A stretch of 64,000 nucleotides of DNA, from assembly GCA_001897295.1 (NCBI GenBank), contig MKSN01000001.1:1-64000 (forward strand), given 5' to 3'. Below the pieces are notes generated by a model. It had not been told where the DNA came from. It saw only the letters and a program-made list of their open reading frames with translations, and ran no database searches. This DNA comes from Candidatus Saccharibacteria bacterium 49-20 (lineage in GTDB: Bacteria; Patescibacteriota; Saccharimonadia; Saccharimonadales; Saccharimonadaceae). Made by a program: the position numbers and the translations under genes. Of this stretch, positions 1-64,000 are shown piece after piece; positions within the stretch are counted from its first letter, which is position 1; every line of letters starts with the position of its first letter.

Positions 1-624
1 TACTTTGTTTCAAGTGCGAACGCAACGCCCACGTCAGGCGCGTGTGCGGGGCATGGGGCGAATGGGGTTGCGGCGATTACGAACATTCTATTAAATCCGA
101 GTGCGGAAGCGGCAATTACTGATATCGATGCATACGGAGGTGGTTCAACCGTAAGGGATACGTCTACTGCTGAGTCTGGGGGTGTTGCATCGGTGCGTAC
201 GGATATAACACTAGCAGACAGGGGAATCATATTCATGGGTTCGACCGGTGCCTTGCCCTCTACGCAGTATTGGTGTTCTGTGGCGGTAAGTGGTACTGCG
301 GGGATAATCGTGAATGTTTCTGGGCGTATGCTTACAGATGCTAAAGGTTATATTGGTGAGGGGTCGGGTTTGCAGTCAGTTACGCTTACAAGCAGTTGGC
401 AAAGAGTGAATATCTCCTTTACATCTCATTCTAGCGCCTCCCTCGGGAGGGTTGCATTACAGGTAGTCTCAAGTTCATCCGGAGTTACGACGGGCTCAAT
501 AAGGGCAGACAGGGCTATATGTGTTCGCGGAAATACGATCAGTGGATACGCGGACGGTCAGTCGAGCGGCTGGGCCTGGAATGGGGTTCAGTACAATTCG
601 ACTTCTTCGGGCCCTGCTCTTTAA
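1..624 (+). CDS. C-terminal part of a secreted/pilin-like surface protein (5' end outside window)
   Basis: The reading frame is open from base 1 to a TAA at 622-624, giving 207 codons with no start inside the window that must be used, so the gene is cut by the window edge. The visible part is rich in Ser, Thr, Gly and Ala and contains NILLNPSAE followed by beta-rich sequence, a pattern I associate with carbohydrate-binding-module or jelly-roll domains of surface proteins. No membrane segment or catalytic motif is visible. Several prepilins lie in this window, so it may be the C-terminal passenger of a large prepilin; the N-terminus needed to decide is missing. Function unknown; extracellular location inferred from composition. 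Confidence 0.6.
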   Translation, partial: YFVSSANATPTSGACAGHGANGVAAITNILLNPSAEAAITDIDAYGGGSTVRDTSTAESGGVASVRTDITLADRGIIFMGSTGALPSTQYWCSVAVSGTAGIIVNVSGRMLTDAKGYIGEGSGLQSVTLTSSWQRVNISFTSHSSASLGRVALQVVSSSSGVTTGSIRADRAICVRGNTISGYADGQSSGWAWNGVQYNSTSSGPAL

Positions 625-672
625 GGGGTTAAGTATGGTATAATAGGGTTAATATTCTTATAGCTTAACCCC
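625..672 (+). promoter_or_regulatory. yebC promoter enclosed by a 9-bp dyad
   Basis: A TATAAT box (640-645) lies in the 30-nt loop between perfect inverted arms GGGGTTAAG (625-633) and CTTAACCCC (664-672); a third partial copy, GGGTTAA, sits at 648-654. The right arm is followed by a Shine-Dalgarno AAAGGAG about 10 nt before yebC. The dyad could be an operator or a weak terminator of the upstream gene. Confidence 0.5.
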
Positions 673-692
673 GAAAATAAAGGAGTATCTTT

Positions 693-1412
693 ATGTCTGG
701 ACACAGTAAATGGTCAACTATTAAGCGTGAAAAAGGTGCGAAAGACGCAAAGCGTGGTGCAGTTTTCACAAAAATCGGTAATCAAATCGCTATTGCAGCT
801 CGCAGTGGCGCCGACCCTTCAATGAATTCTTCACTCGCACTCGCGATTGAAAAAGCCAAGCAAGCGAATATGCCTGTTGCAAACATTCAACGTGCAATCG
901 ACCGCGTGAGCGACAAAAACGCTGCGCAACTTGAAGAAATTGCCTACGAAGCAATGGGTCCAGGTGGCGTGGGCATTATTATTGAAGTTGCGACCGACAA
1001 TAAAAACCGTACCTTCCCAGATGTGCGTACTGCACTTACTAAGAATGGCGGTCGTATTGCCGACGCCGGAAGTGTGATGTTCCAGTTTACCCGTAAAGGT
1101 GTGATTAATGTCGCGGCAACTGGTGAAGACGCACTTCTTATGATTCTTGACGCGGGCGCTGAAGATGCGGTTGAAGAGGGTGACGAGATTATCGTTTATA
1201 CCGACCAAAAAGACCTCGCGAAGGTTCGCACCGCCATTGTTGAAGCTGGCCTTGAAGTAACCGGCGCAGAACTTCAGTACGTTGCGAATAACTCAATTCC
1301 AATTACCGAGGAAGAAGTTGCCGCGAAGGTACTAAAAGTACTCGACGCACTCGATGATCTCGACGACGTCACGAACGTACACACCAACGCCGATATTCAA
1401 ACCGAAGAATAG
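693..1412 (+). CDS. yebC: YebC/PmpR/TACO1 family protein
   Basis: Full-length 239-residue member of the YebC/TACO1 family, beginning with the hallmark MSGHSKWSTIK and followed by the three family domains. Members have been described as DNA-binding regulators and, more recently, as factors that help ribosomes through difficult sequences such as proline runs; the role here is not visible from sequence. In many bacteria yebC lies beside ruvC and ruvAB, and here ruvC, ruvA and ruvB follow within 3 kb, which supports orthology. It has its own promoter, a Shine-Dalgarno (AAAGGAG) and its own terminator, so it is probably monocistronic. It is one of the minority of genes here with a clear ribosome-binding site. 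Confidence 0.95.
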   Translation: MSGHSKWSTIKREKGAKDAKRGAVFTKIGNQIAIAARSGADPSMNSSLALAIEKAKQANMPVANIQRAIDRVSDKNAAQLEEIAYEAMGPGGVGIIIEVATDNKNRTFPDVRTALTKNGGRIADAGSVMFQFTRKGVINVAATGEDALLMILDAGAEDAVEEGDEIIVYTDQKDLAKVRTAIVEAGLEVTGAELQYVANNSIPITEEEVAAKVLKVLDALDDLDDVTNVHTNADIQTEE

Positions 1413-1417
1413 AGCTC

Positions 1418-1450
1418 AAAAAACCTCCCATTGCGGAGGTTTTTTATTTT
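1418..1450 (+). terminator. rho-independent terminator of yebC
   Basis: Stem AACCTCC / GGAGGTT with flanking A-run and T-run directly after the yebC stop codon. Confidence 0.9.
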
Positions 1451-1499
1451 GCCTGTCGATTCAATAGGGAGTTCATATTAGCTTTCTATAGTAAGAAGC

Positions 1500-2987
1500 A
1501 TGCTGAAGATATTAAGAGTACTATTTTTGGGTTTTATAGTTCTCGCAGGTAGTGCGTGCGTAACCCCTACGCACGCGTCTTCAGCGCAGCCACTCGTCAT
1601 TACGTATGTACAGGCGGCAGGGCAGAGCGGTGCAAAAGAAGAGCTGATTGTCGTTTATAATAACGGTCCAATGCCCGTTGAAATTACCAACTGGTGTCTG
1701 GCTAACAAGACGGCCACGTTCCTTTGCCTGGTGACAGCCGATGAAGATGGCAACGCCGTTCGGTATGTCGTGTCCGGCTATTCGTACGCAACCTTTGCTT
1801 CAAGGGAGTATTTAGCGCTCCATGGCCTGACGGACGCCGCAGTCACATCGCCCTATGACGTGAAGAGTCAATCGAGCGGTAGCATTGTGAATAGTGCAGA
1901 TATGGTTTCATTGATTGATGCGCAGGGCGAGGTTGTAAGTAGTCGAAGTTGGTCGACCGCGCCGGCGACAGGTAAGGGCTGGGCGAGACTGATGCTCATG
2001 AGTAGCCCTGATGTATATGCGGTTGGAAACGACACGTCCGACTGGACTGCCACTTCCTGGCTACTTACACCTCCACTAAGTGGCGTAGAAAGGTTTATCG
2101 AGCCTCATAACGAGACACCCGAGATTCCAGAAGAGCCCACGCCTGAGCAGCCGACACCAAATTTGCCGCTAATTATTATCACCGAAATATTTCCAAATGC
2201 CACTGGTGCCGATGTGGGTAAGGAGTTCATTGAACTCTACAATCCAGATACCCTCGCGGCGTATTCGCTCGATGGACTGCGGCTGCGTATAGGACTTGAA
2301 AGTGCGAAGTGGTATGACTTTCCGACTGGTGTTGTGCTTGGTCCTGGTGAGTATCGTATTGTTACCGACGTGGAGTTTGGCTTTGCGCTTTCAAATACGG
2401 CCAGCGGCGTGCAACTTTTTTACGGCGAAACCCCGCTGGGAGCACGAATAGAGTACAGTGCGCCAAAAGATGACGCTGCATGGGCGATGGTAGACGGGGC
2501 ATGGCAATATACCGCGCCGACCCCGGGAAGCTCGAATCTGGCCGTACTCGAAGCACCTAAAAGTGCAGACGCCGAGACGAACACTCCTAAGCCGTGCGCG
2601 GCAAATCAATTTCGCAATCCCGAGACGGGTCGTTGTAAGCTACTTAGCTCATCGGACGGTACGCCAACCCCTTGCAAAGAAGGCCAAGCGCGTAATCCCG
2701 AGACGAATCGCTGCCGAACAATCGCAATCGCTTCGAGCCCCGCGCCCTGTAAAGAGGGGCAGGAGCGCAATCTTGAAACGAATAGGTGCCGTAATATCGT
2801 AAAGATGTCGAGTGTCGGATACGACGTAAAGGGCGTACACACAAAGGCGAGCGCGCAGCTGAGTTGGTATTACTGGGCGGCGATTATCGCGGTGGTCGGA
2901 TTAATCATCGGGTACGCGGTATGGGAGTGGCGGCAAGAACTTATGGGTGTCTGGAAGAAGGTATGCGGTTCGTTTGCTAAGAAGTGA
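1500..2987 (+). CDS. lamin-tail-domain surface protein with Cys repeats and C-terminal membrane anchor
   Basis: 495 residues. An N-terminal hydrophobic signal peptide (about 1-26, ending THA-SS) is followed by two lamin-tail-like (LTD) beta domains (about 30-200 and 225-345; the second starts IIITEIFPNATG..EFIELYNP, typical of LTD). A Pro/Glu linker joins them. Residues about 360-435 hold three near-identical units of the form PCxxxQxRNxETxRC, each with a Cys pair probably forming a disulfide. A transmembrane helix (about 457-475) and a basic tail close the protein. This implies export with a C-terminal membrane anchor and an exposed repeat stalk. A TATAGT box sits 7 nt before the ATG, so the mRNA is probably leaderless. 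Adhesive or envelope role is inference. Confidence 0.85.
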   Translation: MLKILRVLFLGFIVLAGSACVTPTHASSAQPLVITYVQAAGQSGAKEELIVVYNNGPMPVEITNWCLANKTATFLCLVTADEDGNAVRYVVSGYSYATFASREYLALHGLTDAAVTSPYDVKSQSSGSIVNSADMVSLIDAQGEVVSSRSWSTAPATGKGWARLMLMSSPDVYAVGNDTSDWTATSWLLTPPLSGVERFIEPHNETPEIPEEPTPEQPTPNLPLIIITEIFPNATGADVGKEFIELYNPDTLAAYSLDGLRLRIGLESAKWYDFPTGVVLGPGEYRIVTDVEFGFALSNTASGVQLFYGETPLGARIEYSAPKDDAAWAMVDGAWQYTAPTPGSSNLAVLEAPKSADAETNTPKPCAANQFRNPETGRCKLLSSSDGTPTPCKEGQARNPETNRCRTIAIASSPAPCKEGQERNLETNRCRNIVKMSSVGYDVKGVHTKASAQLSWYYWAAIIAVVGLIIGYAVWEWRQELMGVWKKVCGSFAKK

Positions 2988-3007
2988 ACCTGGCCTATAC
3001 TAGTAGT

Positions 3008-3505
3008 ATGAGAATTCTTGGGATAGATCCGGGTACTGGCATTCTTGGCTTTGGTGTTGTTGAAGTAAGTGCGACAAAGCGAGGTGAGTTTAAGATGGTT
3101 GATGCTGGTGTCGTCACCACACCGGCACACACCCCGCACGATGAGCGACTCGAGGATATATTTAATAGCCTCACGGAAATCATCGAGGCGACAAAACCGG
3201 ACGTCTGTTCGGTTGAAAAACTCTTCTTCACAAAAAATATCACGACTGCGATGTCAGTTGCTGAGGCGCGCGGGGTTGCACTGCTCGTAGCACGTCAACA
3301 CCAGGTACCAATCTTTGAATACACGCCGCCGCAGATTAAGCAGACGCTGACGGGTTATGGGAAGGCTGACAAGAAGCAGGTGCAGGAAATGGTTCGCGTA
3401 CAGCTTGGCCTAAAAGACGTGCCAAAACCCGATGACTGCGCTGATGCACTTGCCGCAGCAATCACCCATGCAGTTATGACGCAGGGTGTGCCACAAGCTG
3501 GATAG
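3008..3505 (+). CDS. ruvC: crossover junction endodeoxyribonuclease RuvC
   Basis: 165 residues. RuvC resolves Holliday junctions together with RuvAB. Catalytic acidic residues are visible: D7 in MRILGIDPGTG, E70 in SVEKLFF, and the D142/D143/D146 cluster in PDDCADALA. A GTG at 2984 is in frame, but the ATG at 3008 starts exactly at the family's N-terminus and lies 6 nt after a TATACT box (2996-3001), the leaderless arrangement common in this window. The gene is separated from ruvAB by a convergent transposase-like gene, whose end overlaps the ruvC 3' end by 32 bp, so the usual ruvCAB cluster is interrupted. Confidence 0.97.
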   Translation: MRILGIDPGTGILGFGVVEVSATKRGEFKMVDAGVVTTPAHTPHDERLEDIFNSLTEIIEATKPDVCSVEKLFFTKNITTAMSVAEARGVALLVARQHQVPIFEYTPPQIKQTLTGYGKADKKQVQEMVRVQLGLKDVPKPDDCADALAAAITHAVMTQGVPQAG

Positions 3506-4055
3506 GCGAGAAATCAAGAAGCGAGCGGTATATCGATGGATCTGCTTCGTAGAGTGTCGATAACCTCCAGATGCGCATCCAGTCGCCTCGCCTGTCGTGG
3601 AGGTAGAAACCGATACTAGAATAACGATCGTGCTCCCAATCTTGGTGAAGAAGGTGAAGGTCCAGGGTGCGGCGTAATGCTTCGTGCGGCCCGGTGAGCC
3701 TTTTGATATCAATACGCGCGTCTAATTGTGAATGCATGGTATTTCTTGTGAATTCATATTGGTACTGGCCGAGGCGCGCGACAATTCGGTGCGCAAAGTC
3801 TTTCGCAAGTGTGCGGTCGATTGCGAAGAGAATGAAGTGCACCGCATTGGGCGTAATGGAGAAGGCGAGTAGGTCGATGCAAGACGCGAGTTGCCGATAC
3901 GCAGGTACATCCCCCAGGATAAAGCGCGGGCTCAAGAGGTCTTGTAGCTGGGAGATGATGAAGGCGCGTTCGCTATTGGAGTGCAGTAATGTAGCACCGC
4001 TTTGTGCAGCAAGAGTAACGTGACAATATCCGTAAGGTGACGATGCTTTTTCCAT
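3474..4055 (-). CDS. degenerate REP-associated (Y1/IS200-like) transposase-family protein
   Basis: 193 residues. I recognise the outline of the Y1 transposase / RAYT family: an N-terminal YCHVTLAAQSG..LLHSNSERAF (compare YHVT.RG..LF....R), then LLAFSITPNAVHFIL where active members have the metal-binding HUH in a PNHVHLL context, and near the C-terminus DRYSSIGFYL (compare Y.WSSY..Y). The first histidine of HUH is replaced (NAVHF), and no clear catalytic Tyr helix is seen, so DNA cleavage is unlikely. The frame is nevertheless fully open, suggesting a retained, possibly domesticated protein. It lies between ruvC and ruvA on the opposite strand and overlaps the ruvC end. Assignment rests on motif spacing read by eye. 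Confidence 0.6.
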   Translation of the reverse strand: MEKASSPYGYCHVTLAAQSGATLLHSNSERAFIISQLQDLLSPRFILGDVPAYRQLASCIDLLAFSITPNAVHFILFAIDRTLAKDFAHRIVARLGQYQYEFTRNTMHSQLDARIDIKRLTGPHEALRRTLDLHLLHQDWEHDRYSSIGFYLHDRRGDWMRIWRLSTLYEADPSIYRSLLDFSPIQLVAHPAS

Positions 4056-4151
4056 ATATTTACTTTAGAAAAAGAGTTTATGCTTCCAATGAATTCTGTG
4101 GTCAAAATGAAACAGTAGTCGTACGGGGGTGGATGTGCCATAATAGGAATA

Positions 4152-4721
4152 ATGATTGCGCATGTTTCTGGGGTAGTTGCCGAAAAATTTGGAAATTCTG
4201 TCATTGTTGATGTGCACGACGTAGGGTACGAAGTGCAAGTTGCAGCAGGTGATTTTGACAGTGCTTTGTTAAATGAGCCGGTTAAGTTTTATACCTATCA
4301 CCACATTCGTGAACAATCCCAAGAACTTTTTGGATTCTCGTCACTGGCTGCAAAAAAGCTATTTGAACTTCTTATTACTGTGCAGGGTGTGGGCCCTAAG
4401 GCGGCACTCTCGATTCTTTCCCTTGGCGATAGCGAGACAGTGCGAAACGGCATTGCAAATGGCGATAGCGGATTTGTCGCAAAAGCCAGCGGTGTTGGTA
4501 AGAAAATCGCCGAGCGTGTGGTGGTTGATCTTTCTGACAAGGTTGGCCTTGCGGTTACCGTTGCTCAGGCGAGCGGCGTGGCGCATATTCCGGCTGGTGA
4601 TGAGGCACTCGAGGCGCTGATGGCACTTGGCTACAATCTTAACGATGCAACTGTCGCCCTTGAATCAATTCCTAAAGACCTACCAACCGCAGAGCGGGTG
4701 ACACTTGCACTAAGGGGCTAA
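4152..4721 (+). CDS. ruvA: Holliday junction branch migration protein RuvA
   Basis: 189 residues, normal RuvA length. It starts [12 protein letters not shown], as RuvA does with its OB-fold, followed by two helix-hairpin-helix motifs ([16 protein letters not shown] and [14 protein letters not shown]) and the small C-terminal UBA-like domain (EALMALGYN) that contacts RuvB. RuvA tetramers bind the four-way junction and load the RuvB motor. A CATAAT box lies 7 nt before the ATG, so the transcript is probably leaderless. ruvB follows after 4 nt, forming an operon. Confidence 0.97.
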
Positions 4722-4725
4722 TAGT

Positions 4726-5742
4726 ATGGCAATTGAACGCATCGTTGACACTTCAAATCACGACGAAGATACGGAAGAGCAGATTATTGAAATTAGCCTG
4801 CGTCCGCAATCATTTGCTGAGTATGTGGGGCAGGAGCGTTTAAAGACGAACCTCAAGTTGGCCATCGATGCTGCGAAAAAACGCGACGAACCGCTTGACC
4901 ATATTCTGCTTTACGGGCCTCCGGGGCTTGGAAAGACTACTATGGCTACCGTGATTGCCCGTGAGATGGGATCCAATATTCGCGTTACCGCTGGTCCTGC
5001 GATTGAACGCGCAGCCGACCTTGCAAGTATCCTTACTAGCTTGACGGACGGCGACATCTTGTTTATCGATGAAATTCACCGCCTAAGTCGCACTGTCGAA
5101 GAGGTATTGTATGCGGCTATGGAAGATTACAAGCTCGATATTATGATCGGTAAGGGGCCTGGTGCACGCAGTGTACGCCTTGATTTACCGAAGTTTACAG
5201 TTATCGGTGCCACAACTCGCACAGGCGCATTGGCCGCCCCACTCCGTGACCGCTTTGGGCATTTGTACCGACTAGAGTTTTATGAACCGGAAGAGATTTC
5301 TCGCATTATTACGCGTGCCGCATCAATTCTTGGTACTGGTATTGATGCACCTTCAGCCGCGCTGCTTTCGACTCGTGCCCGCCTCACACCCCGTATTGCA
5401 AATCGTCTCTTAAAGCGAGTCCGTGATTATGCCGACGTTAACGGTGATGGGATTATTGATACGGCGATTACCTCTAAAGCCCTCGTACTTCTTGAAATTG
5501 ATGAGCTTGGCCTCGATGCCGGTGACCGAAACCTACTGGTAAGGATGATTGATATGTATGGCACGAACCCGGTTGGCCTTACGACCCTCGCGGCGCTTAC
5601 GGGCGACGAGGCGAGTACCATCGAAGACTTTTACGAGCCGTACCTGTTGCAGGTTGGACTTCTTGAGCGCACTCCGCGTGGCCGTCGCGCAACCCCACGT
5701 GCCTTTACGCACCTCAATAAAACTCCTATTGAGAATGAGTAA
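4726..5742 (+). CDS. ruvB: Holliday junction branch migration helicase RuvB
   Basis: 338 residues. AAA+ ATPase that pumps DNA through the RuvA-bound junction. Walker A GPPGLGKT (about 64-71), Walker B FIDEIHRL (about 113-120), sensor I GATTRTG, arginine finger region RDRFG, and the C-terminal winged-helix ending ..[12 protein letters not shown] all match the family. Co-transcribed with ruvA (4-nt gap). Nothing unusual is seen. Confidence 0.98.
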
Positions 5743-5760
5743 ATTTGCTATACTACAGAT

Positions 5761-6498
5761 ATGAAACAAGACCCTTACGTGCCCACACAACCAGAACAAC
5801 CGCAGCCGGTAGCCTATGACGCCGAGGGTCGTCCTCTTTACGCGCACCCGCCAGTGCAGCAACCAGCTGTCGTGCATGTTGCACGCCCACTTGAACCAGA
5901 GAAGCAGGTAATGAGTGCCGAGCGTCAGCGTCTCCACGATCGCTCTAAGCGACTATATCCATTATTGAACCTAAGTGAAGGCGAGTATGTGATTCAGGCT
6001 GTTCGACGCCACCCGATTGGGCTTATTCTGCCACTTGCGGCGGGAACAATTGCCATTGGACTGCTTCTTTCGCTTCTATTTAATTATGACCTTGTAGTTG
6101 CGCGCTTTACAATCACCGGCGTGCTCTCGAGTGCTGCGGCAATCGCGGTGCCGGTTCTTGTGCTTGTTGCGATTATCGGGCTAGGTATGTTTATTGCCTA
6201 CTACGTATATGTGAATAATAAGTTTTTCTTAACGAACGAGAGTGTGATTCAAGAGCTGCAAATTTCACTCTTTTCTCGCCAGGAGCAAACTGTGAGTCTT
6301 GCTAATATTGAAGATGCAAGCTACACACAGCACGGTATTTTGCAGCAGATTCTCGATTATGGTGATATTCGCCTTAGCACCGAAGGTGACGAGACAACCT
6401 ATCGATTTAGTTATGTGGCGAGCCCCAAGACGCATATCGCTCGGCTCAATAATGCGGTCGAAGCATTCAAGAATGGCCGTCCAGTAGACGGCGAATAG
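5761..6498 (+). CDS. PH-domain (bPH2/YdbT-like) membrane protein
   Basis: 245 residues. A Pro/Gln-rich cytoplasmic N-terminus (about 1-70) is followed by two transmembrane helices (about 92-118 and 128-152) and a bacterial pleckstrin-homology domain (about 155-235; NKFFLTNESVIQELQISLFSRQEQTVSLANIEDASY.., with the typical ..GDIRLSTEG). Proteins of this build are common in Saccharibacteria and Actinobacteria; the function is not known. A TATACT box ends 6 nt before the ATG, so the transcript is likely leaderless and separate from ruvAB despite the 18-nt gap. Confidence 0.85.
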   Translation: MKQDPYVPTQPEQPQPVAYDAEGRPLYAHPPVQQPAVVHVARPLEPEKQVMSAERQRLHDRSKRLYPLLNLSEGEYVIQAVRRHPIGLILPLAAGTIAIGLLLSLLFNYDLVVARFTITGVLSSAAAIAVPVLVLVAIIGLGMFIAYYVYVNNKFFLTNESVIQELQISLFSRQEQTVSLANIEDASYTQHGILQQILDYGDIRLSTEGDETTYRFSYVASPKTHIARLNNAVEAFKNGRPVDGE

Positions 6499-6505
6499 AA
6501 ATTAA

Positions 6506-6901
6506 TTATTCGCTTTCGCGATTTGTTTTTACGAAGTCATCTTCGTTTTCAAGGTCAGCGCGAAGAGTGTAGCCTTTACAGAGGTCACCGTTACAGTTAA
6601 GGCCTTCGTAGCGGAAGTTGCTATTACTTTCGCCAATCTTTACGCCCTCAGGGTCCTTGAATCGTTCCGGGTCAACCGACGGGAGCGTTTCGGCGGTGAG
6701 CGTGCGAGGGTACGCGCTGTGTGCTTTAAAGTAGACTTCCTCTAGTGAATAGTACATTGCATTAATAGAAGTTTTGCGCGCTTCATCACGAGCTGCTGTT
6801 TCAACGTGATTTTTTTGTACGAAGAATACGACGCTGGCAACGGCAAAGAGCGCGACAACGACGATAAGTTCGATAACAGTAAATCCGCGTGATGATTTCA
6901 T
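6506..6901 (-). CDS. type IV prepilin-like protein
   Basis: 131 residues. A short basic leader (MKSSRG) precedes FTVIELIVVVALF, the class III signal cut by prepilin peptidase after Gly with Glu at +5, followed by the hydrophobic assembly helix. The globular part (about 35-131) has two Cys (LNCNGDLCKG) that may form the D-loop disulfide. A TATAAT box precedes the ATG by 8 nt (leaderless). It stands convergent with the PH-domain gene and divergent from recA, away from the pilus operon at 9.8-15.4 kb whose machinery probably assembles it. Major or minor pilin status cannot be told. Confidence 0.9.
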   Translation of the reverse strand: MKSSRGFTVIELIVVVALFAVASVVFFVQKNHVETAARDEARKTSINAMYYSLEEVYFKAHSAYPRTLTAETLPSVDPERFKDPEGVKIGESNSNFRYEGLNCNGDLCKGYTLRADLENEDDFVKTNRESE

Positions 6902-6967
6902 CTCTATAGATTATAGCAAATTAAGATTCGCCTGCGTATAATAGTTTACAGAGAAAGTGAGGGAACC

Positions 6968-8023
6968 ATGGCAACTAAAAAGACTGACACGTCTGAAACT
7001 ACCAAGACAGAAAAAACCCAAAGCTCGCCAGCTTCAGAGGCCAAACTCAAAGCACTTGGCCTAGCTCAAGAACAAATCAATAAGCAATTTGGTGACGGTG
7101 CAATCCGTCGCCTCGGTGATACTTCAACAGTTGATGTTGAACTTATCAGCAGTGGTGCGCTCAGCCTCGACCTCGCCCTCGGTGGCGGATACCCGAAGGG
7201 TCGCATCGTTGAGATTTACGGTCCAGAATCATCAGGTAAGACAACCCTGACACTACACGCGATTGCGGAGATTCAGAAAAAGGGTGGCACTGCAGCGTTC
7301 GTTGACGCCGAGCACGCACTTGACCCTGCCTACGCACGCCGCCTTGGTGTTGATACCGATAACCTCCTCGTGGCTCAGCCTGACAACGGTGAACAAGCCC
7401 TTGAAATCGTTGAAACGCTCGTGCGTTCGAATGCGGTTGACCTCGTGGTCGTGGACTCTGTTGCAGCCCTCGTGCCGCAAGCAGAAATTGAAGGTGAAAT
7501 GGGCGATAGCCACATGGGTCTTCAGGCCCGCCTTATGAGCCAGGCGCTCCGTAAGCTTACGGGTATTATCAACAAGAGCAAAACTATCGTTATCTTCATT
7601 AACCAAATCCGTATGAAGATTGGTGTGATGTTTGGTAATCCTGAAACCACTACCGGTGGTAACGCGCTCAAGTTCTACGCATCAGTTCGTATGGATATTC
7701 GTCGAACCGGTCAGATTAAATCGGGCGAAGATATAATCGGTAACCGCACAAAGGTGAAGATCGTCAAAAACAAGATTGCGCCGCCTTTCCGTGCAGCCGA
7801 ATTCGACATCATGTACAACGAAGGTATCTCTCGTACCGGTGACGTCCTCGACCTCGCAGTACTTCACAATATTGTTGAAAAGAGTGGTGCGTGGTTTGGC
7901 TACGGTGACGGTAAGATTGGCCAGGGTCGCGAAGCTTCAAAGCAATACCTTGCAGATAACCCGAAGGTGCTCGATGAAATCGAGGCTAAGGTTCGCAAGA
8001 AAGTAGTCGAAGAAGAGGCCTAA
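6968..8023 (+). CDS. recA: recombinase RecA
   Basis: 351 residues. Walker [10 protein letters not shown] (about 84-92), Walker [12 protein letters not shown], the L1/L2 loops around QALRKLTGI and the ATP-cap region match RecA. The first ~25 residues are an extra Lys/Thr/Glu-rich tail, a mild lineage-specific extension. The upstream region has TATAAT (about 6938) and a GUGAGGG Shine-Dalgarno; I see no obvious LexA/SOS box of the common types. A Nudix gene and recX follow with 4-nt spacing and a 4-nt overlap, so recA-nudix-recX is one operon, giving RecX co-expression with its target. Confidence 0.98.
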
Positions 8024-8027
8024 CGAC

Positions 8028-8570
8028 ATGGTCGAGCATCGGGAAGCCTGGCAGGTATTTAATAGGGCTGGGCTTCCTGTGCCAGACGCATCTATTCTTC
8101 CAAAGGAATCTCGGGGTAACCCCGAAGTCATTGTAGGCGCGGTACATGTATGGATTTGGCGAAAAGTTGCGGGTAATGTTGAGATTCTTCTTCAACATCG
8201 TGCGAAAGACAAACCAACCTGGCCTGACTATTTAGATATCTCGGTTGCGGGTCACGTCGATGCGGGTGAATCGCTTGGCGAGGCTGTGGCACGGGAGGCG
8301 GAAGAAGAGGTGGGGGCGACTATCCTAGAGCGCGACCTCGAATTCATCTTTAGTTATCGTAATTTTGAAAATGGCATAAAGTGGGTGTACCTACTTGAGC
8401 AGTCCGAAGATGTCACCTATACCTTTAACGATGGGGAAGTGCAGGCACTACGCTGGGTAAATCTGACTGAATTTATTCGAATGACCGAAGACCCAGAAGA
8501 GAATAATCTCGTACCACATCCGCAAGAGTATTATTCGCTATTACATAAAGCCCTCGCTCACTTTGTATGA
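8028..8570 (+). CDS. Nudix hydrolase (IPP-isomerase-like subgroup)
   Basis: 180 residues. The Nudix box runs from GHVDAGES to REAEEEVG (about 75-97), with the REAEEEVG core carrying metal-binding glutamates. The surrounding sequence (WRKVAGNVEILLQHRAKDKPTWPDYLDISVAGH) resembles the Nudix group annotated as isopentenyl-diphosphate isomerase-like or YfcD-like, which hydrolyse nucleoside diphosphate derivatives; actual substrate unknown. It sits between recA and recX in one operon, overlapping recX by 4 nt, so a nucleotide-sanitising role during repair is possible but inferred only from position. Confidence 0.9.
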   Translation: MVEHREAWQVFNRAGLPVPDASILPKESRGNPEVIVGAVHVWIWRKVAGNVEILLQHRAKDKPTWPDYLDISVAGHVDAGESLGEAVAREAEEEVGATILERDLEFIFSYRNFENGIKWVYLLEQSEDVTYTFNDGEVQALRWVNLTEFIRMTEDPEENNLVPHPQEYYSLLHKALAHFV

Positions 8571-9208
8571 AAATTACCGCACTAAAAATGCAAGTTCGCG
8601 ACAAAGATCGCGTGAACGTGTTTATCGATGGAAAATATCGATTCTCTCTTGATATTACGCAAGTAGCCGAGTTGGGTATTAAAAACGGTGCCGAGTATAC
8701 CGAAGAAGAACTCGTTGAACTCGAGAATGAAAGTCAGTTTGGGAAACTCTATACAAGGTCGCTCGAGTACGCACTTATCCGCCCTCGCAGTCAGCGCGAG
8801 ATGCGCGACTATCTTTACAGAAAGACACGAGATTCGCGTACGAAAACAGGTGACATTAAAAAAGGCGTCAGTAAAGAGTTGACTGAGCGTGTGTTTAACC
8901 GGCTTTTTGAAAAAGGCTACATTGACGATATGAAGTTTGCGTCGTTTTGGGTTGAGAATCGAAACGTTCGCAAGGGCTCAAGTATGCGAAAACTCCAGAT
9001 GGAGCTTCGCGGCAAAGGCGTTGACGTGGCGATTGTCGAGCAGGTACTTGCAAGTACCGATAGGGCTGATACGGATGAACTTCAAAAAATTATCGCAAAA
9101 AAAGCTTCTCGCTACGACGATGTGCAAAAACTCACCGCATATCTGGTACGCCAAGGGTTTCACTACGATGACGTGAAAGAGGCTCTGTCGCGTAGCGACG
9201 ATGAATAA
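8567..9208 (+). CDS. recX: regulatory protein RecX
   Basis: 213 residues. RecX binds RecA filaments and inhibits or modulates them. The helical repeats are visible: ALIRPRSQREMRDYLYRK (first), VFNRLFEKGYIDDMKFASFWVENR (second, family-typical G.idD..fA..yv..r), and YDDVQKLTAYLVRQGFHYDDVKEAL (third). The N-terminal ~60 residues form the beta-rich extension found in longer RecX proteins. The start codon overlaps the Nudix stop (ATGA). The pairing with recA is classical and supports the call. Confidence 0.93.
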   Translation: MKITALKMQVRDKDRVNVFIDGKYRFSLDITQVAELGIKNGAEYTEEELVELENESQFGKLYTRSLEYALIRPRSQREMRDYLYRKTRDSRTKTGDIKKGVSKELTERVFNRLFEKGYIDDMKFASFWVENRNVRKGSSMRKLQMELRGKGVDVAIVEQVLASTDRADTDELQKIIAKKASRYDDVQKLTAYLVRQGFHYDDVKEALSRSDDE

Positions 9209-9796
9209 CTACGACTTTGTAATCGTCTCAGGTTTCGCCTGAGGCTTTTGGTTTCTAAATGGGTTCACAAATTCACCGCGGATTGCTTGCATTACGGGCT
9301 CGGCGCTTTTTACTGATGGCGACTTAATAATGATTGCCGTGTTGTTGATCTCAAGAATCTGAGAGCGGTTTACTAAAAATCCTGTGTCGGTAATTCCCTT
9401 GAAAAGACCGCGCTTCACGTTAATTTGCTGAATAAGGAAATCCCCCGTTTCAAGTGTATAATCCTCAACTTTCCCTAGTTTGCGCTTGCGGTCATCAATT
9501 ACTTGAAGTCCGATGAGTGAGAACTTTAAGTCTACAATTTGCTTGATGTGAATTACATCGTCAAGACCAATAAGCTCATCGTTGCTGTCGATAATCATGC
9601 CGAGTCGGCCGTACTCACGAATGTCGGCCGTTCGAATAAAAGAAGGGTTTTCGGCAAGAAGTGGACCTTCGACTTCGTAGGCAAGAATGCGAAGATTTGC
9701 TGGGTCGATAATTGGTTTTGCGGTATGCGCAAGTCGAGCGCCAGTTTGTAGGCTCATGACCGGAGTATGGATAAGTCGGGATCCGAGGATTAGCAT
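9209..9796 (-). CDS. PRC-barrel domain protein
   Basis: 195 residues with two PRC-barrel-like modules: an N-terminal one (about 1-75, LILGSRLIHTPVMSLQTGARLAHTAKPIID..) and a second (about 80-165, IDSNDELIGLDDVIHI..GLQVIDDRKRKLGKVEDYTLETGDF). PRC-barrel modules are small beta-barrels found in RimM, photosynthetic reaction centres and sporulation proteins, usually protein- or RNA-binding. No membrane segment. The stop codon abuts the recX stop on the other strand. A TATACT box lies 6 nt upstream of the ATG (leaderless). The gene sits just downstream of the pilus operon on the same strand but with its own promoter. Exact role unknown. Confidence 0.85.
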   Translation of the reverse strand: MLILGSRLIHTPVMSLQTGARLAHTAKPIIDPANLRILAYEVEGPLLAENPSFIRTADIREYGRLGMIIDSNDELIGLDDVIHIKQIVDLKFSLIGLQVIDDRKRKLGKVEDYTLETGDFLIQQINVKRGLFKGITDTGFLVNRSQILEINNTAIIIKSPSVKSAEPVMQAIRGEFVNPFRNQKPQAKPETITKS

Positions 9797-9835
9797 AGTA
9801 CTAGTATAAGCTTTTTGTGAGTATGGGGCTACAGT

Positions 9836-10132
9836 TTACTCAGCGAACGGATTCACGCGACCTGCAGGGAGTGCTGGGGTGGCGGCTGGTTCAGAACTAG
9901 GGTGGAGTGATTGCACACGCTCGAGAGTCGCCTGGTCAATCGAACCCGCGTTAATTGTAGAGTTGTAATCTTGTGATGAAGATTCTGCAAGGGTTCGGTT
10001 AATAAGTAGCACTGCCGCTGCCATACAGCCGACAACGAGCACAAAGAAAATGATAAGGTGGAACCGGCGGAAGAAATTTCCCAGTGGCTTTAGCAGTGAG
10101 CTTTGTGGTTTTTTCGCTTGAGTCGATGCCAT
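9836..10132 (-). CDS. small membrane protein of the type IV pilus operon (PilP-position)
   Basis: 98 residues: a basic cytoplasmic N-terminus, one transmembrane helix (about 27-47, HLIIFFVLVVGCMAAAVLLI) and a ~50-residue extracytoplasmic tail ending RVNPFAE. It follows pilO with a 2-nt gap and is the last gene of the pilM-N-O unit, the position held by pilP in other bacteria. Tails containing 'NPF' are typical of PilP/GspC-like partners of PilO, but there is no lipoprotein signal and no full PilP domain. I therefore call it an operon partner rather than PilP. A Gram-negative secretin is not expected in a single-membrane organism. Confidence 0.75.
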   Translation of the reverse strand: MASTQAKKPQSSLLKPLGNFFRRFHLIIFFVLVVGCMAAAVLLINRTLAESSSQDYNSTINAGSIDQATLERVQSLHPSSEPAATPALPAGRVNPFAE

Positions 10133-10134
10133 AA

Positions 10135-10680
10135 TTACCTTACCGAAATATCAATTTTAATTTCACCTGTCTGAACAAGGTCAATGTTAGTCGAATCGGC
10201 GTGACCTAGTGCGATTGAGCTGACCTGAAGTTTTGGAAGGTTGCCTTCGATGTTGTTGAGGAATGCAATCAGCTTACTGTAGGAAACGGGGTTCTTGAAA
10301 GTGACTGTCATTGTGTAAGTTCCGGATTGTGCTGGATCGCTAAAGTTTGTGCTTGCGACGGTAATGCCGGCCGCACTTGCGTACTTATTAACGTCACGAA
10401 GTGCTTGGGTTTGATAGTTGGCTGGTGTCGCAAACAATTGATTAGCCTTATCGACAAGTGAGTCACTCTGCGAAAGTTGGTTACGGAGTGTTTGGAGCTG
10501 GTTGATTTGCTGGCCACTTGCCTCGGCATCTACGGCGCTTTGATTTACTTCGCCCGCGAAGTCGCGTACCATGCCAAGGCCAAAGTAAAATATAGCACCG
10601 CCGCCAGCAATAACGACGACAAGAAGTACTACGAGAATGGCGCGCAGGTTGGCTGGTCCGAATTGCTTCTTTTGTTTCAT
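10135..10680 (-). CDS. pilO: PilO-like type IV pilus assembly protein
   Basis: 181 residues: a short cytoplasmic N-terminus, one transmembrane helix (about 12-34), a coiled-coil segment (about 45-75) and a C-terminal ferredoxin-like fold (about 85-180, with VASTNFSDPAQSGTYTMTVTFKNPVSYSKLIAFLNNIE, a PilO-typical stretch). PilO pairs with PilN and connects the cytoplasmic PilM/PilB/PilC machine to the exterior. The ATG overlaps the pilN stop by one base. Sequence conservation in this family is low, so the call leans on gene order and topology. Confidence 0.88.
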   Translation of the reverse strand: MKQKKQFGPANLRAILVVLLVVVIAGGGAIFYFGLGMVRDFAGEVNQSAVDAEASGQQINQLQTLRNQLSQSDSLVDKANQLFATPANYQTQALRDVNKYASAAGITVASTNFSDPAQSGTYTMTVTFKNPVSYSKLIAFLNNIEGNLPKLQVSSIALGHADSTNIDLVQTGEIKIDISVR

Positions 10681-11234
10681 TATTGGATACCTGTCTTATT
10701 GAATGTCACGGTCATTTTTACAGTTACAGGGTAGCCATCGATACCCTGGGTTTCTGTACCCTGTGACGTGACGTTACTGAAAAGTGGAGAACTTTGGAAT
10801 TGAGTCTGAAGTGTGGTCGCTTCGGTGTTTGATTTTGCGTAGGCGGTAATTTCCGCAGGAGTACCAGCGAAGTTTGCGGACGTGAGGGTAAGCTTGTCGA
10901 GAATCGTGCCCGCAGGTGTGATTTGGCCGAGCTTTACGAGTACTTGAGAGTAGCGCACTTCTTGATTAAGAATGTTACTTGCATCGGTGAGTTTGGCGCT
11001 CAGTGCGTCAACTTCCGCTTTGGTGTCGCTATAAATGTCTGCTTTAGTGTCATTCGACTCGATGATCGCTTCGTTGCTACTCTTAGTTACTTGAAGTAGC
11101 GAGTAAGACACGTACAGTGAACCCGCGACAAAGAGGGTGGCGAGTAAGATGAGTGCCGAGTAGCGTACTAAAATAACATTCGCTCGTGCAGCGCGGATGT
11201 CGTCTTTTCGCTGATCTGAAAGTAGATTTATCAT
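10680..11234 (-). CDS. pilN: PilN-like type IV pilus assembly protein
   Basis: 184 residues. It begins MINLLSDQRKDDIRAAR; the family's conserved INLLP-type motif, which binds PilM, is clearly present as INLL. One transmembrane helix follows (about 26-47), then a coiled coil (about 55-90) and a ferredoxin-like C-terminal domain (about 95-184). The gene overlaps pilM by 4 nt and pilO by 1 nt, so translation is probably coupled. Confidence 0.9.
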   Translation of the reverse strand: MINLLSDQRKDDIRAARANVILVRYSALILLATLFVAGSLYVSYSLLQVTKSSNEAIIESNDTKADIYSDTKAEVDALSAKLTDASNILNQEVRYSQVLVKLGQITPAGTILDKLTLTSANFAGTPAEITAYAKSNTEATTLQTQFQSSPLFSNVTSQGTETQGIDGYPVTVKMTVTFNKTGIQ

Positions 11235-12289
11235 TTCCAGATACTCCCCGGGTTAATGCTTGCGATGCCGGCAACGGTAATATAGCGTGGGCGGAACTGC
11301 TTTGGTGGCTCTTGGACTTTCCCAAAGTCGAGTTTTTGCCACGGGCTTGCAACGCGGGCGGCCATAATGAGGCTATTGGTAAAGTATTCACCAATGCCCG
11401 GGACGTTGCTTCCACCGCCAACGATAAGGAGTTGTTCAAGCTTGCGCTCACTGTTAATACGTTCGTTGTAATAACGAATAACTTTTTTAGTTTCGACTAA
11501 AATTCTTTCAAGACTTGGCTCGAGTGCTTCTTTGAGCTTTTGTTGGCGTGGACCCGCGCTAAGTCCGTTAAGGACCTTTAGCTGATGGGCGTTTTCGAGT
11601 GAAATGTTAAGCTTCTTTGCGATATCGAGAGTGAACGAGTTACCGCCAATCGGAATACCACCCGTGACGCGGATAGAGCCTTTATCAAGGATCGCGATGT
11701 CGGTGTTGGCAGGGCCAATGTCGACGATAACCGTCGGAAGGCTACCGTCTTCGGTTGCAGTAAGGACGCGCCCTACGGCATTGATACCCGGTTCAATCAA
11801 AATAGGGGTAAAGCCAGCTTTTTCGACACTTTTCGTGATGTTATCGATGATGACACGCGATACAGCGCTCATAAGGACGGTAATGGTTTTTCGTGAACGT
11901 TCTACGATTTGGTAATCGATGTAAAGCGTTGAAACCGGAATAGGGATGTACTGCTCGGCTTCAAGAATGACTGCTTCATCGAGTGTTTTTTCGGCAGAAG
12001 ATGGCAGGGTGAATGTACGAGTGTAGCTTCGTGCGGTTGGTACGGTAATCGCGACTCGGTCACTACTGACGGTACCAATAACCTTTTCGGCCATGAGAGA
12101 TTTGATGTTGTCGGTAAGAAAAGTGCTCTCTTCGCTTTCGAGGGCTTCCTTCATTTTGAGGGGGTCAAGATCAGCGGAGGCATATCCATTAACGAGCCAC
12201 TTTTTTGAATCAATAGACATAAGCTTGATACCAGTACTACTGATATCAAGTCCTATTACCGGTTTGTCTTTGTAGAAGAATTTTGACAT
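11231..12289 (-). CDS. pilM: type IV pilus assembly ATPase-fold protein PilM
   Basis: 352 residues, actin-like (FtsA/PilM) fold. The N-terminal phosphate-1 motif is VIGLDISSTGIKLM, the phosphate-2 motif is TVIVDIGPANTDIAIL, and the adenosine motif is LLIVGGGSNVPGIGEYF. PilM is cytoplasmic, binds the INLL tail of PilN and links it to PilB. A promoter-like extended -10 box (TGCTATAAT) lies in the 54-nt gap behind pilC, so pilM-N-O may have a second promoter inside the larger operon. Confidence 0.95.
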   Translation of the reverse strand: MSKFFYKDKPVIGLDISSTGIKLMSIDSKKWLVNGYASADLDPLKMKEALESEESTFLTDNIKSLMAEKVIGTVSSDRVAITVPTARSYTRTFTLPSSAEKTLDEAVILEAEQYIPIPVSTLYIDYQIVERSRKTITVLMSAVSRVIIDNITKSVEKAGFTPILIEPGINAVGRVLTATEDGSLPTVIVDIGPANTDIAILDKGSIRVTGGIPIGGNSFTLDIAKKLNISLENAHQLKVLNGLSAGPRQQKLKEALEPSLERILVETKKVIRYYNERINSERKLEQLLIVGGGSNVPGIGEYFTNSLIMAARVASPWQKLDFGKVQEPPKQFRPRYITVAGIASINPGSIWK

Positions 12290-12316
12290 ATGCCCACTGA
12301 TGTATTGACTAGAGTT

Positions 12317-12322
12317 ATTATA
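12317..12322 (-). promoter_or_regulatory. possible internal promoter before pilM
   Basis: On the minus strand the pilC-pilM gap contains TGCTATAAT, an extended -10 box, about 27 nt before the pilM ATG. No good -35 is seen. It would let the pilM-N-O unit be made without pilB and pilC. Confidence 0.45.
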
Positions 12323-12343
12323 GCATAAGCGAGAATGCAGACA

Positions 12344-13573
12344 CTACTTAATCTGAGACGAAAGCCCTGCGATCGGCATCATCACACTGGCGGCGATAAG
12401 ACCAACCATGCCACCCATCACAACAATCATGACAGGCTCGATGATTGAGCTAATTCCGTCAATTGCAAGGTCAACTTCTTCTTCGTAGAAGTCGGCTACC
12501 TTAATGAGCACAGTGTCGGTTTGACCAGTTTCTTCACCAACGGCCAACATCTGCGACACAATAGAAGGGAAAAGCTCGTTTTGCTCGATTACAGATGAGA
12601 GTGATTTACCGTTTTTTACCTCGATAGCAGCTTGTTGGAGCGCTTCTTGGAAGAGGGTATTACCAACCGCACGAGAGGTGACATCGAGCGCCTCAAGCAC
12701 GGCGACACCCGCACCCATAAGTGCCGAGAAGGTACGCGAGAATCGCGCCACACACACCTTGCGTACAATCGAGCTGACCGCAGGGACTTTTAGTGCAAGG
12801 GTGTCGAACTGTCGTTTACCCTTTGGCGATTTACGCACATACATAACAAGTGCAACAATGGCACCAATAAGGACAGGGAATACAATGTACCAGAAAGTAA
12901 CGATAAAGTTACTAATGGCAAGCATGGCTACGGTAAGGCCTGGGAGTTTTGCGTCTGGTCCACCGAGGTCTCCAATAATCTTACCAATCTGTGGGACCAC
13001 AAAGAGCATCAAGCCGAAGAAGGCGAGGACGGTAATACCAAGCAGCACCATTGGGTAGGTCATGGCGCTTTTAATTTTTTTGCGCATGGCGGCGCTTTTT
13101 TCGAGTTGTCCGGCGAGACGTTTAAGAATGTCATCAAGAATACCCGCGGTTTCACCGGCGCGCACCATGTTGACGTAGATGTCATTGAATGTGTCGGGGT
13201 GCTTAGCGAGTGCGTCACCAAGGGGCATACCACCTTCGACATCTTTGACGACATCGGCAAGAATTTTTTGCAGAGCTTTATCTTCGGCGTGTTTTTGAAT
13301 TGAAGTAAGTGAGCGAAGAAGTGGCACGCCGGCACTTACCATGGCACTTAGCTGACGCGTAAACGCAACCAGTTGGTCTTGCTTTACCTTTGTCGATTCA
13401 AACAGGTGATCGAAGTCAAACGATGATTTTGAATCCTTGAGCTTCTTAATGCTAATAGGGCGAAGTCCCTGCTTCGCAAGTGCAGTAATAACCGCGGTGC
13501 GATCGGGAAGCTCGGTTTTGCCTTTTACAATGTTGTTTTGTGAGTCGGCTGCGCTGTAAGAAAATCGTGCCAT
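12344..13573 (-). CDS. pilC: type IV pilus inner-membrane platform protein PilC (GspF family)
   Basis: 409 residues, the usual PilC/GspF length. An N-terminal domain (about 1-65, FSYSAADSQNNIVKGKTELPDRTAV) is followed by two repeated GspF domains (about 70-195 and 275-400), each with LVAFTRQLSAMVSAGVPLLRSL- or ARFSRTFSALMGAGVAVLEAL-type helices, and three transmembrane helices (about 170, 220 and 380). PilC is the platform on which PilB acts to extrude pilin. It lies 3 nt after pilB in the same operon. Confidence 0.96.
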   Translation of the reverse strand: MARFSYSAADSQNNIVKGKTELPDRTAVITALAKQGLRPISIKKLKDSKSSFDFDHLFESTKVKQDQLVAFTRQLSAMVSAGVPLLRSLTSIQKHAEDKALQKILADVVKDVEGGMPLGDALAKHPDTFNDIYVNMVRAGETAGILDDILKRLAGQLEKSAAMRKKIKSAMTYPMVLLGITVLAFFGLMLFVVPQIGKIIGDLGGPDAKLPGLTVAMLAISNFIVTFWYIVFPVLIGAIVALVMYVRKSPKGKRQFDTLALKVPAVSSIVRKVCVARFSRTFSALMGAGVAVLEALDVTSRAVGNTLFQEALQQAAIEVKNGKSLSSVIEQNELFPSIVSQMLAVGEETGQTDTVLIKVADFYEEEVDLAIDGISSIIEPVMIVVMGGMVGLIAASVMMPIAGLSSQIK

Positions 13574-13576
13574 GGA

Positions 13577-15370
13577 CTATTCCCTACTCACCCTTAGTAC
13601 TTCTTCGACAGTAGTTTCACCACGAAGTGCCTTGATGAGCCCGTCAAGTTGCATAGTGATCATGCCTTCACGTACGGCCTGAGCCTGAATTTCCTCACTT
13701 GTCGCATGTGACATGATGAGTTTTTGCACCGATGAAGAATTGTAGAGTACTTCGTAGATACCTACGCGGCCACGATACCCTTCGCGTACGTCATCATCAG
13801 TGAAATCTTTGTCGGCACGCCAGAGTGTTTTAAGACCATTTTCATCGGTGCTGAGTGGGGTGTTGCCGCCAAGACCCGCTGCCATAGCCTGTTTCTCAAG
13901 TTCGTGAATAACTTTCCAGGCGTCAGGACTTGTGAGCCCAAACATCTTAGAAACTTCATTCTTCTCATCTTCTGATGGTTCGTAGTTTTGGCGTGAGTCT
14001 TTGTGAAGTTTTCGGATAAGGCGCTGACCAACGACGGCGCGAATTGTACTTGAAATCAGGAAAGGTTCAATACCCATATCAAGAAGACGTGGTAGGGTAG
14101 TTGCGGCGTTGTTGGTGTGGAGCGTACTAAACACCATGTGCCCCGTAAGTGCCGCCTGGATTGCCAGCCCAGCGGTTTCACCGTCACGAACCTCACCTAC
14201 CATGATGATATTCGGGTCCTGACGGAGGAGGGCGCGAAGGCCGCTGGCGTAGGTCATGCCTGCTTTGACATTTGTCTGGGTTTGGTTAACACCCGGAATC
14301 TTATATTCAACCGGGTCTTCAAGTGTCGAGATGTTCACATTTGGACTATTAAGAAGTGTCAAAATACTGAAAAGACTAGTCGACTTACCTGAACCGGTTG
14401 GCCCGGTCATGAGGACAATACCGTTTGGCTCGTGAATTTCACGGGTAATGTCTTCAAGCGCCTTACCCCAGTATCCAAGTTGCTCGAGGGTGACGGCTTG
14501 GTTTGACTCGTCGAGAATACGCATCACGATCTTTTCACCATCGGCAATCGGCAGGGTGCTGACACGAAGTGCATACTGCCTTGAGTTGAAGCTTGTCTTA
14601 AAACGGCCGTCCTGAGGAACGCGGCGTTCGTCAATCTTGAGGTTCGCGAGAATCTTAATACGGCTAATGAGCGCACCCATAACACTTTTTGGAAGGCGGT
14701 TGACTTCTTTGAGCATACCGTCAATGCGGTAGCGCACCTGGACAAACTCTTCGCGAGGCTCGATGTGAATATCGCTGGCGTGTGAGCGAATCGCGTATTC
14801 CAAAAGGAGGTTTACGGTTTGAGCAATTGGTGAGTCTTCTGAGATATCCTCGTTGTTTGCGGCGGCATTGGCGGCGGCTTCAGTATCTTCGGCGGTTCGC
14901 TGAACTTCAATAACTTTAGTAAGCTCTTTGTTGACGTCACCGCGGTAGAGGTCCATGACTGAAAGGATGTTGTCGCGCGTTGCGATATAGATACTCGAGT
15001 TGGTGCCGATTTCTTTTTGGATAAAGTTAACTGCCTGAACGTCGTCCGGGTCTTCCATCGCGAGGTGATGCACACCTTCTTCGTCAATCTTGAAAAGTAC
15101 GGCCATGTACTGACGCGACACGCGTTCCGGGATTTTGTTGAGGACTTCTTTGTCGACATTTCGAGGATCGATTTCGACGTAAGGAATTCCGGTCTCTTCG
15201 GCGAACGCTTTTACGATGGTACGCTCGTCGGCAATGCGTCGGTCGAGTACGAGATCTTGAAGTGGGCGCTTTGAAGTTGCCGCCTCTTCTTTCAAGGTAG
15301 CTAACTGCTCAGGAGTTACAAGTTGTGCCCGCCCAAGCAACGTTTCCAGAATACTATCGGAAATGCGCAT
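13577..15370 (-). CDS. pilB: type IV pilus extension ATPase PilB (GspE family)
   Basis: 597 residues. An N-terminal MshEN/GspE-N domain (about 1-150) binds c-di-GMP in some relatives. A linker follows, then the secretion ATPase core: Walker A GPTGSGKST (about 322-330), Asp box, Walker B ..IIMVGEVRDGETAG and the His box ALTGHMVFSTLHTN. The cysteine pairs of the zinc-binding subdomain present in many PilB/GspE proteins are missing: where RLCPxC is common this protein has RKLHKDSRQNYEPSEDE, followed by a charged insert before GYRGRVGIYEVL. It energises pilus extension. First gene of the operon; no retraction ATPase PilT is seen in the window. Confidence 0.96.
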   Translation of the reverse strand: MRISDSILETLLGRAQLVTPEQLATLKEEAATSKRPLQDLVLDRRIADERTIVKAFAEETGIPYVEIDPRNVDKEVLNKIPERVSRQYMAVLFKIDEEGVHHLAMEDPDDVQAVNFIQKEIGTNSSIYIATRDNILSVMDLYRGDVNKELTKVIEVQRTAEDTEAAANAAANNEDISEDSPIAQTVNLLLEYAIRSHASDIHIEPREEFVQVRYRIDGMLKEVNRLPKSVMGALISRIKILANLKIDERRVPQDGRFKTSFNSRQYALRVSTLPIADGEKIVMRILDESNQAVTLEQLGYWGKALEDITREIHEPNGIVLMTGPTGSGKSTSLFSILTLLNSPNVNISTLEDPVEYKIPGVNQTQTNVKAGMTYASGLRALLRQDPNIIMVGEVRDGETAGLAIQAALTGHMVFSTLHTNNAATTLPRLLDMGIEPFLISSTIRAVVGQRLIRKLHKDSRQNYEPSEDEKNEVSKMFGLTSPDAWKVIHELEKQAMAAGLGGNTPLSTDENGLKTLWRADKDFTDDDVREGYRGRVGIYEVLYNSSSVQKLIMSHATSEEIQAQAVREGMITMQLDGLIKALRGETTVEEVLRVSRE

Positions 15371-15384
15371 AATGGTTATGCTCC

Positions 15385-15432
15385 ATTGTAAAGGAATGAC
15401 CTCAAAAGTGCCAGTGAATTGCGTGATATAAT
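15385..15432. promoter_or_regulatory. divergent promoters of pilB and tsaE
   Basis: The 69-bp spacer holds a TACAAT box on the minus strand (15385-15390, 14 nt before the pilB ATG) and a TATAAT box on the plus strand (15427-15432, 7 nt before the tsaE ATG). The latter implies a leaderless tsaE transcript. Confidence 0.6.
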
Positions 15433-15439
15433 CGTAGGG

Positions 15440-15874
15440 ATGATTATAGAGGTCGCGAGCGAACTTGAAACAAAAGAACTTGGCAAGAAAATTGCCGTGG
15501 GCTTAAAAGGCGGCGAAGTATTTCAGCTTGTGGGTGATGTGGGCGCGGGAAAGACTACTTTTGTAAAAGGACTTGCGGCGGGCCTTGGTGTTGATGACGA
15601 TGTGCAGAGTCCAAGCTTTACGATTAGTCGTATGTATGATGCGCGCGACGGCCTGCAACTTGCGCACTACGATTTCTACCGCCTTAATGATCCTGGAATC
15701 ATGGCCAACGAACTAGAAGAAATGATGAACGATCCAACTACCATTACGGTTATTGAATGGGCTGATATCGTTGAAGGGGTTCTTCCCGAAGGGCACTACA
15801 CGCTGCGCTTTAGCGCCCCAACAGAAACCACTCGTCACATCGAAGTATCAGACACATTGGAGATTTCAGAATGA
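15440..15874 (+). CDS. tsaE: tRNA threonylcarbamoyladenosine biosynthesis ATPase TsaE
   Basis: 144 residues. TsaE is the ATPase partner of TsaB/TsaD in making t6A37 on ANN-decoding tRNAs. Walker A is GDVGAGKTTFVKGLA (about 32-46); FTISRMYD..LAHYDFYRL and VIEWADIVEGVLPEG match the family. An in-frame upstream ATG at 15419 exists, but the 15440 start aligns with the family N-terminus and has TATAAT 7 nt upstream. tsaB follows with a 4-nt overlap, so the two are co-expressed. Confidence 0.95.
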   Translation: MIIEVASELETKELGKKIAVGLKGGEVFQLVGDVGAGKTTFVKGLAAGLGVDDDVQSPSFTISRMYDARDGLQLAHYDFYRLNDPGIMANELEEMMNDPTTITVIEWADIVEGVLPEGHYTLRFSAPTETTRHIEVSDTLEISE

Positions 15875-16257
15875 TTTTATTTTTAGACACCTCAACGCCC
15901 GTATGCAAGCTTTCTTTCGCTGATGGTGACTGGCGTTACGAGGCAACCTGGGAGTCTGGTCGTGGGCTCGCGAAGGGTCTACTTGAATACCTGGAAACCG
16001 AACTTTCATCTCAGGGTAAAAGCTGGAGTGATGTCACAGGGCTCGCGATCTATAAAGGCCCGGGTAGTTTCACGGGTCTTCGAATTGGTATTACTGTCAT
16101 GAACACTCTTGCGGATGCAAACCGATGGCCAATCGTAGGTACGACGGGTGATGACTGGCAATTGGTAGCGGCGAAGCGACTTGAAGTGGGTGAAACCGAC
16201 GGCATTGTCATGCCTGAATATGGCGGCGAAGCGAATATCACGACACCTCGAAAATAG
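15871..16257 (+). CDS. tsaB: shortened TsaB (t6A complex dimerisation subunit)
   Basis: 128 residues against roughly 220-230 in most bacteria. The N-terminal ASKHA lobe is intact (MILFLDTSTPVCKLSF; GLAIYKGPGSFTGLRIGI, the TsaB signature). After about residue 100 it jumps to VMPEYGGEANITTPRK, which resembles the last strand of ordinary TsaB (AEPVYLR...KKLP). The second lobe therefore seems deleted with both ends kept, rather than simply truncated. TsaB contacts TsaD mainly through the N-lobe, so the protein may still work. Operon partner of tsaE (4-nt overlap). TsaD and TsaC are not in this window. Confidence 0.88.
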   Translation: MILFLDTSTPVCKLSFADGDWRYEATWESGRGLAKGLLEYLETELSSQGKSWSDVTGLAIYKGPGSFTGLRIGITVMNTLADANRWPIVGTTGDDWQLVAAKRLEVGETDGIVMPEYGGEANITTPRK

Positions 16258-16428
16258 TGTCTATTTAGGATTGCCAAGCACTATTTTTTAGCGCACAATA
16301 AGGATAAGTCCAACGACCTTTTGAGAGAGGGACTTTTTGAACAATTTTTGAACAATTCTAGAGAGCTTGTGATTACATTTTAGCCAAGACGAACACTTGG
16401 CCGGGTTCTTCTAGAGGAAGGAAACAAC
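16258..16428 (+). other. 171-bp spacer before rny
   Basis: No gene is seen. The spacer contains a tandem duplication of TTTTTGAACAAT-like sequence around 16334-16356, an A/T-rich promoter-like segment (GTGATTACATTTTAG, about 16369-16383) and a Shine-Dalgarno AGAGGAAGGA about 9 nt before the rny ATG. The leader of rny may be about 40 nt. Confidence 0.5.
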
Positions 16429-17940
16429 ATGGTAGAGGGAATTATTGCCGCACTCATCGGGGTACTTGCTGGTGTGGGCGGGACTATTACCTATGAGCAT
16501 CAACGACGCACTGGTGGCAAACATAAGGCCGACCAGCTTATTGCGGATGCAAAAACAAAGGCGAGTGATATCGTCTTGAAGGCGAAAGACGAAGCGTTGA
16601 AGCTTGCAGATGACGCCAAAAAAGAAGAAAATGACCGCCGTAAAAGCTGGGATAAGACGGAGAGTCGCCTTGCAGAACGCGAAACAAATCTTGATAAAAA
16701 GCTCGACGAGCTCGACAAGCGCGGTGAGGCACTTCGTGCCCAAGAAGACGAAGTCGAAAGTCTAAAGAACGAGATTCGCGACATTCGTGTGCGCCAACAA
16801 GAAAAGCTTGAAAAGATTGCTGGCCTGAAGAAAAAGGAAGCATCTGAAAAGCTGATGGAAATGACCGAGCGCGACATTAGGCAAGACCTTACTGGCCTCG
16901 TTGCGAAGCTTCAAAATGAAGCAAAAGATACTGCCGAAGAGCAGGCGCAACTTATTTTGGTGTCGGCGATGGAGCGTATGAGTTCTGAAGTAACTGCAGA
17001 ACGAACCGTCACCGCAATCAAGCTGACCGACGACGAAATGAAGGGTCGCATTATTGGTAAAGAAGGCCGCAATATTCAAGCATTGCAGCGTGCAACGGGC
17101 GTCGACATTTTAGTAGATGACACTCCTGGAATGATTATTCTTTCAAGCTTTGATCCGTTGCGCCGACAGGTTGCAAGGTTGAGCCTTGAAATGCTCATGA
17201 AAGACGGTCGTATTCACCCGGGTCGCATTGAAGAAGTGGTTGCAAAAGCCGAGAAGGAAATCGAAAAAGAAGTCCTTCGTGCCGGTGAAGATGCGGCGCG
17301 TGAAGTGGGCGTGATTGGTATTCCAAAAGAAATGCTACACCTACTTGGTGAGCTGAAGTTCCGTACAAGTTATGGGCAAAACGTGTTGCTTCACAGTACT
17401 GAAATGGCACACATGGCAGGGCTTATCGCCGAAGAAATCGGAGCCGATACGCGTATTGCGAAGACTGCCACATTGCTTCACGACGTGGGCAAGGCGGTGA
17501 CTCACAAGGTTGAGGGGAAGCACCACCATATTGGTGCTGAACTTGCGCGCAAGTACGGTATGAGTGACGAAATTGTCCATGCAATCGAAGCGCACCATGA
17601 TGATGTCGAAGCAACGACCGTTGAAGCACTTGTAGTCCGAGTGTGTGATGCACTTTCTGCGGCACGCCCAGGCGCTCGCAATATTAGTGCTGAGAACTTT
17701 GCTGAACGTATGCGTGAACTTGAAAACGTTGCCAAGAGCTTTAAGGGAATCGACAAGGCCTACGCAATTAGCGCTGGTCGTGAAGTGCGCGTGATTGTGC
17801 GCCCTGAAAATGTCGACGATCTTTCTGCGATTAAACTTGCCCGCGAGATTGCGAACAAGGTTGAAAGCACCATGCAGTACCCAGGTACGATTAAGGTGAA
17901 TGTGATTCGCGAAACTCGTGCAATTGAGTTTGCAAAATAG
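16429..17940 (+). CDS. rny: ribonuclease Y
   Basis: 503 residues. An N-terminal membrane helix (about 2-22, VEGIIAALIGVLAGVGGTITY) is followed by a long charged coiled coil (about 30-190), a KH domain (about 195-260, GRIIGKEGRNIQALQRATGVDI) and an HD domain (about 320-415, with HSTEMAHMAG and LLHDVGKAVTHKVEGKHHHIGAELARK supplying the metal-binding His/Asp). RNase Y is the membrane-bound endonuclease that starts mRNA decay in many Gram-positive-type bacteria. Length and domain order are normal. Strong Shine-Dalgarno. A 21-bp hairpin follows the stop. Confidence 0.97.
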   Translation: MVEGIIAALIGVLAGVGGTITYEHQRRTGGKHKADQLIADAKTKASDIVLKAKDEALKLADDAKKEENDRRKSWDKTESRLAERETNLDKKLDELDKRGEALRAQEDEVESLKNEIRDIRVRQQEKLEKIAGLKKKEASEKLMEMTERDIRQDLTGLVAKLQNEAKDTAEEQAQLILVSAMERMSSEVTAERTVTAIKLTDDEMKGRIIGKEGRNIQALQRATGVDILVDDTPGMIILSSFDPLRRQVARLSLEMLMKDGRIHPGRIEEVVAKAEKEIEKEVLRAGEDAAREVGVIGIPKEMLHLLGELKFRTSYGQNVLLHSTEMAHMAGLIAEEIGADTRIAKTATLLHDVGKAVTHKVEGKHHHIGAELARKYGMSDEIVHAIEAHHDDVEATTVEALVVRVCDALSAARPGARNISAENFAERMRELENVAKSFKGIDKAYAISAGREVRVIVRPENVDDLSAIKLAREIANKVESTMQYPGTIKVNVIRETRAIEFAK

Positions 17941-17947
17941 TTGAAGT

Positions 17948-17994
17948 CGATACATTAAAATAGGCAGCTGAGTGCTGCCTATTTTAATGTATCG
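17948..17994. terminator. 21-bp perfect hairpin between rny and the EEP gene
   Basis: Perfect inverted arms 17948-17968 and 17974-17994 with loop TGAGT. It lies between two convergent genes and probably ends both transcripts, although there is no strong T-run and the stem is unusually long for a terminator. Confidence 0.7.
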
Positions 17995-18004
17995 AATACT
18001 TTTA

Positions 18005-18748
18005 CTAATTAGGAAGTGAAATAGTGACGGTGAGTGCACGATGGTCGGATAGGCCGTCTGGTGATACTGCTATTGAAGTAATTTCATATTCTTTTGGAAC
18101 AAGGGCGTAGTCAACGCGTTTTGGTCCGTGTTTAGGGCCTTCGTACCAAACTGGGTACGTGACATAAGGCACGTCGGACGTCGAATTGTAATCTTCGCCC
18201 CATATATCTTCTAGGTCCTCAAGTCTTACGTGATTAAAGTCACCAATAATAATACGTTTTTCACCGCGGGCTTTAATGAGGTTTATTGTCTCTTGAATAT
18301 GCGCAGTAGCAAAGTCGACGTAGTCGGTAATAGAGAAGTGAACATTGGCAATTTTCAGCATCCCGCCGTCTGGCAGCTGAACGTCAATAAACTGAACAAT
18401 ACGGTTGTGCGCGTCACCCTCGGCTTGCTTCAAAACGACGGTATCCGTTTTAGTGACGGTCAGCTTGGAAAGTGTCGCTAACCCCTCGCGATACACGGGG
18501 TATTTTCGACCAACTTGGAGCCGTGTAATTGAGCTTGCCTCAAATGGATAGTTAAGCTGCTGATTAAGAAGCTGAGCTGGATTAAAGGGCGAAATTTCTG
18601 GAAGGTAGACAATTTCTTGAAAACAAATAATGTCCGGTTTGGTTTCATTTACATAGCGAACTACATTGGGCACTCGCTTTTCCCAGGTATCGGATGTGCC
18701 CCAAGACTCGAAGCCTTGAAGATTGAGTGTAGTGAGTGTGATGTTCAT
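18005..18748 (-). CDS. endonuclease/exonuclease/phosphatase (EEP) family protein
   Basis: 247 residues. EEP fold signatures are present: TLNLQGF near the start (Asn), DIICFQEIV (metal-binding Glu), ANVHFSI (His), IIIGDFNHV (GDFN, Asp/Asn) and the C-terminal SDHRALTV (catalytic SDH). Metal-dependent phosphodiesterases of this fold act on nucleic acids, inositol phosphates or sphingomyelin; the substrate cannot be told. No signal peptide, so probably cytoplasmic. The ATG follows the upstream VIT1-like stop by one base, so the two genes form an operon. Confidence 0.9.
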   Translation of the reverse strand: MNITLTTLNLQGFESWGTSDTWEKRVPNVVRYVNETKPDIICFQEIVYLPEISPFNPAQLLNQQLNYPFEASSITRLQVGRKYPVYREGLATLSKLTVTKTDTVVLKQAEGDAHNRIVQFIDVQLPDGGMLKIANVHFSITDYVDFATAHIQETINLIKARGEKRIIIGDFNHVRLEDLEDIWGEDYNSTSDVPYVTYPVWYEGPKHGPKRVDYALVPKEYEITSIAVSPDGLSDHRALTVTISLPN

Positions 18749-18749
18749 G

Positions 18750-19448
18750 TTAAAGGCTTACCCCGATTAAGTGACCGATCGCATAAGTAATCACCATTGC
18801 TCCAATGCCCCAGACGACAATTCGCAGGGCTGCGCGAAGTTTGCTCGCTTGACCAGCGCGGGCGCTCAGTGTCCCTGCAAGAATTAAGCTAAGGAGTACG
18901 GCAAAAGCCGTTACAGGCACGCGCCATGCGTCAGGTGCGAAGGCAATTGCGGCAAGTGGAATGATTGCACCCGCAGTAAACGAAAGCGCAGAGGCGATGG
19001 TCGCTGACCATGGGTTACTAATGTCATCTGGGTCGATGCCTGATTCTTTTTCAAGCTCACGGTTCAAGAATCCCTTTTCTTTTAGCTCACTCGCGACGAG
19101 TTGGGCAGTTTTCTTTGAGAGGCCCTTGGCTTGGTAGATTTCAACGAGCTCTTTGGTAATCGAATCAGGATTCTTGCTGATATGTGTGCGGCGCTGCGTC
19201 AAGAAGGCCTTTTCGCTATCGCGTTGGCTACTCACGGAAACGTACTCGCCAGCTGCCATTGAGATTGCGCCCGCGACAAGCCCGGCAAATCCGGCAATAA
19301 GGATTGTTTCCTTTGATGCGGCCGCACCAGCGACACCCAGGACGATACCTGCAGTCGAGACGATGCCGTCGTTGGCGCCAAGTACTGCCGCGCGGAGTTT
19401 ATTGAGGTCGTTTGATGAGGTTGCGATGTGTTCGGTTTTTTCGGTCAT
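18750..19448 (-). CDS. VIT1/CCC1 family (DUF125) membrane transporter
   Basis: 233 residues from the ATG at 19448; a longer frame exists upstream but runs through the tRNA-Pro gene, so it is rejected. The family start KLRAAVLGANDGIVSTAGIVLGVAGA is clear, with the ..GEYVSVSSQRDSEKA amphipathic region after TM2 and about five transmembrane helices. Relatives (plant VIT1, yeast CCC1, rhizobial MbfA) move Fe2+ or Mn2+ out of the cytosol; the ion here is not known. A TATAAT box lies about 9 nt upstream of the ATG. Operon with the following EEP gene. Confidence 0.93.
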   Translation of the reverse strand: MTEKTEHIATSSNDLNKLRAAVLGANDGIVSTAGIVLGVAGAAASKETILIAGFAGLVAGAISMAAGEYVSVSSQRDSEKAFLTQRRTHISKNPDSITKELVEIYQAKGLSKKTAQLVASELKEKGFLNRELEKESGIDPDDISNPWSATIASALSFTAGAIIPLAAIAFAPDAWRVPVTAFAVLLSLILAGTLSARAGQASKLRAALRIVVWGIGAMVITYAIGHLIGVSL

Positions 19449-19510
19449 ATGAATAATTATAGCGTGAAAAAAGAAAGAACACCCGTGAAGGTGTTCTTGA
19501 ACCATCAAAT

Positions 19511-19586
19511 TGGTCGGGGTGAAAGGGCTCAAACCTTCGACCTCTCGGTCCCAAACCGAGCGCGCTATCAACTGCGCCACACCCCG
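19511..19586 (-). tRNA. tRNA-Pro (anticodon TGG)
   Basis: Cloverleaf: acceptor CGGGGTG/CACCCCG, D stem GCGC/GCGC, anticodon stem CTCGG/CCGAG with loop TTTGGGA (anticodon TGG), T stem GAAGG/CCTTT, and encoded CCA. A TATACT-type -10 box lies on the minus strand at about 19624-19629. Confidence 0.95.
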
Positions 19587-19739
19587 ATGGTGTGATGGTC
19601 GCTACCGTGGTGGCAACTAGGGTAGTATACAACACTTTTACAGAGAATACTAGACTCTCGGCCTCTGCTAAGCCATGCTTCAGCAAATTATGAGAGGATT
19701 GCCCTAACGAAGCCATTCGCGGTATGATGAGACCAATCT

Positions 19740-21311
19740 ATGAAAAAAATATTTACCTCTATTTCGACTTATATTAAAAAACATCCAAAAATCGATATCG
19801 CCATACTCGTGACGGGATTGGTCATTTTTGCGACAATCGCGCTTATTAATGCGCCGCGTGCTTCTATTTGGTTCGATGAAGCCTTTAGCACCTATATCGC
19901 ACAGTTTAGCTTTTTGGATATCGCACGGTATACCGCATCTGACGTACACCCACCCCTGTATTATTGGGCTCTGAAGGCTTGGTCTGAGTTATTTGGTACA
20001 ACTGAACTTGCGTATCGATCGCTCAGCATCTTGTTTGGCGCAGCTGCGATTAGTACTGCATTTGTACTTGCGCGCAAGTTTTTTGGCCGCAAGGTTGCCT
20101 GGCTTTCGCTGCTTTTTCTCGTCATTTCGCCGATGCTCATTCGCTATAGCGACGAAGCGCGCATGTATACGATGGCAGCATTCATTGTAATGCTTGCGAC
20201 GTACTTCATGGTGAAGGCGACCGAAACGAACAAAACGAAGTACTGGATTTGGTACGGAGTGATGGTGTCGCTTGGTATGTGGACGCATTATTTCACGGCT
20301 TTCGCATGGCTCGCACATTGGGCGTGGCGCGCGACGCAAACCTGGCGTAAAGGCAATAAGCTCAAAGAATTTTGGAAAAAGTTCTTTAGTAAGCAGTGGA
20401 TTATTACCTACAGCGTTGCGGTTGGGCTGTTCTTGCCGTGGTTACCGTTCATGGCGTTTCAAGTCGGCGTAGTGCAGTCGGGCTTTTGGATCGGTCCTGT
20501 TGGTGTCGATACGCCCGTGAACTACATGACCAACTATTTCTATTACCTCGAGCATAACCAGGCGACGAGTTGGTTGGCGGTCGCACTTATCTTTATTTTT
20601 GTCGTCACACTTGCGGCGGCGCCAAAAGCCTATAAGGCGCTCAAATCACAAGAAAAGAAGTGGTTCCTGCTTGTTGCTTCGATGGCGTTTGTTCCGCCGA
20701 TCCTTCTGTTTATCATGTCGCTGCCCCCACTTCGTTCAACCTTCGTAGAGCGCTACATGGTGCCTGCGATTGTCGCACTTTCGATCTTTATGGCACTTGT
20801 ATTGCTGAAGGGTCTTAAGGATTGGAAGCCGTTCTGGCGCGCTGTTCCGGTTGTGCTGATTGTAGTAATGATGATTTTTGGCATTACGAATGTCTACAAG
20901 TATGGCAACTTTAACAAAAATACAAATACGCACATTCTGACACGCCAAGCGGTGCAGGCAGCGCAGGAAGCGTCGCCAGCTGGTACCCCGATTGTCGCAA
21001 AATCTCCGTGGGTATTTTATGAAGCAATTCCTTACGCAACTGATGAGCATCCGATTTACTTTATCGACGAAACAACCGACTACATTTACGGATCACTTGA
21101 TATGTTGAAGTTCAACGACCAGCACAAGATTAAAGATATGGATGCGTTTGAAAAAGACAACCCAGTCATTTGGTATCTCGATAATACGCAAGATGAGGAC
21201 GTGTCACCACTTGACGATTCATGGGTGAAAATGAAGACGGTCGGAGCGTACGACGAGCTCACGAAAAAGACTTCTTACAAGGCAACCGAGTACCGCGTTA
21301 GCGGGGAATAA
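19740..21311 (+). CDS. GT39/ArnT-like membrane glycosyltransferase
   Basis: 523 residues, about 10-11 transmembrane helices. The first extracytoplasmic loop carries APRASIWFDEAFSTYIAQ, where the acidic DE pair matches the catalytic/metal site of GT-C enzymes (PMT, ArnT), and DVHPPLYYWALKAWSELFGTTELAYRSLS is the classic family signature. C-terminal about 110 residues are soluble and extracytoplasmic. Such enzymes transfer a sugar from a polyprenyl phosphate donor to protein or glycan. The start has TATGAT about 12 nt upstream. It is convergent with the OpgC-like gene (14-bp overlap); both may decorate the cell surface. Confidence 0.9.
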   Translation: MKKIFTSISTYIKKHPKIDIAILVTGLVIFATIALINAPRASIWFDEAFSTYIAQFSFLDIARYTASDVHPPLYYWALKAWSELFGTTELAYRSLSILFGAAAISTAFVLARKFFGRKVAWLSLLFLVISPMLIRYSDEARMYTMAAFIVMLATYFMVKATETNKTKYWIWYGVMVSLGMWTHYFTAFAWLAHWAWRATQTWRKGNKLKEFWKKFFSKQWIITYSVAVGLFLPWLPFMAFQVGVVQSGFWIGPVGVDTPVNYMTNYFYYLEHNQATSWLAVALIFIFVVTLAAAPKAYKALKSQEKKWFLLVASMAFVPPILLFIMSLPPLRSTFVERYMVPAIVALSIFMALVLLKGLKDWKPFWRAVPVVLIVVMMIFGITNVYKYGNFNKNTNTHILTRQAVQAAQEASPAGTPIVAKSPWVFYEAIPYATDEHPIYFIDETTDYIYGSLDMLKFNDQHKIKDMDAFEKDNPVIWYLDNTQDEDVSPLDDSWVKMKTVGAYDELTKKTSYKATEYRVSGE

Positions 21312-22428
21312 TCTTCATCAAGAACTTCGTTTGCACGGCCAAGTACACGAGTCCAAGCGCGATAAGTGAAGCGAGTAAGTTGAGAGCAAGGCTATAGAAG
21401 CCTGGTGGCGCAACAATAAGATGCGCAAAGAAAATGACGAATGCCGAAATGGTATAGACGTAGAGTGAATTCATACCGAATGTTAAGAGCAGCCAGCCAA
21501 ACTTAGCGATAATCCAGGCCTCGAAACGTCGGAATAGGAAGAAGAGGCCCCAGAACCAAATCGTTCCAAGCAGAATGCGCTCGATAGGCAGGCGATCCTT
21601 ATTGAACCCTTGCTCGACAACGTGGTGAATAGCATCAAGCTGTGGCCCAATTGCGCCACCAAGTTCGTGGCCAAATACGAGCACAAATGAACTAATGAGG
21701 GTAACGATAAAGGTGGCCGCAAATGACCATCCAACAATTTTGCGCGTTTTAAGCGCAAGCGACCGCCACGTTTTGAGGATTGCTTCCCAGTAGAATCCTA
21801 TAATAAAGCCTGCGAAGAAGATAAGCTGCCAGCTAAATGGTTGTGCAATGACAGGGTTTTCTGGCAGGTGAGGGTAGAGTGCCCAAAGCGCAATGCTGAT
21901 ACCGGCAAGAATATACCACCAGCCTTTTCGCAGCAGCCATAGTGCGAATGGTGCGAAGAAGATGAAAATTGCATAAAGGCGGAGGAAGTCAGCCCAACCA
22001 TAGGTGTAGCTAAGGTTGATAGTGTGCCAAAGAAGTTCCCACCAGTTTGACCAATTGGCATAGATACCGTACTTGAGACCTTCGTTGCCAAGGAATAGTT
22101 GCCCGACAAAGGTGAAGAGGAGCGTAAGGATGATGCTGGTAAGGTAAAGTTGGAATGCGCGCTTCCAGAGGAGCTTTGCGCCTGTCATGAATGGAAGGTG
22201 AATGAGCTTGCGCCCGCGCACAATCCCAAGCACAATCCCTGATACGACAAAGAATCCTTCGGCGGTCGAGGCGTAGAGCATGCCGCGGCCCGTAAAGAAG
22301 TCGAGGCCACTTGGATAGAACTGCAGGTGGTTAAAAAGGATGACACATAAAAAGTAGCCACGGAGTAAATCGAACGTAAGAATTCGTTCGGATTTTTCTT
22401 TTTTCACAACCTTCGACAATTTAGACAT
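21298..22428 (-). CDS. OpgC-like membrane acyltransferase
   Basis: 376 residues, about ten transmembrane helices. The N-terminus RILTFDLLRGYFLCVILFNHLQFYPSG fits the OpgC / acyltransferase-3-like family, in which a conserved Arg/His pair acts in acyl transfer (R-G and N-H visible). OpgC succinylates periplasmic glucans in proteobacteria; homologues in Saccharibacteria more likely modify surface glycans, which is inference. A TATAAT box lies 8 nt before the ATG, so the transcript is probably leaderless. Divergent from bcp and tail-to-tail with the GT39 gene. Confidence 0.85.
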   Translation of the reverse strand: MSKLSKVVKKEKSERILTFDLLRGYFLCVILFNHLQFYPSGLDFFTGRGMLYASTAEGFFVVSGIVLGIVRGRKLIHLPFMTGAKLLWKRAFQLYLTSIILTLLFTFVGQLFLGNEGLKYGIYANWSNWWELLWHTINLSYTYGWADFLRLYAIFIFFAPFALWLLRKGWWYILAGISIALWALYPHLPENPVIAQPFSWQLIFFAGFIIGFYWEAILKTWRSLALKTRKIVGWSFAATFIVTLISSFVLVFGHELGGAIGPQLDAIHHVVEQGFNKDRLPIERILLGTIWFWGLFFLFRRFEAWIIAKFGWLLLTFGMNSLYVYTISAFVIFFAHLIVAPPGFYSLALNLLASLIALGLVYLAVQTKFLMKIIPR

Positions 22429-22473
22429 TGTTAGCTATTATACCAATTCAAAATTTAGCTTATACTGAAATAT

Positions 22474-22935
22474 ATGAAGAATGTTCCGTATGAGGCACCG
22501 GAGTTTTCGTTACGAGATGGGAGCGGCGTATCTCACTCTCTTGCTGACTACCGTGGGAAATGGGTTATTTTATACTTTTATCCAAAGGACGATACGCCAG
22601 GCTGTACGGTTGAGGCGTGTAGCCTACGCGATGCGCGCGACACCTTGGCTGAGATGGGCGCCGAAATTATTGGCGTGAGCCGTGATGAGCCAAATAGCCA
22701 CGAGAAGTTTAAGCAAAAGCACTCACTTAACTTCACGCTTCTCACCGACGCCGATGCAAAGGTCATTAACGACTACGGCGCGTGGGGCAAGAAAATGTTT
22801 GGCAAAGAGGGTATTCTGCGTAAAACCTTTATCATCAACCCCGATGGTCAAGTGGTAAAAGTGTATGGACGGGTAACTCCAATGGGGCATGGTGACGCGG
22901 TAATCGAGGAGCTGAAAACGCTACAATCAGCATGA
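22474..22935 (+). CDS. bcp: thioredoxin-dependent peroxiredoxin (BCP/PrxQ)
   Basis: 153 residues. The peroxidatic Cys is in the motif PGCTVEACSLRD, and the second Cys five residues later is the resolving residue of the PrxQ subgroup. PrxQ reduces H2O2 and organic hydroperoxides using thioredoxin. The catalytic Thr (same motif) and the Arg of the active site are present. TATACT ends 7 nt before the ATG (leaderless). It overlaps tilS by 4 nt, making an operon. Confidence 0.96.
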   Translation: MKNVPYEAPEFSLRDGSGVSHSLADYRGKWVILYFYPKDDTPGCTVEACSLRDARDTLAEMGAEIIGVSRDEPNSHEKFKQKHSLNFTLLTDADAKVINDYGAWGKKMFGKEGILRKTFIINPDGQVVKVYGRVTPMGHGDAVIEELKTLQSA

Positions 22936-23750
22936 AATACGTCGTTGCAGTCAGTGGTGGGGTTGATTCAATGGTGCTTTTGGACATGATGGTTCGGGCG
23001 GGCGCGGGCGAGTTAATTGTGGCGCACTTTGATCATGGAATTCGATCTGACTCTCATCTTGACGCGGCATTTGTAAAAGAAGTTGCCGCGGGGCACGGGC
23101 TTATCTATGAAAGTCGTAGGGAAGTGTTGGGTGCCTCTGCAAGTGAAGCGCTTGCACGCGAGCGTCGTTACGCTTTTTTGCGGCACGTTGCAAAAAAGCA
23201 TGACGCCCAGCTTGTTACCGCACATCACCTTGATGACCTTGTAGAGACGGTTGCAATTAATATGACCCGCGGTACCGGCTGGCGAGGGCTCGCAGTGCTC
23301 GACTCTGATGTAACTCGTCCGCTGATTGACATGGAAAAGTCCGCATTAATTAGGTATGCCGAAGCGCGCAATATTACGTGGCGCGAAGATTCGACCAATG
23401 CAAGCGCCGCCTATCTTCGTAATCGACTTCGTCAAAAAGCCCCAATCTTGTCGTTAGATGAAAAGCGCGAGCTACGGGCACTTCATGCACACCAAAAGGC
23501 GCTGCGCCAAGAGATACGGGCCGAGGCAAAGCGCCTTGTAGGGGAGGGTCCTTGGTATAGTCGCTACTTCTTTACGCATGTGCAGCCACAAGTTGCAATG
23601 GAGTGTTTGCGAGAGCTCACGAGCGGTGAGCTTACAAGGCCTCAGCTTGCTCGTGTACTTCATGCAATCAAAGTTGCAAAACCGAACACTACATTTGAGG
23701 CCGGACAGGGCGTAAAGCTCTATTTCAGCACTCGCCAATTCAGCCTCTAG
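22932..23750 (+). CDS. tilS: tRNA(Ile)-lysidine synthase TilS
   Basis: 272 residues. The PP-loop motif SGGVDSMVLLDM (about 8-19) binds ATP; HFDHGIR, RRYAFL and TAHHLDDLVETVAINMTRGTGWRGL follow as in TilS. The enzyme converts C34 of tRNA-Ile(CAU) to lysidine so that AUA is read as Ile. Only the N-terminal catalytic domain and a short helical tail are present; the C-terminal tRNA-binding domains of the longer E. coli enzyme are absent, as in other small-genome lineages. Co-transcribed with bcp. Confidence 0.93.
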   Translation: MKYVVAVSGGVDSMVLLDMMVRAGAGELIVAHFDHGIRSDSHLDAAFVKEVAAGHGLIYESRREVLGASASEALARERRYAFLRHVAKKHDAQLVTAHHLDDLVETVAINMTRGTGWRGLAVLDSDVTRPLIDMEKSALIRYAEARNITWREDSTNASAAYLRNRLRQKAPILSLDEKRELRALHAHQKALRQEIRAEAKRLVGEGPWYSRYFFTHVQPQVAMECLRELTSGELTRPQLARVLHAIKVAKPNTTFEAGQGVKLYFSTRQFSL

Positions 23751-23815
23751 CTGCTAAAATTATAGAGATATACCTAGGTTTCTTGAAAACGCCCGAAAGG
23801 AATAATTAGTTTTTT

Positions 23816-25678
23816 ATGGCTTCAACTGCACCGTCACCAAAGAAAAAACCAAGTACCATCCTGCGCATCACCCTATTTTGGGCTGTTGTCGTATTTGGTG
23901 CGCTCATTGTGTATGCCCTTACAGGCAACCACGAAAACCTTAAACAAGTGCCAATCTCTGATGTTATCACCCAGGCAAATAAGGGTGAGGTTACAAAGAT
24001 CGTTGTTGAGGGTAACCAACTCACCATCACTCCAAAGGGTAGCGACAAAGCGACCCAGACTTCTGTCAAAGATAGCTCAAGCTCACTTCAAGAGCAGGGC
24101 CTCAACGCAGACGCCCCTGTAACTGTCGAGTATAAAACGCCATCAGCGACTGGTGACATTCTCTGGAATCTCGCGATTATTATCGTGCCAGTGGTGCTTA
24201 TTGCGGTGTTCTTCCTGTTTATGATGCGTCAGGCGCAAGGTCAAAATAACCAAGCCATGGGCTTCGGTAAGTCGAAGGCAATCCTTTATGGTGACGACAA
24301 GAAGAAGGTGGTCTTTAGCGATATCGCAGGTAACGACGCAGCGAAGCAAGACCTCGAAGAAGTTGTTGACTTCCTCAAGCACCCTAAAAAGTATGAAGCG
24401 CTTGGTGCAAAGATTCCTAAGGGCGTGCTACTTGTGGGTAGCCCAGGTACTGGTAAGACAATGCTTGCGCGTGCTGTTGCAGGTGAGGCGAACGTACCAT
24501 TCTTTAGTATCTCTGGTTCAGAATTCGTTGAAATGTTTGTGGGTGTAGGTGCATCTCGTGTGCGCGACCTCTTTGCAAAGGCGAAGAAGAATGCCCCTGC
24601 GATTATCTTCATCGATGAAATTGACGCAGTGGGACGTCGCCGCGGTAGTGGTATGGGTGGTGGTCACGACGAACGTGAACAAACCCTTAACCAGATCCTT
24701 GTGGAGATGGATGGATTTGATAACGGCTCAAACGTGATCGTATTGGCGGCAACTAACCGTGCCGATGTGCTTGACCCTGCGCTTCTTCGCCCAGGTCGTT
24801 TCGACCGCCGCACAAACATTACACTTCCAGAGCGTAAAGACCGCGAAGCTATTTTGAAGGTTCACTTCAAAAACAAGCCAGCCGAAGAAAATGTAAATAT
24901 TGACGCACTTGCCGCAAAGACCGCCGGATCATCTGGTGCAGACCTTGCAAACATCGCCAACGAGGCTGCAATTATTGCCGCACGCCGAAGCAGCAAGAAA
25001 ATTTCAAACGCCGACATTACTGAGGCATTTGAAAAGGTTGCGATTGGTCCAGAGCGTAAGGCGAAGGTCATGAATGAAGACGAAAAGCGCATGACTGCGT
25101 ACCACGAAGCGGGTCACGCACTTGTTGGTCACGTCGCACCAGACAGCGACCCTGTCCACAAGGTGACGATCATCCCTCGTGGTGGTACGGGTGGTGTGAC
25201 ATGGTTCCTTCCTCCTGAAGATCGAAACTACACCAGTGTGATTGAATTCAAGGATATCCTTGCCCGCGCACTCGGTGGTCGTATTGCTGAAAAGATTATT
25301 TACGGTGATGACCGCGTGACAACTGGCGCTGGATCGGACCTTCGCAAAGCAACTGAAATCGCTCGCGACATGGTGATTGAACAAGGTATGGGTACGAAGC
25401 TTCGCGACCAAGTCTTCCACGAAGATAACGGTGGCATGGTGTTTGATAAAATCACTCACGAACGCCCATACAGTGACGACACTGCGCGTGAAATTGACAC
25501 CGAAGTTGCTGAGCTCATCAAAGAAGCTAGTCAGCGTGCGGAAGCGATCCTTAAGGCTAACCGTAAGAGCCTCGATGCCCTTGCCGAAGAGCTTGTGAAG
25601 AAAGAAACGATCGAAGAAACTGAAGTGGCTGAAATCTTGAAGGATGCAAAACTTCCAAAGGAGGCCGCACTCTACTAA
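23816..25678 (+). CDS. ftsH: ATP-dependent zinc metalloprotease FtsH
   Basis: 620 residues. Two transmembrane helices (about 20-42 and 115-138) flank a small extracytoplasmic domain. The AAA domain has Walker A GSPGTGKT (about 207-214), Walker [12 protein letters not shown] and the second region of homology with [21 protein letters not shown]. The protease domain has the zinc site HEAGH (about 430-434). It degrades membrane and regulatory proteins. The ATG is preceded by AAAGGA about 14 nt upstream, a rather long spacing. murJ follows after 24 nt. Confidence 0.98.
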
Positions 25679-25702
25679 TCCGAGGCGCCGGCGAATCGTT
25701 TA

Positions 25703-27331
25703 ATGATAAATTTTCGCGCTACCATCTCGAAAGCTAACAAAAAGTTGCCGCTCAAGCTAGCGGCGACTTTGCTTGCTGGTGCGTCGCTTGCTGGAAGTTT
25801 GCTTGGGCTTCTTCGTGACCGTTTGCTCAACGGTATGTACTACGATACCTACAAGATGGGTCTCGACGCATATACAGTTGCGTTTACGATTCCGGACTTC
25901 ATGTTCTTCATTCTGGTGTCGGGTGCGCTGAGTGTGACGCTCATTCCAGTACTTAACCAGCGCCTTGCAACCGGAAATAAAAAATCTGCTTGGGAACTTA
26001 CTACAAGTCTCTTGAACCTTCTTGCAATCGTGACACTCATCACGAGTGTGCTGATTATCATCTTTGCCGACCCATTGGTTCGCTACGTGGTTGGTCCCGG
26101 TCTTCCTGAATCTGGACAAGCATTGGCTGTGAGTATGATGCGCGTTATCGCCATTAATCCGTTCTTGTTTGCAATTGCGGCGGTGTTTGCCAGTATGCAA
26201 CAGGCAGTGGGGCGCTTTGCGTTCTTCGCGCTCGCGCCGGTGCTTTATAACATCGGAATTATTATTGGTGCACTGTTCTTCACAAACGGCATTAACATCT
26301 TTGGCGTACAGATTTTCGAAGGCGGTATTATGGGTGTCGCACTTGGTGTGGTGCTTGGGTCAATCCTGCAGCTTCTTGTGAGTAGTCTTGGGCTTTTGGG
26401 TATGGGCTACGATTACCGGTTCAAGATTTATTGGAAGAATAAAGGCTTTCACCAAGTACTTCGCTTGCTTCCACCTCGTTCGCTGGACCAAGGTATCGAC
26501 TACGTGAATGGGCTCGTTGAGACAAACCTCGCTTCGCGTATGGCAGCCGGGAGTGTGCGCGCCTATCAGCAGGCAACAACACTTTCGTTCGTGCCGATTA
26601 ATCTTATTGGTGTCGCAATTAGTACGGCCGCCTTCCCAAAGATGACCGAACGCTTGGGGCAGGGAAGGCCAGACCTCTTCAGAAAGGAACTTCAGGCGGT
26701 GCTGCGTGTGATTATTTGGCTTACGCTTCCGGTTACGGTGATTGCCATTTTCTGTCGTGGGTATCTGGTGCACTTTATTAAGCCGGGTGGTGACCCGTAT
26801 ATGGCGGGTATCTTGGGCGTACTTGCGCTGACGATTCTCTTCCGCTCGATTTACTTTATTTCTGCGCGAAGTTTTTATGCGCAACAAGATACCAAAACGC
26901 CGCTCTACATTTCACTATTTACGATCAGCCTTAATATCGTGCTTGCGATTTGGTTCTCGATGGGGCTTGGTTGGGGTGTCTACGGGCTGGCCTATGCGGC
27001 AGTGATTGTATCGGCGGTCGAGGTCGCGATTTTGTTTGTATTAATGGCGCGCCGTATCGAAGGGCTATTTGACGGAGCATTTATTCACGCAGCCGGCCGC
27101 ATGGTGAGCGCCGCTGGATTTACCGCAATTATCACCTACATTCTTGTAGCGTTTATGCCACTTGGCGCTGAAGATGTGTTCTTCTCGGCCTTCTTAAAGT
27201 TTGCGCTTATCGTTGCGATTAGCGCAGTAGTCTATATACTAGTATGTCGTATCTTTAAACTTGAAGAGGTGCAGCCAATTATTAGCCGCGTACAAAAGAT
27301 ATTATTTAAACAACCCCAAGTAAAATCATGA
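25703..27331 (+). CDS. murJ: lipid II flippase MurJ
   Basis: 542 residues, about 14 transmembrane helices, MOP superfamily. SLLGLLRDRLLNGMYYDTYKMGLDAYTVAFTIPDFMFFILVSGALSVTLIPVLN and ..YFISARSFYAQQDTKTPLYISL are MurJ-typical, including conserved Arg residues (R52-type and the RSIY..R segment). It flips lipid II outward for peptidoglycan synthesis, so the cell has a wall. It overlaps lepA by 4 nt and follows ftsH closely. No strong Shine-Dalgarno is seen. Confidence 0.95.
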   Translation: MINFRATISKANKKLPLKLAATLLAGASLAGSLLGLLRDRLLNGMYYDTYKMGLDAYTVAFTIPDFMFFILVSGALSVTLIPVLNQRLATGNKKSAWELTTSLLNLLAIVTLITSVLIIIFADPLVRYVVGPGLPESGQALAVSMMRVIAINPFLFAIAAVFASMQQAVGRFAFFALAPVLYNIGIIIGALFFTNGINIFGVQIFEGGIMGVALGVVLGSILQLLVSSLGLLGMGYDYRFKIYWKNKGFHQVLRLLPPRSLDQGIDYVNGLVETNLASRMAAGSVRAYQQATTLSFVPINLIGVAISTAAFPKMTERLGQGRPDLFRKELQAVLRVIIWLTLPVTVIAIFCRGYLVHFIKPGGDPYMAGILGVLALTILFRSIYFISARSFYAQQDTKTPLYISLFTISLNIVLAIWFSMGLGWGVYGLAYAAVIVSAVEVAILFVLMARRIEGLFDGAFIHAAGRMVSAAGFTAIITYILVAFMPLGAEDVFFSAFLKFALIVAISAVVYILVCRIFKLEEVQPIISRVQKILFKQPQVKS

Positions 27332-29106
27332 CCCAAGACCATATTCGCAATTTCTGTATCATCGCCCACATCGACCACGGTAAGTCGACGCTTGCTGACC
27401 GTATGCTTGAATTGACGGGTACGGTTGAAAAGCGTGATATGAAATCGCAGCTCCTCGACAGCATGGATCTTGAGCGCGAAAAGGGGATTACGATTAAGCT
27501 CGCCCCGGTGCGCATGAGCTACAAGGGCCATGAGCTTAACCTTATCGATACCCCTGGGCACGTTGACTTTAGCTACGAAGTATCGCGAAGTCTTCAGGCT
27601 TGTGAAGGTGCAATCCTTGTGGTTGATGCATCACAAGGTATTCAGGCGCAAACACTTGCGAACGTGTACTTGGCGATGGCAGCTGACCTTAAGATTATTC
27701 CGGTTCTTAATAAAATTGACCTGCCTGCCGCTGACGTGCCGAAGGTAAGCGCAGAAGTAATTAACCTTCTTGGCTGTAAGCAAGAAGATATTATTCAAAT
27801 TAGTGCCAAGACAGGCATGGGTGTGACTGATGTCCTTGACGCAGTGGTTGAGCAAATTAATCCACCGGCCGGAAAGTCAGCGGATGCAACCCGTGCACTT
27901 ATTTTCGATAGCTACTTCGATGATTACCGCGGCGTTATTTTGTACGTGCGTGACTTTGACGGCGAAATTAAAAAGGGTGACACGATTGAGATGATGGCGA
28001 CCGGCGCATCGGGATTGGCACTTGAAGTAGGCTCACTCAGCCCAAGCATGAAGCCGAGTGATAGCTTGAAAACCGGCGAAATTGGCTATATTGTCACTAA
28101 CCTTCGCACTACCCGTGAAGCACGCGTGGGTGACACCATTACGGTAAAGCGTTCGCACGCCACTGAACCACTTCCTGGATACAAGCTGGTGAAGCCTTTT
28201 GTCTATGCTGGCTTCTTCCCAGTAAGTAACGACGACTACCAGGATCTTAAGGATGCGATTGAAAAGCTCAGTATGAGCGACTCGGCGCTGCAGTTTGAGC
28301 CTGAAAACTCACCGGTGCTTGGGTTTGGTGTGCGTATTGGATTTTTGGGTCTACTCCACCTTGATATTATTCGCGAGCGACTTGAACGTGAGTACGACCT
28401 CGACCTCGTGGTGACGAACCCGTCGACCGACTACCAGGTATCACTGAGCAACGGTGAAGAGCTCGATATTAAGAGCGCAAGCCATCTTCCTGATGTAAGT
28501 AAGGTAACTGAAATTCGTGAACCATGGATTAAGGGTGAAATTGTCGTACCGCAAGAATATATCGGTCCGGTGATTCAACTTATCGTTTCAAAGCGTGGCC
28601 GCCAATCGAACTTAAGTTATATCGACGAGCGCGCACTCGTCAGCTTCGACGCGCCACTTGCAAACCTTCTTACTGACTTTTACGACCAACTGAAGTCCAT
28701 CACCAGTGGCTACGGCTCCTTCAATTATGAACTAGATACTTACCGCGCCGAAGACCTTGTGCGAGTTGATTTCTATGTATCGGGTGAAATGGTCGATGCA
28801 CTCAGTGTGATGGCACACCGTTCTGAATCACAAAGCTTGGGACGAGAAATGGTGAAGAAACTTAAGGAAGTTATTCCACGCCAAAGCTTCCAAGTGTCAC
28901 TCCAGGCGGGTATTGGGGGTAAGTTTATCGCTCGTGAAGACATTAGTGCGTATCGAAAAGACGTGACCGGCTACCTATATGGCGGTGACGTTTCGCGAAA
29001 GAAAAAGCTCCTCGCCAAGCAGGCAAAGGGTAAAAAACGCATGAAGCGATTTGGTAAAGTGGACATCCCTTCTGAAGCCTTCATGGTGATGTTGAAGCGC
29101 GACTAG
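27328..29106 (+). CDS. lepA: elongation factor 4 (LepA)
   Basis: 592 residues, full length. Translational GTPase: G1 AHIDHGKSTLADR, G3 DTPGHVDF, G4 NKIDL, then domains II, III and V and the LepA-specific C-terminal domain (..SYIDERALVSFDAPLANLL..; ..GKFIAREDISAYRKDVTGYLYGGDVSRKKKLLAKQAKGKKRMK). It acts on ribosomes under stress or during assembly. Start codon overlaps the murJ stop (ATGA). Confidence 0.98.
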   Translation: MTQDHIRNFCIIAHIDHGKSTLADRMLELTGTVEKRDMKSQLLDSMDLEREKGITIKLAPVRMSYKGHELNLIDTPGHVDFSYEVSRSLQACEGAILVVDASQGIQAQTLANVYLAMAADLKIIPVLNKIDLPAADVPKVSAEVINLLGCKQEDIIQISAKTGMGVTDVLDAVVEQINPPAGKSADATRALIFDSYFDDYRGVILYVRDFDGEIKKGDTIEMMATGASGLALEVGSLSPSMKPSDSLKTGEIGYIVTNLRTTREARVGDTITVKRSHATEPLPGYKLVKPFVYAGFFPVSNDDYQDLKDAIEKLSMSDSALQFEPENSPVLGFGVRIGFLGLLHLDIIRERLEREYDLDLVVTNPSTDYQVSLSNGEELDIKSASHLPDVSKVTEIREPWIKGEIVVPQEYIGPVIQLIVSKRGRQSNLSYIDERALVSFDAPLANLLTDFYDQLKSITSGYGSFNYELDTYRAEDLVRVDFYVSGEMVDALSVMAHRSESQSLGREMVKKLKEVIPRQSFQVSLQAGIGGKFIAREDISAYRKDVTGYLYGGDVSRKKKLLAKQAKGKKRMKRFGKVDIPSEAFMVMLKRD

Positions 29107-29120
29107 TGTACAATGCGTAT

Positions 29121-29831
29121 ATGAATTTAGCCGAAGCCGTCGAAAACTACAAAGCACCAAGCAGCGCGCGTAAGCTCGTTGCCGAACACCCGCCACTTGG
29201 TATTGCGGGACCCACTGGTTCTGGCAAGGGTACAATCTCTGAGTATCTTATGCAATCAAAGTATGCGGCGACCGTTTCTGATACCACGCGCAATAAGCGC
29301 CCCCACAATAATGGGCTTGAAGTAAACGGCGTCCACTACTGGTTTATCAGCGAAGAGACTGCCGCGAAGAAGCTCGCGAATGGTGAGTACATTGAAGCGA
29401 AGTGGGTGCACGGCACAACTCTATACGGTACGAGTGTAGAGGCGTATGAGCGTGTTGTGGCTGCGGGCCGCACGCCGCTGCTTGAAATTGATGTACAGGG
29501 AATGGAAGACTTAATGGAAGATTTTCCTACGTTTGAGCCAATCTTGCTGCTCCCTCCGGATTTTGAAACGTGGCAGGAGCGCCTTGACGGTCGCGGCGAC
29601 ATGGATCTTGAGCAAAAGATTCGTCGCTTCGGAACTGCGCTTATTGAATTTAGCAAACCATTCGAGAATGCTCGCTTCCACCCAGTAGTGAATCACGAAG
29701 TAGTTGATACTGCGAAAGTGATTGAATCTGGTGAGTACCGCACTGTCGAATACCGCGAAGAGGCGCTAAGGGTAGCGACTGAACTTCGCGACGCAACACG
29801 CGCCTTCCTTGATGCGCATCAAGCAAACTAG
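29121..29831 (+). CDS. gmk: guanylate kinase
   Basis: 236 residues. P-loop GPTGSGKGT (about 30-38), then a GMP-binding region TVSDTTRNKRPHNNGLEVNGVHYWFIS and EIDVQGMEDLM, matching guanylate kinase (GMP + ATP to GDP + ADP). The N-terminal ~27 residues before the P-loop and the C-terminus make it somewhat longer than the usual ~200 residues. The LID region differs from classical Gmk (DFETWQERLDGRGDMDLEQKIRRF instead of SLEELERRL..RG). A GTG at 29106 is in frame, but the ATG at 29121 has a TACAAT box 6 nt upstream. The stop codon overlaps the CIRCE operator of hrcA. Confidence 0.9.
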   Translation: MNLAEAVENYKAPSSARKLVAEHPPLGIAGPTGSGKGTISEYLMQSKYAATVSDTTRNKRPHNNGLEVNGVHYWFISEETAAKKLANGEYIEAKWVHGTTLYGTSVEAYERVVAAGRTPLLEIDVQGMEDLMEDFPTFEPILLLPPDFETWQERLDGRGDMDLEQKIRRFGTALIEFSKPFENARFHPVVNHEVVDTAKVIESGEYRTVEYREEALRVATELRDATRAFLDAHQAN

Positions 29832-29867
29832 CACTCATTGACACAGAGTGCCAATATCCCGTACAAT
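29829..29867 (+). promoter_or_regulatory. CIRCE operator and hrcA promoter
   Basis: TAGCACTC (29829-29836), 9-nt spacer, GAGTGCCA (29846-29853): a slightly imperfect CIRCE (consensus TTAGCACTC-N9-GAGTGCTAA). The spacer contains a perfect -35 TTGACA (29838-29843); a TACAAT -10 (29862-29867) follows at 18 bp. HrcA bound here would cover the -35 directly. The left arm overlaps the gmk stop codon. The -10 ends 6 nt before the hrcA ATG. Confidence 0.92.
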
Positions 29868-29873
29868 AAAGGC

Positions 29874-30581
29874 ATGACCGAGCGACAACGACTCATCCTC
29901 GCGGCAATTATCGAGCAGCACGCCGAAATTGCCGCACCAGTTGGTAGTGTCACACTAGCCAAGTTATTTGGTGTTTCAAGCGCGACAATTCGTAGCGAAA
30001 TGGCCAAGCTTGAAGAGATGGGCTTTATCGTGCAGCCACACACCAGTGCGGGTCGCATTCCAACCGACGCGGGCTACCGTTTCTACGTAAATAGCCTTAA
30101 TGAAGCACAGGCGGAGCAGCCGCAACTTCTCGATCGCAGTGCGAGGGCGATTGAGGCGCGCGTATCGACCCATGGTGACCGCGCTGACCGTGCGATTCGT
30201 AGCGCTGTCGATAGTCTTGTTGAGCTAACGCAAAACCTCGGCATCGCAACAATTGGCGACGAGCTCTATCTAAGTGGTATGGGCAACCTATTCTCGCAAC
30301 CTGAGTTTATGCAAGGTGAGCACGCCCAGCAAGTCGCGCGCCTACTTGATAACCTTGAGCCTTGGCTTCGTGAGGCGCGTCCAAATGAACCACTAAATGT
30401 GTATATTGGTGCGGAAAATCCAATTGGTAAATCAAGTGGAGCAACCTTAATTATCAGTAAGTTTCGTTCGCCGTACAGCGACAACAGTTATATTGGAGTA
30501 CTTGGTCCAACGCGCCAGAGTTACGCAAAAGTAATGCGACTCGTGCGTCATACCGGCGCAATGTTAGAGGAGATTTTATAG
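29874..30581 (+). CDS. hrcA: heat-inducible transcription repressor HrcA (shortened)
   Basis: 235 residues against about 340 in B. subtilis. The N-terminal winged helix is complete (TERQRLILAAIIEQH..PVGSVTLAKLFGVSSATIRSEMAKLEEMGFIVQPHTSAGRIPTDAGYRFYV). The GAF-like domain is shortened in the middle, apparently lacking the inserted dimerisation domain, while the conserved end IGVLGPTRQSYAKVMRLVRHTG is kept. HrcA binds CIRCE and represses chaperone genes; three CIRCE-bearing promoters are present in this window, including its own, so it is autoregulated. An in-frame TTG at 29838 lies inside the operator and is rejected. grpE starts directly after the stop. Confidence 0.93.
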   Translation: MTERQRLILAAIIEQHAEIAAPVGSVTLAKLFGVSSATIRSEMAKLEEMGFIVQPHTSAGRIPTDAGYRFYVNSLNEAQAEQPQLLDRSARAIEARVSTHGDRADRAIRSAVDSLVELTQNLGIATIGDELYLSGMGNLFSQPEFMQGEHAQQVARLLDNLEPWLREARPNEPLNVYIGAENPIGKSSGATLIISKFRSPYSDNSYIGVLGPTRQSYAKVMRLVRHTGAMLEEIL

Positions 30582-31049
30582 ATGGCAAAAAAAGATGATA
30601 TTCAAAACGAGTTTGAACAACAACTGGGTGAATTAACGCTCGACCTGCAGCGCACACGTGCTGATTTTGAAAACTATCGCAAGCGCGTGGACGCTGAAAA
30701 GGCTGCTGCTCGCGAATCAGGACAGGCGAGTGCAATTCTTAAGCTTCTTCCTGTCATCGATAATATTGAACGCGCCGTTGCTTACACGCCCGAAGATATT
30801 AAAGATCACAAATGGGTGCAGGGTGTCTCTAGTTTAGTTAAAAATCTCGAGAAGTCACTCGAAAGCCTAAACCTTGCGCGCATTGATGCGAAGGCCGGCA
30901 CTGAATTTAACCCAGAGCTGCACGAAGCAATTCAGTTTGACGAAGAGGCAACTGGCGAAAAAGAAGTTGTTGAAGATGAGCTTCAAGCCGGCTATACACT
31001 TAACGGTCATGTGATTCGACACGCGATGGTAAAAGTTACCAGGCAATAA
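30582..31049 (+). CDS. grpE: nucleotide exchange factor GrpE
   Basis: 155 residues. A short N-terminus and coiled coil (about 10-55, ..LTLDLQRTRADFENYRKRVDAEK) is followed by the beta-domain with the family ending GYTLNGHVIRHAMVKVTR. GrpE releases ADP from DnaK. It abuts hrcA in a hrcA-grpE operon under CIRCE control; dnaK and dnaJ stand apart with their own CIRCE promoters. Confidence 0.97.
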   Translation: MAKKDDIQNEFEQQLGELTLDLQRTRADFENYRKRVDAEKAAARESGQASAILKLLPVIDNIERAVAYTPEDIKDHKWVQGVSSLVKNLEKSLESLNLARIDAKAGTEFNPELHEAIQFDEEATGEKEVVEDELQAGYTLNGHVIRHAMVKVTRQ

Positions 31050-31051
31050 AT

Positions 31052-31077
31052 AATATCCGCCCATCGAGGCGGATATT
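31052..31077 (+). terminator. hairpin after grpE
   Basis: AATATCCGCC / GGCGGATATT with loop CATCGA, followed by an A/T-rich stretch, three bases behind the grpE stop. Confidence 0.75.
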
Positions 31078-31092
31078 TAATAATAACGGGTT

Positions 31093-31132
31093 GGGTGCGC
31101 AGAGAGGAATGAAGATTCCGCTCTGCGCACCC
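31093..31132 (-). terminator. long hairpin at the 3' end of the GC-rich minus-strand gene
   Basis: Arms GGGTGCGCAGAG (31093-31104) and CTCTGCGCACCC (31121-31132) enclose a second stem GGAAT/ATTCC with loop GAAG. It stands about 15 nt behind the stop of the gene at 31148-31567. Its transcript contains the exact complement of that gene's ribosome-binding site (see findings). No T-run, so termination is inferred. Confidence 0.6.
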
Positions 31133-31147
31133 GGGTTGATGGGTGAT

Positions 31148-31567
31148 TCAGGCGGCCTCGAGGTCCACATGGAACGTGATGGACGGGCCATCGACACAGG
31201 AGTGAGACTCCAGGCCGTTGATGCGCGCGATGCGCAGCTCCTTGATGCGACGAATCGCACGTTCGAGTTCCGACTTGGTGAGTACCGCGTCTTCCTTGAA
31301 CTTGATCGTGGAGACAAGGTACCCGTCCTTCTTGTAGGCACGCTCGAGCGGGCTTCCTTCCGGAAGAATCGCAAAGCGTACCTGACCACGGCGCCGGATG
31401 AGCCCGAACAGGAGCGGCCGAAGGTGCGCGTACGCCTTCTCGACGTCCGCACGAAACCCGTGAAGCAACTCGTGGACGTCACCCTCGAACATACAGGGCT
31501 CGACGGTATCGACGAGGCCGTGGGTTCGACTGGTCTGCTCACCAGTGATGGTGCACTGCGTGGACAC
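31148..31567 (-). CDS. unknown GC-rich cytoplasmic protein
   Basis: 139 residues from a GTG start preceded at suitable distance by a Shine-Dalgarno AGAGAGGA. I do not recognise the family. The protein is charged, without signal peptide or membrane helix; it mixes beta-prone segments (QVRFAILPEG, GYLVSTIKF, PSITFHVDL) with a helix LTKSELERAIRRIKELRIARI. The DNA is visibly richer in G+C than the chaperone genes on both sides, and it sits inside the heat-shock cluster, which suggests recent acquisition. It has its own promoter and long leader. A plus-strand frame (31091-31675) covers the same DNA, but the minus frame has the promoter, ribosome site and a more protein-like sequence. Confidence 0.65.
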   Translation of the reverse strand: MSTQCTITGEQTSRTHGLVDTVEPCMFEGDVHELLHGFRADVEKAYAHLRPLLFGLIRRRGQVRFAILPEGSPLERAYKKDGYLVSTIKFKEDAVLTKSELERAIRRIKELRIARINGLESHSCVDGPSITFHVDLEAA

Positions 31568-31569
31568 TA

Positions 31570-31703
31570 TTCATTCCTCTCTGCAAATTGGGAAACTCAC
31601 ACCGACGGTGCGAGTCACTACTTATTGGGCATGTCATCGAAGTGGATAGGCTGTAATCCTATAAGTCGAGAGTAATAATAGTCCTGTTTACGCAAAAAAT
31701 CAA
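31570..31703 (-). promoter_or_regulatory. promoter and leader of the GC-rich gene
   Basis: On the minus strand: -35 TTGATT (31698-31703), 17-bp spacer, -10 TATTAT (31675-31680), then a leader of about 100 nt ending with the Shine-Dalgarno region 31570-31584. That region, GCAGAGAGGAATGAA on the minus strand, is a perfect inverted copy of 31099-31113 beyond the stop codon. Confidence 0.6.
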
Positions 31704-31801
31704 TACATTGTGCGCAGTTGTAACTACAGGGGTAGCTCGTCGTACGAGGGCGGGGAGGTGTATAATAAGAGGGTACTAATTAATAGGGAGGTACGAAACC
31801 C

Positions 31802-32131
31802 ATGTCAATCAGCATGAAAAAACAGGCTTTTCGTATTGGAACAGCATTTGTGTTTGCAGTTGCAACACTTACATCCGTAGTCGCATTCAGCGGTAATAAT
31901 GCATCGGCCGCAAGTACGCGTATAGAGCTCATTAATAAGTGTGCAAGCGGAAATTATACGTCCGTATCTTGGGGGAGCGGTGGTTTTGGCTTGACCGTTT
32001 CTGCAAACAGCATTTACTCGAGGACTATCCCTCAATATCAGACCATCAAGGTTCGTTCTGATATGTATCGCCATAATGGAAGTTTTTACACTCCATATGC
32101 AGGCACGTATCGCTGGGTTGTGTGCGGATAA
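31802..32131 (+). CDS. small secreted protein
   Basis: 109 residues. A Sec signal peptide (MSISMKKQAFRIGTAFVFAV.., about 1-36, cut after NASA-A) leaves a mature peptide of about 73 residues. It contains two Cys (NKCASG near its start and VVCG at the very end) that could form one disulfide, and many Ser, Tyr and Gly. No family recognised; the size and pattern resemble small secreted beta-rich proteins. It has TATAAT (31761-31766) and a Shine-Dalgarno AGGGAGG. It lies between the GC-rich cassette and dnaK. A role outside the cell, possibly toward a host or competitor, is speculation. Confidence 0.8.
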   Translation: MSISMKKQAFRIGTAFVFAVATLTSVVAFSGNNASAASTRIELINKCASGNYTSVSWGSGGFGLTVSANSIYSRTIPQYQTIKVRSDMYRHNGSFYTPYAGTYRWVVCG

Positions 32132-32154
32132 AGTCAGTAATCTAAAATTCTTAA

Positions 32155-32228
32155 TTAGCACTCTTGACATGAGAGTGCTAATTTATTTATACTAAGGGTA
32201 CTTGGCAATCTCAGCCCGAGAGTGCTAA
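32155..32228 (+). promoter_or_regulatory. tandem CIRCE operators and dnaK promoter
   Basis: First site is a perfect CIRCE: TTAGCACTC (32155-32163), N9, GAGTGCTAA (32173-32181); its spacer holds a perfect -35 TTGACA (32164-32169), with -10 TATACT at 32188-32193 (18 bp). A second, imperfect site, TTGGCAATC-N9-GAGTGCTAA (32202-32228), begins at the expected transcription start. Centres are about 47 bp apart. dnaK then has a ~75-nt leader with Shine-Dalgarno AGGAGAG. Confidence 0.93.
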
Positions 32229-32278
32229 AATAGATGTATAAAACAATGATGTTTCTAAGTTAAATAGGAGAGTAAAGT

Positions 32279-34174
32279 ATGGGTAAGATTATCGGAATCG
32301 ACCTTGGTACAACCAACAGCGCTATGGCCTACATGGTTGCGGGTAAGCCAGAGGTTATTGCAAATGCTGAAGGCAACCGCACTACTCCAAGCGTTGTCGC
32401 TATCAATAAGTCTGGCGAACGTTTGGTTGGGCAAGTTGCACAGCGTCAACGCGTGACAAACGCAAAAAACACTATTTATGGTGTAAAACGCCTTATTGGT
32501 CGCAAGTTTAGCGACAAAGAAGTTCAAAAAGACCACGACATTATGCCGTATGAAATCGTTTCTAAGGGCGATGGAGTTGCGGTAAAGTTGGGCAACAAAG
32601 ACTATACACCTGAAGAAGTATCAGCAATGATTCTTTCAAAGCTCAAAGCTGATGCGGAAGCCTTTCTGGGTGAAAAAGTCACCGAAGCTGTAATTACAGT
32701 TCCTGCGTACTTCGATGACTCACAACGTCAGGCAACTAAAGACGCCGGTAAGATTGCTGGCCTTGAAGTAAAACGTATTATTAATGAACCAACCGCGGCT
32801 GCTTTGGCCTATGGTCTTGAAAGCAAGAAGGACGAAAAGATTGCAGTCTTCGACCTCGGTGGTGGTACCTTCGACGTATCAATCCTTGAACTTGGTGACG
32901 GTGTCTTTGAAGTAAAAAGTACCAACGGCGACACTCACCTTGGTGGTGAAGACTTCGACAACCGTATCGTGAACTACTTCCTTGATGAGTTCAAGAAAGA
33001 GAACGGCATTGACCTTAAGGGTGACAATGCAGCGATGCAGCGCCTTAAGGACGAAGCTGAAAAGGCAAAGAAAGAGCTTTCAACCACGAACGAGTACGAA
33101 GTAAACCTTCCATTCATTACTGCCGATGCAGATGGTCCAAAGCACTTTGAAACCAAGCTTACTCGCGCAAAACTCGAAGAGCTCGTAAAAGATCTCATTG
33201 ATGGTGTTGCAAGCCCTGTTGAAAAGGCACTCAAAGATGCCGGTCTTAAGGCAAGCGAAATCGACGAAGTAGTGCTTGTGGGCGGTATGACCCGTATGCC
33301 TGCAGTCGTTGAAAAGGTAAAGGCAATCTTCGGTAAAGACCCACTGAAGGGCGTAAACCCTGACGAAGTTGTGGCAATTGGTGCGGCGATTCAGGGTGGT
33401 GTGCTTGCAGGTGACGTAAAGGACGTGCTCCTTCTCGACGTGACTCCACTCAGCCTTGGTATCGAGACGATGGGTGGCGTGTCAACCAAGCTTATTGAAC
33501 GTAACACCACTATTCCTACAAGTAAGTCTGAAACATTCTCAACTGCGGCTGATAACCAGCCACAAGTTGAAATCCACGTGCTTCAAGGTGAGCGTGAGAT
33601 GGCAGCTGACAACAAGTCACTTGGTCGTTTCGTACTCGATGGCATCGCGCCGGCACCTCGCGGTGTTCCACAAATCGAAGTTACCTTTAACCTTGACGCC
33701 AACGGTATTTTGAACGTGACTGCGAAGGATAAGGGAACTGGTAAGGAGCAATCTATTACCATTCAGGGTAGCGGAAACCTAAATAAAGAAGATATCGAAA
33801 AGGCTGCGAAAGAAGCTGAAGAGCACGCTGAAGAAGACAAGAAGAAGCGTGAAGCAGTCGATACTCGCAACCAACTTGAAAACGCGATTTACCAAGCAGA
33901 AAAGATGCCTGATGAAGAGCAATTCAAGGACAAGATTTCTGATGATGACAAGAAGGTCATTAAGGATGCGGTTGAGGAAGCAAAGAAGCACAAGGACTCA
34001 TCTGACAAGGAAGAGCTTGAAGCTGCCCTCAAGGCACTTAACGACGCAATCATGCCAATTGGTACAAAGCTTTACGAAGAAGCTGCCAAGGCGGGAGCTC
34101 CTGCTGAAGACGGTGATGCAGACAAAAAGTCTGACGAGCCTGTCGAAGGTGAAGTAGTCGACGAAAAGAAGTAG
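32279..34174 (+). CDS. dnaK: chaperone DnaK (Hsp70)
   Basis: 631 residues. Nucleotide-binding domain begins [18 protein letters not shown]; other signatures [17 protein letters not shown] and [17 protein letters not shown] are present. The substrate-binding domain (..[15 protein letters not shown]..) and the acidic C-terminal tail (..[12 protein letters not shown]) close the protein. It works with DnaJ and GrpE, all encoded nearby. The ATP-binding domain lacks the ~24-residue insert of Gram-negative DnaK, as in Gram-positive types. Controlled by two CIRCE sites; terminator follows directly. Confidence 0.99.
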
Positions 34175-34190
34175 TCGAATCTCCACACAA

Positions 34191-34220
34191 AAGAACCGTC
34201 CGGAATGGGCGGTTCTTTTT
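34191..34220 (+). terminator. rho-independent terminator of dnaK
   Basis: AAGAACCG / CGGTTCTT stem followed by T-run. The TATAAT of the next gene starts immediately behind it. Confidence 0.88.
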
Positions 34221-34249
34221 GTATAATAGAAAAAGACAAGGGAGAGATG

Positions 34250-34777
34250 ATGAGTAAGACCAAATTAACTATTGGAATTATTGCGATTATTGGTGGGCTG
34301 GTTGTGGCTGGCCTTGGATTTTTGCCTCAAAACCAGGCGCGAGAAGATGCTGCGGTGTCATGGGCGCGACTTAGTAGCGGCGCAGGTAAGCAGGTGGAGG
34401 GTAAGGTTGCCGCGGTAGAAAGTAACGCGGTGACGGAGGGTACCCGACGGAGTCGGCACATCGAAACAGTGTATTGCCCGGTCTATCACTACACGGTGAA
34501 CGACAAAGAATATGAAGTGCAGTCGGTTGGAGATAACTGCAAAGAAAATAAAGATGAGGTGAAAGTAGGTTCGACGGCGCCAATTGTGTATGACCCGTTG
34601 CAACCAGAAGAGGCTTTCGTAAAAACGGACGCGACGGCCGCATTCTACGGTGACACTGGTGGATCGCAGTGGGCGGGCATTGCAGTCGGTGCGGTACTTG
34701 TGCTGCTAGGGGTGGGCGCTATTTTCACTGCCCGCCAAAGCGCTACTTCTAAACAAAAAGTTGACGAAAGCAAATAA
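34250..34777 (+). CDS. DUF3592-like two-TM membrane protein
   Basis: 175 residues. Transmembrane helix near the N-terminus (about 8-27) and another near the C-terminus (about 140-162) enclose an extracytoplasmic domain with VYCPVYHYTVNDKEYEVQSVGDNCKENKDEVKVGSTAPIVYDPLQPEEAFV, which matches the DUF3592 pattern (P.Y.Y...G..Y....); function unknown. Two ATGs stand side by side; the second (34250) is chosen because GGAG is 5 nt upstream, whereas the first would leave only 2 nt. TATAAT at about 34221-34226. Confidence 0.75.
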   Translation: MSKTKLTIGIIAIIGGLVVAGLGFLPQNQAREDAAVSWARLSSGAGKQVEGKVAAVESNAVTEGTRRSRHIETVYCPVYHYTVNDKEYEVQSVGDNCKENKDEVKVGSTAPIVYDPLQPEEAFVKTDATAAFYGDTGGSQWAGIAVGAVLVLLGVGAIFTARQSATSKQKVDESK

Positions 34778-34795
34778 TTATATTATTTTAAGCTT

Positions 34796-34894
34796 ATGAA
34801 CAGTTTTAATTCATATCAGTTCACTATGAAGCATGTCGCAGTCAAAGGCGGCACTCTTCGCATTGACACCGATATGGCTTATCTGAACTCTTAA
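34796..34894 (+). CDS. possible 32-residue small protein
   Basis: An ATG-to-TAA frame encodes 32 residues (starts MNSFNSYQFTMKHVAV, ends TDMAYLNS). A TATTAT box (34781-34786) lies 9 nt upstream, the leaderless layout common here, and a good terminator follows 24 nt after the stop. Promoter, frame and terminator in series within otherwise empty DNA suggest a real minigene. No family recognised; there are no known homologues I can name. Confidence 0.4.
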   Translation: MNSFNSYQFTMKHVAVKGGTLRIDTDMAYLNS

Positions 34895-34918
34895 TCACCC
34901 ATCATTTTGATACAAGAT

Positions 34919-34944
34919 AAGCCTCCAGCTCGGAGGCTTTTATC
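34919..34944 (+). terminator. terminator after the small ORF
   Basis: AAGCCTCC / GGAGGCTT with loop AGCTC and a short T-run. Its left arm AGCCTCCAG (34920-34928) is also the exact complement of CTGGAGGCT at 34970-34978 in the next leader. Confidence 0.7.
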
Positions 34945-34953
34945 ATCTAAAGA

Positions 34954-35046
34954 TATACTCTCGCGGAACCTGGAGGCTCATCTGGTCTCGAAATACGAGG
35001 CCTATAACACTAGCCCGGACGGTCCGGCTAGGGAAAGGAGAGGATC
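34954..35046 (+). promoter_or_regulatory. promoter and structured leader of the acetyltransferase gene
   Basis: TATACT (34954-34959) is followed by an ~80-nt leader with two hairpins: GGTCTCG/CGAGGCC (34985-35003) and a stem with CTAGCC and CGGAC paired to GTCCG and GGCTAG (about 35009-35031). A strong Shine-Dalgarno AAAGGAGAGG precedes the ATG. No -35 is clear. Such a long structured leader is unusual in this window. Confidence 0.5.
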
Positions 35047-35739
35047 ATGGCATTTGGTCCCATTATGCGCTTCACCGTTGGTGAGTTGCAGATTGAACTT
35101 GCGCCTATGACCAAGGAGACGATATCCGAGTTCGTGAGTCTTGCTCACGGGGGCGGGCTGCAGCGCAGAAGTATTACGCGGTACATGGGTATGGACTTCG
35201 CACCGACCGCTGAAGATGAGGAGGAGTGGTTTGAGAAGACTCGCGCTGCGAAGGATTCCCTGATTTGGGGTATCTGGATTGTAGACGGTGAGAGCCGTAC
35301 ACTCATAGGTAATTCAGCATTAGTCGATATCGATAAGGACGGGCACTCTGGCCTTATTCGTCAGGCGACAAGCGGTTCGCTTATTTTCCGACCCGAGTTT
35401 TGGGGTAAGGGAATCGCGAGCGTTGCCCACAAGGCACGCACGTGGTACGCCTTTAACGAGCTAGGGCTTCACCGTATCAAGTCTGCGGTCATAAAGCAGA
35501 ATATCGGGAGTCGTGCGGCTCTGGAGCGTTCAGGATACACCTTTGTCTACACCGAGCGCAACGAGCAGTACGCACAGGGCGAATTGCAGCACATGGATTG
35601 CCTGGAGTGTCTCAATCCTCTTGAGCTCTTTTGGTCACAATGGTGGCACGGAGACCGACCTTCAAAGACATCACTTGCCGCACGCCGATTGACGCGCGAG
35701 GTGATGGACTGGGCTGACAAGAACGTTGAGCTTGCGTAG
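35047..35739 (+). CDS. GNAT-family N-acetyltransferase
   Basis: 230 residues. Acetyl-CoA-binding region is seen in ..SGSLIFRPEFWGKGIASVAHKARTWYAFNELGLHRIKSAVIKQNIGSRAALERSGYTFV, where the family motif A (Q/RxxGxG/A) appears as RPEFWGKGIAS, and the motif B NIGSRAALERSGY is typical of RimJ/RimL-like enzymes that acetylate protein or small-molecule amines. Substrate unknown. Base composition is richer in G+C than neighbours and the gene has its own structured leader and terminator, suggesting transfer as a cassette. An extra ~45 C-terminal residues with many Trp follow the GNAT core. Confidence 0.88.
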   Translation: MAFGPIMRFTVGELQIELAPMTKETISEFVSLAHGGGLQRRSITRYMGMDFAPTAEDEEEWFEKTRAAKDSLIWGIWIVDGESRTLIGNSALVDIDKDGHSGLIRQATSGSLIFRPEFWGKGIASVAHKARTWYAFNELGLHRIKSAVIKQNIGSRAALERSGYTFVYTERNEQYAQGELQHMDCLECLNPLELFWSQWWHGDRPSKTSLAARRLTREVMDWADKNVELA

Positions 35740-35748
35740 CTCTCGTTT

Positions 35749-35774
35749 CCCCGTCAAGCGCATGCTTGGCGGGG
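35749..35774. terminator. terminator of the acetyltransferase gene
   Basis: CCCCGTCAAGC / GCTTGGCGGGG with loop GCAT. It lies between convergent genes and may serve both. Confidence 0.8.
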
Positions 35775-35780
35775 TTCCCT

Positions 35781-36899
35781 TTATTTCGTAGGAAGTTCTA
35801 GGTAGAGCGCAGCCCACACCATGCCCGGGTCGGCGCGGTAGAACGGCGCGTAGTACCAAGAGCCATCTGGATTGGTAAGTTCGGGGTAGGTTTGGTGTCG
35901 TTCGATGAGGGCGCTGAATTGGTCGTATTGTTTTTTGTATTCTGGCCGATCGTAGCGTTTCAGGAGGTGTAGGTAGTACGTCGCGTGCCATGTCCAAATG
36001 GAAGTTTCGGTGTAGTTAGGCATCGAAATCGGACCCATCCCAAAGCGATAGCGAAGGCGGCGCGAAGGGATTTCACCATACTTCATTGGGTAGGGGAGGT
36101 TAAGCTCGGTCTTATCAATGTAGTCAAGTGTGGCGTTCACCATGTCTGCGTCTTCGACGACTTTTAAGAAAAATGGAATGAGTGCACTATCCGAACTAAA
36201 GTGTGTCGTCACGCGATCGGCTTTAAAGAACATGCCATTCCAGTATTCATTAATAAGGATATCTCGATAGACGGATGGGGCGAAAGGGAAATTATCAAGC
36301 TGAAGGACGTCTGCGCATTGGGCAAGTCGTCCCACGAGCGCTACTGCGTAGGCGCTACGCTCGTAGTACACCGCGTCGCGCATTTCGGCGTAACGCACGC
36401 CTTTTTTGATGTCACCCTCTGGGGTGAGGTAACGGTCGACGTAACGGCTGAGTTCGCCGCCCAAGAATTCACGCTCTTCACTATTGAGTTCGTAGCGGCT
36501 CACAACGAGCGAATGAAGAAGCCACGGCAGCGCATCGATACTAGGTTTACCTGGTGCATTAAAGACGTTGCCATTTTTGTCGATACAAAGCTTAACGCGC
36601 CCTCCGTGACGGTAGTGGCGCATCGCCCACCTGAGAGTGTGGTGGACATGGGTTGCATGGTTAAGTATGACAAGTGATTCGGCTACCGTACCAAAGTCGC
36701 GCATCCAAAAAAAGTTATAATGCCCAAGGCTTGTGCGGTAGAAGTCGCCGTACCAAAGGCGATCGATGATTTGTTGGCAAATTTCACGGGCATCGCCAGG
36801 GAAGCGCTCGATAGGTGCGATGTATCGGTTAAAAAGCTGTCGATATTCGGCGCGAAGAATTCCGAAAGTTGCCCCGAAGGCGCGAATGAGCGGTTTCAT
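35781..36899 (-). CDS. (alpha/alpha)6-barrel glycoside-hydrolase-like protein
   Basis: 372 residues, no signal peptide. Helix-rich with spaced aromatic/acidic motifs: GHYNFFWMRDFGTVAESLV, GVRYAEMRDAVYYERSAYAVALV, NEYWNGMFFKADRV, SSDSALIPFFL, NYTETSIWTWHATYYLHLL and DPGMVWAALYLEL, which suggest the six-hairpin fold of GH15-, GH63- or GH100-like proteins (glucoamylase or invertase relatives). W-M-R-D-F near residue 70 could carry a catalytic Asp. I cannot assign the substrate; trehalose, glycogen or sucrose-type sugars are possible. A TATACT box lies 8 nt before the ATG (leaderless). Confidence 0.7.
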   Translation of the reverse strand: MKPLIRAFGATFGILRAEYRQLFNRYIAPIERFPGDAREICQQIIDRLWYGDFYRTSLGHYNFFWMRDFGTVAESLVILNHATHVHHTLRWAMRHYRHGGRVKLCIDKNGNVFNAPGKPSIDALPWLLHSLVVSRYELNSEEREFLGGELSRYVDRYLTPEGDIKKGVRYAEMRDAVYYERSAYAVALVGRLAQCADVLQLDNFPFAPSVYRDILINEYWNGMFFKADRVTTHFSSDSALIPFFLKVVEDADMVNATLDYIDKTELNLPYPMKYGEIPSRRLRYRFGMGPISMPNYTETSIWTWHATYYLHLLKRYDRPEYKKQYDQFSALIERHQTYPELTNPDGSWYYAPFYRADPGMVWAALYLELPTK

Positions 36900-36923
36900 G
36901 TGATTTCAGTATAGCAACAACGC

Positions 36924-37151
36924 CTATGCTTTACGACGTTTTGTCTTTTGCTTTAGGCCAATACTTGTCAGGTGCCAATTGCGACAGGTGGCGCACTGAT
37001 AGATACCGATGGTCACAGTCATATTTTCAAGCATGCGAAAGTCGGCAGCATCAAGCGCTTCAGCCTCTGTCTTAAAGAATCGCTTGCCTTCACAGATAGT
37101 GTCGAATCGATATGATTTTGTGTCAAATCCTTGTTTGGTGCGTCGCGGCAT
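36924..37151 (-). CDS. small Zn-ribbon-like protein
   Basis: 75 residues, basic. It contains YQCATCRNWHLTS, a CxxC with a following His, and one more Cys near residue 20 (FDTICEGKRFF), which may form a mononuclear zinc site. The C-terminus is very basic (LKQKTKRRKA), so nucleic-acid binding is plausible. A longer open frame extends upstream but is the antisense of the next gene; the start at 37151 is chosen because TATACT lies 6 nt upstream. Family not recognised with certainty. Confidence 0.65.
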   Translation of the reverse strand: MPRRTKQGFDTKSYRFDTICEGKRFFKTEAEALDAADFRMLENMTVTIGIYQCATCRNWHLTSIGLKQKTKRRKA

Positions 37152-37239
37152 ATACTTAGTATACGCCCCGTAAGGGCTGCCAAACGACTGAAAAAGGCGT
37201 ATAATAATAAGTACATATACTAACCGAAGGAGGAGAGTT

Positions 37240-37512
37240 ATGGGACTTTGGGATATCATTACATGGATAGTAGTCGGAGGTCTGGCGGGTTGGGTCGCCT
37301 CAATGATTACTGGTACAAACGCCAGCCAGGGGGTTGTCGGCAATATCATCGCAGGTATTGTGGGCGCCTTTGTGGGAGGCTTGATATTCGGCCTCCTCGG
37401 GGGTAGTGGCTTCACAGGCTTTAATATTTGGAGCTTCGTTGTCGCCCTTGTAGGTGCGGTGATTGTGCTCTTTGTCTGGAAGGCGATTACCGGTCGTAAG
37501 ACGGCTGCGTAA
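37240..37512 (+). CDS. GlsB/YeaQ/YmgE family membrane protein
   Basis: 90 residues, three hydrophobic helices rich in Gly: WDIITWIVVGGLAGWVAS, VVGNIIAGIVGAFVGGLIFGLLGGSG and WSFVVALVGAVIVLFVW. This is the transglycosylase-associated / YeaQ family, widely stress-induced, with unknown mechanism. A Shine-Dalgarno AAGGAGGAG and TATAATAATA box lie upstream. A terminator follows and its T-run leads straight into the dnaJ CIRCE. Confidence 0.9.
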   Translation: MGLWDIITWIVVGGLAGWVASMITGTNASQGVVGNIIAGIVGAFVGGLIFGLLGGSGFTGFNIWSFVVALVGAVIVLFVWKAITGRKTAA

Positions 37513-37528
37513 GTACCTGCGCTGAATG

Positions 37529-37565
37529 AAAAAAAATGGTCGCACATGATGCGGCCATTTTTTAT
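37529..37565 (+). terminator. rho-independent terminator of the GlsB-family gene
   Basis: AAAATGGTCGCA / TGCGGCCATTTT with loop CATGA and flanking A- and T-runs. Confidence 0.9.
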
Positions 37566-37603
37566 TTAGCACTCTAGACATATGAGTGCTAAAACCGTAT
37601 ACT
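37566..37603 (+). promoter_or_regulatory. CIRCE operator and dnaJ promoter
   Basis: Perfect CIRCE arms TTAGCACTC (37566-37574) and GAGTGCTAA (37584-37592) with N9 spacer. The spacer holds the -35-like TAGACA (37575-37580); -10 TATACT (37598-37603) follows at 17 bp. The ATG is 10 nt behind the -10, so the mRNA is leaderless or nearly so. Confidence 0.92.
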
Positions 37604-37613
37604 AAATACAGAT

Positions 37614-38693
37614 ATGAGTAAGCGTGATTACTACGAAGTTTTAGGGGTCTCAAAAACCGCCTCTGCAGACGAGCTAAAGAAAGCCTACCGCAGGCTTGCC
37701 GTGCAATACCACCCGGACAAAGAGGGCGGAAATGAAGACAAGTTCAAGGAAATTAACGAAGCCTACGATGTACTGAAGGATTCGCAAAAGCGTCAACGCT
37801 ATGACCAATTCGGTCACGCGGGTGTAGGCGGTGCTGCGGGCGGTGGCGCAGGTGGCGGCAACCCATTCGAGGGCTTTGGCGGGTTTAATGGCCAGAACGC
37901 AAACTTCGACTTTGGTGGTGGATTCGGTGATATCTTCGACCAATTCTTTGGCGGCGGTAACGCTCGTCAGCGTGGTCCAAAAAAAGGACGCGATGTTGAA
38001 GTGCAGCTTCAGCTGACCTTTATCGAGGCTATTTTTGGACTCGAGCACGATATGGCGCTTGACCTCGAAGATACCTGTGAGCACTGTAAGGGCACAACTG
38101 TTGAGCCTGGCCACGATATGAAAACCTGCCCAACCTGTCACGGTGCCGGTCAGCAGACACGCGTCATGAATACGATGTTTGGTGCAATTCAGCAAACCGT
38201 TCCTTGTGAGACCTGTCACGGTGCGGGTAGGGTGCCCGAGAAGGTGTGTACGATATGTCGTGGAACCGGTACGCAGCGCAAGAAGCAAACCATTAAGGTA
38301 AAGATTCCTGCGGGTATTGATGATGGCGCAACGATTCGTTTGGCTGGTCGCGGCGAAGCGGTTGGTGGCGGCGAGAAGGGTGACCTCTATATTCATATTC
38401 GTGTAAAGGCTGATAAGAAATTTACCCGTGAAGGTGACATTATTCTTTCTGAAGAGCATGTGTCGATGATTGATGCCGCGCTTGGTACGGAGATTGAAGT
38501 GCCGACAGTTGACGGTACGGTCCGCATGAAAGTTCCTGCGGGTACACAAAGCGGCACTGATTTTAAGCTTTCTGGGCACGGCGTACCGCATCTTCGCAAC
38601 GAAGATAAGCGCGGTCCGCATATTGTCAGCATTATTGTCGATACTCCGACGAAGCTTTCTAAGAAGCAGCGCAAAATCCTCGAGGAGTTTTAG
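37614..38693 (+). CDS. dnaJ: chaperone DnaJ (Hsp40)
   Basis: 359 residues, type I. J domain (about 1-68) with the HPD tripeptide in VQYHPDKEGG, a Gly/Phe-rich linker (about 75-120), a zinc-finger domain (about 145-220) with four Cys pairs (CEHCKGT, CPTCHGAG, CETCHGAG, CTICRGTG) and C-terminal substrate-binding domains. It stimulates DnaK ATPase. It is about 3.4 kb from dnaK and has its own CIRCE promoter. Confidence 0.98.
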   Translation: MSKRDYYEVLGVSKTASADELKKAYRRLAVQYHPDKEGGNEDKFKEINEAYDVLKDSQKRQRYDQFGHAGVGGAAGGGAGGGNPFEGFGGFNGQNANFDFGGGFGDIFDQFFGGGNARQRGPKKGRDVEVQLQLTFIEAIFGLEHDMALDLEDTCEHCKGTTVEPGHDMKTCPTCHGAGQQTRVMNTMFGAIQQTVPCETCHGAGRVPEKVCTICRGTGTQRKKQTIKVKIPAGIDDGATIRLAGRGEAVGGGEKGDLYIHIRVKADKKFTREGDIILSEEHVSMIDAALGTEIEVPTVDGTVRMKVPAGTQSGTDFKLSGHGVPHLRNEDKRGPHIVSIIVDTPTKLSKKQRKILEEF

Positions 38694-38710
38694 AACCCTT
38701 TCGAGTCTGC

Positions 38711-38737
38711 TATGATGTTGTAAAAGTATACAACATC
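38711..38737 (+). promoter_or_regulatory. promoter with 9-bp dyad before the HExxH gene
   Basis: GATGTTGTA (38714-38722) and TACAACATC (38729-38737) are perfect inverted arms with a 6-nt spacer. A TATGAT -10-like box (38711-38716) overlaps the left arm, and the right arm ends 3 nt before the ATG (38741). The site looks like an operator. Confidence 0.55.
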
Positions 38738-38740
38738 AAC

Positions 38741-40531
38741 ATGACTGAAATATCCGAAAAAGAAGCAGCTGCAGTATCTCGCCACATTATTACGGGTGAA
38801 GAGCCAAATATTTATATGGAACGAAGCGGCAAGGGGAGTAGACGGCTCTCCGAGGCTCTGTTACTTGACCCTGAACTTCCCTTAGAACCCGAAGAGGCCG
38901 AGCGGGCGCTGGGATTTGAAGCCGAACTTTGCGAGCTACCAGTAAGCACGGACCTCACACTTGAATCACTTCTGAGAAAGCACAAGGGCGAGGCGATGTG
39001 GGCGCCAAAGTTTTTCGCCGAAGCCTTTCTGACCGGACATGTGCAGGTGCCTGGGTTTGAAGGCACTATGCGCCAGTTTGAGTCGAGTGAGGATGTGTAT
39101 GCCTGGCTTGCCCAACACGCCGCGGATGGCACGGTTGAAGAGACGACTCTGACGGAAATGTCGAGGCAGAGTGCCCTATATTATAAAACCGAAATGAAGC
39201 AGGCGCTTGTTCGTGGTGAGCGACCCTCAGAGCGACTTATGAGCGCCATGCCTATTGTGCTTGATCCAAAGAAAACACTTCACTTCGCCGAAGCGGCAAT
39301 TCATGCAAGAGACTATCTTACCGAGCATCGATTGAACCTACGCAATAAAGTGCATGGTGTTGATGGGGCAAAGCGGGCATTTGTTGATATTTATTCAAAA
39401 CGGATTAACGCGATGGTCGCCAGTGATATTGTGACGCTTGAGTATCTTGTTGCGCAATCGCAACTTATCGACGACGAGGAAACGGTCGTTGATGCCTATC
39501 GCGCAATGCCTGCGATGCTGTCACGCTTCGCGGAAAGTGAGCAGACGCGACCGTCTCTCAACAAGCGACTCGATTATATAAAGAATGGCATAGGGTACGA
39601 CCATGAGGGGGCGAGCTCTGCGGTGGACGACGCGTTATTTGAAAGTGCGGCGCACGAGGAGTCTGGCGACCAAGTTCCAGCCGTATATACTCCCGAGCAA
39701 AAAGAGATTTTACGTAACACCATGGTGAGTGCGGATGATATGCAGAGCCTTTTTGAAGGTATTTTAGGCGATGCAAGTATGCGTAGTGCCGAGGATGCTT
39801 CGACCTGGACCCCTGGCAGGGGTGCTCGTGCCGCCGATGGTTTGTATCAAGTTGTCCGAAACCCCAATAAGGACACTTTTGCAGTCAATAACATTGATGC
39901 CGTGATTATGACCCCTAATAACGAGCGGAGCCTTTATGATGTACTGACGACGGGGATTCATGAATTGACGCATATTAACCAGGGGCAGGCTGATCAAGTG
40001 CTGAGCCGATACCTTCGTATTGGAGCGCTGAAAGGTCGGCGCGTCAGCATGCTACGCGAGACTGGCGCAAACATGGTGCAGCGCCAACTCGAGCAAGACC
40101 TATTTGGCGAAAGTAAACCGGTGGCATTTGCCTATGCGAAGGCGGTGCGCGTACTTGAGGGCGGAGGAGATGTATACGATGCAACCAAGGCATTCTATGA
40201 CGAGAAGATTGCTACCGGTAATGTAGGTGCACTTGCGGCAGCGGGCGAGGCAGCAGACCGCGTACTTCGGCTTATGCTTTCCGAGGGTACAAACTCGCAA
40301 CCACTCTCCTACGCGGAAGAGAATATAATGCATAGTGAACTTGCACAGGCGGCGCCAGAAGTGCGTCAGCGTGCGACGATGATTACAACGCTTGATCTTG
40401 ATGATCAGCTACGGCTTCACCGCTATGGGCTACTACCTACACCAGAGGATGCGGGTATCGATTGGACGCCGATTCTCCTAAATCGCCTCGAGCCACTTAT
40501 TCAGCGCGCGTTGAGTCAATCGAGCGAATAG
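38741..40531 (+). CDS. large unknown protein with HExxH metalloprotease-like motif
   Basis: 596 residues, acidic N-terminal third, no signal peptide or membrane helix. Near residue 405, TTGIHELTHINQGQ contains HELTH, the zincin HExxH motif, flanked by a hydrophobic strand (NNIDAVIMTP) as in metallopeptidases; a third zinc ligand is not obvious (an E within RETGANMVQ, about 30 residues on, is a candidate). The rest is helical. I recognise no family. It could be a zinc protease or a phage-like metallopeptidase acting in the cytoplasm. Expression is probably controlled through the dyad upstream. The 3' end overlaps the convergent GT4 gene by 35 bp. Confidence 0.7.
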   Translation: MTEISEKEAAAVSRHIITGEEPNIYMERSGKGSRRLSEALLLDPELPLEPEEAERALGFEAELCELPVSTDLTLESLLRKHKGEAMWAPKFFAEAFLTGHVQVPGFEGTMRQFESSEDVYAWLAQHAADGTVEETTLTEMSRQSALYYKTEMKQALVRGERPSERLMSAMPIVLDPKKTLHFAEAAIHARDYLTEHRLNLRNKVHGVDGAKRAFVDIYSKRINAMVASDIVTLEYLVAQSQLIDDEETVVDAYRAMPAMLSRFAESEQTRPSLNKRLDYIKNGIGYDHEGASSAVDDALFESAAHEESGDQVPAVYTPEQKEILRNTMVSADDMQSLFEGILGDASMRSAEDASTWTPGRGARAADGLYQVVRNPNKDTFAVNNIDAVIMTPNNERSLYDVLTTGIHELTHINQGQADQVLSRYLRIGALKGRRVSMLRETGANMVQRQLEQDLFGESKPVAFAYAKAVRVLEGGGDVYDATKAFYDEKIATGNVGALAAAGEAADRVLRLMLSEGTNSQPLSYAEENIMHSELAQAAPEVRQRATMITTLDLDDQLRLHRYGLLPTPEDAGIDWTPILLNRLEPLIQRALSQSSE

Positions 40532-41525
40532 CCTGCTCGTATAAGTTGGTGTAGGAGTCAACCATTGAGTGAATGTCGAACTTTTCGGCGTGTCGTCGAC
40601 AGGCGCGACGGTCGATAGTGTCAATTGCCTCGATTGCCGATATAAAATCTTCGTCGTCATGGCAGATAAACCCGGTTTTCCCGTGGTGTACGAGTTCGCG
40701 CGATGCGCCTACGTCACTGATGATTACTGGAGCGCCAGACGCCTGTGCCTCAACGGTTACTTGACCAAAGGCTTCTGCGTGGGTACTCGGGAAGATGACC
40801 GCCTTTGCGGTTTGGTAGGCAAGGGCAACTTCTTCTAGGTGCTTTGGCCCAAGGTAGCGAATCTGCTCGCCGTCAATACGAGGTTCGATGCGACTCCAGT
40901 ATTCGTTCTCGGTGGCATTAATTTTACCAATGATGTCGAGCTTACTTTGTGTTGCCAGCGCATATTCAACGGCTTTATCGACCCCTTTGTTGGGGTGAAT
41001 ACGGCCTACGAAGAGAAGCCGGTCTTCATGGGTTTTACTAAAGCTGAATAGCGACAGGTCTATACCGTGATAAATGAAGTTTGTCTTTGGTATGCCAAGT
41101 TTCGTATCTTCATCTTGCATGAACTGGGTAACAGGGACTGCGATGACGTTGCCGCGGGTGTTAAACCTCACCGAATCGGCAATTTCTTGGTGAGGAAACC
41201 AGTGTTGCGTGACGATGACGGGTTTTTTGGTTGCATCGGCGGCAAGGTAGTGAAGACTGTCGAAGTGGCTATGGTATACATCAAAAGAGTCGTCTTCAAA
41301 GGCAAGATGTAAGAGTTCGAGATTCCGTTCTCGCTTCGACGCGTCGCTCGGTTCGGTGGTGCGCCAAGTTACGGTGCCCTCACCCGATTTATTACCCGCA
41401 AATATAGTTACTTCGTGGCCTGACGCTACCTGAAGCTTTGCAAGGCGAAGTGCCCACTCGTAGCGACCATTGTGTTTTACAAGTGGAAATACTGCACTCG
41501 TAGGGAGAAGGTGGGCGATTCTCAT
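40497..41525 (-). CDS. GT4-family glycosyltransferase
   Basis: 342 residues, GT-B fold. The N-terminal acceptor domain starts MRIAHLLPTSAVFP; the C-terminal donor domain has LLFVGRIHPNKGVDKAVEYAL, then AVIFPSTHAEAFGQVTVEAQASGAPVIISDVGASRELV, with the E-x7-E motif of GT4 enzymes. Sugar donor and acceptor are unknown. It directly follows the ATP-grasp gene (no gap), so the two are likely one transcription unit and one pathway. Confidence 0.93.
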   Translation of the reverse strand: MRIAHLLPTSAVFPLVKHNGRYEWALRLAKLQVASGHEVTIFAGNKSGEGTVTWRTTEPSDASKRERNLELLHLAFEDDSFDVYHSHFDSLHYLAADATKKPVIVTQHWFPHQEIADSVRFNTRGNVIAVPVTQFMQDEDTKLGIPKTNFIYHGIDLSLFSFSKTHEDRLLFVGRIHPNKGVDKAVEYALATQSKLDIIGKINATENEYWSRIEPRIDGEQIRYLGPKHLEEVALAYQTAKAVIFPSTHAEAFGQVTVEAQASGAPVIISDVGASRELVHHGKTGFICHDDEDFISAIEAIDTIDRRACRRHAEKFDIHSMVDSYTNLYEQAIRSIDSTRAE

Positions 41526-42755
41526 CTATGCAACCTCGACGGTCAATTGTTCAACTTGTGCGCACATCGCTTCAAATGCTTCGCGTGAAGGGTTGGTGAC
41601 GATAATAATTGCCGATGCCTTGTAGCCGTTCTTCGCAGGACCAACTGGTCCATCAATTTTTGCGGTTTCACGGTAATAGGTGAGGATTGAGGTATCGATA
41701 TTACCTTTGATGGCCTGGAACCTACCTTCTTGTTCAGGGAAAAGCTCGTAGACTGCACAGTACGTGGTGAAATCACCTTGGAGTGTAGGTGTGTGGGCGA
41801 TGGCGAGTTTTACTTCTTGCTCAATTAAGTCGAGTCCGTAGCTGTATTTGTACATGCGTGGTCGATATCCGCCGATTCGCGCACCAATTTCGATAATCTT
41901 GACGCCCTTTGGCCCGTACATAAGTTCAATGTGCGCAGGGACAGAACGCATCTTGAGCGCTTTTACTCCTGCGGTCGCAACGCGGAACATTTCTTTTTCA
42001 AGCTCAGGGTCGATAACTGCAGGAAGTTCGCGCTTGTAAAGGAAATTATCATCGACATGAATATCTTGGGCGTTCGTGAGCGCGACCACGCCTTGGCAGA
42101 AATGGGGTACTCCGTGTTCGTCGACAAAGGCCGCGATTGAACACTGCTTGCCCTCGATGAATTCTTCGATAATAAGTTGCGCTTCACGCTCGTAAATATG
42201 ATACTTTTCGTATAATTTACCAATTGTCTCTTGGGCATAGCTGACGTTTTCAATAAGCTGCGCTTCGTTGTCGCAGCGGAGCACGAGCAGGCTTTTGACA
42301 AGGTTGGTTGGCTTGATAATAAGAGGGTAGCCGTAGGTGGCGGCGAATGCGAGCGCATCATTGACGCTTGCGATGGCGGTGAAATTAGGCGAAATTGAAG
42401 GGTCTTCATCGATAAACGCTTGTCGCATGAGTGATTTATCGGTACAAAGTTTTGCCGACTCGAGAGAGAGCGAAGGTGCAGCGAAATGCTCACCGAGCTT
42501 GGCTTTACTTACTACGTAGTTTTCGTACGTGCAGACGAGCCCTGCGACTTCAAGTTGCAATGTATCGAGTCGGGTGAGTTCGTCGTCAATATGTTCAAAA
42601 TCAACTTTTTCAATCCGGTCGTAGAGTTCGGGATTTTTGAGTGTGAGCCTTGTGTCGCTCAAGATGCCTGCCTTGTAGCCAAGGCGGCGAATAGTATCAA
42701 GTGCGCCGGACTGCACATCGGGCTGACCAACAATATAAATGTAAGATTCTTTCAC
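41526..42755 (-). CDS. ATP-grasp ligase (carboxylate-amine ligase-like)
   Basis: 409 residues. A preATP-grasp domain (about 1-105) is followed by the ATP-grasp core: LCTDKSLMRQAFIDE, GYPLIIKPTNLVKSLLVLRC (ATP-binding Lys), IIEEFIEGKQCSIAAFVDEHG and VKIIEIGARIGGYRPRMYK (metal-binding Glu and Arg). This layout matches amino-acid ligases such as BacD/L-amino acid ligase and carbamoyl-phosphate-synthase-like ATP-grasp proteins, which join a carboxylate to an amine via acyl phosphate. GTG start. Co-transcribed with the GT4 gene; the product may be a modified glycan or peptide, which is inference. Confidence 0.88.
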   Translation of the reverse strand: MKESYIYIVGQPDVQSGALDTIRRLGYKAGILSDTRLTLKNPELYDRIEKVDFEHIDDELTRLDTLQLEVAGLVCTYENYVVSKAKLGEHFAAPSLSLESAKLCTDKSLMRQAFIDEDPSISPNFTAIASVNDALAFAATYGYPLIIKPTNLVKSLLVLRCDNEAQLIENVSYAQETIGKLYEKYHIYEREAQLIIEEFIEGKQCSIAAFVDEHGVPHFCQGVVALTNAQDIHVDDNFLYKRELPAVIDPELEKEMFRVATAGVKALKMRSVPAHIELMYGPKGVKIIEIGARIGGYRPRMYKYSYGLDLIEQEVKLAIAHTPTLQGDFTTYCAVYELFPEQEGRFQAIKGNIDTSILTYYRETAKIDGPVGPAKNGYKASAIIIVTNPSREAFEAMCAQVEQLTVEVA

Positions 42756-42856
42756 CCCTATAGTTATGCGCTAACAGAGGTAAAAAGTCAAGACGGTATT
42801 GCTTTTTATGCTTATTTATGCTATAATTACGCAGTTATACATGAGATAATAAAAGT

Positions 42857-43300
42857 ATGTTGAATCGACGAAAAACCATTGGCTGTCTTGAATATGTCGA
42901 GTTTCCAGAACTCGGTATTCAAGGCGCACTTGCGAAGGTAGATACTGGTGCCTATTCCGGGGCGCTCCACTGTACCGACATTAAGGTAGTGAAACGCGGG
43001 AAACAGAAGCAGCGGGTACTGAAATATACCCCGCTTGGTAAGAAAAGCCTTGCCCAGGAAACGACCGAATTTGAAGAAACGCACATCCGAAGTGCAACAG
43101 GGCATCGCCAGAAACGATTTATCATCACAACAAACATAATCTGTGGCGGAAGAGAATATACGACGAAGATTGGCCTATCCGATCGACGCGATATGAAACG
43201 CGAGGTACTCCTAGGTCGGCGGTTCCTGCGTGAGAATGGTATAAAAGTCGACGTACGAATTAATAGTGAACTTGACGACGAAGGAGAGAACACACGATGA
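42857..43300 (+). CDS. RimB-like retropepsin-fold protein (ATP-dependent zinc protease family)
   Basis: 147 residues. The N-terminal part LEYVEFPELGIQGALAKVDTGAYSGALHC has DTGAYS, the aspartic-protease DTG signature of the PF05618-type family found next to rimK (RimB/'ATP-dependent zinc protease'); KREVLLGRRFL near the C-terminus corresponds to its second conserved part. It overlaps rimK by 4 nt. In proteobacteria RimB works with RimK, trimming glutamate tails on ribosomal protein S6. GATAAT lies 6 nt before the ATG. Confidence 0.85.
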   Translation: MLNRRKTIGCLEYVEFPELGIQGALAKVDTGAYSGALHCTDIKVVKRGKQKQRVLKYTPLGKKSLAQETTEFEETHIRSATGHRQKRFIITTNIICGGREYTTKIGLSDRRDMKREVLLGRRFLRENGIKVDVRINSELDDEGENTR

Positions 43301-44208
43301 AAATAGCTATCCTATCCAACGGTCCTGGAAATTACTCTACCAAGCGCCTCAAAGAGGTTGCCCTTGCTCGTGGTCACGAAGTCACGATTATTAAGTACAA
43401 AGAATGCTACGCTTCGATTGAAAAGAACAACCCGACGGTAAGCTACAAGGGTGAAGACCTAAGTAAATTCGATGCAATCATTCCGCGCATCGCTTCGTAC
43501 ATGACTCGCTACGGCACGGCGATTGTGCGCCAGCTTGAAATGCAGGGTGTCTATACAATCTCTAGCTCGATTGCCATTAACCGTTCACGCGACAAGCTCC
43601 GTAGTATGCAGCTCCTCGCGAAAGCGGGCGTTGGTGTGCCAAAGACCGTCTTTTCTCGTAACTCTGCCGACATCGATGACCTTATCGATAAGCTCGGTGG
43701 CACTCCGGTAATCATTAAGCTTGCACGTGGCACGCATGGAAATGGTGTGGTGCTTGCAGAAACCAAGAAGGCGGCAAAGTCTGTACTTCAGGCGTTCTAC
43801 CTTACCAACGAAGACGGTACGAACATCCTCCTGCAAGAATTCGTGAAAGAATCAGCCGGTACTGACATTCGTGCCTTTGTAGTGGGTGGTCGTGTGGTTG
43901 CAAGTATGAAGCGCCAGAGCCTCGACGACGACTTTCGTTCTAATCTTCACAAGGGTGGAGAGGGTACGGTTATTAAGTTGACCGAAGAAGAGCGCAAGAT
44001 GGCCATTAAGGCAGCGCGCGCCATGGGACTTAACGTTGCTGGTGTCGACATGATGCGTTCTGAACGCGGTCCACTTATCCTTGAGGTAAATGCCAGTCCT
44101 GGATTTGGTATTGAAAAAGTGACTGGACGCGACGTTGCAACGCCAATTATTGAGTATGTCGAGCTTAACGCGAAGCGACGCAACAAAAAAGATAAAGTTG
44201 GCGCGTAG
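43297..44208 (+). CDS. rimK: RimK-family ATP-grasp alpha-L-glutamate ligase
   Basis: 303 residues, standard RimK length. [29 protein letters not shown] forms the pre-domain; ATP-grasp motifs are [49 protein letters not shown], ..[30 protein letters not shown] and [14 protein letters not shown]. RimK adds glutamates to the C-terminus of S6 in E. coli; relatives act on other carboxylates (lysine biosynthesis, coenzyme F420, mycosporine). The retropepsin-like partner upstream favours the S6-type function. Confidence 0.92.
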   Translation: [303 protein letters not shown]

Positions 44209-44231
44209 CGTAACTTCAACTCGAAAATGAT

Positions 44232-44260
44232 ATACTGGGCCTTATGGATAGGCCCAGTAT
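44232..44260 (+). promoter_or_regulatory. 10-bp dyad over the promoter and start codon of the DUF192 gene
   Basis: ATACTGGGCC (44232-44241) and GGCCCAGTAT (44251-44260) are perfect inverted arms; the 9-nt centre holds the ATG (44244). The left arm overlaps the TATACT -10 (44231-44236), which ends 7 nt before the ATG. With a leaderless transcript only the right arm would be in RNA, so a DNA operator is more likely than a hairpin. Confidence 0.55.
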
Positions 44261-44741
44261 TCGTATCTGGCGACCAGCAACAACTTATGTATTAATCGGT
44301 GGGCTGGTGGCACTTCTTGTCGCTTCGGTGATTGCCTATATAGTGGCGACATTTCAGCCGACGACACTCGTACGAGTGGGCAGTGGCGCATATAGCGTAT
44401 GGGTTGCAAATACCGAGGCCGAGCGCATTCAAGGGCTGTCGGGCGTCAAAGAACTGTCAAAGAACGGCGGTCTTTTAATGGCGTTCCCGGAAGACGGCAA
44501 GTGGGGTATCTGGATGAAGGATATGTATGTGCCGCTTGATATTGTGTGGCTTGATAGTAAAAAGAAAGTGGTTCACATTGTAACGGACGCGAGTCCTGAA
44601 CTTTCAACCACAAAAACTTTTGTGCCTAAAGACCCATCTCGGTATGTGCTCGAGCTTCCGGCAGGAAGTGTGCAGAAGGCGGGTATCAAGAGGGGCATGC
44701 TGGCGGATTTTAGCGATCAAGAAACGGGGGATTCGTTCTGA
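44244..44741 (+). CDS. DUF192 family membrane-anchored protein
   Basis: 165 residues: N-terminal transmembrane helix (about 15-37) followed by an extracytoplasmic DUF192 domain (about 45-160) with the family pattern ANTEAERIQGLSGVKEL, GMLF-type stretch GGLLMAFPEDGKWGIWMKDMYVPLDIVWLD and KRGML near the end. The DUF192 function is unknown; the fold is small and beta-rich. Followed by a 1-nt overlap to a membrane protein gene, so probably an operon. Confidence 0.92.
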   Translation: MDRPSIRIWRPATTYVLIGGLVALLVASVIAYIVATFQPTTLVRVGSGAYSVWVANTEAERIQGLSGVKELSKNGGLLMAFPEDGKWGIWMKDMYVPLDIVWLDSKKKVVHIVTDASPELSTTKTFVPKDPSRYVLELPAGSVQKAGIKRGMLADFSDQETGDSF

Positions 44742-45229
44742 TGATTCCAATTATTGTGTTGGCTGGTGTGGCGCTTGGGCTATTTTTCGGCGCCTTCATT
44801 TCGAAACGGCGCTTCGGGCTTTTAGGTTTGGCGCTTACTGCCGGCGCGACGCTTAGCACAATCTGGAGCTACAACGCCGGGTTGGTGGTTGCGGCAACGG
44901 GCGTGGTGCCTGATGGTGTGATTACCCAGGCGGTAGCCCAATCGCTTGTAGTATTACTACCGGCAATCCTGCTGCTTTTCCACGGCTATTCATACAAGGG
45001 GATAGTAGGTCGGCTTGTAGGCGCGGTGCTTTTTACGGTACTCGCACTCGCTTTCTTGGTTGAGCCGTTAAGTTATGCGCTGCCCCTGGATGGATCGGGT
45101 GGTGTGGTGTATTCAACGATTCGCCAGTATAAAGATATTATCATTAGCGCAGGGGTAATCCTTGCGGTCATCGACCTCTTTTTCACCAAACCGGCTCATC
45201 TTGCAGAGAAGTCAAAGAAGAAGCACTAA
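44741..45229 (+). CDS. unknown membrane protein (CvpA-like topology)
   Basis: 162 residues, about four to five transmembrane helices (about 2-20, 26-44, 58-80, 88-108, 130-150). The first part (MIPIIVLAGVALGLFFGAFISKRRFGLLGLALTAGATLS) resembles the N-terminus of CvpA-type proteins, but similarity is weak. No catalytic motif. Shares its start with the DUF192 stop, so the two may work together. Confidence 0.75.
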   Translation: MIPIIVLAGVALGLFFGAFISKRRFGLLGLALTAGATLSTIWSYNAGLVVAATGVVPDGVITQAVAQSLVVLLPAILLLFHGYSYKGIVGRLVGAVLFTVLALAFLVEPLSYALPLDGSGGVVYSTIRQYKDIIISAGVILAVIDLFFTKPAHLAEKSKKKH

Positions 45230-45258
45230 TTGACATATCACCCCTGTTGCTATATACT
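45230..45258 (+). promoter_or_regulatory. promoter of tRNA-Lys
   Basis: Consensus -35 TTGACA (45230-45235), 17-bp spacer, -10 TATACT (45253-45258); the tRNA begins 12 nt later. Confidence 0.88.
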
Positions 45259-45269
45259 CCATAGGGTCC

Positions 45270-45346
45270 GGGACCGTAGCTCAGCTGGTTAGAGCACCTG
45301 CCTTTTAAGCAGGGTGTCATGGGTTCAAGCCCCATCGGTCCCTCCA
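45270..45346 (+). tRNA. tRNA-Lys (anticodon TTT)
   Basis: Acceptor GGGACCG/CGGTCCC, D stem GCTC/GAGC, anticodon stem CCTGC/GCAGG with loop CTTTTAA (anticodon TTT), T loop TTCAAGC, and encoded CCA. Confidence 0.96.
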
Positions 45347-45352
45347 TATAAA

Positions 45353-45406
45353 GAACATCCCTTTGATTCTTTACCGAATCTGTCGCTACCGGGGGTGTTT
45401 TTTATT
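45353..45406 (+). terminator. possible terminator behind tRNA-Lys
   Basis: AACATCCC and GGGGTGTT can pair across a loop of about 30 nt and are followed by a T-run. The long loop makes it weaker evidence than other terminators here. Confidence 0.5.
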
Positions 45407-45448
45407 TGGCTTTTGATTTTTTGGCGAGAGCGGTATAGTGGACAGTAC

Positions 45449-46024
45449 ATGGGGCATCACACAAACAGTAAGGGTTTTACGATTGTCGAACTGATTATTG
45501 TCGTCGTAGTGATTGCGATTCTTGCGACGGTTACTATCGTCGCGTATCGAGGGGTAACGAAATCCGCCTATAACACCCAAATTGTCAGCGGGACAAGCTC
45601 TTATTATGATGCTATTAAAACCTACTACCTTGCAAAACGCACCTATCCTAAGACCCAACGCGAGCTTGATGGGCAGCGAATCGCAATGACATGTCTTGGT
45701 ACGGGATACAAAAACGCAGCATGTGGCCAGGTGACGGGCGTGAATGTCTATGAAGATGCAGCCTTCAACTCACAGATGATGAGTTTTTTGAAGTCGACGA
45801 CAAATCCGGTTTCCGATATGACAATCCCCGTTCCAGGTGAATCATACATAGGTGCGGTGTATGGCATCGATTCTACAAGTGCAAGTAGTACTGGGTATGC
45901 ACGGGTCATTGAGTACGCGCTGCATGGTAAAAACCAAAGTTGTGGTATTTCTGATGCGTGGGCATATAGCAGTTCAAATGATTCAACTGCTTGCGAAATT
46001 GTGATTGAAGAAATTAGCTTTTAA
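45449..46024 (+). CDS. type IV prepilin
   Basis: 191 residues from the ATG at 45449; a longer in-frame start at 45314 would lie inside the tRNA and is rejected. Leader MGHHTNSKG precedes FTIVELIIVVVVIAILATVTIVAYRGV with Glu5. The globular domain has four Cys (MTCLGTGYKNAACG; NQSCGIS.. TACEIV), likely two disulfides. TATAGT lies 9 nt before the ATG. comEC follows, so this pilin could serve DNA uptake. Confidence 0.92.
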   Translation: MGHHTNSKGFTIVELIIVVVVIAILATVTIVAYRGVTKSAYNTQIVSGTSSYYDAIKTYYLAKRTYPKTQRELDGQRIAMTCLGTGYKNAACGQVTGVNVYEDAAFNSQMMSFLKSTTNPVSDMTIPVPGESYIGAVYGIDSTSASSTGYARVIEYALHGKNQSCGISDAWAYSSSNDSTACEIVIEEISF

Positions 46025-46064
46025 AGTTTAAAACTAGTTCACGCGCACTTTATACCATAAGGGT

Positions 46065-47504
46065 ATGAAATGGATGCAGCGTAAAATTCATGTGTCGTGG
46101 CGTATCGCGGGTGCGTGTGCCTGTTTTGTGGTAGGCGTCGCAGTTTCACAGATGCTACGTGCGCCTCCGTGGCTGGGGTTTGCGGCCGTGCCGTTACTGG
46201 TCGGGGTTTTATTTTTGCGGCAGGTGTGGGGTTTAACGATTTTGGGTGCGCTAGCAGTCGGTGCGGGTATTTCTTATGGCTCGCTTCACTTGGTAGGACG
46301 CGATATCTATAAGTATGTGTATGACACGACGAGTGCAGTATCGGGAAGGGTCAAGGAGGATATTTCGAAAAGCGCTTCGGGGACATATTCGTTGCAGCTT
46401 GATGGGGTGTACATTGGTGGAGTGACTTTTCCGGGTACGATTCTCGTGACGAGTCGGGTGACGGCGGGAGCCTTGAGGGGCGACACGGTCTATTTTGAAG
46501 GTAGGATAGGCGAGGGGTTTGCAAGTTTCCCTGCGGTCGTATCAGTGCTGAGTATCGACCGAGTGGAGCGTCAACAATTTGGTGATGTCGGGCGCGAGAT
46601 ACGTGACGGGTTTGCCGAAAAAGTCAGGGTGGTTATTCCGGAGCCACAGGCGAGTCTAGGTATTGGGTTTCTCACAGGCCAAAAGAGCGCGCTTCCGGTA
46701 GATCTCGCTGATGCTTTAAAAATTGCAGGACTCACCCATATTGTGGTTGCGAGTGGCTATAATCTGACTATTTTGGTGCGAGTGGCAAGAAAACTTCTTC
46801 TAAGGGTATCTAAGTATCTCTCTGCGGTTTCGGCGGGAATTATGATCCTGGGATTCATGATGATTACTGGCTTAAGCCCAAGTATGACAAGGGCGGGGCT
46901 CGTGTCGGGTATGAGTTTATTGTCGGGATATTACGGGCATGCGTTTCATCCATTGGTACTGCTGCCGATTGCCGCAGCGATAACGGTTGCTTTCCAGCCA
47001 AGTTATGTGTGGGGTGATTTAGGTTGGCAATTAAGTTTCGTGGCATTTGCGGGTGTGATGATTGTGGCGCCGCTCCTTCATGCGTATTTCTTTGGTGCCA
47101 AGGAGCCGAGTATTATGCGCCAGCTACTAGGTGAGACAATCGCTGCGCACCTAGTCACTATTCCGATTATTGCGCTCGGGTTCGGCACTATTTCAAATGT
47201 TGCGATTATCGCAAACCTTCTTGTGGTGCCGTTAGTACCACTTGCGATGCTCCTTACGTTTGGGTGCGGGATTGGCGTGCTGTTTGGTGTGCCACTAATA
47301 GAATGGGTAGCCATGCTTACGAGCTGGCTCTTAGGCTACATGACGAATGTCGCCTATTTCGTGGCTGATATTCCCTGGGCGCAGAGCGAGATTCTCACAG
47401 AGAGGTGGTTTTGGTTGATGTACGTGTGTATTCTTGGCGGAGCCTGCGTGTGGATGTGGCGAAAATCAAACTATAACTTTCGCCAAAGTCAGATTATCGT
47501 GTAA
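46065..47504 (+). CDS. comEC: ComEC/Rec2-family competence membrane protein
   Basis: 479 residues. N-terminal membrane helices and an OB-like domain (about 85-180) precede the competence domain with GFLTGQKSALPVDLADALKIAGLTHIVVASGYNLTIL, where SGYN replaces the usual SG.H/N, then six to eight transmembrane helices. The C-terminal metallo-beta-lactamase-like domain of full ComEC is absent, so strand degradation would need another nuclease. ComEC forms the channel for single-stranded DNA. Together with the pilus genes and RecA this suggests natural transformation. Confidence 0.92.
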   Translation: MKWMQRKIHVSWRIAGACACFVVGVAVSQMLRAPPWLGFAAVPLLVGVLFLRQVWGLTILGALAVGAGISYGSLHLVGRDIYKYVYDTTSAVSGRVKEDISKSASGTYSLQLDGVYIGGVTFPGTILVTSRVTAGALRGDTVYFEGRIGEGFASFPAVVSVLSIDRVERQQFGDVGREIRDGFAEKVRVVIPEPQASLGIGFLTGQKSALPVDLADALKIAGLTHIVVASGYNLTILVRVARKLLLRVSKYLSAVSAGIMILGFMMITGLSPSMTRAGLVSGMSLLSGYYGHAFHPLVLLPIAAAITVAFQPSYVWGDLGWQLSFVAFAGVMIVAPLLHAYFFGAKEPSIMRQLLGETIAAHLVTIPIIALGFGTISNVAIIANLLVVPLVPLAMLLTFGCGIGVLFGVPLIEWVAMLTSWLLGYMTNVAYFVADIPWAQSEILTERWFWLMYVCILGGACVWMWRKSNYNFRQSQIIV

Positions 47505-48233
47505 CTACCGTGGACGCTCGCGGGCAATGGTGCGTGCCATATCGGCAAACATATCGTCGATAAGGTCTTTGCTAAACGCGTGATATTTCCTTTTTACCGC
47601 CGTTTTAATAAGGAAGTCGGCTACTGCTGGGTTTTTTGGAAGAATCGAACCATGTAGGTAGGTGCCGATCACGTTTTTGTAAATCGCACCTTCGTGGCCG
47701 TCTTTTGAGTTGTTTCCCGCGCCACGCACCACTGTGGCAAACGGTTTTACGTGCTCGCCAAGGAAGGTCTGCCCACTGTGGTTTTCGTAGCCAATGATTT
47801 CGCCAAAGGCATCACTTGTGGTGACGATATTTCCAATGAGTCGCTCATTTGTGCCGTAGGTTTCAACGTCAAGAACCCCAATACCCTCGAGGCTGACGTT
47901 ATTAAGTGTGCGGAAGAAGTGGCCAAACAGCTGGTAAAGTCCACACACCATAAGCATTGGGGTGCCATCTTCGGCCCATTTTTTAAGAGTCGGTCCAATT
48001 TTCAGAAGGTCGGCATGGATTTTTTCCTGCCCGCTATCCTGACCACCACCACCAATGACGATATCAGCAGATTTAGGGAAAGTATTACCCACGTTGTAGT
48101 GGATAACCTTTGGCGCATACCCATACCACTCGAGTCGACGCACAAGTACTTGGAGGTTACCGTGATCGCCGTAGATATTCATATCGCGCGGGTATAGCTG
48201 GACAATAACGATTTGTTTTTTTGCATCACTCAT
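47505..48233 (-). CDS. gatD: lipid II isoglutaminyl synthase, glutamine amidotransferase subunit GatD
   Basis: 242 residues. Class I (CobB/CobQ-like) glutaminase: nucleophile C97 in MLMVCGLYQLFG and H194 in IGTYLHGSILPKNP. VQLYPRDMNIYGDHGNLQVL at the start is typical of GatD. It supplies ammonia to MurT, which amidates the alpha-carboxyl of D-Glu in lipid II. Start overlaps the murT stop by 4 nt. Confidence 0.95.
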   Translation of the reverse strand: MSDAKKQIVIVQLYPRDMNIYGDHGNLQVLVRRLEWYGYAPKVIHYNVGNTFPKSADIVIGGGGQDSGQEKIHADLLKIGPTLKKWAEDGTPMLMVCGLYQLFGHFFRTLNNVSLEGIGVLDVETYGTNERLIGNIVTTSDAFGEIIGYENHSGQTFLGEHVKPFATVVRGAGNNSKDGHEGAIYKNVIGTYLHGSILPKNPAVADFLIKTAVKRKYHAFSKDLIDDMFADMARTIARERPR

Positions 48234-49498
48234 GAGACAACCTCGACACGCGTAATTTTAGAAAGTTCTTTGCGAAGGGTGAGCATCGCGGTGTAGGTAC
48301 AATAAATTCGCTTTGGCATGGCATCGTGACGCGCAATAAAATCAGCGAGTGCTCTAGCGAGTTCGGTATCAACTTTTTCCATACCTACTTCATCGTATTG
48401 AAGACGAAGCGCCATGTCGTAGGCGCGGATACCGGTGACGTATACTGGGTTGTCCGAAAGTTTCGTGAAGTCGACGTCCCAGAGCCATGACATATCGCGA
48501 CCATCTGCGTAGTTATCGTTAATCGCAATCATCGTTGCGTAGCCGTCGGGGTCGTATGATTCGAGTCCGAGGCGGAAGCCGGAAGGATTTTTGACAAGGA
48601 CGAGCTCGAGCGGCTGTCCACCTACATTAAGCGTTTCACCGCGACCAAACGCCGGTGTGACGGTAGAGAGTGCGCCAAGGAGACTGTTAACCGATGCGGT
48701 CGGTTCGATTGCACGCACGAGCGCAAGTGCGGCAGCACTGTTGAAAATGTTATACACGCCCTTTAGTTTGAGCGGTGTCACGAAAGCCTTTTTGTTAATC
48801 GTAAATGCCGCGCCTTTTTCATTGAAGTCTTTTAGTACAACATCCGCATCCGGCCTTTTTGCGGCTTTTTTGGAAACGGCTTCATCGTGAAGTTCGTCAT
48901 CAGTCGGGAACTGCGAAAGCAAGTTGTCGGCAAGCCCAAAGTAGCGTACTTCGGTTGAAAGCTTTGGCGCAATTGCGCGAATGCGCCCGTCCTCTCGATT
49001 CAAGACTACTGTGTGCGTGGTGGCGCGGGCGATTTGTTCAAGCATGCGTGCGGTGGTGTCAATTTCACCAAAGCGATCAAGTTGGTCGCGCATCACGTTA
49101 AGAAGAAGCGAGTAGTGAGGCGGCACAACTTCTACAAACTTTACGGCATGCGCTTCATCGAGTTCGAGCACTGCGATATCGGCATCGAGTTTTCCTTTTA
49201 CGTCAATTTCTCCAAGTAGTGCAGCAGCAACACCGCGCACGAAGTTGCTCCCGGTACGGTTGGTGAACACCTTGAGGCCTTGCGATTCGAGCAGTGAAAC
49301 CACCATTTTTGTGGTAGTCGTTTTGCCGTTCGTACCACTAATCACAACGACACCATGAGGAAGCTGGGCGAGCGTGTCAGGAACGAACGAAGGGCTGATG
49401 CGCTCAACAAAAAGGCCCGGAAGGGCAGATCCGCCGCCACGGAGGCGAGCGGCGTAGCGCACGGCTTTGCCAAGAATAATCGTAAAAGATTGAGGCAT
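48230..49498 (-). CDS. murT: lipid II isoglutaminyl synthase subunit MurT (without zinc ribbon)
   Basis: 422 residues from the ATG at 49498; TATAAT lies 7 nt upstream. Mur-ligase ATP site VVISGTNGKTTTTKM (about 52-66), central domain ..DIAVLELDEAHAVKFVEVVPPHYSLLLNVMRDQLDR and the C-terminal MurT signature ..MIAINDNYADGRDMSWLWDVDFTKL with the catalytic Asp. The four-Cys zinc ribbon inserted in the central domain of S. aureus and other MurT proteins is missing: only one Cys is found, near the C-terminus. Forms the MurT/GatD complex with the next gene. Confidence 0.94.
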   Translation of the reverse strand: MPQSFTIILGKAVRYAARLRGGGSALPGLFVERISPSFVPDTLAQLPHGVVVISGTNGKTTTTKMVVSLLESQGLKVFTNRTGSNFVRGVAAALLGEIDVKGKLDADIAVLELDEAHAVKFVEVVPPHYSLLLNVMRDQLDRFGEIDTTARMLEQIARATTHTVVLNREDGRIRAIAPKLSTEVRYFGLADNLLSQFPTDDELHDEAVSKKAAKRPDADVVLKDFNEKGAAFTINKKAFVTPLKLKGVYNIFNSAAALALVRAIEPTASVNSLLGALSTVTPAFGRGETLNVGGQPLELVLVKNPSGFRLGLESYDPDGYATMIAINDNYADGRDMSWLWDVDFTKLSDNPVYVTGIRAYDMALRLQYDEVGMEKVDTELARALADFIARHDAMPKRIYCTYTAMLTLRKELSKITRVEVVS

Positions 49499-49547
49499 AT
49501 CCTTTATTATAGCGCGAAAAGTACTCGATATACCGTATAATAAAAGC

Positions 49548-49934
49548 ATGTTTCTGGTGGGACTAATATCCTGGTGGTATGGCCGAGGTTGGGTAGGTCA
49601 GTGGAGGCGCGTAGCGCATCGTTTCGCGTTAACCCTTGAATTCTTCTCGGTCGGGCAACTTTTATCGACGCTATTTTCACCATTTCGTCAGATTTCTGCG
49701 AATGGCGGAAGTGATGGCTCGATAGGAAGTGAGCTTCGCGCCTTTATTGACCAGCTTATTTCGCGAATAATCGGCGCATTCGTGCGGTTCTTCACGATTC
49801 TCTTCGGTATTGTGGTGATTATTCTGCAGGCAGTGTATGAAACGGTCATTATGGTTGCGTGGTGGTTCTTGCCACTACTGCCAGTGGCTGGGTTTATCAT
49901 GCTTGCAATTGGATGGGTACCGACATGGATGTAA
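49548..49934 (+). CDS. small membrane protein upstream of the Clp-like ATPase
   Basis: 128 residues. N-terminal W-rich amphipathic part (MFLVGLISWWYGRGWVGQWRRVAHRF) followed by two to three transmembrane helices (about 65-90 and 95-125). TATAATAAAAGC precedes the ATG (leaderless). Its last codons overlap the start of the Clp-like ATPase, which itself has two N-terminal membrane helices; a membrane complex of the two is a natural inference. No family recognised. Confidence 0.75.
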   Translation: MFLVGLISWWYGRGWVGQWRRVAHRFALTLEFFSVGQLLSTLFSPFRQISANGGSDGSIGSELRAFIDQLISRIIGAFVRFFTILFGIVVIILQAVYETVIMVAWWFLPLLPVAGFIMLAIGWVPTWM

Positions 49935-52336
49935 AACTTTTTAATTACCACAGCCGACGCGCACAGCTCGCGCGATTTGGGCGAATCCTTTCGCCGTGGA
50001 TTTTTGGGCTTGAACTCACCACTGCGCTGCTTCTTGTGTTTGGTATTTTCCTCGTCGTGGTGCAAATGCCACTCGGATGGGCGCTTATTGGGCTCGCTGC
50101 GGTACCTGCGATGATCGTACAGTGGTATAAATATGAGCTTCGTGAAGTGCCCGTTGACGACAAGAATCGTTCAATCGACGCGCGTCTCGATGCTGAAATG
50201 CTCGCCTTGTTGAGCCCTCAGCCGTCACCTAAAGAAATCGCTCTCGCACTTATGAAAGTAAACGGTGGGCTTTTCTTCGAGGTTCGCTTTGGGATCGGTG
50301 GCAGTTTCTTGAAAGAAGTCAGTTCTGAGAATTCTGATGATACGGCAAGTATTTTTGAAGAGGCGCTTAAAATTGCCGATAGTCTTGATGGCAAGGTAAG
50401 CCCGGGGGTGTTGATTGTTGCGATGGTCCGCCAGGTGCCAATGCGTGAAACCCTGCTTGGGCATTTGCAGCTGAGCGACGAAGACCTTATGCGCGGCGTG
50501 AAGTGGTATCACTACATCTCAAACCTTATTGCGACGAAATCAAGCAAGCCAAAACAGCCGGGTGGCATTGGACGTGATTGGTCGTTTGGCTGGATTCCAA
50601 ATCTCTCTCGCTTTGGGGTGAATATTGCGCAAAGCGGCACGATGGCACGCGGTGAAATCCGCACCGACACGTTAATGCAGTTGGTATCGAATATAGAAGC
50701 AGGCGGTACGATTGCCCTTGTGGGGCGTGACGGCGTTGGTAAGACAGAGCTTGTATACGAACTTGCGGAAAAACTAATGAGTCCAAGCGCGGCGGTGCCA
50801 AAATCACTATGGTATCAGCAGGTATTTATGCTTGATGCTTCACGCATTCTTGCGGCTGCTGGCCAACGAGGCGGTCTTGAGGCGCTCGTGAGTAACTTGC
50901 TCGGTGAAGCTTTCGCGGCAAAAAATATTATCGTCTGCTTCGATAATGCTGAGCTATTCTTCGAAGAGGGCGTGGGCGCGGTTGATCTTACGTCGCTCCT
51001 TCTTCCGGTCATTGAGGCGCGCCGTCTTCGTATCATCATGACTATGGACGAGCAGCGATTCCTGCGAATTAGCAAGCGCACTCCTGCGCTGACTGGTGCG
51101 ATGGCGCGTATTGTGGTCCAGCCAACCGATGAATCTGACACACTTAAAGTTCTTGAAGACCACCTGCCAATGATTGAACACCGTCGTAAGGTGACCTTTA
51201 TGTATCAGGCGCTTAAAGAGGCATATCGACTGAGCCAGCGATACGTCTATGATGTGGCGATGCCAGGTCAGGCTATTACTTTGCTTGAACAAGCCGCCGA
51301 ATACCCCGAGGAGGGCGGACTTGTGTCGGCACGGTCGGTTAATACTGCGATCGAAAAGACAACCGGTGTGAAAACCGCAAATGCTAGCGACAAAGACGAG
51401 CGAGAAACGCTTTTGAATCTCGAGTCACTCATCCATAAGCGGATGATTGGTCAGGAAAGGGCTGTGAGCGTGGTTTCTAACGCACTGCGCCGCGCACGTT
51501 CCGGTGTTCGCAACCAGAATCGCCCGGTGGGAACGTTCCTTTTCCTAGGTCCTACGGGCGTCGGTAAGACCGAACTTGCGAAGTCGCTCGCCGCGGTTTA
51601 CTTTGGCGGGGAAAATAATATCATCCGTCTTGATATGAACGAATTTGTGTCGTCTGATGACGTCGCGCGCCTGATTGCGGACGGCGCCGATGACCCAAGT
51701 AGCCTTACCGCCCAGGTGATGAAGCAGCCGTTTAGTGTGGTACTGCTCGACGAGCTGGAAAAGGCTCACTCAAGTGTGCTTACAACACTTCTACAGCTTC
51801 TTGATGAGGGTATTCTTCGCGATGTGCGCAACCGAGAGGTGAGCTTTCGTGACACTGTGGTGATTGCCACAAGTAACGCGGGCGCGGATCGCATTCAGGA
51901 ATATATTCAGCGTGGCTACAGCTTGCAGCAATTTGAAGAGCAATTTGTGAATGAGCTTATTAGTAGTCATATTTTCCACCCAGAATTTTTAAACCGTTTC
52001 GACGAAATGGTGGTATTTGCGCCGCTTCAAAAGAATGAACTTCTTCAAGTCGTCGACCTCATTCTTGCGGATGTAAATAAGAACTTGGCCTCGCAAAAGA
52101 TCACTATCTCTGTGACCCAGGACGGAAAAGAGCTTTTGGTTGAACGTGGTTACGACCCTCGCCTTGGTGCGCGTCCAATGCGCCGTATGGTGCAGCGTAC
52201 CGTAGAGAATATGGTTGCAACACTTCTGCTTGAAAGGGGTTCTATGCCGGGTGCAACGATTGAAATTACAAAAGAACACCTCGAAGAAGTGCTCGGTAAA
52301 AAACAACAAGCCGACGATATTGCCGCCGGCTTATAG
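49925..52336 (+). CDS. membrane-anchored Clp/Hsp100-like AAA+ ATPase
   Basis: 803 residues. Two transmembrane helices (about 22-47 and 50-67) replace the usual start; a Clp-N-like helical domain follows (about 90-215, with QPSPKEIALALMKVNGG). D1 has Walker A GRDGVGKTE (about 267) but its Walker B reads IVCFDNAELFF, so the Asp-Glu pair is lost. D2 is canonical: GPTGVGKTE (about 541), VVLLDELEKAH and ..GYDPRLGARPMRRMVQR. No IGF-like ClpP loop is obvious. ClpC/ClpA-type unfoldases normally are soluble; this one is tied to the membrane. The upstream gene overlaps by 10 nt. Confidence 0.9.
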   Translation: MDVKLFNYHSRRAQLARFGRILSPWIFGLELTTALLLVFGIFLVVVQMPLGWALIGLAAVPAMIVQWYKYELREVPVDDKNRSIDARLDAEMLALLSPQPSPKEIALALMKVNGGLFFEVRFGIGGSFLKEVSSENSDDTASIFEEALKIADSLDGKVSPGVLIVAMVRQVPMRETLLGHLQLSDEDLMRGVKWYHYISNLIATKSSKPKQPGGIGRDWSFGWIPNLSRFGVNIAQSGTMARGEIRTDTLMQLVSNIEAGGTIALVGRDGVGKTELVYELAEKLMSPSAAVPKSLWYQQVFMLDASRILAAAGQRGGLEALVSNLLGEAFAAKNIIVCFDNAELFFEEGVGAVDLTSLLLPVIEARRLRIIMTMDEQRFLRISKRTPALTGAMARIVVQPTDESDTLKVLEDHLPMIEHRRKVTFMYQALKEAYRLSQRYVYDVAMPGQAITLLEQAAEYPEEGGLVSARSVNTAIEKTTGVKTANASDKDERETLLNLESLIHKRMIGQERAVSVVSNALRRARSGVRNQNRPVGTFLFLGPTGVGKTELAKSLAAVYFGGENNIIRLDMNEFVSSDDVARLIADGADDPSSLTAQVMKQPFSVVLLDELEKAHSSVLTTLLQLLDEGILRDVRNREVSFRDTVVIATSNAGADRIQEYIQRGYSLQQFEEQFVNELISSHIFHPEFLNRFDEMVVFAPLQKNELLQVVDLILADVNKNLASQKITISVTQDGKELLVERGYDPRLGARPMRRMVQRTVENMVATLLLERGSMPGATIEITKEHLEEVLGKKQQADDIAAGL

Positions 52337-52345
52337 ATAATGTCT

Positions 52346-52423
52346 TGGGGCGAGTGAAGGGGATCGAACCCTCTACCTTCGGAACCACAACCCGACGCTC
52401 TAACCAGATGAGCTACACCCGCC
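52346..52423 (-). tRNA. tRNA-His (anticodon GTG)
   Basis: Acceptor GCGGGTG/CACTCGC, anticodon stem TCGGG/TCCGA with loop TTGTGGT (anticodon GTG). The gene encodes the extra G(-1) opposite C73, the identity element of tRNA-His, and CCA. Confidence 0.95.
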
Positions 52424-52486
52424 ATGGATGTGTGCTATAAAAATGACGCCGTGGTCGCTGCGTCTAGCAGTAGCTATTGTAACAGA

Positions 52487-52515
52487 TTGAGTCCTCAAAG
52501 AAAATATGCTATAGT
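52487..52515 (+). promoter_or_regulatory. promoter of tRNA-Gly
   Basis: -35 TTGAGT (52487-52492), 17-bp spacer, -10 TATAGT (52510-52515), 11 nt before the tRNA. Confidence 0.75.
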
Positions 52516-52526
52516 AGTTCAGGTCT

Positions 52527-52601
52527 GCGGGCGTCGTATAATGGCTAATATACGTGCCTTCCAAGCATGTGATGAGAGTTCGATTCTCTCCGCCCGCACC
52601 A
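52527..52601 (+). tRNA. tRNA-Gly (anticodon TCC)
   Basis: Acceptor GCGGGCG/CGCCCGC, anticodon loop CTTCCAA (anticodon TCC), T loop TTCGATT, and encoded CCA. Confidence 0.95.
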
Positions 52602-52604
52602 AAG

Positions 52605-52640
52605 AAAAAAGCCGTGTCAACGATACGGCTTTTTTCTTTT
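52605..52640. terminator. bidirectional terminator between tRNA-Gly and the next gene
   Basis: AAAAAAGCCGTGTC / GATACGGCTTTTTT with loop AAC. A-run on one side, T-run on the other, so it can end both the tRNA and the convergent membrane gene. Confidence 0.92.
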
Positions 52641-52643
52641 TAG

Positions 52644-53303
52644 TTACCAATTCGTAGGAACGCCCTGCTTTGAAGCAGCATCGATAACCGCAGCGAGTGT
52701 TTTGTTGTAGGTATCTTGGCCAAGGCCTTGAATAAATGCGGTTGGAATGCGGTAACCCTTGCTGGGATCGTTGCGGGTTGCCCCAACACCTAAACTGGCA
52801 ACCACGGCCGGGTTTACGCCTGGAGCGTTTGCAAGTTTGTCGAGTTCTTCAACACCGCCGTTTACGTGGATGCTAATACTATTGGTCTCACGGGTACCAA
52901 TGAGTGCCTCGAATGCAAATAAGAATACACTTCCGGTCGCAAGGCCGGTGCCAGACTTTCGCACGCCAACGATATGATCCCATGTAATAGTGCCGCGGCC
53001 TGGTAGTGCAAGGCCGGTAGGTGTAACGGCAATGGCGAGGTGGTCGTCGGTGTTATAGCGGTTCTTTGCTTTAAATGCGGCGCTTAGTGAGATCAGCGCG
53101 GGGAAGAGAAAAATAACAGCAGAAACAATTGTCTGCCATAATGAGTCAGGATTGATTTGGGCGATAAATAGAGTAACAGCTATACCAATAACCGTCCAAA
53201 TAATCGTTGAAATAATGCCACGAACAAAATAGTGCGAAGCGGTTGATGGATTGTAGCGGGCAACGTAGGTTGCGGTTGTAAGGTCTTGGGTGTTTGTGGT
53301 CAT
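52644..53303 (-). CDS. unknown two-TM membrane protein
   Basis: 219 residues from the ATG at 53303, chosen because TATACT lies 6 nt upstream. Two transmembrane helices (about 30-50 and 56-76) lead to a soluble domain (about 85-219) that begins like a PH-type domain (LAIAVTPTGLALPGRGTITWDHIVGVRKSGTG), suggesting a bPH-like fold. Function unknown. Confidence 0.7.
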   Translation of the reverse strand: MTTNTQDLTTATYVARYNPSTASHYFVRGIISTIIWTVIGIAVTLFIAQINPDSLWQTIVSAVIFLFPALISLSAAFKAKNRYNTDDHLAIAVTPTGLALPGRGTITWDHIVGVRKSGTGLATGSVFLFAFEALIGTRETNSISIHVNGGVEELDKLANAPGVNPAVVASLGVGATRNDPSKGYRIPTAFIQGLGQDTYNKTLAAVIDAASKQGVPTNW

Positions 53304-53323
53304 GTGCCTAGTATACCAGGTGT

Positions 53324-53682
53324 TTATTCGGGCATTATTGGGCAAGTTTCGTCCTCAGCGGGATCGGTATTACCACTCGTTATGTAAAAACTGAGGTTGT
53401 TATAGCCCGCACCAACTAAGCAGTGGGTATCGCTAATCGTACCGTAGGTACAGTTAAGGCTTACGACCGAGGTACTGTCTATATTGGTGTCCTCGGGAGT
53501 CTCTGGGTAGGTACGTTATTTGATTTATATTTAGTGAGTTGAGAGGCGATGGCCTGCGAGTCTTTTTTAAGTGATTGTTCGTTAGAGCTGCGGGTAATTG
53601 CACTGTACGAAACGACAGTAATACCAACGATAATGCCAATCACCATAATTACGATAACTATTTAAACAATCGTAAAGCCGCC
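53324..53682 (-). pseudogene. decayed type IV prepilin gene
   Basis: On the minus strand GGFTIV is followed by a stop (53662-53664) where Glu5 should be, then continues IVIVIMVIGIIVGITVVSYSAI, the prepilin helix. A second stop lies a few codons before GGFTIV and no start codon is found. After ..LTKYKSNN one frameshift leads to TYPETPEDTN..CTYGT..CLVGAGYNN..CPIMPE and a normal TAA (53324-53326). So at least two stops and one frameshift destroy a formerly ordinary pilin. The neighbouring pilin at 56113 is a likely intact relative. Confidence 0.8.
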
Positions 53683-53797
53683 CTACCCGTAGCCGGATTG
53701 CACCAATTGGTTTTATATGCGCACTTATTATTGGGGCGGGTATTTTATATGTGTATTTAGACTAGAGAAAGAGTGCATCTGAAGCTAACGTGGGAAA
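53683..53797. other. non-coding remainder between pilin pseudogene and transglutaminase gene
   Basis: A/T-rich, no gene or strong terminator seen; probably former promoter region of the pseudogene. Confidence 0.4.
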
Positions 53798-56089
53798 TTA
53801 AAGCGCCTGGTATTGTTTCAAGAACGGATCCGCAATCCACGCAGAGTCTTCAACTTGACTACGGAGTTGACCGGCTTGTGAGTCGGTAATCATTAAGTAC
53901 TTGTTTGGAGAGCTCGCCGAGTCGTTCCAGGTAGTATCGATGACGGTCCACTTGCCATCGACTTTGACCTTATTCCATGCGTGGCGATTGGTACTGTCGA
54001 TGTACCCAGTGATGTAGACACTTTCGAGCCCAGCTTCGTCAGCCAACGCTTTGAAAGCGAGTGAGTATCCCCCGCAGACGGCAGTGCCATCAAGTAAGAT
54101 TCCATAGGCGGTCCAGGCATCTGCGTAGAGTGCTGGAGCTAAGAAAGAGTTTGACACAGCAAGTGCATCGTAATTATACTTTGCGTTATCTGTGATGTAT
54201 GTATTAATAGCACGTACCTTATCGGTTTGCGACATGTTACCTTTAATAATAGATTGGACGACAGACTTTACTTTAACTGATAGAGCTTTTATTTTCTCAC
54301 TACGTTTCGCCCTCTCTCCGCTGTAGCTTACTTGAATCATCTTCTTACTTTCTGAGTAGTAGTAACCGCTGACATACATTGCGTAAGGGTTCTGGCTGGT
54401 TGCTTCCTGGAAGGCATCTTGGGGTGTAATCGAACCGTCTTTGACATACTTACTGACATCAATAAGTTCATTGCCGTTAATAAGATTCGCTGCAATAAAT
54501 TTCACAAACTCTGTACTACCATTTACCTTGTAAGGTACGGAAGGCATTGTTTTGACTGCATTTGATGTATCAATACCGGCTTTTGGCTCTTCAAGGATTG
54601 CAAAGCTTGCGGCTCCGGTTTTAACCTGCTTTTCTTTATTCGCTGCGATGACGTCTTGTAGCTGCTGTTTATAATTGTTTTTATCAAAGTTTTCAATTCG
54701 ATAGGTCCAACTAAGCCCCGTACCGTCTACTGTATAAGGGACGTCAAGCGTGGTCATGTAGCGCTTTGTGTCGGTGTTAAATATACTATTGTTCGAAATG
54801 CGTGCGGCATCCACGTTGACCGTGATTGACTGCAAAGCGGTGCGTCCATCTGCGAGACTTACGGGGACAGTGGCGGGGATATCGGAAACTTTTTCGACTG
54901 CGCCTGCTACTTCAATGTTCATTGCTCGCGCGGTGTAGGTCGCAAAGCTGTAGGGTGCCTCTGCACGAATTGCAAGAGTGTCGAGGGATTCGTACCCTGA
55001 CACTTCTGAGCCAAGCCGTGCAAATACAGCAACATCGATATCATCTTGTCGCGAGAATGCTTCTTGATCAATGGACCCGGTCCCCGTATATTGCGCTTCA
55101 TCTGCAGTGCGAGATCTTTCCGAAATAATGAGGTTCTGTGTAAATCCAGTATTCATGTTGGATTCGCTTGTACTTGACCATGTGAGCGTGTCTCGCGGCA
55201 GTGTTGCGTATACGTTTGCACTACCGCTACCACCCCTTCTATCAACCCTCGCGACAATATATTCGGCTGCGTTTTCCACTTTTTCCCAAGAGAGATTTAG
55301 ATTACCCTTTTCATCTAGCGAGTAAGATACTTTTGGCGTGGAGAGCATATGCTCAACTTGGAACGGTTGCACGATGGGCTTTTCCAATTTTTTACCAGAA
55401 TTAAGGTCGACGTACTGAACCAAGAAGTATTTATCGTGAAATCCCCATTCGCGATCTTTGGCTAAGGCAACTTTTCCTTTTGTTTGAAGGTCATAAGCCT
55501 GCTGAATATCAACCGGAGTACTCGGGCCGATAATGAGCTTGCCATTATGATCAATGTAAGTCATGAGCGTGTCAACAGCTACTTTTGTGAACTTATCATC
55601 CGAAAAGACCTGGAAGTATTCATGGTAGCTATCCAGTGGTCGTTCGGTATCCTTTTTGGGTGTAAATCCAAGCGGATACTCAAATTTACCCTTTGGATCT
55701 ATATTCGTAAGAGTGGCCTTGTAGATGTAGGGTAAACCAGTATCGAGCTTTGCGAGCTCTGCCGATTGAAGGATACGAGGAATAAATATAAAACCAAGGA
55801 CAGTAAGGAGTACTGCAAGCCCTATGCCGCCAAAAAGAAACAATTTATTAAATCGTTTCTTTGGAGCAGGAGCGGGTGTGTATGGAGGCTGCGGCGGTGC
55901 CACAGGTTGCTGGCTAGCTAGCGGACTACTATTCGCAAACGGGTTGAACGGTTGAGGGGTGGCAGGCTGAACGGGTGGCGCTTGAGGTGCCATTGGTGTG
56001 ACTATAGGTTGAACGGGCGGAAGAGGAGGCTGGACAGGCTGAGGTTCGCTCTCGGGTTGCTGTAGTGGATTGTATTGATTGTCTTGCAT
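53798..56089 (-). CDS. large exported protein with transglutaminase-like domain
   Basis: 763 residues. A Pro/Gln-rich cytoplasmic N-terminus (about 1-78; many PQPxxP segments) is followed by one transmembrane helix (about 82-104, KLFLFGGIGLAVLLTVLGFIFI) and a long outer region. About 240-330 looks like a fibronectin-III-like module (KVSYSLDEKGNLNLSWEKVENAAEYIVARVD). The C-terminal ~140 residues form a transglutaminase-like core with Cys in GTAVCGGYSLAFKALA (about 674), His in NRHAWNKVKVDGKW and Asp in VIDTTWND. These could cleave or cross-link peptide bonds on the surface. It shares the minus strand with the pilin upstream, 23 nt away, and may be its operon partner. Confidence 0.88.
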   Translation of the reverse strand: MQDNQYNPLQQPESEPQPVQPPLPPVQPIVTPMAPQAPPVQPATPQPFNPFANSSPLASQQPVAPPQPPYTPAPAPKKRFNKLFLFGGIGLAVLLTVLGFIFIPRILQSAELAKLDTGLPYIYKATLTNIDPKGKFEYPLGFTPKKDTERPLDSYHEYFQVFSDDKFTKVAVDTLMTYIDHNGKLIIGPSTPVDIQQAYDLQTKGKVALAKDREWGFHDKYFLVQYVDLNSGKKLEKPIVQPFQVEHMLSTPKVSYSLDEKGNLNLSWEKVENAAEYIVARVDRRGGSGSANVYATLPRDTLTWSSTSESNMNTGFTQNLIISERSRTADEAQYTGTGSIDQEAFSRQDDIDVAVFARLGSEVSGYESLDTLAIRAEAPYSFATYTARAMNIEVAGAVEKVSDIPATVPVSLADGRTALQSITVNVDAARISNNSIFNTDTKRYMTTLDVPYTVDGTGLSWTYRIENFDKNNYKQQLQDVIAANKEKQVKTGAASFAILEEPKAGIDTSNAVKTMPSVPYKVNGSTEFVKFIAANLINGNELIDVSKYVKDGSITPQDAFQEATSQNPYAMYVSGYYYSESKKMIQVSYSGERAKRSEKIKALSVKVKSVVQSIIKGNMSQTDKVRAINTYITDNAKYNYDALAVSNSFLAPALYADAWTAYGILLDGTAVCGGYSLAFKALADEAGLESVYITGYIDSTNRHAWNKVKVDGKWTVIDTTWNDSASSPNKYLMITDSQAGQLRSQVEDSAWIADPFLKQYQAL

Positions 56090-56112
56090 GGCGCTCCCTG
56101 CCTTTGTGGGTA

Positions 56113-56904
56113 CTAGTTGATTTGAGCGTATACCGGAATTGTTTTTGAGCCGATCGCTTGGTTCACATTCGTTGGACTTGTCGTTTTGCCGAAGTCAAAA
56201 ATTTGCATTTGACACTGACCAACACCGGTGCAGTTTGCATTTGTAGTTTGCGGGCTTGCGCCGAGGATTGTTTGCCCGCTTCCGATGAAGTCTACCATAT
56301 AGACGTTAAGGGTCCAGTTTCCAGAGGCGGGAACCGTTGTAGAGACTGTAGATGATGCGTTGCAGCGTGTGCCTGGCTGGAATCCTGCTGCTTGTGACGC
56401 ACATTGGCTCGCGATAATCCTATTTCCAGGGGCTGCCTTTCCTGTGATGGTAATACTCGTGTTTGGAGCAGTATCGATATCTGCTGGAGCGGTGATGGTT
56501 AGGTTCACTGGGCAGCTTGTGCCCTCACTCACCTGGGAGCTTGCACTTGTGACAACGAATGAAGATTTCGTGCCTGCGCCAATCAGACAATAGCTACCAT
56601 CTGTCGCGTTGTAAGTGTAGGTGTAGTTTGTCTGCCCACTCGTATTAGACTTTTCGATAGAGCTATTAAATAGCGTCGCTGAAGTAGGGTAGCTACCGGT
56701 CTCTGATTTGTATTTAGTGAGCGCGGATGCGGTTTTCGTAAGGTCGGTAGAAATAGACTGCGACTTGGCATTATCTTGCACAACATTGTACGACACAATA
56801 CTGATCGCGGCCAAGATGCCGATGACGACAATGACAATAATAAGCTCCACTAGGGTGAAGCCCTGTGCATAGTGTGGGTTATTTTCTATTTTTATTTTTT
56901 GCAT
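56113..56904 (-). CDS. large type IV prepilin
   Basis: 263 residues. Leader MQKIKIENNPHYAQG then FTLVELIIVIVVIGILAAISIVSYNVV. The first 120 residues are a normal pilin domain (SYCLIGAGTKSS resembles other pilins here); the remaining ~140 form an added beta-sandwich-like domain (APADIDTAPNTSITITGKAAPGNRIIASQCASQ..) with paired Cys. On the minus strand TTGACC-N17-CATAGT lies just upstream. CATAGTTT/AAACTATG forms an 8-bp dyad from the -10 to the start codon. Likely a minor or adhesive tip pilin; the transglutaminase gene follows. Confidence 0.9.
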   Translation of the reverse strand: MQKIKIENNPHYAQGFTLVELIIVIVVIGILAAISIVSYNVVQDNAKSQSISTDLTKTASALTKYKSETGSYPTSATLFNSSIEKSNTSGQTNYTYTYNATDGSYCLIGAGTKSSFVVTSASSQVSEGTSCPVNLTITAPADIDTAPNTSITITGKAAPGNRIIASQCASQAAGFQPGTRCNASSTVSTTVPASGNWTLNVYMVDFIGSGQTILGASPQTTNANCTGVGQCQMQIFDFGKTTSPTNVNQAIGSKTIPVYAQIN

Positions 56905-56991
56905 AGTTTCAAGAAAAACTATGAAGCATGAGCACTATTTGGTCAAGTCCTAGGGGTGCGTATCTATAAATTTTGTTATAATGACAAGCAC

Positions 56992-57068
56992 GCCCCGGTA
57001 GCTCAGTTGGATAGAGCAGAGGACTTCTAAGCCTAAGGTCACTGGTTCAAATCCAGTCCGGGGTACCA
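56992..57068 (+). tRNA. tRNA-Arg (anticodon TCT), atypical anticodon stem
   Basis: Acceptor GCCCCGG/CCGGGGT, D stem GCTC/GAGC, loop CTTCTAA (anticodon TCT), T stem ACTGG/CCAGT, and encoded CCA. The anticodon stem reads GAGGA and GCCTA, leaving only three pairs with purine-purine mismatches at 27-43 and 31-39; G1-U72 is a wobble. TATAAT at 56977-56982. Confidence 0.85.
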
Positions 57069-57070
57069 AA

Positions 57071-57299
57071 TTATAAAGATTTGTGTATAGCCGCTTCAAT
57101 TGCAGCAACATCATAGGTGCCATCATCAGACCCGATAACGAGGTCTGCTTTTTGTGTTACGCCATCGTTGAAATATTCTTTTTCTGCAACGGTCCAAATT
57201 AGCCCAAATCTTTTCCCAGTCTTCTGCGCTTCGATCCTCGCGAGGTACGTCGCGGCCTTCTGCGCGTCACGGAAGGTGTGTAGTTTATAATATAAAAAT
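57071..57299 (-). pseudogene. start-less open frame, possibly a gene remnant
   Basis: On the minus strand an open frame of about 70 codons ends at TAA (57071-57073) and reads ..HTFRDAQKAATYLARIEAQ.. and ..KEYFNDGVTQKADLVIGSDDG.., protein-like in composition. It has no ATG, GTG or TTG start before running into the divergent DUF1653 promoter. Probably the 3' part of a gene that lost its beginning. No family recognised. Confidence 0.5.
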
Positions 57300-57509
57300 A
57301 TGGATAGCGATATTACTGGAATGTACCGACACTACAAGGGTAATGAATACGAAGTACTTGGCATTGGGCTTCATACCGAAACTGAAGAAAAACTCGTTGT
57401 GTACAAGGGCCTCTACGAGCCGTATCAAATTTGGGTCCGCCCGTATGATATGTTTTTTGAAACTGTCATCGTTGATGGCGTTGAAGTTAATCGCTTTCAA
57501 AAGCAGTAA
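57300..57509 (+). CDS. DUF1653 domain protein
   Basis: 69 residues. GMYRHYKGNEYEVLGIGLHTETEEKLVVYKGLYEPYQIWVRPYDMFFETVIVDGVEVNRF matches DUF1653 end to end, a small beta-rich cytoplasmic domain of unknown function. TATAAT ends 8 nt before the ATG, so the mRNA is probably leaderless. Confidence 0.93.
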   Translation: MDSDITGMYRHYKGNEYEVLGIGLHTETEEKLVVYKGLYEPYQIWVRPYDMFFETVIVDGVEVNRFQKQ

Positions 57510-57578
57510 TTTAGTTTGCCTCAGCTGGGTATCAGGAATAATTCTGTATACTAAATATAGTATTTAATTGGGGACTTA

Positions 57579-58058
57579 ATGGAACAAAAACTGAAGATTC
57601 ATCCAGCTGTTGCGGCGCTAATAGTAATTGTACTTATCGGTATCGTGACGAGTGTGGTGATTATCGTCAATAGCGCAAATAACAATAAAGCAGTGACCGA
57701 TACGGTGCCAACCTCTCGGTCGGAAAATGGCACTACTACCGTTGATTCAACCGACACGTCGGACTACAAGGACGGTACTTACTCGGCGACAGGCTCGTAT
57801 CTTTCCCCTGGCGGGCGCGAGTCTGTCGCGCTGACGGTTACGATTAAGGACGGAGTGATTACCGATACGACGTTTGAGGCTGACGCGAGCGCCGCCGACT
57901 CTCGACAGTATCAGGCGCAATTTGCCGACAACTACAAAGCACTTGTAGTTGGCAAAAAAATTAACGGGCTGTCACTTTCACGCGTGGCGGGTTCTTCGCT
58001 TACTTCAAATGGATTTAATGATGCCCTTGATGAAATCCGAGACGACGCTCGCGCATAA
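57579..58058 (+). CDS. membrane-anchored FMN-binding domain protein (RnfG/NqrC-like)
   Basis: 159 residues: N-terminal transmembrane helix (about 10-31), a Ser/Thr-rich linker (about 40-65) and a small FMN_bind domain (about 66-155; YKDGTYSATGSYLSPGGRESVALTVTIKDGVITDTTFEA). The flavinylation motif appears as VAGSSLTSNGF; by alignment with the S-G-A-T-type motif of NqrC/RnfG, Ser140 is the likely site of covalent FMN. Topology puts the flavin outside the membrane. The next gene encodes ApbE, which attaches FMN, and overlaps this one; the third gene encodes a membrane reductase. Strong operon logic. Confidence 0.9.
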   Translation: MEQKLKIHPAVAALIVIVLIGIVTSVVIIVNSANNNKAVTDTVPTSRSENGTTTVDSTDTSDYKDGTYSATGSYLSPGGRESVALTVTIKDGVITDTTFEADASAADSRQYQAQFADNYKALVVGKKINGLSLSRVAGSSLTSNGFNDALDEIRDDARA

Positions 58059-58905
58059 TTGGCGCTTTGATGCACTTGGCACAAGCTGGGAAATTGCCTC
58101 AGGCGTGCCAATAGGCGACGCCACAAAGAAACGCGTCACAAAGCAGCTTGCATTGTTTGAACTTACCTTTTCTCGGTTTATTGGCGATTCGTTTGTGTCG
58201 GTCATTGCAGATAAACCCGGGAGCTATACTTTTCCGTCAGACGCCAAGGAAATCTTTTCATTGTATGAAGAACTCTACGAATTAACCGATGGAAAAGTCA
58301 CGCCCCTCGTAGGAGAGGCCCTGGCGGATGCGGGGTACGACGCGCGGTATTCGTTACAATCTAAGAAAGAAATTCACCCGGTTCCTCGCTATGGTGAGGT
58401 GGTCCAGCGTAAGGGGAATGTCATCACCACAAATCAGCCTGTGATGTTCGATGTTGGTGCAGTGGGCAAGGGCTATGCGGTTGATACAATTATCGAACTA
58501 TTAAAGGCTGATGGCTATAGCTCGTTCGTAGTCGATGCGAGCGGTGATATGCGCATTGTGGGTGATACTACGCAGCAAGTCGGGCTTGAAAATCCACACA
58601 ATTTTGAAGAAGTAATCGGAACGGTCGACCTACACAATAAGGCACTATGCGCTTCAGCGAGTAATCGTCGCAAGTGGGGTGAGTGGCATCACATTATCGA
58701 CCCCAATACGGCGTCGCCGACACACGAAATTATCGCCACTTGGGTGGTTGCCGATAGCGCGATGGTAGCGGATGGCTTGGCGACTGCATTGTTTTTTACT
58801 TCTCCCGAAACGCTTCGTGCAAAGTATACTTATGAGTATATGCGCATGCATGCGGATGGAAGCGTTGAATACTCAGATTATTTCGCGAAAGGTATTTTTG
58901 AATGA
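58030..58905 (+). CDS. apbE: FAD:protein FMN transferase ApbE
   Basis: 291 residues from the ATG at 58030; other in-frame ATGs at 58018 and 58021 cannot be excluded. Motifs: FDALGTSWEI, VMFDVGAVGKGYAVD (family D.GG.AKG.A.D), VDASGDMRIVGD, CASASNRRKWGEWHHIIDPNT and WVVADSAMVADGLATALFF with the Mg-binding Asp. ApbE moves FMN from FAD onto Thr/Ser of FMN_bind proteins. No signal peptide is obvious, unlike periplasmic lipoprotein ApbE, so flavinylation may occur before or during export. Its start lies inside the FMN-binding gene. Confidence 0.93.
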   Translation: MKSETTLAHNWRFDALGTSWEIASGVPIGDATKKRVTKQLALFELTFSRFIGDSFVSVIADKPGSYTFPSDAKEIFSLYEELYELTDGKVTPLVGEALADAGYDARYSLQSKKEIHPVPRYGEVVQRKGNVITTNQPVMFDVGAVGKGYAVDTIIELLKADGYSSFVVDASGDMRIVGDTTQQVGLENPHNFEEVIGTVDLHNKALCASASNRRKWGEWHHIIDPNTASPTHEIIATWVVADSAMVADGLATALFFTSPETLRAKYTYEYMRMHADGSVEYSDYFAKGIFE

Positions 58906-60404
58906 AGTTCTTAGAATATATTAATAAAATGTTGCGACCATTTTCGATGTATACTGGCATCGGGCTTGGGCTATCGGGCATTTTTCTAGTCGCGTTGCTG
59001 CTAAGCGCGCTAGGATATTTTAACTTCACCCCACTTGCGTTGGCACTGAGCGCATTGGTGCTCGTGGGTACAACGTATATCGCGAGCCTGCTCTGTGGGT
59101 GGCTTTTTGGCGTAAAAGCATACTGGGAATCCTCAATTATTACCGGGCTTATTTTGACGCTTATTTTTACACCATCAGCAGATATTTCGCAGCTGGTAGT
59201 TTTGGCTTTTGTCGGGTTTATTGCGGGTGTATCGAAATATATTCTCACGTGGCGCGGTCGGCATATCTTTAACCCCGCAGCCCTTGCGGCAGTGGTAATC
59301 TGCTTTACCGGCTTAGGTGCGGCGAGCTGGTGGGTGGCGACGCCAATTCTTACGCCTGTTGTTGCGTTGGTTGTGTTAATCTCGCTCTACCAAAGTAAAC
59401 GCTATTGGGTAGTGGGCACATTCCTGGCGATCACAATACCAGTCCTGTTAATTGAGTTTTTGATTTTTGGCGCGACTTTTGGCGAAAGCATATGGCTCCT
59501 GATGTCGTGGCCGATTCTTTTCCTTGCGGGTATTATGCTGACCGAACCGCTCACGCTACCGCCGCGCCGCTGGCAGATGTATGTTGTCGCTGCGGTGACT
59601 GCGGTTGCTTTCTTGCTTCCAATTAAGATTGGGGCCTTTCAGATGACACCGGCGCTCACACTTTTGATTGGTAACATTGTTGCGGCGGTATTTGCGGGCC
59701 GCTATGTGCTTACCTTGAAACTCAAAAAGCGCACCCAGCTCACACCTTCAACTGACGAGTTTGTATTTGAAACCGAAAAACCGTTTGTTTACGAGCCGGG
59801 TCAGTACATGGAACTCATGGTTCCACACAAGCGTGCTGATTTTCGCGGTATTCGTCGACGATTTAGTATTACTTCGCAGCCAAATACGAAGCAGATTTCA
59901 TTTGGTATCAAATTCTACGAGCCATCGAGTAGCTTTAAGCGCACGCTACGCACGCTTGGCGATGGTGCCACGATTCGTGCGACTGTTGTGGCGGGCGATT
60001 TCGTACTGCCAAAAGACGAAGCGAAGCAGTTGGTGTTTGTGGCAGGTGGCATAGGCATCACTCCATTTATAAGCCATTTACGCGCGATAAAAAAGAATAG
60101 CCGCGACATCACGCTGGTGTATGCGGTCGGTAGTGCACAAGAGTTGGCGTACGCCCAAGAGCTTACTGCATTTGGCATTGATGTGATTGTAGTTGCACCC
60201 GAAAAGCCAAAGGATTTACCGAACGATTGGAAGTACAGCCAAGGATCTCGAATTAACTACGATGAGCTCGCCGCGATGGTACCTGATGTTTCTGAGCGCT
60301 GGGCGTATATCTCTGGCCCGACACCATTTGTGCAATTTGGTAAAAAGCAACTCCGCAAGCTTGGTGCTCGCGGAGTCAAAACCGATTACTTTGCCGGCTA
60401 TTAA
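58902..60404 (+). CDS. RnfD/NqrB-like membrane domain fused to NAD(P)H-flavin reductase
   Basis: 500 residues in two halves. About 15-270: eight to ten transmembrane helices with ..KYILTWRGRHIFNPAALAAVV, the (G)KHIFNPAA-type motif of NqrB/RnfD; the flavinylation S-G-A-T motif of those subunits is not seen. About 275-500: ferredoxin-reductase-like domain with FAD motif RRRFSITSQP (RxxS), the pyridine-nucleotide loop LVFVAGGIGITPFISHL and YISGPTPFV. The 2Fe-2S domain of NqrF is absent. The layout suggests electron flow from NAD(P)H via FAD through the membrane to the FMN protein outside. Overlaps apbE by 4 nt. Confidence 0.88.
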   Translation: MKFLEYINKMLRPFSMYTGIGLGLSGIFLVALLLSALGYFNFTPLALALSALVLVGTTYIASLLCGWLFGVKAYWESSIITGLILTLIFTPSADISQLVVLAFVGFIAGVSKYILTWRGRHIFNPAALAAVVICFTGLGAASWWVATPILTPVVALVVLISLYQSKRYWVVGTFLAITIPVLLIEFLIFGATFGESIWLLMSWPILFLAGIMLTEPLTLPPRRWQMYVVAAVTAVAFLLPIKIGAFQMTPALTLLIGNIVAAVFAGRYVLTLKLKKRTQLTPSTDEFVFETEKPFVYEPGQYMELMVPHKRADFRGIRRRFSITSQPNTKQISFGIKFYEPSSSFKRTLRTLGDGATIRATVVAGDFVLPKDEAKQLVFVAGGIGITPFISHLRAIKKNSRDITLVYAVGSAQELAYAQELTAFGIDVIVVAPEKPKDLPNDWKYSQGSRINYDELAAMVPDVSERWAYISGPTPFVQFGKKQLRKLGARGVKTDYFAGY

Positions 60405-61937
60405 TTACTCGGTGATATCACGAATGACGGTGATCTGCGCGCCGAGTGTATTGAGGCGGTTTGCAAGATCTTCGTAGCCACGATTAATCGAGTAGACGTT
60501 ACGAAGGATTGAAGTGCCTGGTGCCGCAAGCATCGCAAGCAAGATCACTACCGCAGGACGAAGCGCGGGTGGGGTGATGATTTCAGCTGGCTTCCACTTG
60601 GTCGTACCTTCGATGTACAGGCGGTGTGGGTCAACAAGCTCCACCTTTGCGTTGAGCTTTGTGAGCTCGGTCAGGTAGATAGCACGGTTCTCGTAGACCC
60701 AGTCGTGAATCATCGTGCGACCTTTTGCCGACGCGGCAACAAGCGCGAAGAACGGCAGGTTGTCGATGTTGAGGCCAGGGAATGGCATAGGGTGAATCTT
60801 ATCAACTGACGCCTTGAGGTCACTTATCTTGGTGGTAATGTCAACGAGGCGAGTGCGACCGTTTAGTGCGGTATATTCATCGGAAAGTTCGTATTCAAAG
60901 CCCATGTTTTCGAGGAACTTGAGGTCGATTTCAAGGAATTCGATTGGTGCGCGTTCGATAGTAATTTCAGACTTCGTCACAATTGCGGCAGCGATAAAGC
61001 TCATTACCTCAATTGGGTCTTCGGCTGGTGCGTATTCGACGTTTTTGTTGATGTCGCGCACACCGTGGACGGTGAGGGTAGTTGAGCCAATACCTTCAAT
61101 CTTTACCCCAAGCTTTTCAAGGTAGAAACAAAGGTCTTGCACCATGTAGTTTGGGCTGGCGTTGCGAATAATAGTGACGCCGTCGTTGAGTGCCGCTGCC
61201 ATCAGGACGTTTTCGGTGACTGTGTCACCACGTTCTGAAAGCACAATTGCACGCTCTGGCTTGAGGCTTGAAGTGCTTACCTTGTAGCGGCTAGTAGTTG
61301 TTTCAACTTCAAGGCCAAATGGGCGAAGGCCATCAAGGTGTGGCTCGACGGTGCGTTCACCAAGGCTACAGCCACCGGCAAAAGGAATTTCAAAGGTGCG
61401 GTATTGGTGAAGGAGTGGTCCGAGGAACATGATAATGCTACGGGTACGCTTTGCGGCTTCGACATCCATTTCAGCAAGCTTGAGTTTTGCGGGAGGAATA
61501 ATTTCGAGGTCGCTACCATTGAACCAACGAGTCTTTACGCCGACACTGTTAAGTACTTCGATAATACGATTTACTTCTTCGATACGAGCGACGTTGCGAA
61601 GCGTGGTGGTTCCGCGGTTCAGAAGAGAGGCACAAAGAAGCGCAACTGCAGCATTCTTACTGGTTTTTGCAGTAATACGGCCAGAAAGTGGTTTACCACC
61701 TTCAACCTTGAGATTGATTGAACCTGGCTGGTTTACTGACACGATTTGACTAGAGAGCACATCGCTAATGCGGGCGAGCATATCAAGGCTGATATTTTGA
61801 CCCCCCTTTTCAATGCGGTTGATGGCGCTTTGGCTGGTGCTGAGCGCTTTGGCCAATTCTGCCTGGGTCATACCTCTGTTTTGACGTGTTTCTTGAATTA
61901 GTGTTCCAATTTTTGCTGCGTAATTCTTTGAATCCAT
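60405..61937 (-). CDS. murA: UDP-GlcNAc 1-carboxyvinyltransferase MurA with N-terminal XRE helix-turn-helix
   Basis: 510 residues. About 1-70: XRE/Cro HTH (IGTLIQETRQNRGMTQAELAKALSTSQSAINRIEKG). About 72-510: complete MurA, with K94/N95 (KTSKNAAV), catalytic C190 in FAGGCSLGERTVEPH, and the C-terminal ..GYEDLANRLNTLGAQI. MurA makes the first committed step of peptidoglycan synthesis (enolpyruvyl transfer from PEP; Cys is the fosfomycin target). MurA alone is ~420 residues, so the HTH is an added domain. It may let the enzyme read or control its own promoter, where a palindrome is found. Shares its end with the flavin operon's end (tail to tail). Confidence 0.95.
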   Translation of the reverse strand: MDSKNYAAKIGTLIQETRQNRGMTQAELAKALSTSQSAINRIEKGGQNISLDMLARISDVLSSQIVSVNQPGSINLKVEGGKPLSGRITAKTSKNAAVALLCASLLNRGTTTLRNVARIEEVNRIIEVLNSVGVKTRWFNGSDLEIIPPAKLKLAEMDVEAAKRTRSIIMFLGPLLHQYRTFEIPFAGGCSLGERTVEPHLDGLRPFGLEVETTTSRYKVSTSSLKPERAIVLSERGDTVTENVLMAAALNDGVTIIRNASPNYMVQDLCFYLEKLGVKIEGIGSTTLTVHGVRDINKNVEYAPAEDPIEVMSFIAAAIVTKSEITIERAPIEFLEIDLKFLENMGFEYELSDEYTALNGRTRLVDITTKISDLKASVDKIHPMPFPGLNIDNLPFFALVAASAKGRTMIHDWVYENRAIYLTELTKLNAKVELVDPHRLYIEGTTKWKPAEIITPPALRPAVVILLAMLAAPGTSILRNVYSINRGYEDLANRLNTLGAQITVIRDITE

Positions 61938-61944
61938 AGGGCTT

Positions 61945-61973
61945 ATGATATGTCATATTTGATATAAAATCAA
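61945..61973 (-). promoter_or_regulatory. murA promoter with palindrome
   Basis: Minus strand: -35 TTGATT (61968-61973), 17-bp spacer, -10 TATCAT (61945-61950), 7 nt before the ATG (leaderless). ATATGTCATAT (61948-61958) is a perfect palindrome around one central base overlapping the -10 and spacer, a good candidate operator for the HTH of MurA itself. Confidence 0.65.
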
Positions 61974-61989
61974 GACTTGCGCCAGAGCC

Positions 61990-62107
61990 GAATATCTTAC
62001 ATCTTCGTTCGGGAGGCCGTTACGCGCCTTGAAATTCACGTGTTAGCGATGTAATTTCAAGGGCTGCACTTCGCTTTTAGCCTCCCTCTCAAAGGTGTAA
62101 GATATTC
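61990..62107. other. nested inverted-repeat element (possible structured RNA)
   Basis: Three nested stems: outer GAATATCTTACA (61990-62001)/TGTAAGATATTC (62096-62107), extendable by four pairs; middle GGGAGGC (62011-62017)/GCCTCCC (62080-62086); inner CCTTGAAATT (62027-62036)/AATTTCAAGG (62053-62062). It lies between divergent murA and glyA but outside both predicted transcripts (murA appears leaderless; the glyA -10 starts 11 bp downstream). It may be a free-standing ncRNA or a mobile palindromic element. It does not fit 5S, 6S, SRP RNA or a known riboswitch by eye. Confidence 0.6.
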
Positions 62108-62117
62108 ACCTCTGTAC

Positions 62118-62138
62118 TATAATAGTTTTAACAGGAGA
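62118..62138 (+). promoter_or_regulatory. glyA promoter -10 and ribosome-binding site
   Basis: TATAAT (62118-62123) and Shine-Dalgarno AGGAGA (62133-62138), 6 nt before the ATG. The -35 position would fall inside the right arm of the inverted repeat. Confidence 0.7.
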
Positions 62139-62144
62139 TAAAAT

Positions 62145-63362
62145 ATGACAGATATACGCCCTACGGTGAAGAATGATGATGTGGTTGCGAAGTTGATTGC
62201 TGGTGAGGAAGCGCGCCAGAAGTCGGTGATTGAGCTTATTCCTAGTGAGAATTACGTGAGTGACGATGTACTTACTGCGCTGGGAAGTGTATTTACAAAT
62301 AAATACTCCGAAGGCTATCCAGGGAAGCGTTACTACGGTGGACAAGAGTTTACGGATCCGCTAGAGCAACTTGCGATTGACCGCGCAAAGGCACTGTTTC
62401 ACGCAGACCACGCTAATGTGCAGCCACACTCGGGCGCACCTGCGAATGAAGCGGTGTATAGTGCGTGGCTTGAACCGGGTGATACGATTCTCGCAATGGA
62501 GCTCAGTCACGGTGGACACCTTACACATGGTGCGCCGGTGACACGCAGCGCAAAGCTGTATAACTTTGTTCGCTATGGTTTGAAGGACGTCGAAACGGGC
62601 GAGATTGATTACGATGAACTTCGTGCACTTGCACTTGAGCACAAGCCGAAGATTATCCTCGCTGGCTTTAGTGCCTACTCGGGCGAACTTGATTACGAGA
62701 AGTTTGCGGCCATTGGTAATGAAGTTGGCGCGCTGCTTGTGGCGGACATGGCGCACATTGCAGGGCTTATTGCAGCGGGTGTTGCAAAGAATCCGCTTGA
62801 TTACGGCTTCCATGTGATGACGACGACGACTCATAAAACACTTCGCGGCCCACGCGGGGGCATGATTCTTTCAAAAGGCATTGTAAGCAATCCATTGAAG
62901 GCACCGGAAAAGACGGTCGAAAATATTCCAACCTTGATTGACCGTTCGGTATTTCCGGGTATGCAGGGTGGTCCACATATGCATAGCATTGCGGCTAAGG
63001 CTGTGGCGCTCCATGAAGCTGCACAGCCTGAGTTTAAAGAATATGCCGAACAAGTACTCAAGAATGCTGCGGTGCTTGCAGACGAGCTTAAGAAGGGCGG
63101 TTTGAAGCTTGTCGGCGGTGGAACAAAGAACCATCTTATTCTCGCGAATGTCTACGAAAGCTTTGGTATTGATGGAAAAGAAGCCCAGGAGCGACTTGAG
63201 GCGGTCGGTATTACACTGAACGCAAATTCGGTGCCTGATGACCCACTACCTCCGTTCCGCCCAAGCGGTATTCGACTTGGTACGCCTGCGGTGACAACGC
63301 AGGGAATGAAGGAAGAGGATATGGTGCGGATTGCAAAGAGAATCATCCAGACTTTGCACTAA
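62145..63362 (+). CDS. glyA: serine hydroxymethyltransferase
   Basis: 405 residues. PLP-dependent enzyme converting serine and THF to glycine and 5,10-methylene-THF. [38 protein letters not shown] and the PLP-lysine motif [20 protein letters not shown] (Schiff-base Lys in THKTLRG) are intact. It sources one-carbon units. It has a good Shine-Dalgarno and a terminator. Confidence 0.98.
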
Positions 63363-63386
63363 ACCTGGGCCACGTGTAGACAACGC

Positions 63387-63417
63387 AAAATCACCGGCAT
63401 AAGCCGGTGATTTTTTT
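63387..63417. terminator. bidirectional terminator between glyA and prepilin
   Basis: AAAATCACCGGC / GCCGGTGATTTT with short loop and T-run; A-run on the other side suits the convergent prepilin gene. Confidence 0.92.
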
Positions 63418-63433
63418 GACAGTTGGCTGCTAA

Positions 63434-63985
63434 TTAAGCGCCTGTTGCTGTTGCTGCTACACAACCAATGTTGTATACAGTTGAGCCGACTGTTACAGAA
63501 CCGCTTACTTGACCACCCGTAACACCACTTGTGTTTACTCCAGGTGTTGATGCTGCGTAATCCCAGTAGGCAATAATGTAGCCAGTAGGTACCGAGATGC
63601 CACCGATAGTAGTAGGTGCTGCTACAGGTGATGTACCCGAGTTCGCACGTCCACAGATGCGGTACTGTACGGTGTTGCTACCGTTGCTTGCAGTTGGGTT
63701 CGAAGTTGTTAGCGTATTTGAAGGCAGGGTCCACGAGTTACCGGCTGCGGTCAAGTCGTTGATTGCTTTCGTGTAGTTGCCGGCGGTGCTGTCGGCAGCG
63801 TACGTTTCAACCTTCTTTTGTACGTTTGAAGCGGTTTCTTGCGCACCCGCAGCATTTGCACGGTTTGTGATACCTGTGTAAGACACAATAGTAATCGCAG
63901 CCAAGATAGCGATAACAACAACGACGATCAAGAGTTCGACGATGGTGAAACCTTGGCTTTTAGTTTTGATATCTGTGAAACTCAT
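63434..63985 (-). CDS. type IV prepilin
   Basis: 183 residues. Leader MSFTDIKTKSQG then FTIVELLIVVVVIAILAAITIVSYTGI with Glu5. The rest is Thr/Ala/Ser/Gly-rich with two Cys (YRICGRANSG and NIGCVA) likely forming a disulfide. A strong AGGGGG Shine-Dalgarno lies at the window edge. Low complexity and good ribosome site fit a highly expressed major pilin, but this is inference. Confidence 0.93.
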   Translation of the reverse strand: MSFTDIKTKSQGFTIVELLIVVVVIAILAAITIVSYTGITNRANAAGAQETASNVQKKVETYAADSTAGNYTKAINDLTAAGNSWTLPSNTLTTSNPTASNGSNTVQYRICGRANSGTSPVAAPTTIGGISVPTGYIIAYWDYAASTPGVNTSGVTGGQVSGSVTVGSTVYNIGCVAATATGA

Positions 63986-64000
63986 TGTGAGTTGCCCCCT

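Follow-up and report, generated by a model that had tools for sequence, protein, structure and literature searches.

Three overlapping genes on the forward strand of the Candidatus Saccharibacteria bacterium 49-20 genome, at positions 57579-60404 of the window (the whole 64,000-nucleotide stretch analysed, positions 1-64000 of a genome that consists of one contig of 904,897 bases and is 98.32% complete), encode in order a predicted flavin carrier, an ApbE-type flavin transferase and a fusion of an RnfD/NqrB-like membrane domain with an NqrF-like reductase domain. The cassette is most probably an Nqr/Rnf-like flavinylation system, a kind already described, in which an FMN_bind carrier, an ApbE and an NqrB/RnfD-NAD_binding_1 fusion likewise lie in one cluster in Actinobacteria and CPR bacteria; the RnfD-NqrF fusion in a minimal gene set was reported in 2021 (PMC8238504) and the system was modelled in 2024 from Ktedonobacter racemifer (PMC10979944). 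The preliminary description of this DNA had recognised the three genes and their order and had regarded such a fusion as unusual; the latter view is superseded by the available text of these two papers and by the occurrence of the fusion in roughly a quarter of the genomes sampled from the class. The AGSSLT motif of the carrier, the predicted cytosolic location of ApbE and the lack of a flavokinase in the genome are points which the available text of the two papers does not state, and the ApbE without an export signal, the non-canonical acceptor motif and the genome without flavokinase and FAD synthetase were also absent from the preliminary description. A literature search for Saccharibacteria with RnfD returned nothing relevant.

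The carrier (57579..58058, 159 amino acids) consists of an N-terminal membrane anchor, a Ser/Thr-rich linker and a C-terminal flavin-acceptor domain. The longest open reading frame for ApbE starts with a TTG at 57949, inside the carrier gene, and ends at 58905; the ATG at 58030 is the likely start (58030..58905, 291 amino acids), because relatives begin close to the domain itself. With this start the carrier and ApbE genes overlap by 29 bp, and the ApbE gene overlaps that of the fusion protein (58902..60404, 500 amino acids) by 4 bp (ATGA). A DUF1653 gene lies directly upstream of the cassette (57300-57509). A promoter scan gave 5 candidates, near the expectation from shuffled sequence (mean 3.9).

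The two halves of the fusion protein were assigned by profile and structure comparisons. The reductase half (residues 266-500, 59697..60401; NqrF/FNR-like) contains the motifs RRRFSIT (318-324) and GGIGITP (382-388) and no 2Fe-2S domain, as previously proposed, and the protein matches NAD_binding_1 (PF00175) above the cut-off (E 1.9e-8). The membrane half (residues 1-265, 58902..59696) gave a sub-threshold match to RnfD (PF03116) when searched as a single sequence (E 0.073); among 37 full-length relatives PF03116 was matched by 25 (best 1.7e-14) and NAD_binding_1 by all. As the best 60 of 186 matches of the whole-fusion profile to the PDB were all reductase-type chains, the membrane half was searched alone, and its profile matched RnfD of A. 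vinelandii (8ahx_D, E 1.3e-5), the alignment covering the last helices and, in a second, weak stretch, the FNPA motif. An AlphaFold model built on an alignment of 37 sequences from cassette loci had a mean pLDDT of 92.1. While its best Foldseek matches were to the reductase half, VIA-align superposed the model on the RnfD chains 9eri_D (Z 23.6, rmsd 5.2, 252 aligned, model residues 3-398) and 8ahx_D (Z 23.2, rmsd 4.0, 243 aligned, model residues 3-366), ranges which extend past residue 265 and may take in a small part of the second domain, and on NqrF chains (Z about 24). The RnfD/NqrB similarity previously suggested for the N-terminal half is thus borne out by relatives, profile and structure.

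Between the NPA motif and the next helices, a stretch of about 83 residues in RnfD (142 to 225) shrinks to about 13 positions (141 to 154) in the profile of the fusion family, which suggests that the RnfD flavin loop is largely absent, and no invariant Thr was found in the fusion-family columns checked in this region. By this comparison the fusion family lacks the covalent flavin site of RnfD, in agreement with the published Nqr/Rnf-like group, where the NqrB/RnfD flavinylation site, and with it the Thr that carries the covalent flavin, is not conserved according to the text available (PMC10979944).

In both a single-sequence search and a genome search no direct match of the carrier to Pfam FMN_bind (PF04205) was found; PF04205 matches 19 of 36 carrier relatives, and the profile built from the carrier family reaches the FMN-binding domain 8p2a with E 2.5e-12. 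In this alignment SGATYTS of 8p2a is paired with A137-G-S-S140-L-T-S of the carrier, within the motif VAGSSLTS (residues 136-143, 57984..58007), and therefore Ser140 (codon 57996-57998), which had been put forward as the flavin site, is the aligned acceptor position and the predicted site of FMN attachment. The reviewed ApbE target motif is D-x-x-[S/T]-G-A-[S/T] in the portion of the review available (PMC12052999). The corresponding S-R-V-A-G-S-S of the carrier agrees with it in the Gly and the final Ser only, having no Asp, no [S/T] before the Gly and no Ala. The carrier is the single detectable FMN_bind target in the genome.

The genome also has only one ApbE, which matches Pfam PF02424 with E 4.2e-42 (144.9 bits against a cut-off of 25.6). 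In hydropathy analysis no signal peptide or membrane helix was found in it, and even the longest possible N-terminus is free of a hydrophobic segment. A secretion signal or lipid anchor, which is typical of ApbE but not universal, is thus lacking, and membership of the family stands, as cytosolic ApbEs are known: in the accessible part of a review ApbE is described as usually periplasmic and anchored to the membrane, with some cytosolic exceptions listed (PMC12052999). One of these, in Klebsiella, also has no signal peptide, but its target is a cytosolic, soluble fumarate reductase according to the same text, whereas the target here is predicted to be exported. The longest possible N-termini of long-type ApbE relatives were likewise without signal peptide or transmembrane helix in nearly all cases inspected, namely the patescibacterial long-type loci and a sample of others, all of a length above that of the short-type ApbEs; the two highest hydropathy values (loci L140 and L148) probably arose artificially, where the frame read runs out of phase through the carrier gene. 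In Pseudolysinimonas kribbensis (locus L043, 4312-7389) ApbE and the RnfD-NqrF fusion lie in one open frame of 1025 amino acids, possibly a further gene fusion.

From these features we infer the following flavinylation, orientation and electron path. In the 500-amino-acid protein, NAD(P)H would reduce the FAD of the C-terminal domain, which lies in the cytosol; electrons would cross the membrane by way of the RnfD/NqrB-like domain, probably through a non-covalently bound flavin, and pass on the outer side to FMN covalently held on Ser140 of the anchored carrier, which would hand them on, in one direction only, to an external acceptor. That the carrier FMN may visit a site of the membrane subunit where flavin is bound non-covalently is proposed in the text available for the 2024 models (PMC10979944). 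ApbE would attach FMN, derived from FAD, to the carrier. Since ApbE has no export signal, this loading looks cytosolic and would most likely take place before or during export of the carrier.

Several points weigh against this mechanism. The acceptor motif departs from the canonical Asp, [S/T] and Ala; the membrane would separate ApbE from its carrier target; no obvious redox centre links the FAD of the reductase to the outer side, as the covalent flavin site of RnfD appears to be missing; and the genome has no flavokinase or FAD synthetase. The models PF01687 and PF06574 for the last two found no match in the genome, with positive controls in 10 of 14 reference genomes, and PF01687 was not found in 60 of 61 sampled genomes of the same family. 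Judging from this absence, FAD or FMN must either be taken up or be made by enzymes outside the reach of these models.

Because no recognised acceptor gene adjoins the cassette within the window, its physiological role rests on distant relatives. A VIT-family gene adjoins the copy in Mesorhizobium, and VIT1 is present in six published clusters in the part of the report available (PMC8238504), which together hint at iron. Our best guess, weakly held, is that the cassette may serve to reduce an external metal, or another small acceptor, for assimilation. The preliminary description had named redox disposal in a fermenting episymbiont as one possible role, besides the reduction of metal or host-derived acceptors. 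In redox disposal NAD+ would be regenerated as electrons leave for acceptors of host or mineral origin, in the fashion of extracellular electron transfer. The architecture does fit a one-way export of reducing equivalents, and the carrier has a weak similarity to PplA of Listeria (NCBIfam match, E 1e-5, far below the model cut-off). The Listeria flavin-based extracellular electron transfer system (PplA, FmnB) also pairs an ApbE-family transferase with an anchored extracytosolic FMN protein, but the membrane electron carrier here is the RnfD-NqrF fusion.

Other features of the genome and of the distribution make redox disposal rather unlikely, if possible. One region of the genome contains genes for an NDH-2-like protein (PF07992), COX1, COX2 with COX_ARM, COX3 and a UbiA-family, haem O synthase-like protein, which by sequence is a bo3-type chain. 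Since an NDH-2-like enzyme and a bo3-type oxidase are encoded, NADH can be removed with oxygen, fermentation need not be its sole outlet, and the 'fermenting' lifestyle appears doubtful. The lack of a recognised acceptor gene beside the cassette also argues against redox disposal, as does the occurrence of the cassette in Actinobacteria such as Arthrobacter and Microbacterium, which are mostly aerobic.

The respiratory region (398000-412000 of the contig) thus appears to give a 0.9-Mb genome an aerobic respiratory chain; cytochrome bo3 and NADH dehydrogenase are mentioned for soil Saccharibacteria in the accessible text of two papers (PMC6031116, PMC8407418). Elsewhere in the genome (159592-160524 of the contig; 3593-4525 of locus L209), a second NqrF/FNR-type reductase is fused to a YHS domain and adjoins a P-type metal ATPase and, as judged by eye, several small DUF305-like proteins, possibly a copper island.

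An arrangement in which the carrier domain and ApbE are both cytosolic, so that the cassette would act at the inside of the membrane and might be, for instance, a membrane-bound flavin reductase or oxidase, would accommodate an ApbE without signal peptide or membrane helix in the window and in nearly all relatives inspected, but is improbable on the features of the carriers. The alignment of actinobacterial carrier relatives contains a lipobox-like Cys in place of the N-terminal anchor segment, and for this reason their carrier domain is probably outside the membrane. In the window carrier a positively charged N-terminus is combined with a single hydrophobic segment (approximately residues 10-31, 57606..57671) and the Ser/Thr-rich linker, for which an N-in/C-out topology with the carrier domain outside is expected. 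The carrier is also extracytosolic in the published model, in the text available (PMC10979944).

The membrane domain (NqrB/RnfD), the NAD(P)H/FAD domain (NqrF) and the FMN_bind carrier (NqrC/RnfG) all have homologous counterparts in Na+-NQR and Rnf; unlike these complexes, the cassette has no 2Fe-2S domain on its reductase, most of the RnfD flavin loop is missing, and electron flow would be expected to be one-way rather than looped. That it is a reduced Nqr/Rnf complex conserving energy by coupling NADH oxidation to Na+ or H+ transport is highly improbable: its membrane half does share ancestry with RnfD/NqrB, which belongs to the core of complexes that pump ions, but no member of the RnfA/E-NqrD/E family (Rnf-Nqr, PF02508) was found in the 98% complete single-contig genome, with positive controls, in line with the earlier suggestion of electron transfer without other Rnf/Nqr subunits, the RnfD flavin site appears not to be conserved, and one-way flow is proposed for the Nqr/Rnf-like group in the available text of both papers (PMC8238504, PMC10979944).

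Full-length or nearly full-length fusions were found in about 59 of 245 genomes of the class, in about 60 of 380 genomes of the phylum Patescibacteria and, at E of at most 1e-40, in 7 of 396 Actinomycetota. The order carrier-ApbE-fusion on one strand was observed in 50 of 60 patescibacterial loci (L111-L170); the remaining loci comprised two with all three genes adjacent but the fusion inverted, two with ApbE a little apart, three with carrier and fusion only, two with the fusion alone and one which ends at a contig end. All three genes were present in 79 of 80 further loci, nearly all of them actinobacterial, the other one ending at a contig end. Conservation of the three genes together, as had been anticipated, is far beyond chance. 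In loci L127, L128 and L146 a carrier with a GAS motif accompanies the fusion, and ApbE was not found in the flanks fetched. Neighbour clustering, with a Pfam check of two members, identified a two-component system as recurrent beside the cassette in both groups; it was not found beside the window copy.

In the patescibacterial loci the acceptor motif tracked the ApbE class, defined as the length of ApbE matching the long-type profile: GSS occurred with long ApbE in 23 of 23 loci and GAT with short ApbE in 25 of 25, while GAS loci had a long ApbE in five cases, a short one in one and none in three, and one long locus had no motif found. The actinobacterial loci were mostly GSS with long ApbE (70), the minor classes there not being meaningful, as the motif pattern sometimes picked other glycine-rich stretches (e.g. 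L066, L090, L096). Since related sequences have common ancestry, the match between motif and ApbE class is read as showing co-inheritance, which is not in itself proof of specificity.

In a tree of 40 fusion sequences, displayed with a root at the other patescibacterial copies together with L202 (from the Actinomycetota sample) and L206 (Mesorhizobium), nine actinobacterial copies formed one clade (100/99) inside the clade of the window's family. Forcing the window-family copies together cost 51.9 log-likelihood units (AU p 0.0012, a value weakened by the choice of the tested group after an earlier tree). The ApbE tree had the same pattern, and window-family monophyly was not rejected by it alone (p 0.076). 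These trees suggest a transfer of the cassette from the symbionts to actinobacteria, the direction being suggested and not shown, because most of the actinobacterial copies had been collected by their similarity to the window protein. Among plasmids, one full-length fusion relative (Mesorhizobium) and one covering 89% were found. The latter lies on an unannotated 19-kb record of Pseudomonas sp. DR48 (NZ_CP081947.1, L205), where the fusion is 40% identical to that of the window; this record may be a contaminating actinobacterial contig.

As a tentative possibility, the GSS motif and the long, cytosolic ApbE may mark a subtype which arose in one patescibacterial family without recognisable enzymes for converting riboflavin to FMN and FAD, was passed to Actinobacteria, and has its FMN loaded inside the cell before export. 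Attachment of flavin inside the cell before export, if true, would differ from the usual periplasmic route. For the published system structural models but no biochemistry were found, and the present cassette places it in a small, almost complete genome that has a single ApbE and a single detectable FMN_bind target; cultivable actinobacterial relatives carry the cassette, in which deletion and assay are possible. Movement from the symbionts to actinobacteria, if true, would be in the less expected direction, from a symbiont family to the phylum which holds known hosts, and the sharing of the cassette between tiny symbiotic bacteria and actinobacteria, with ApbE apparently on the inner side of the membrane, looks new.
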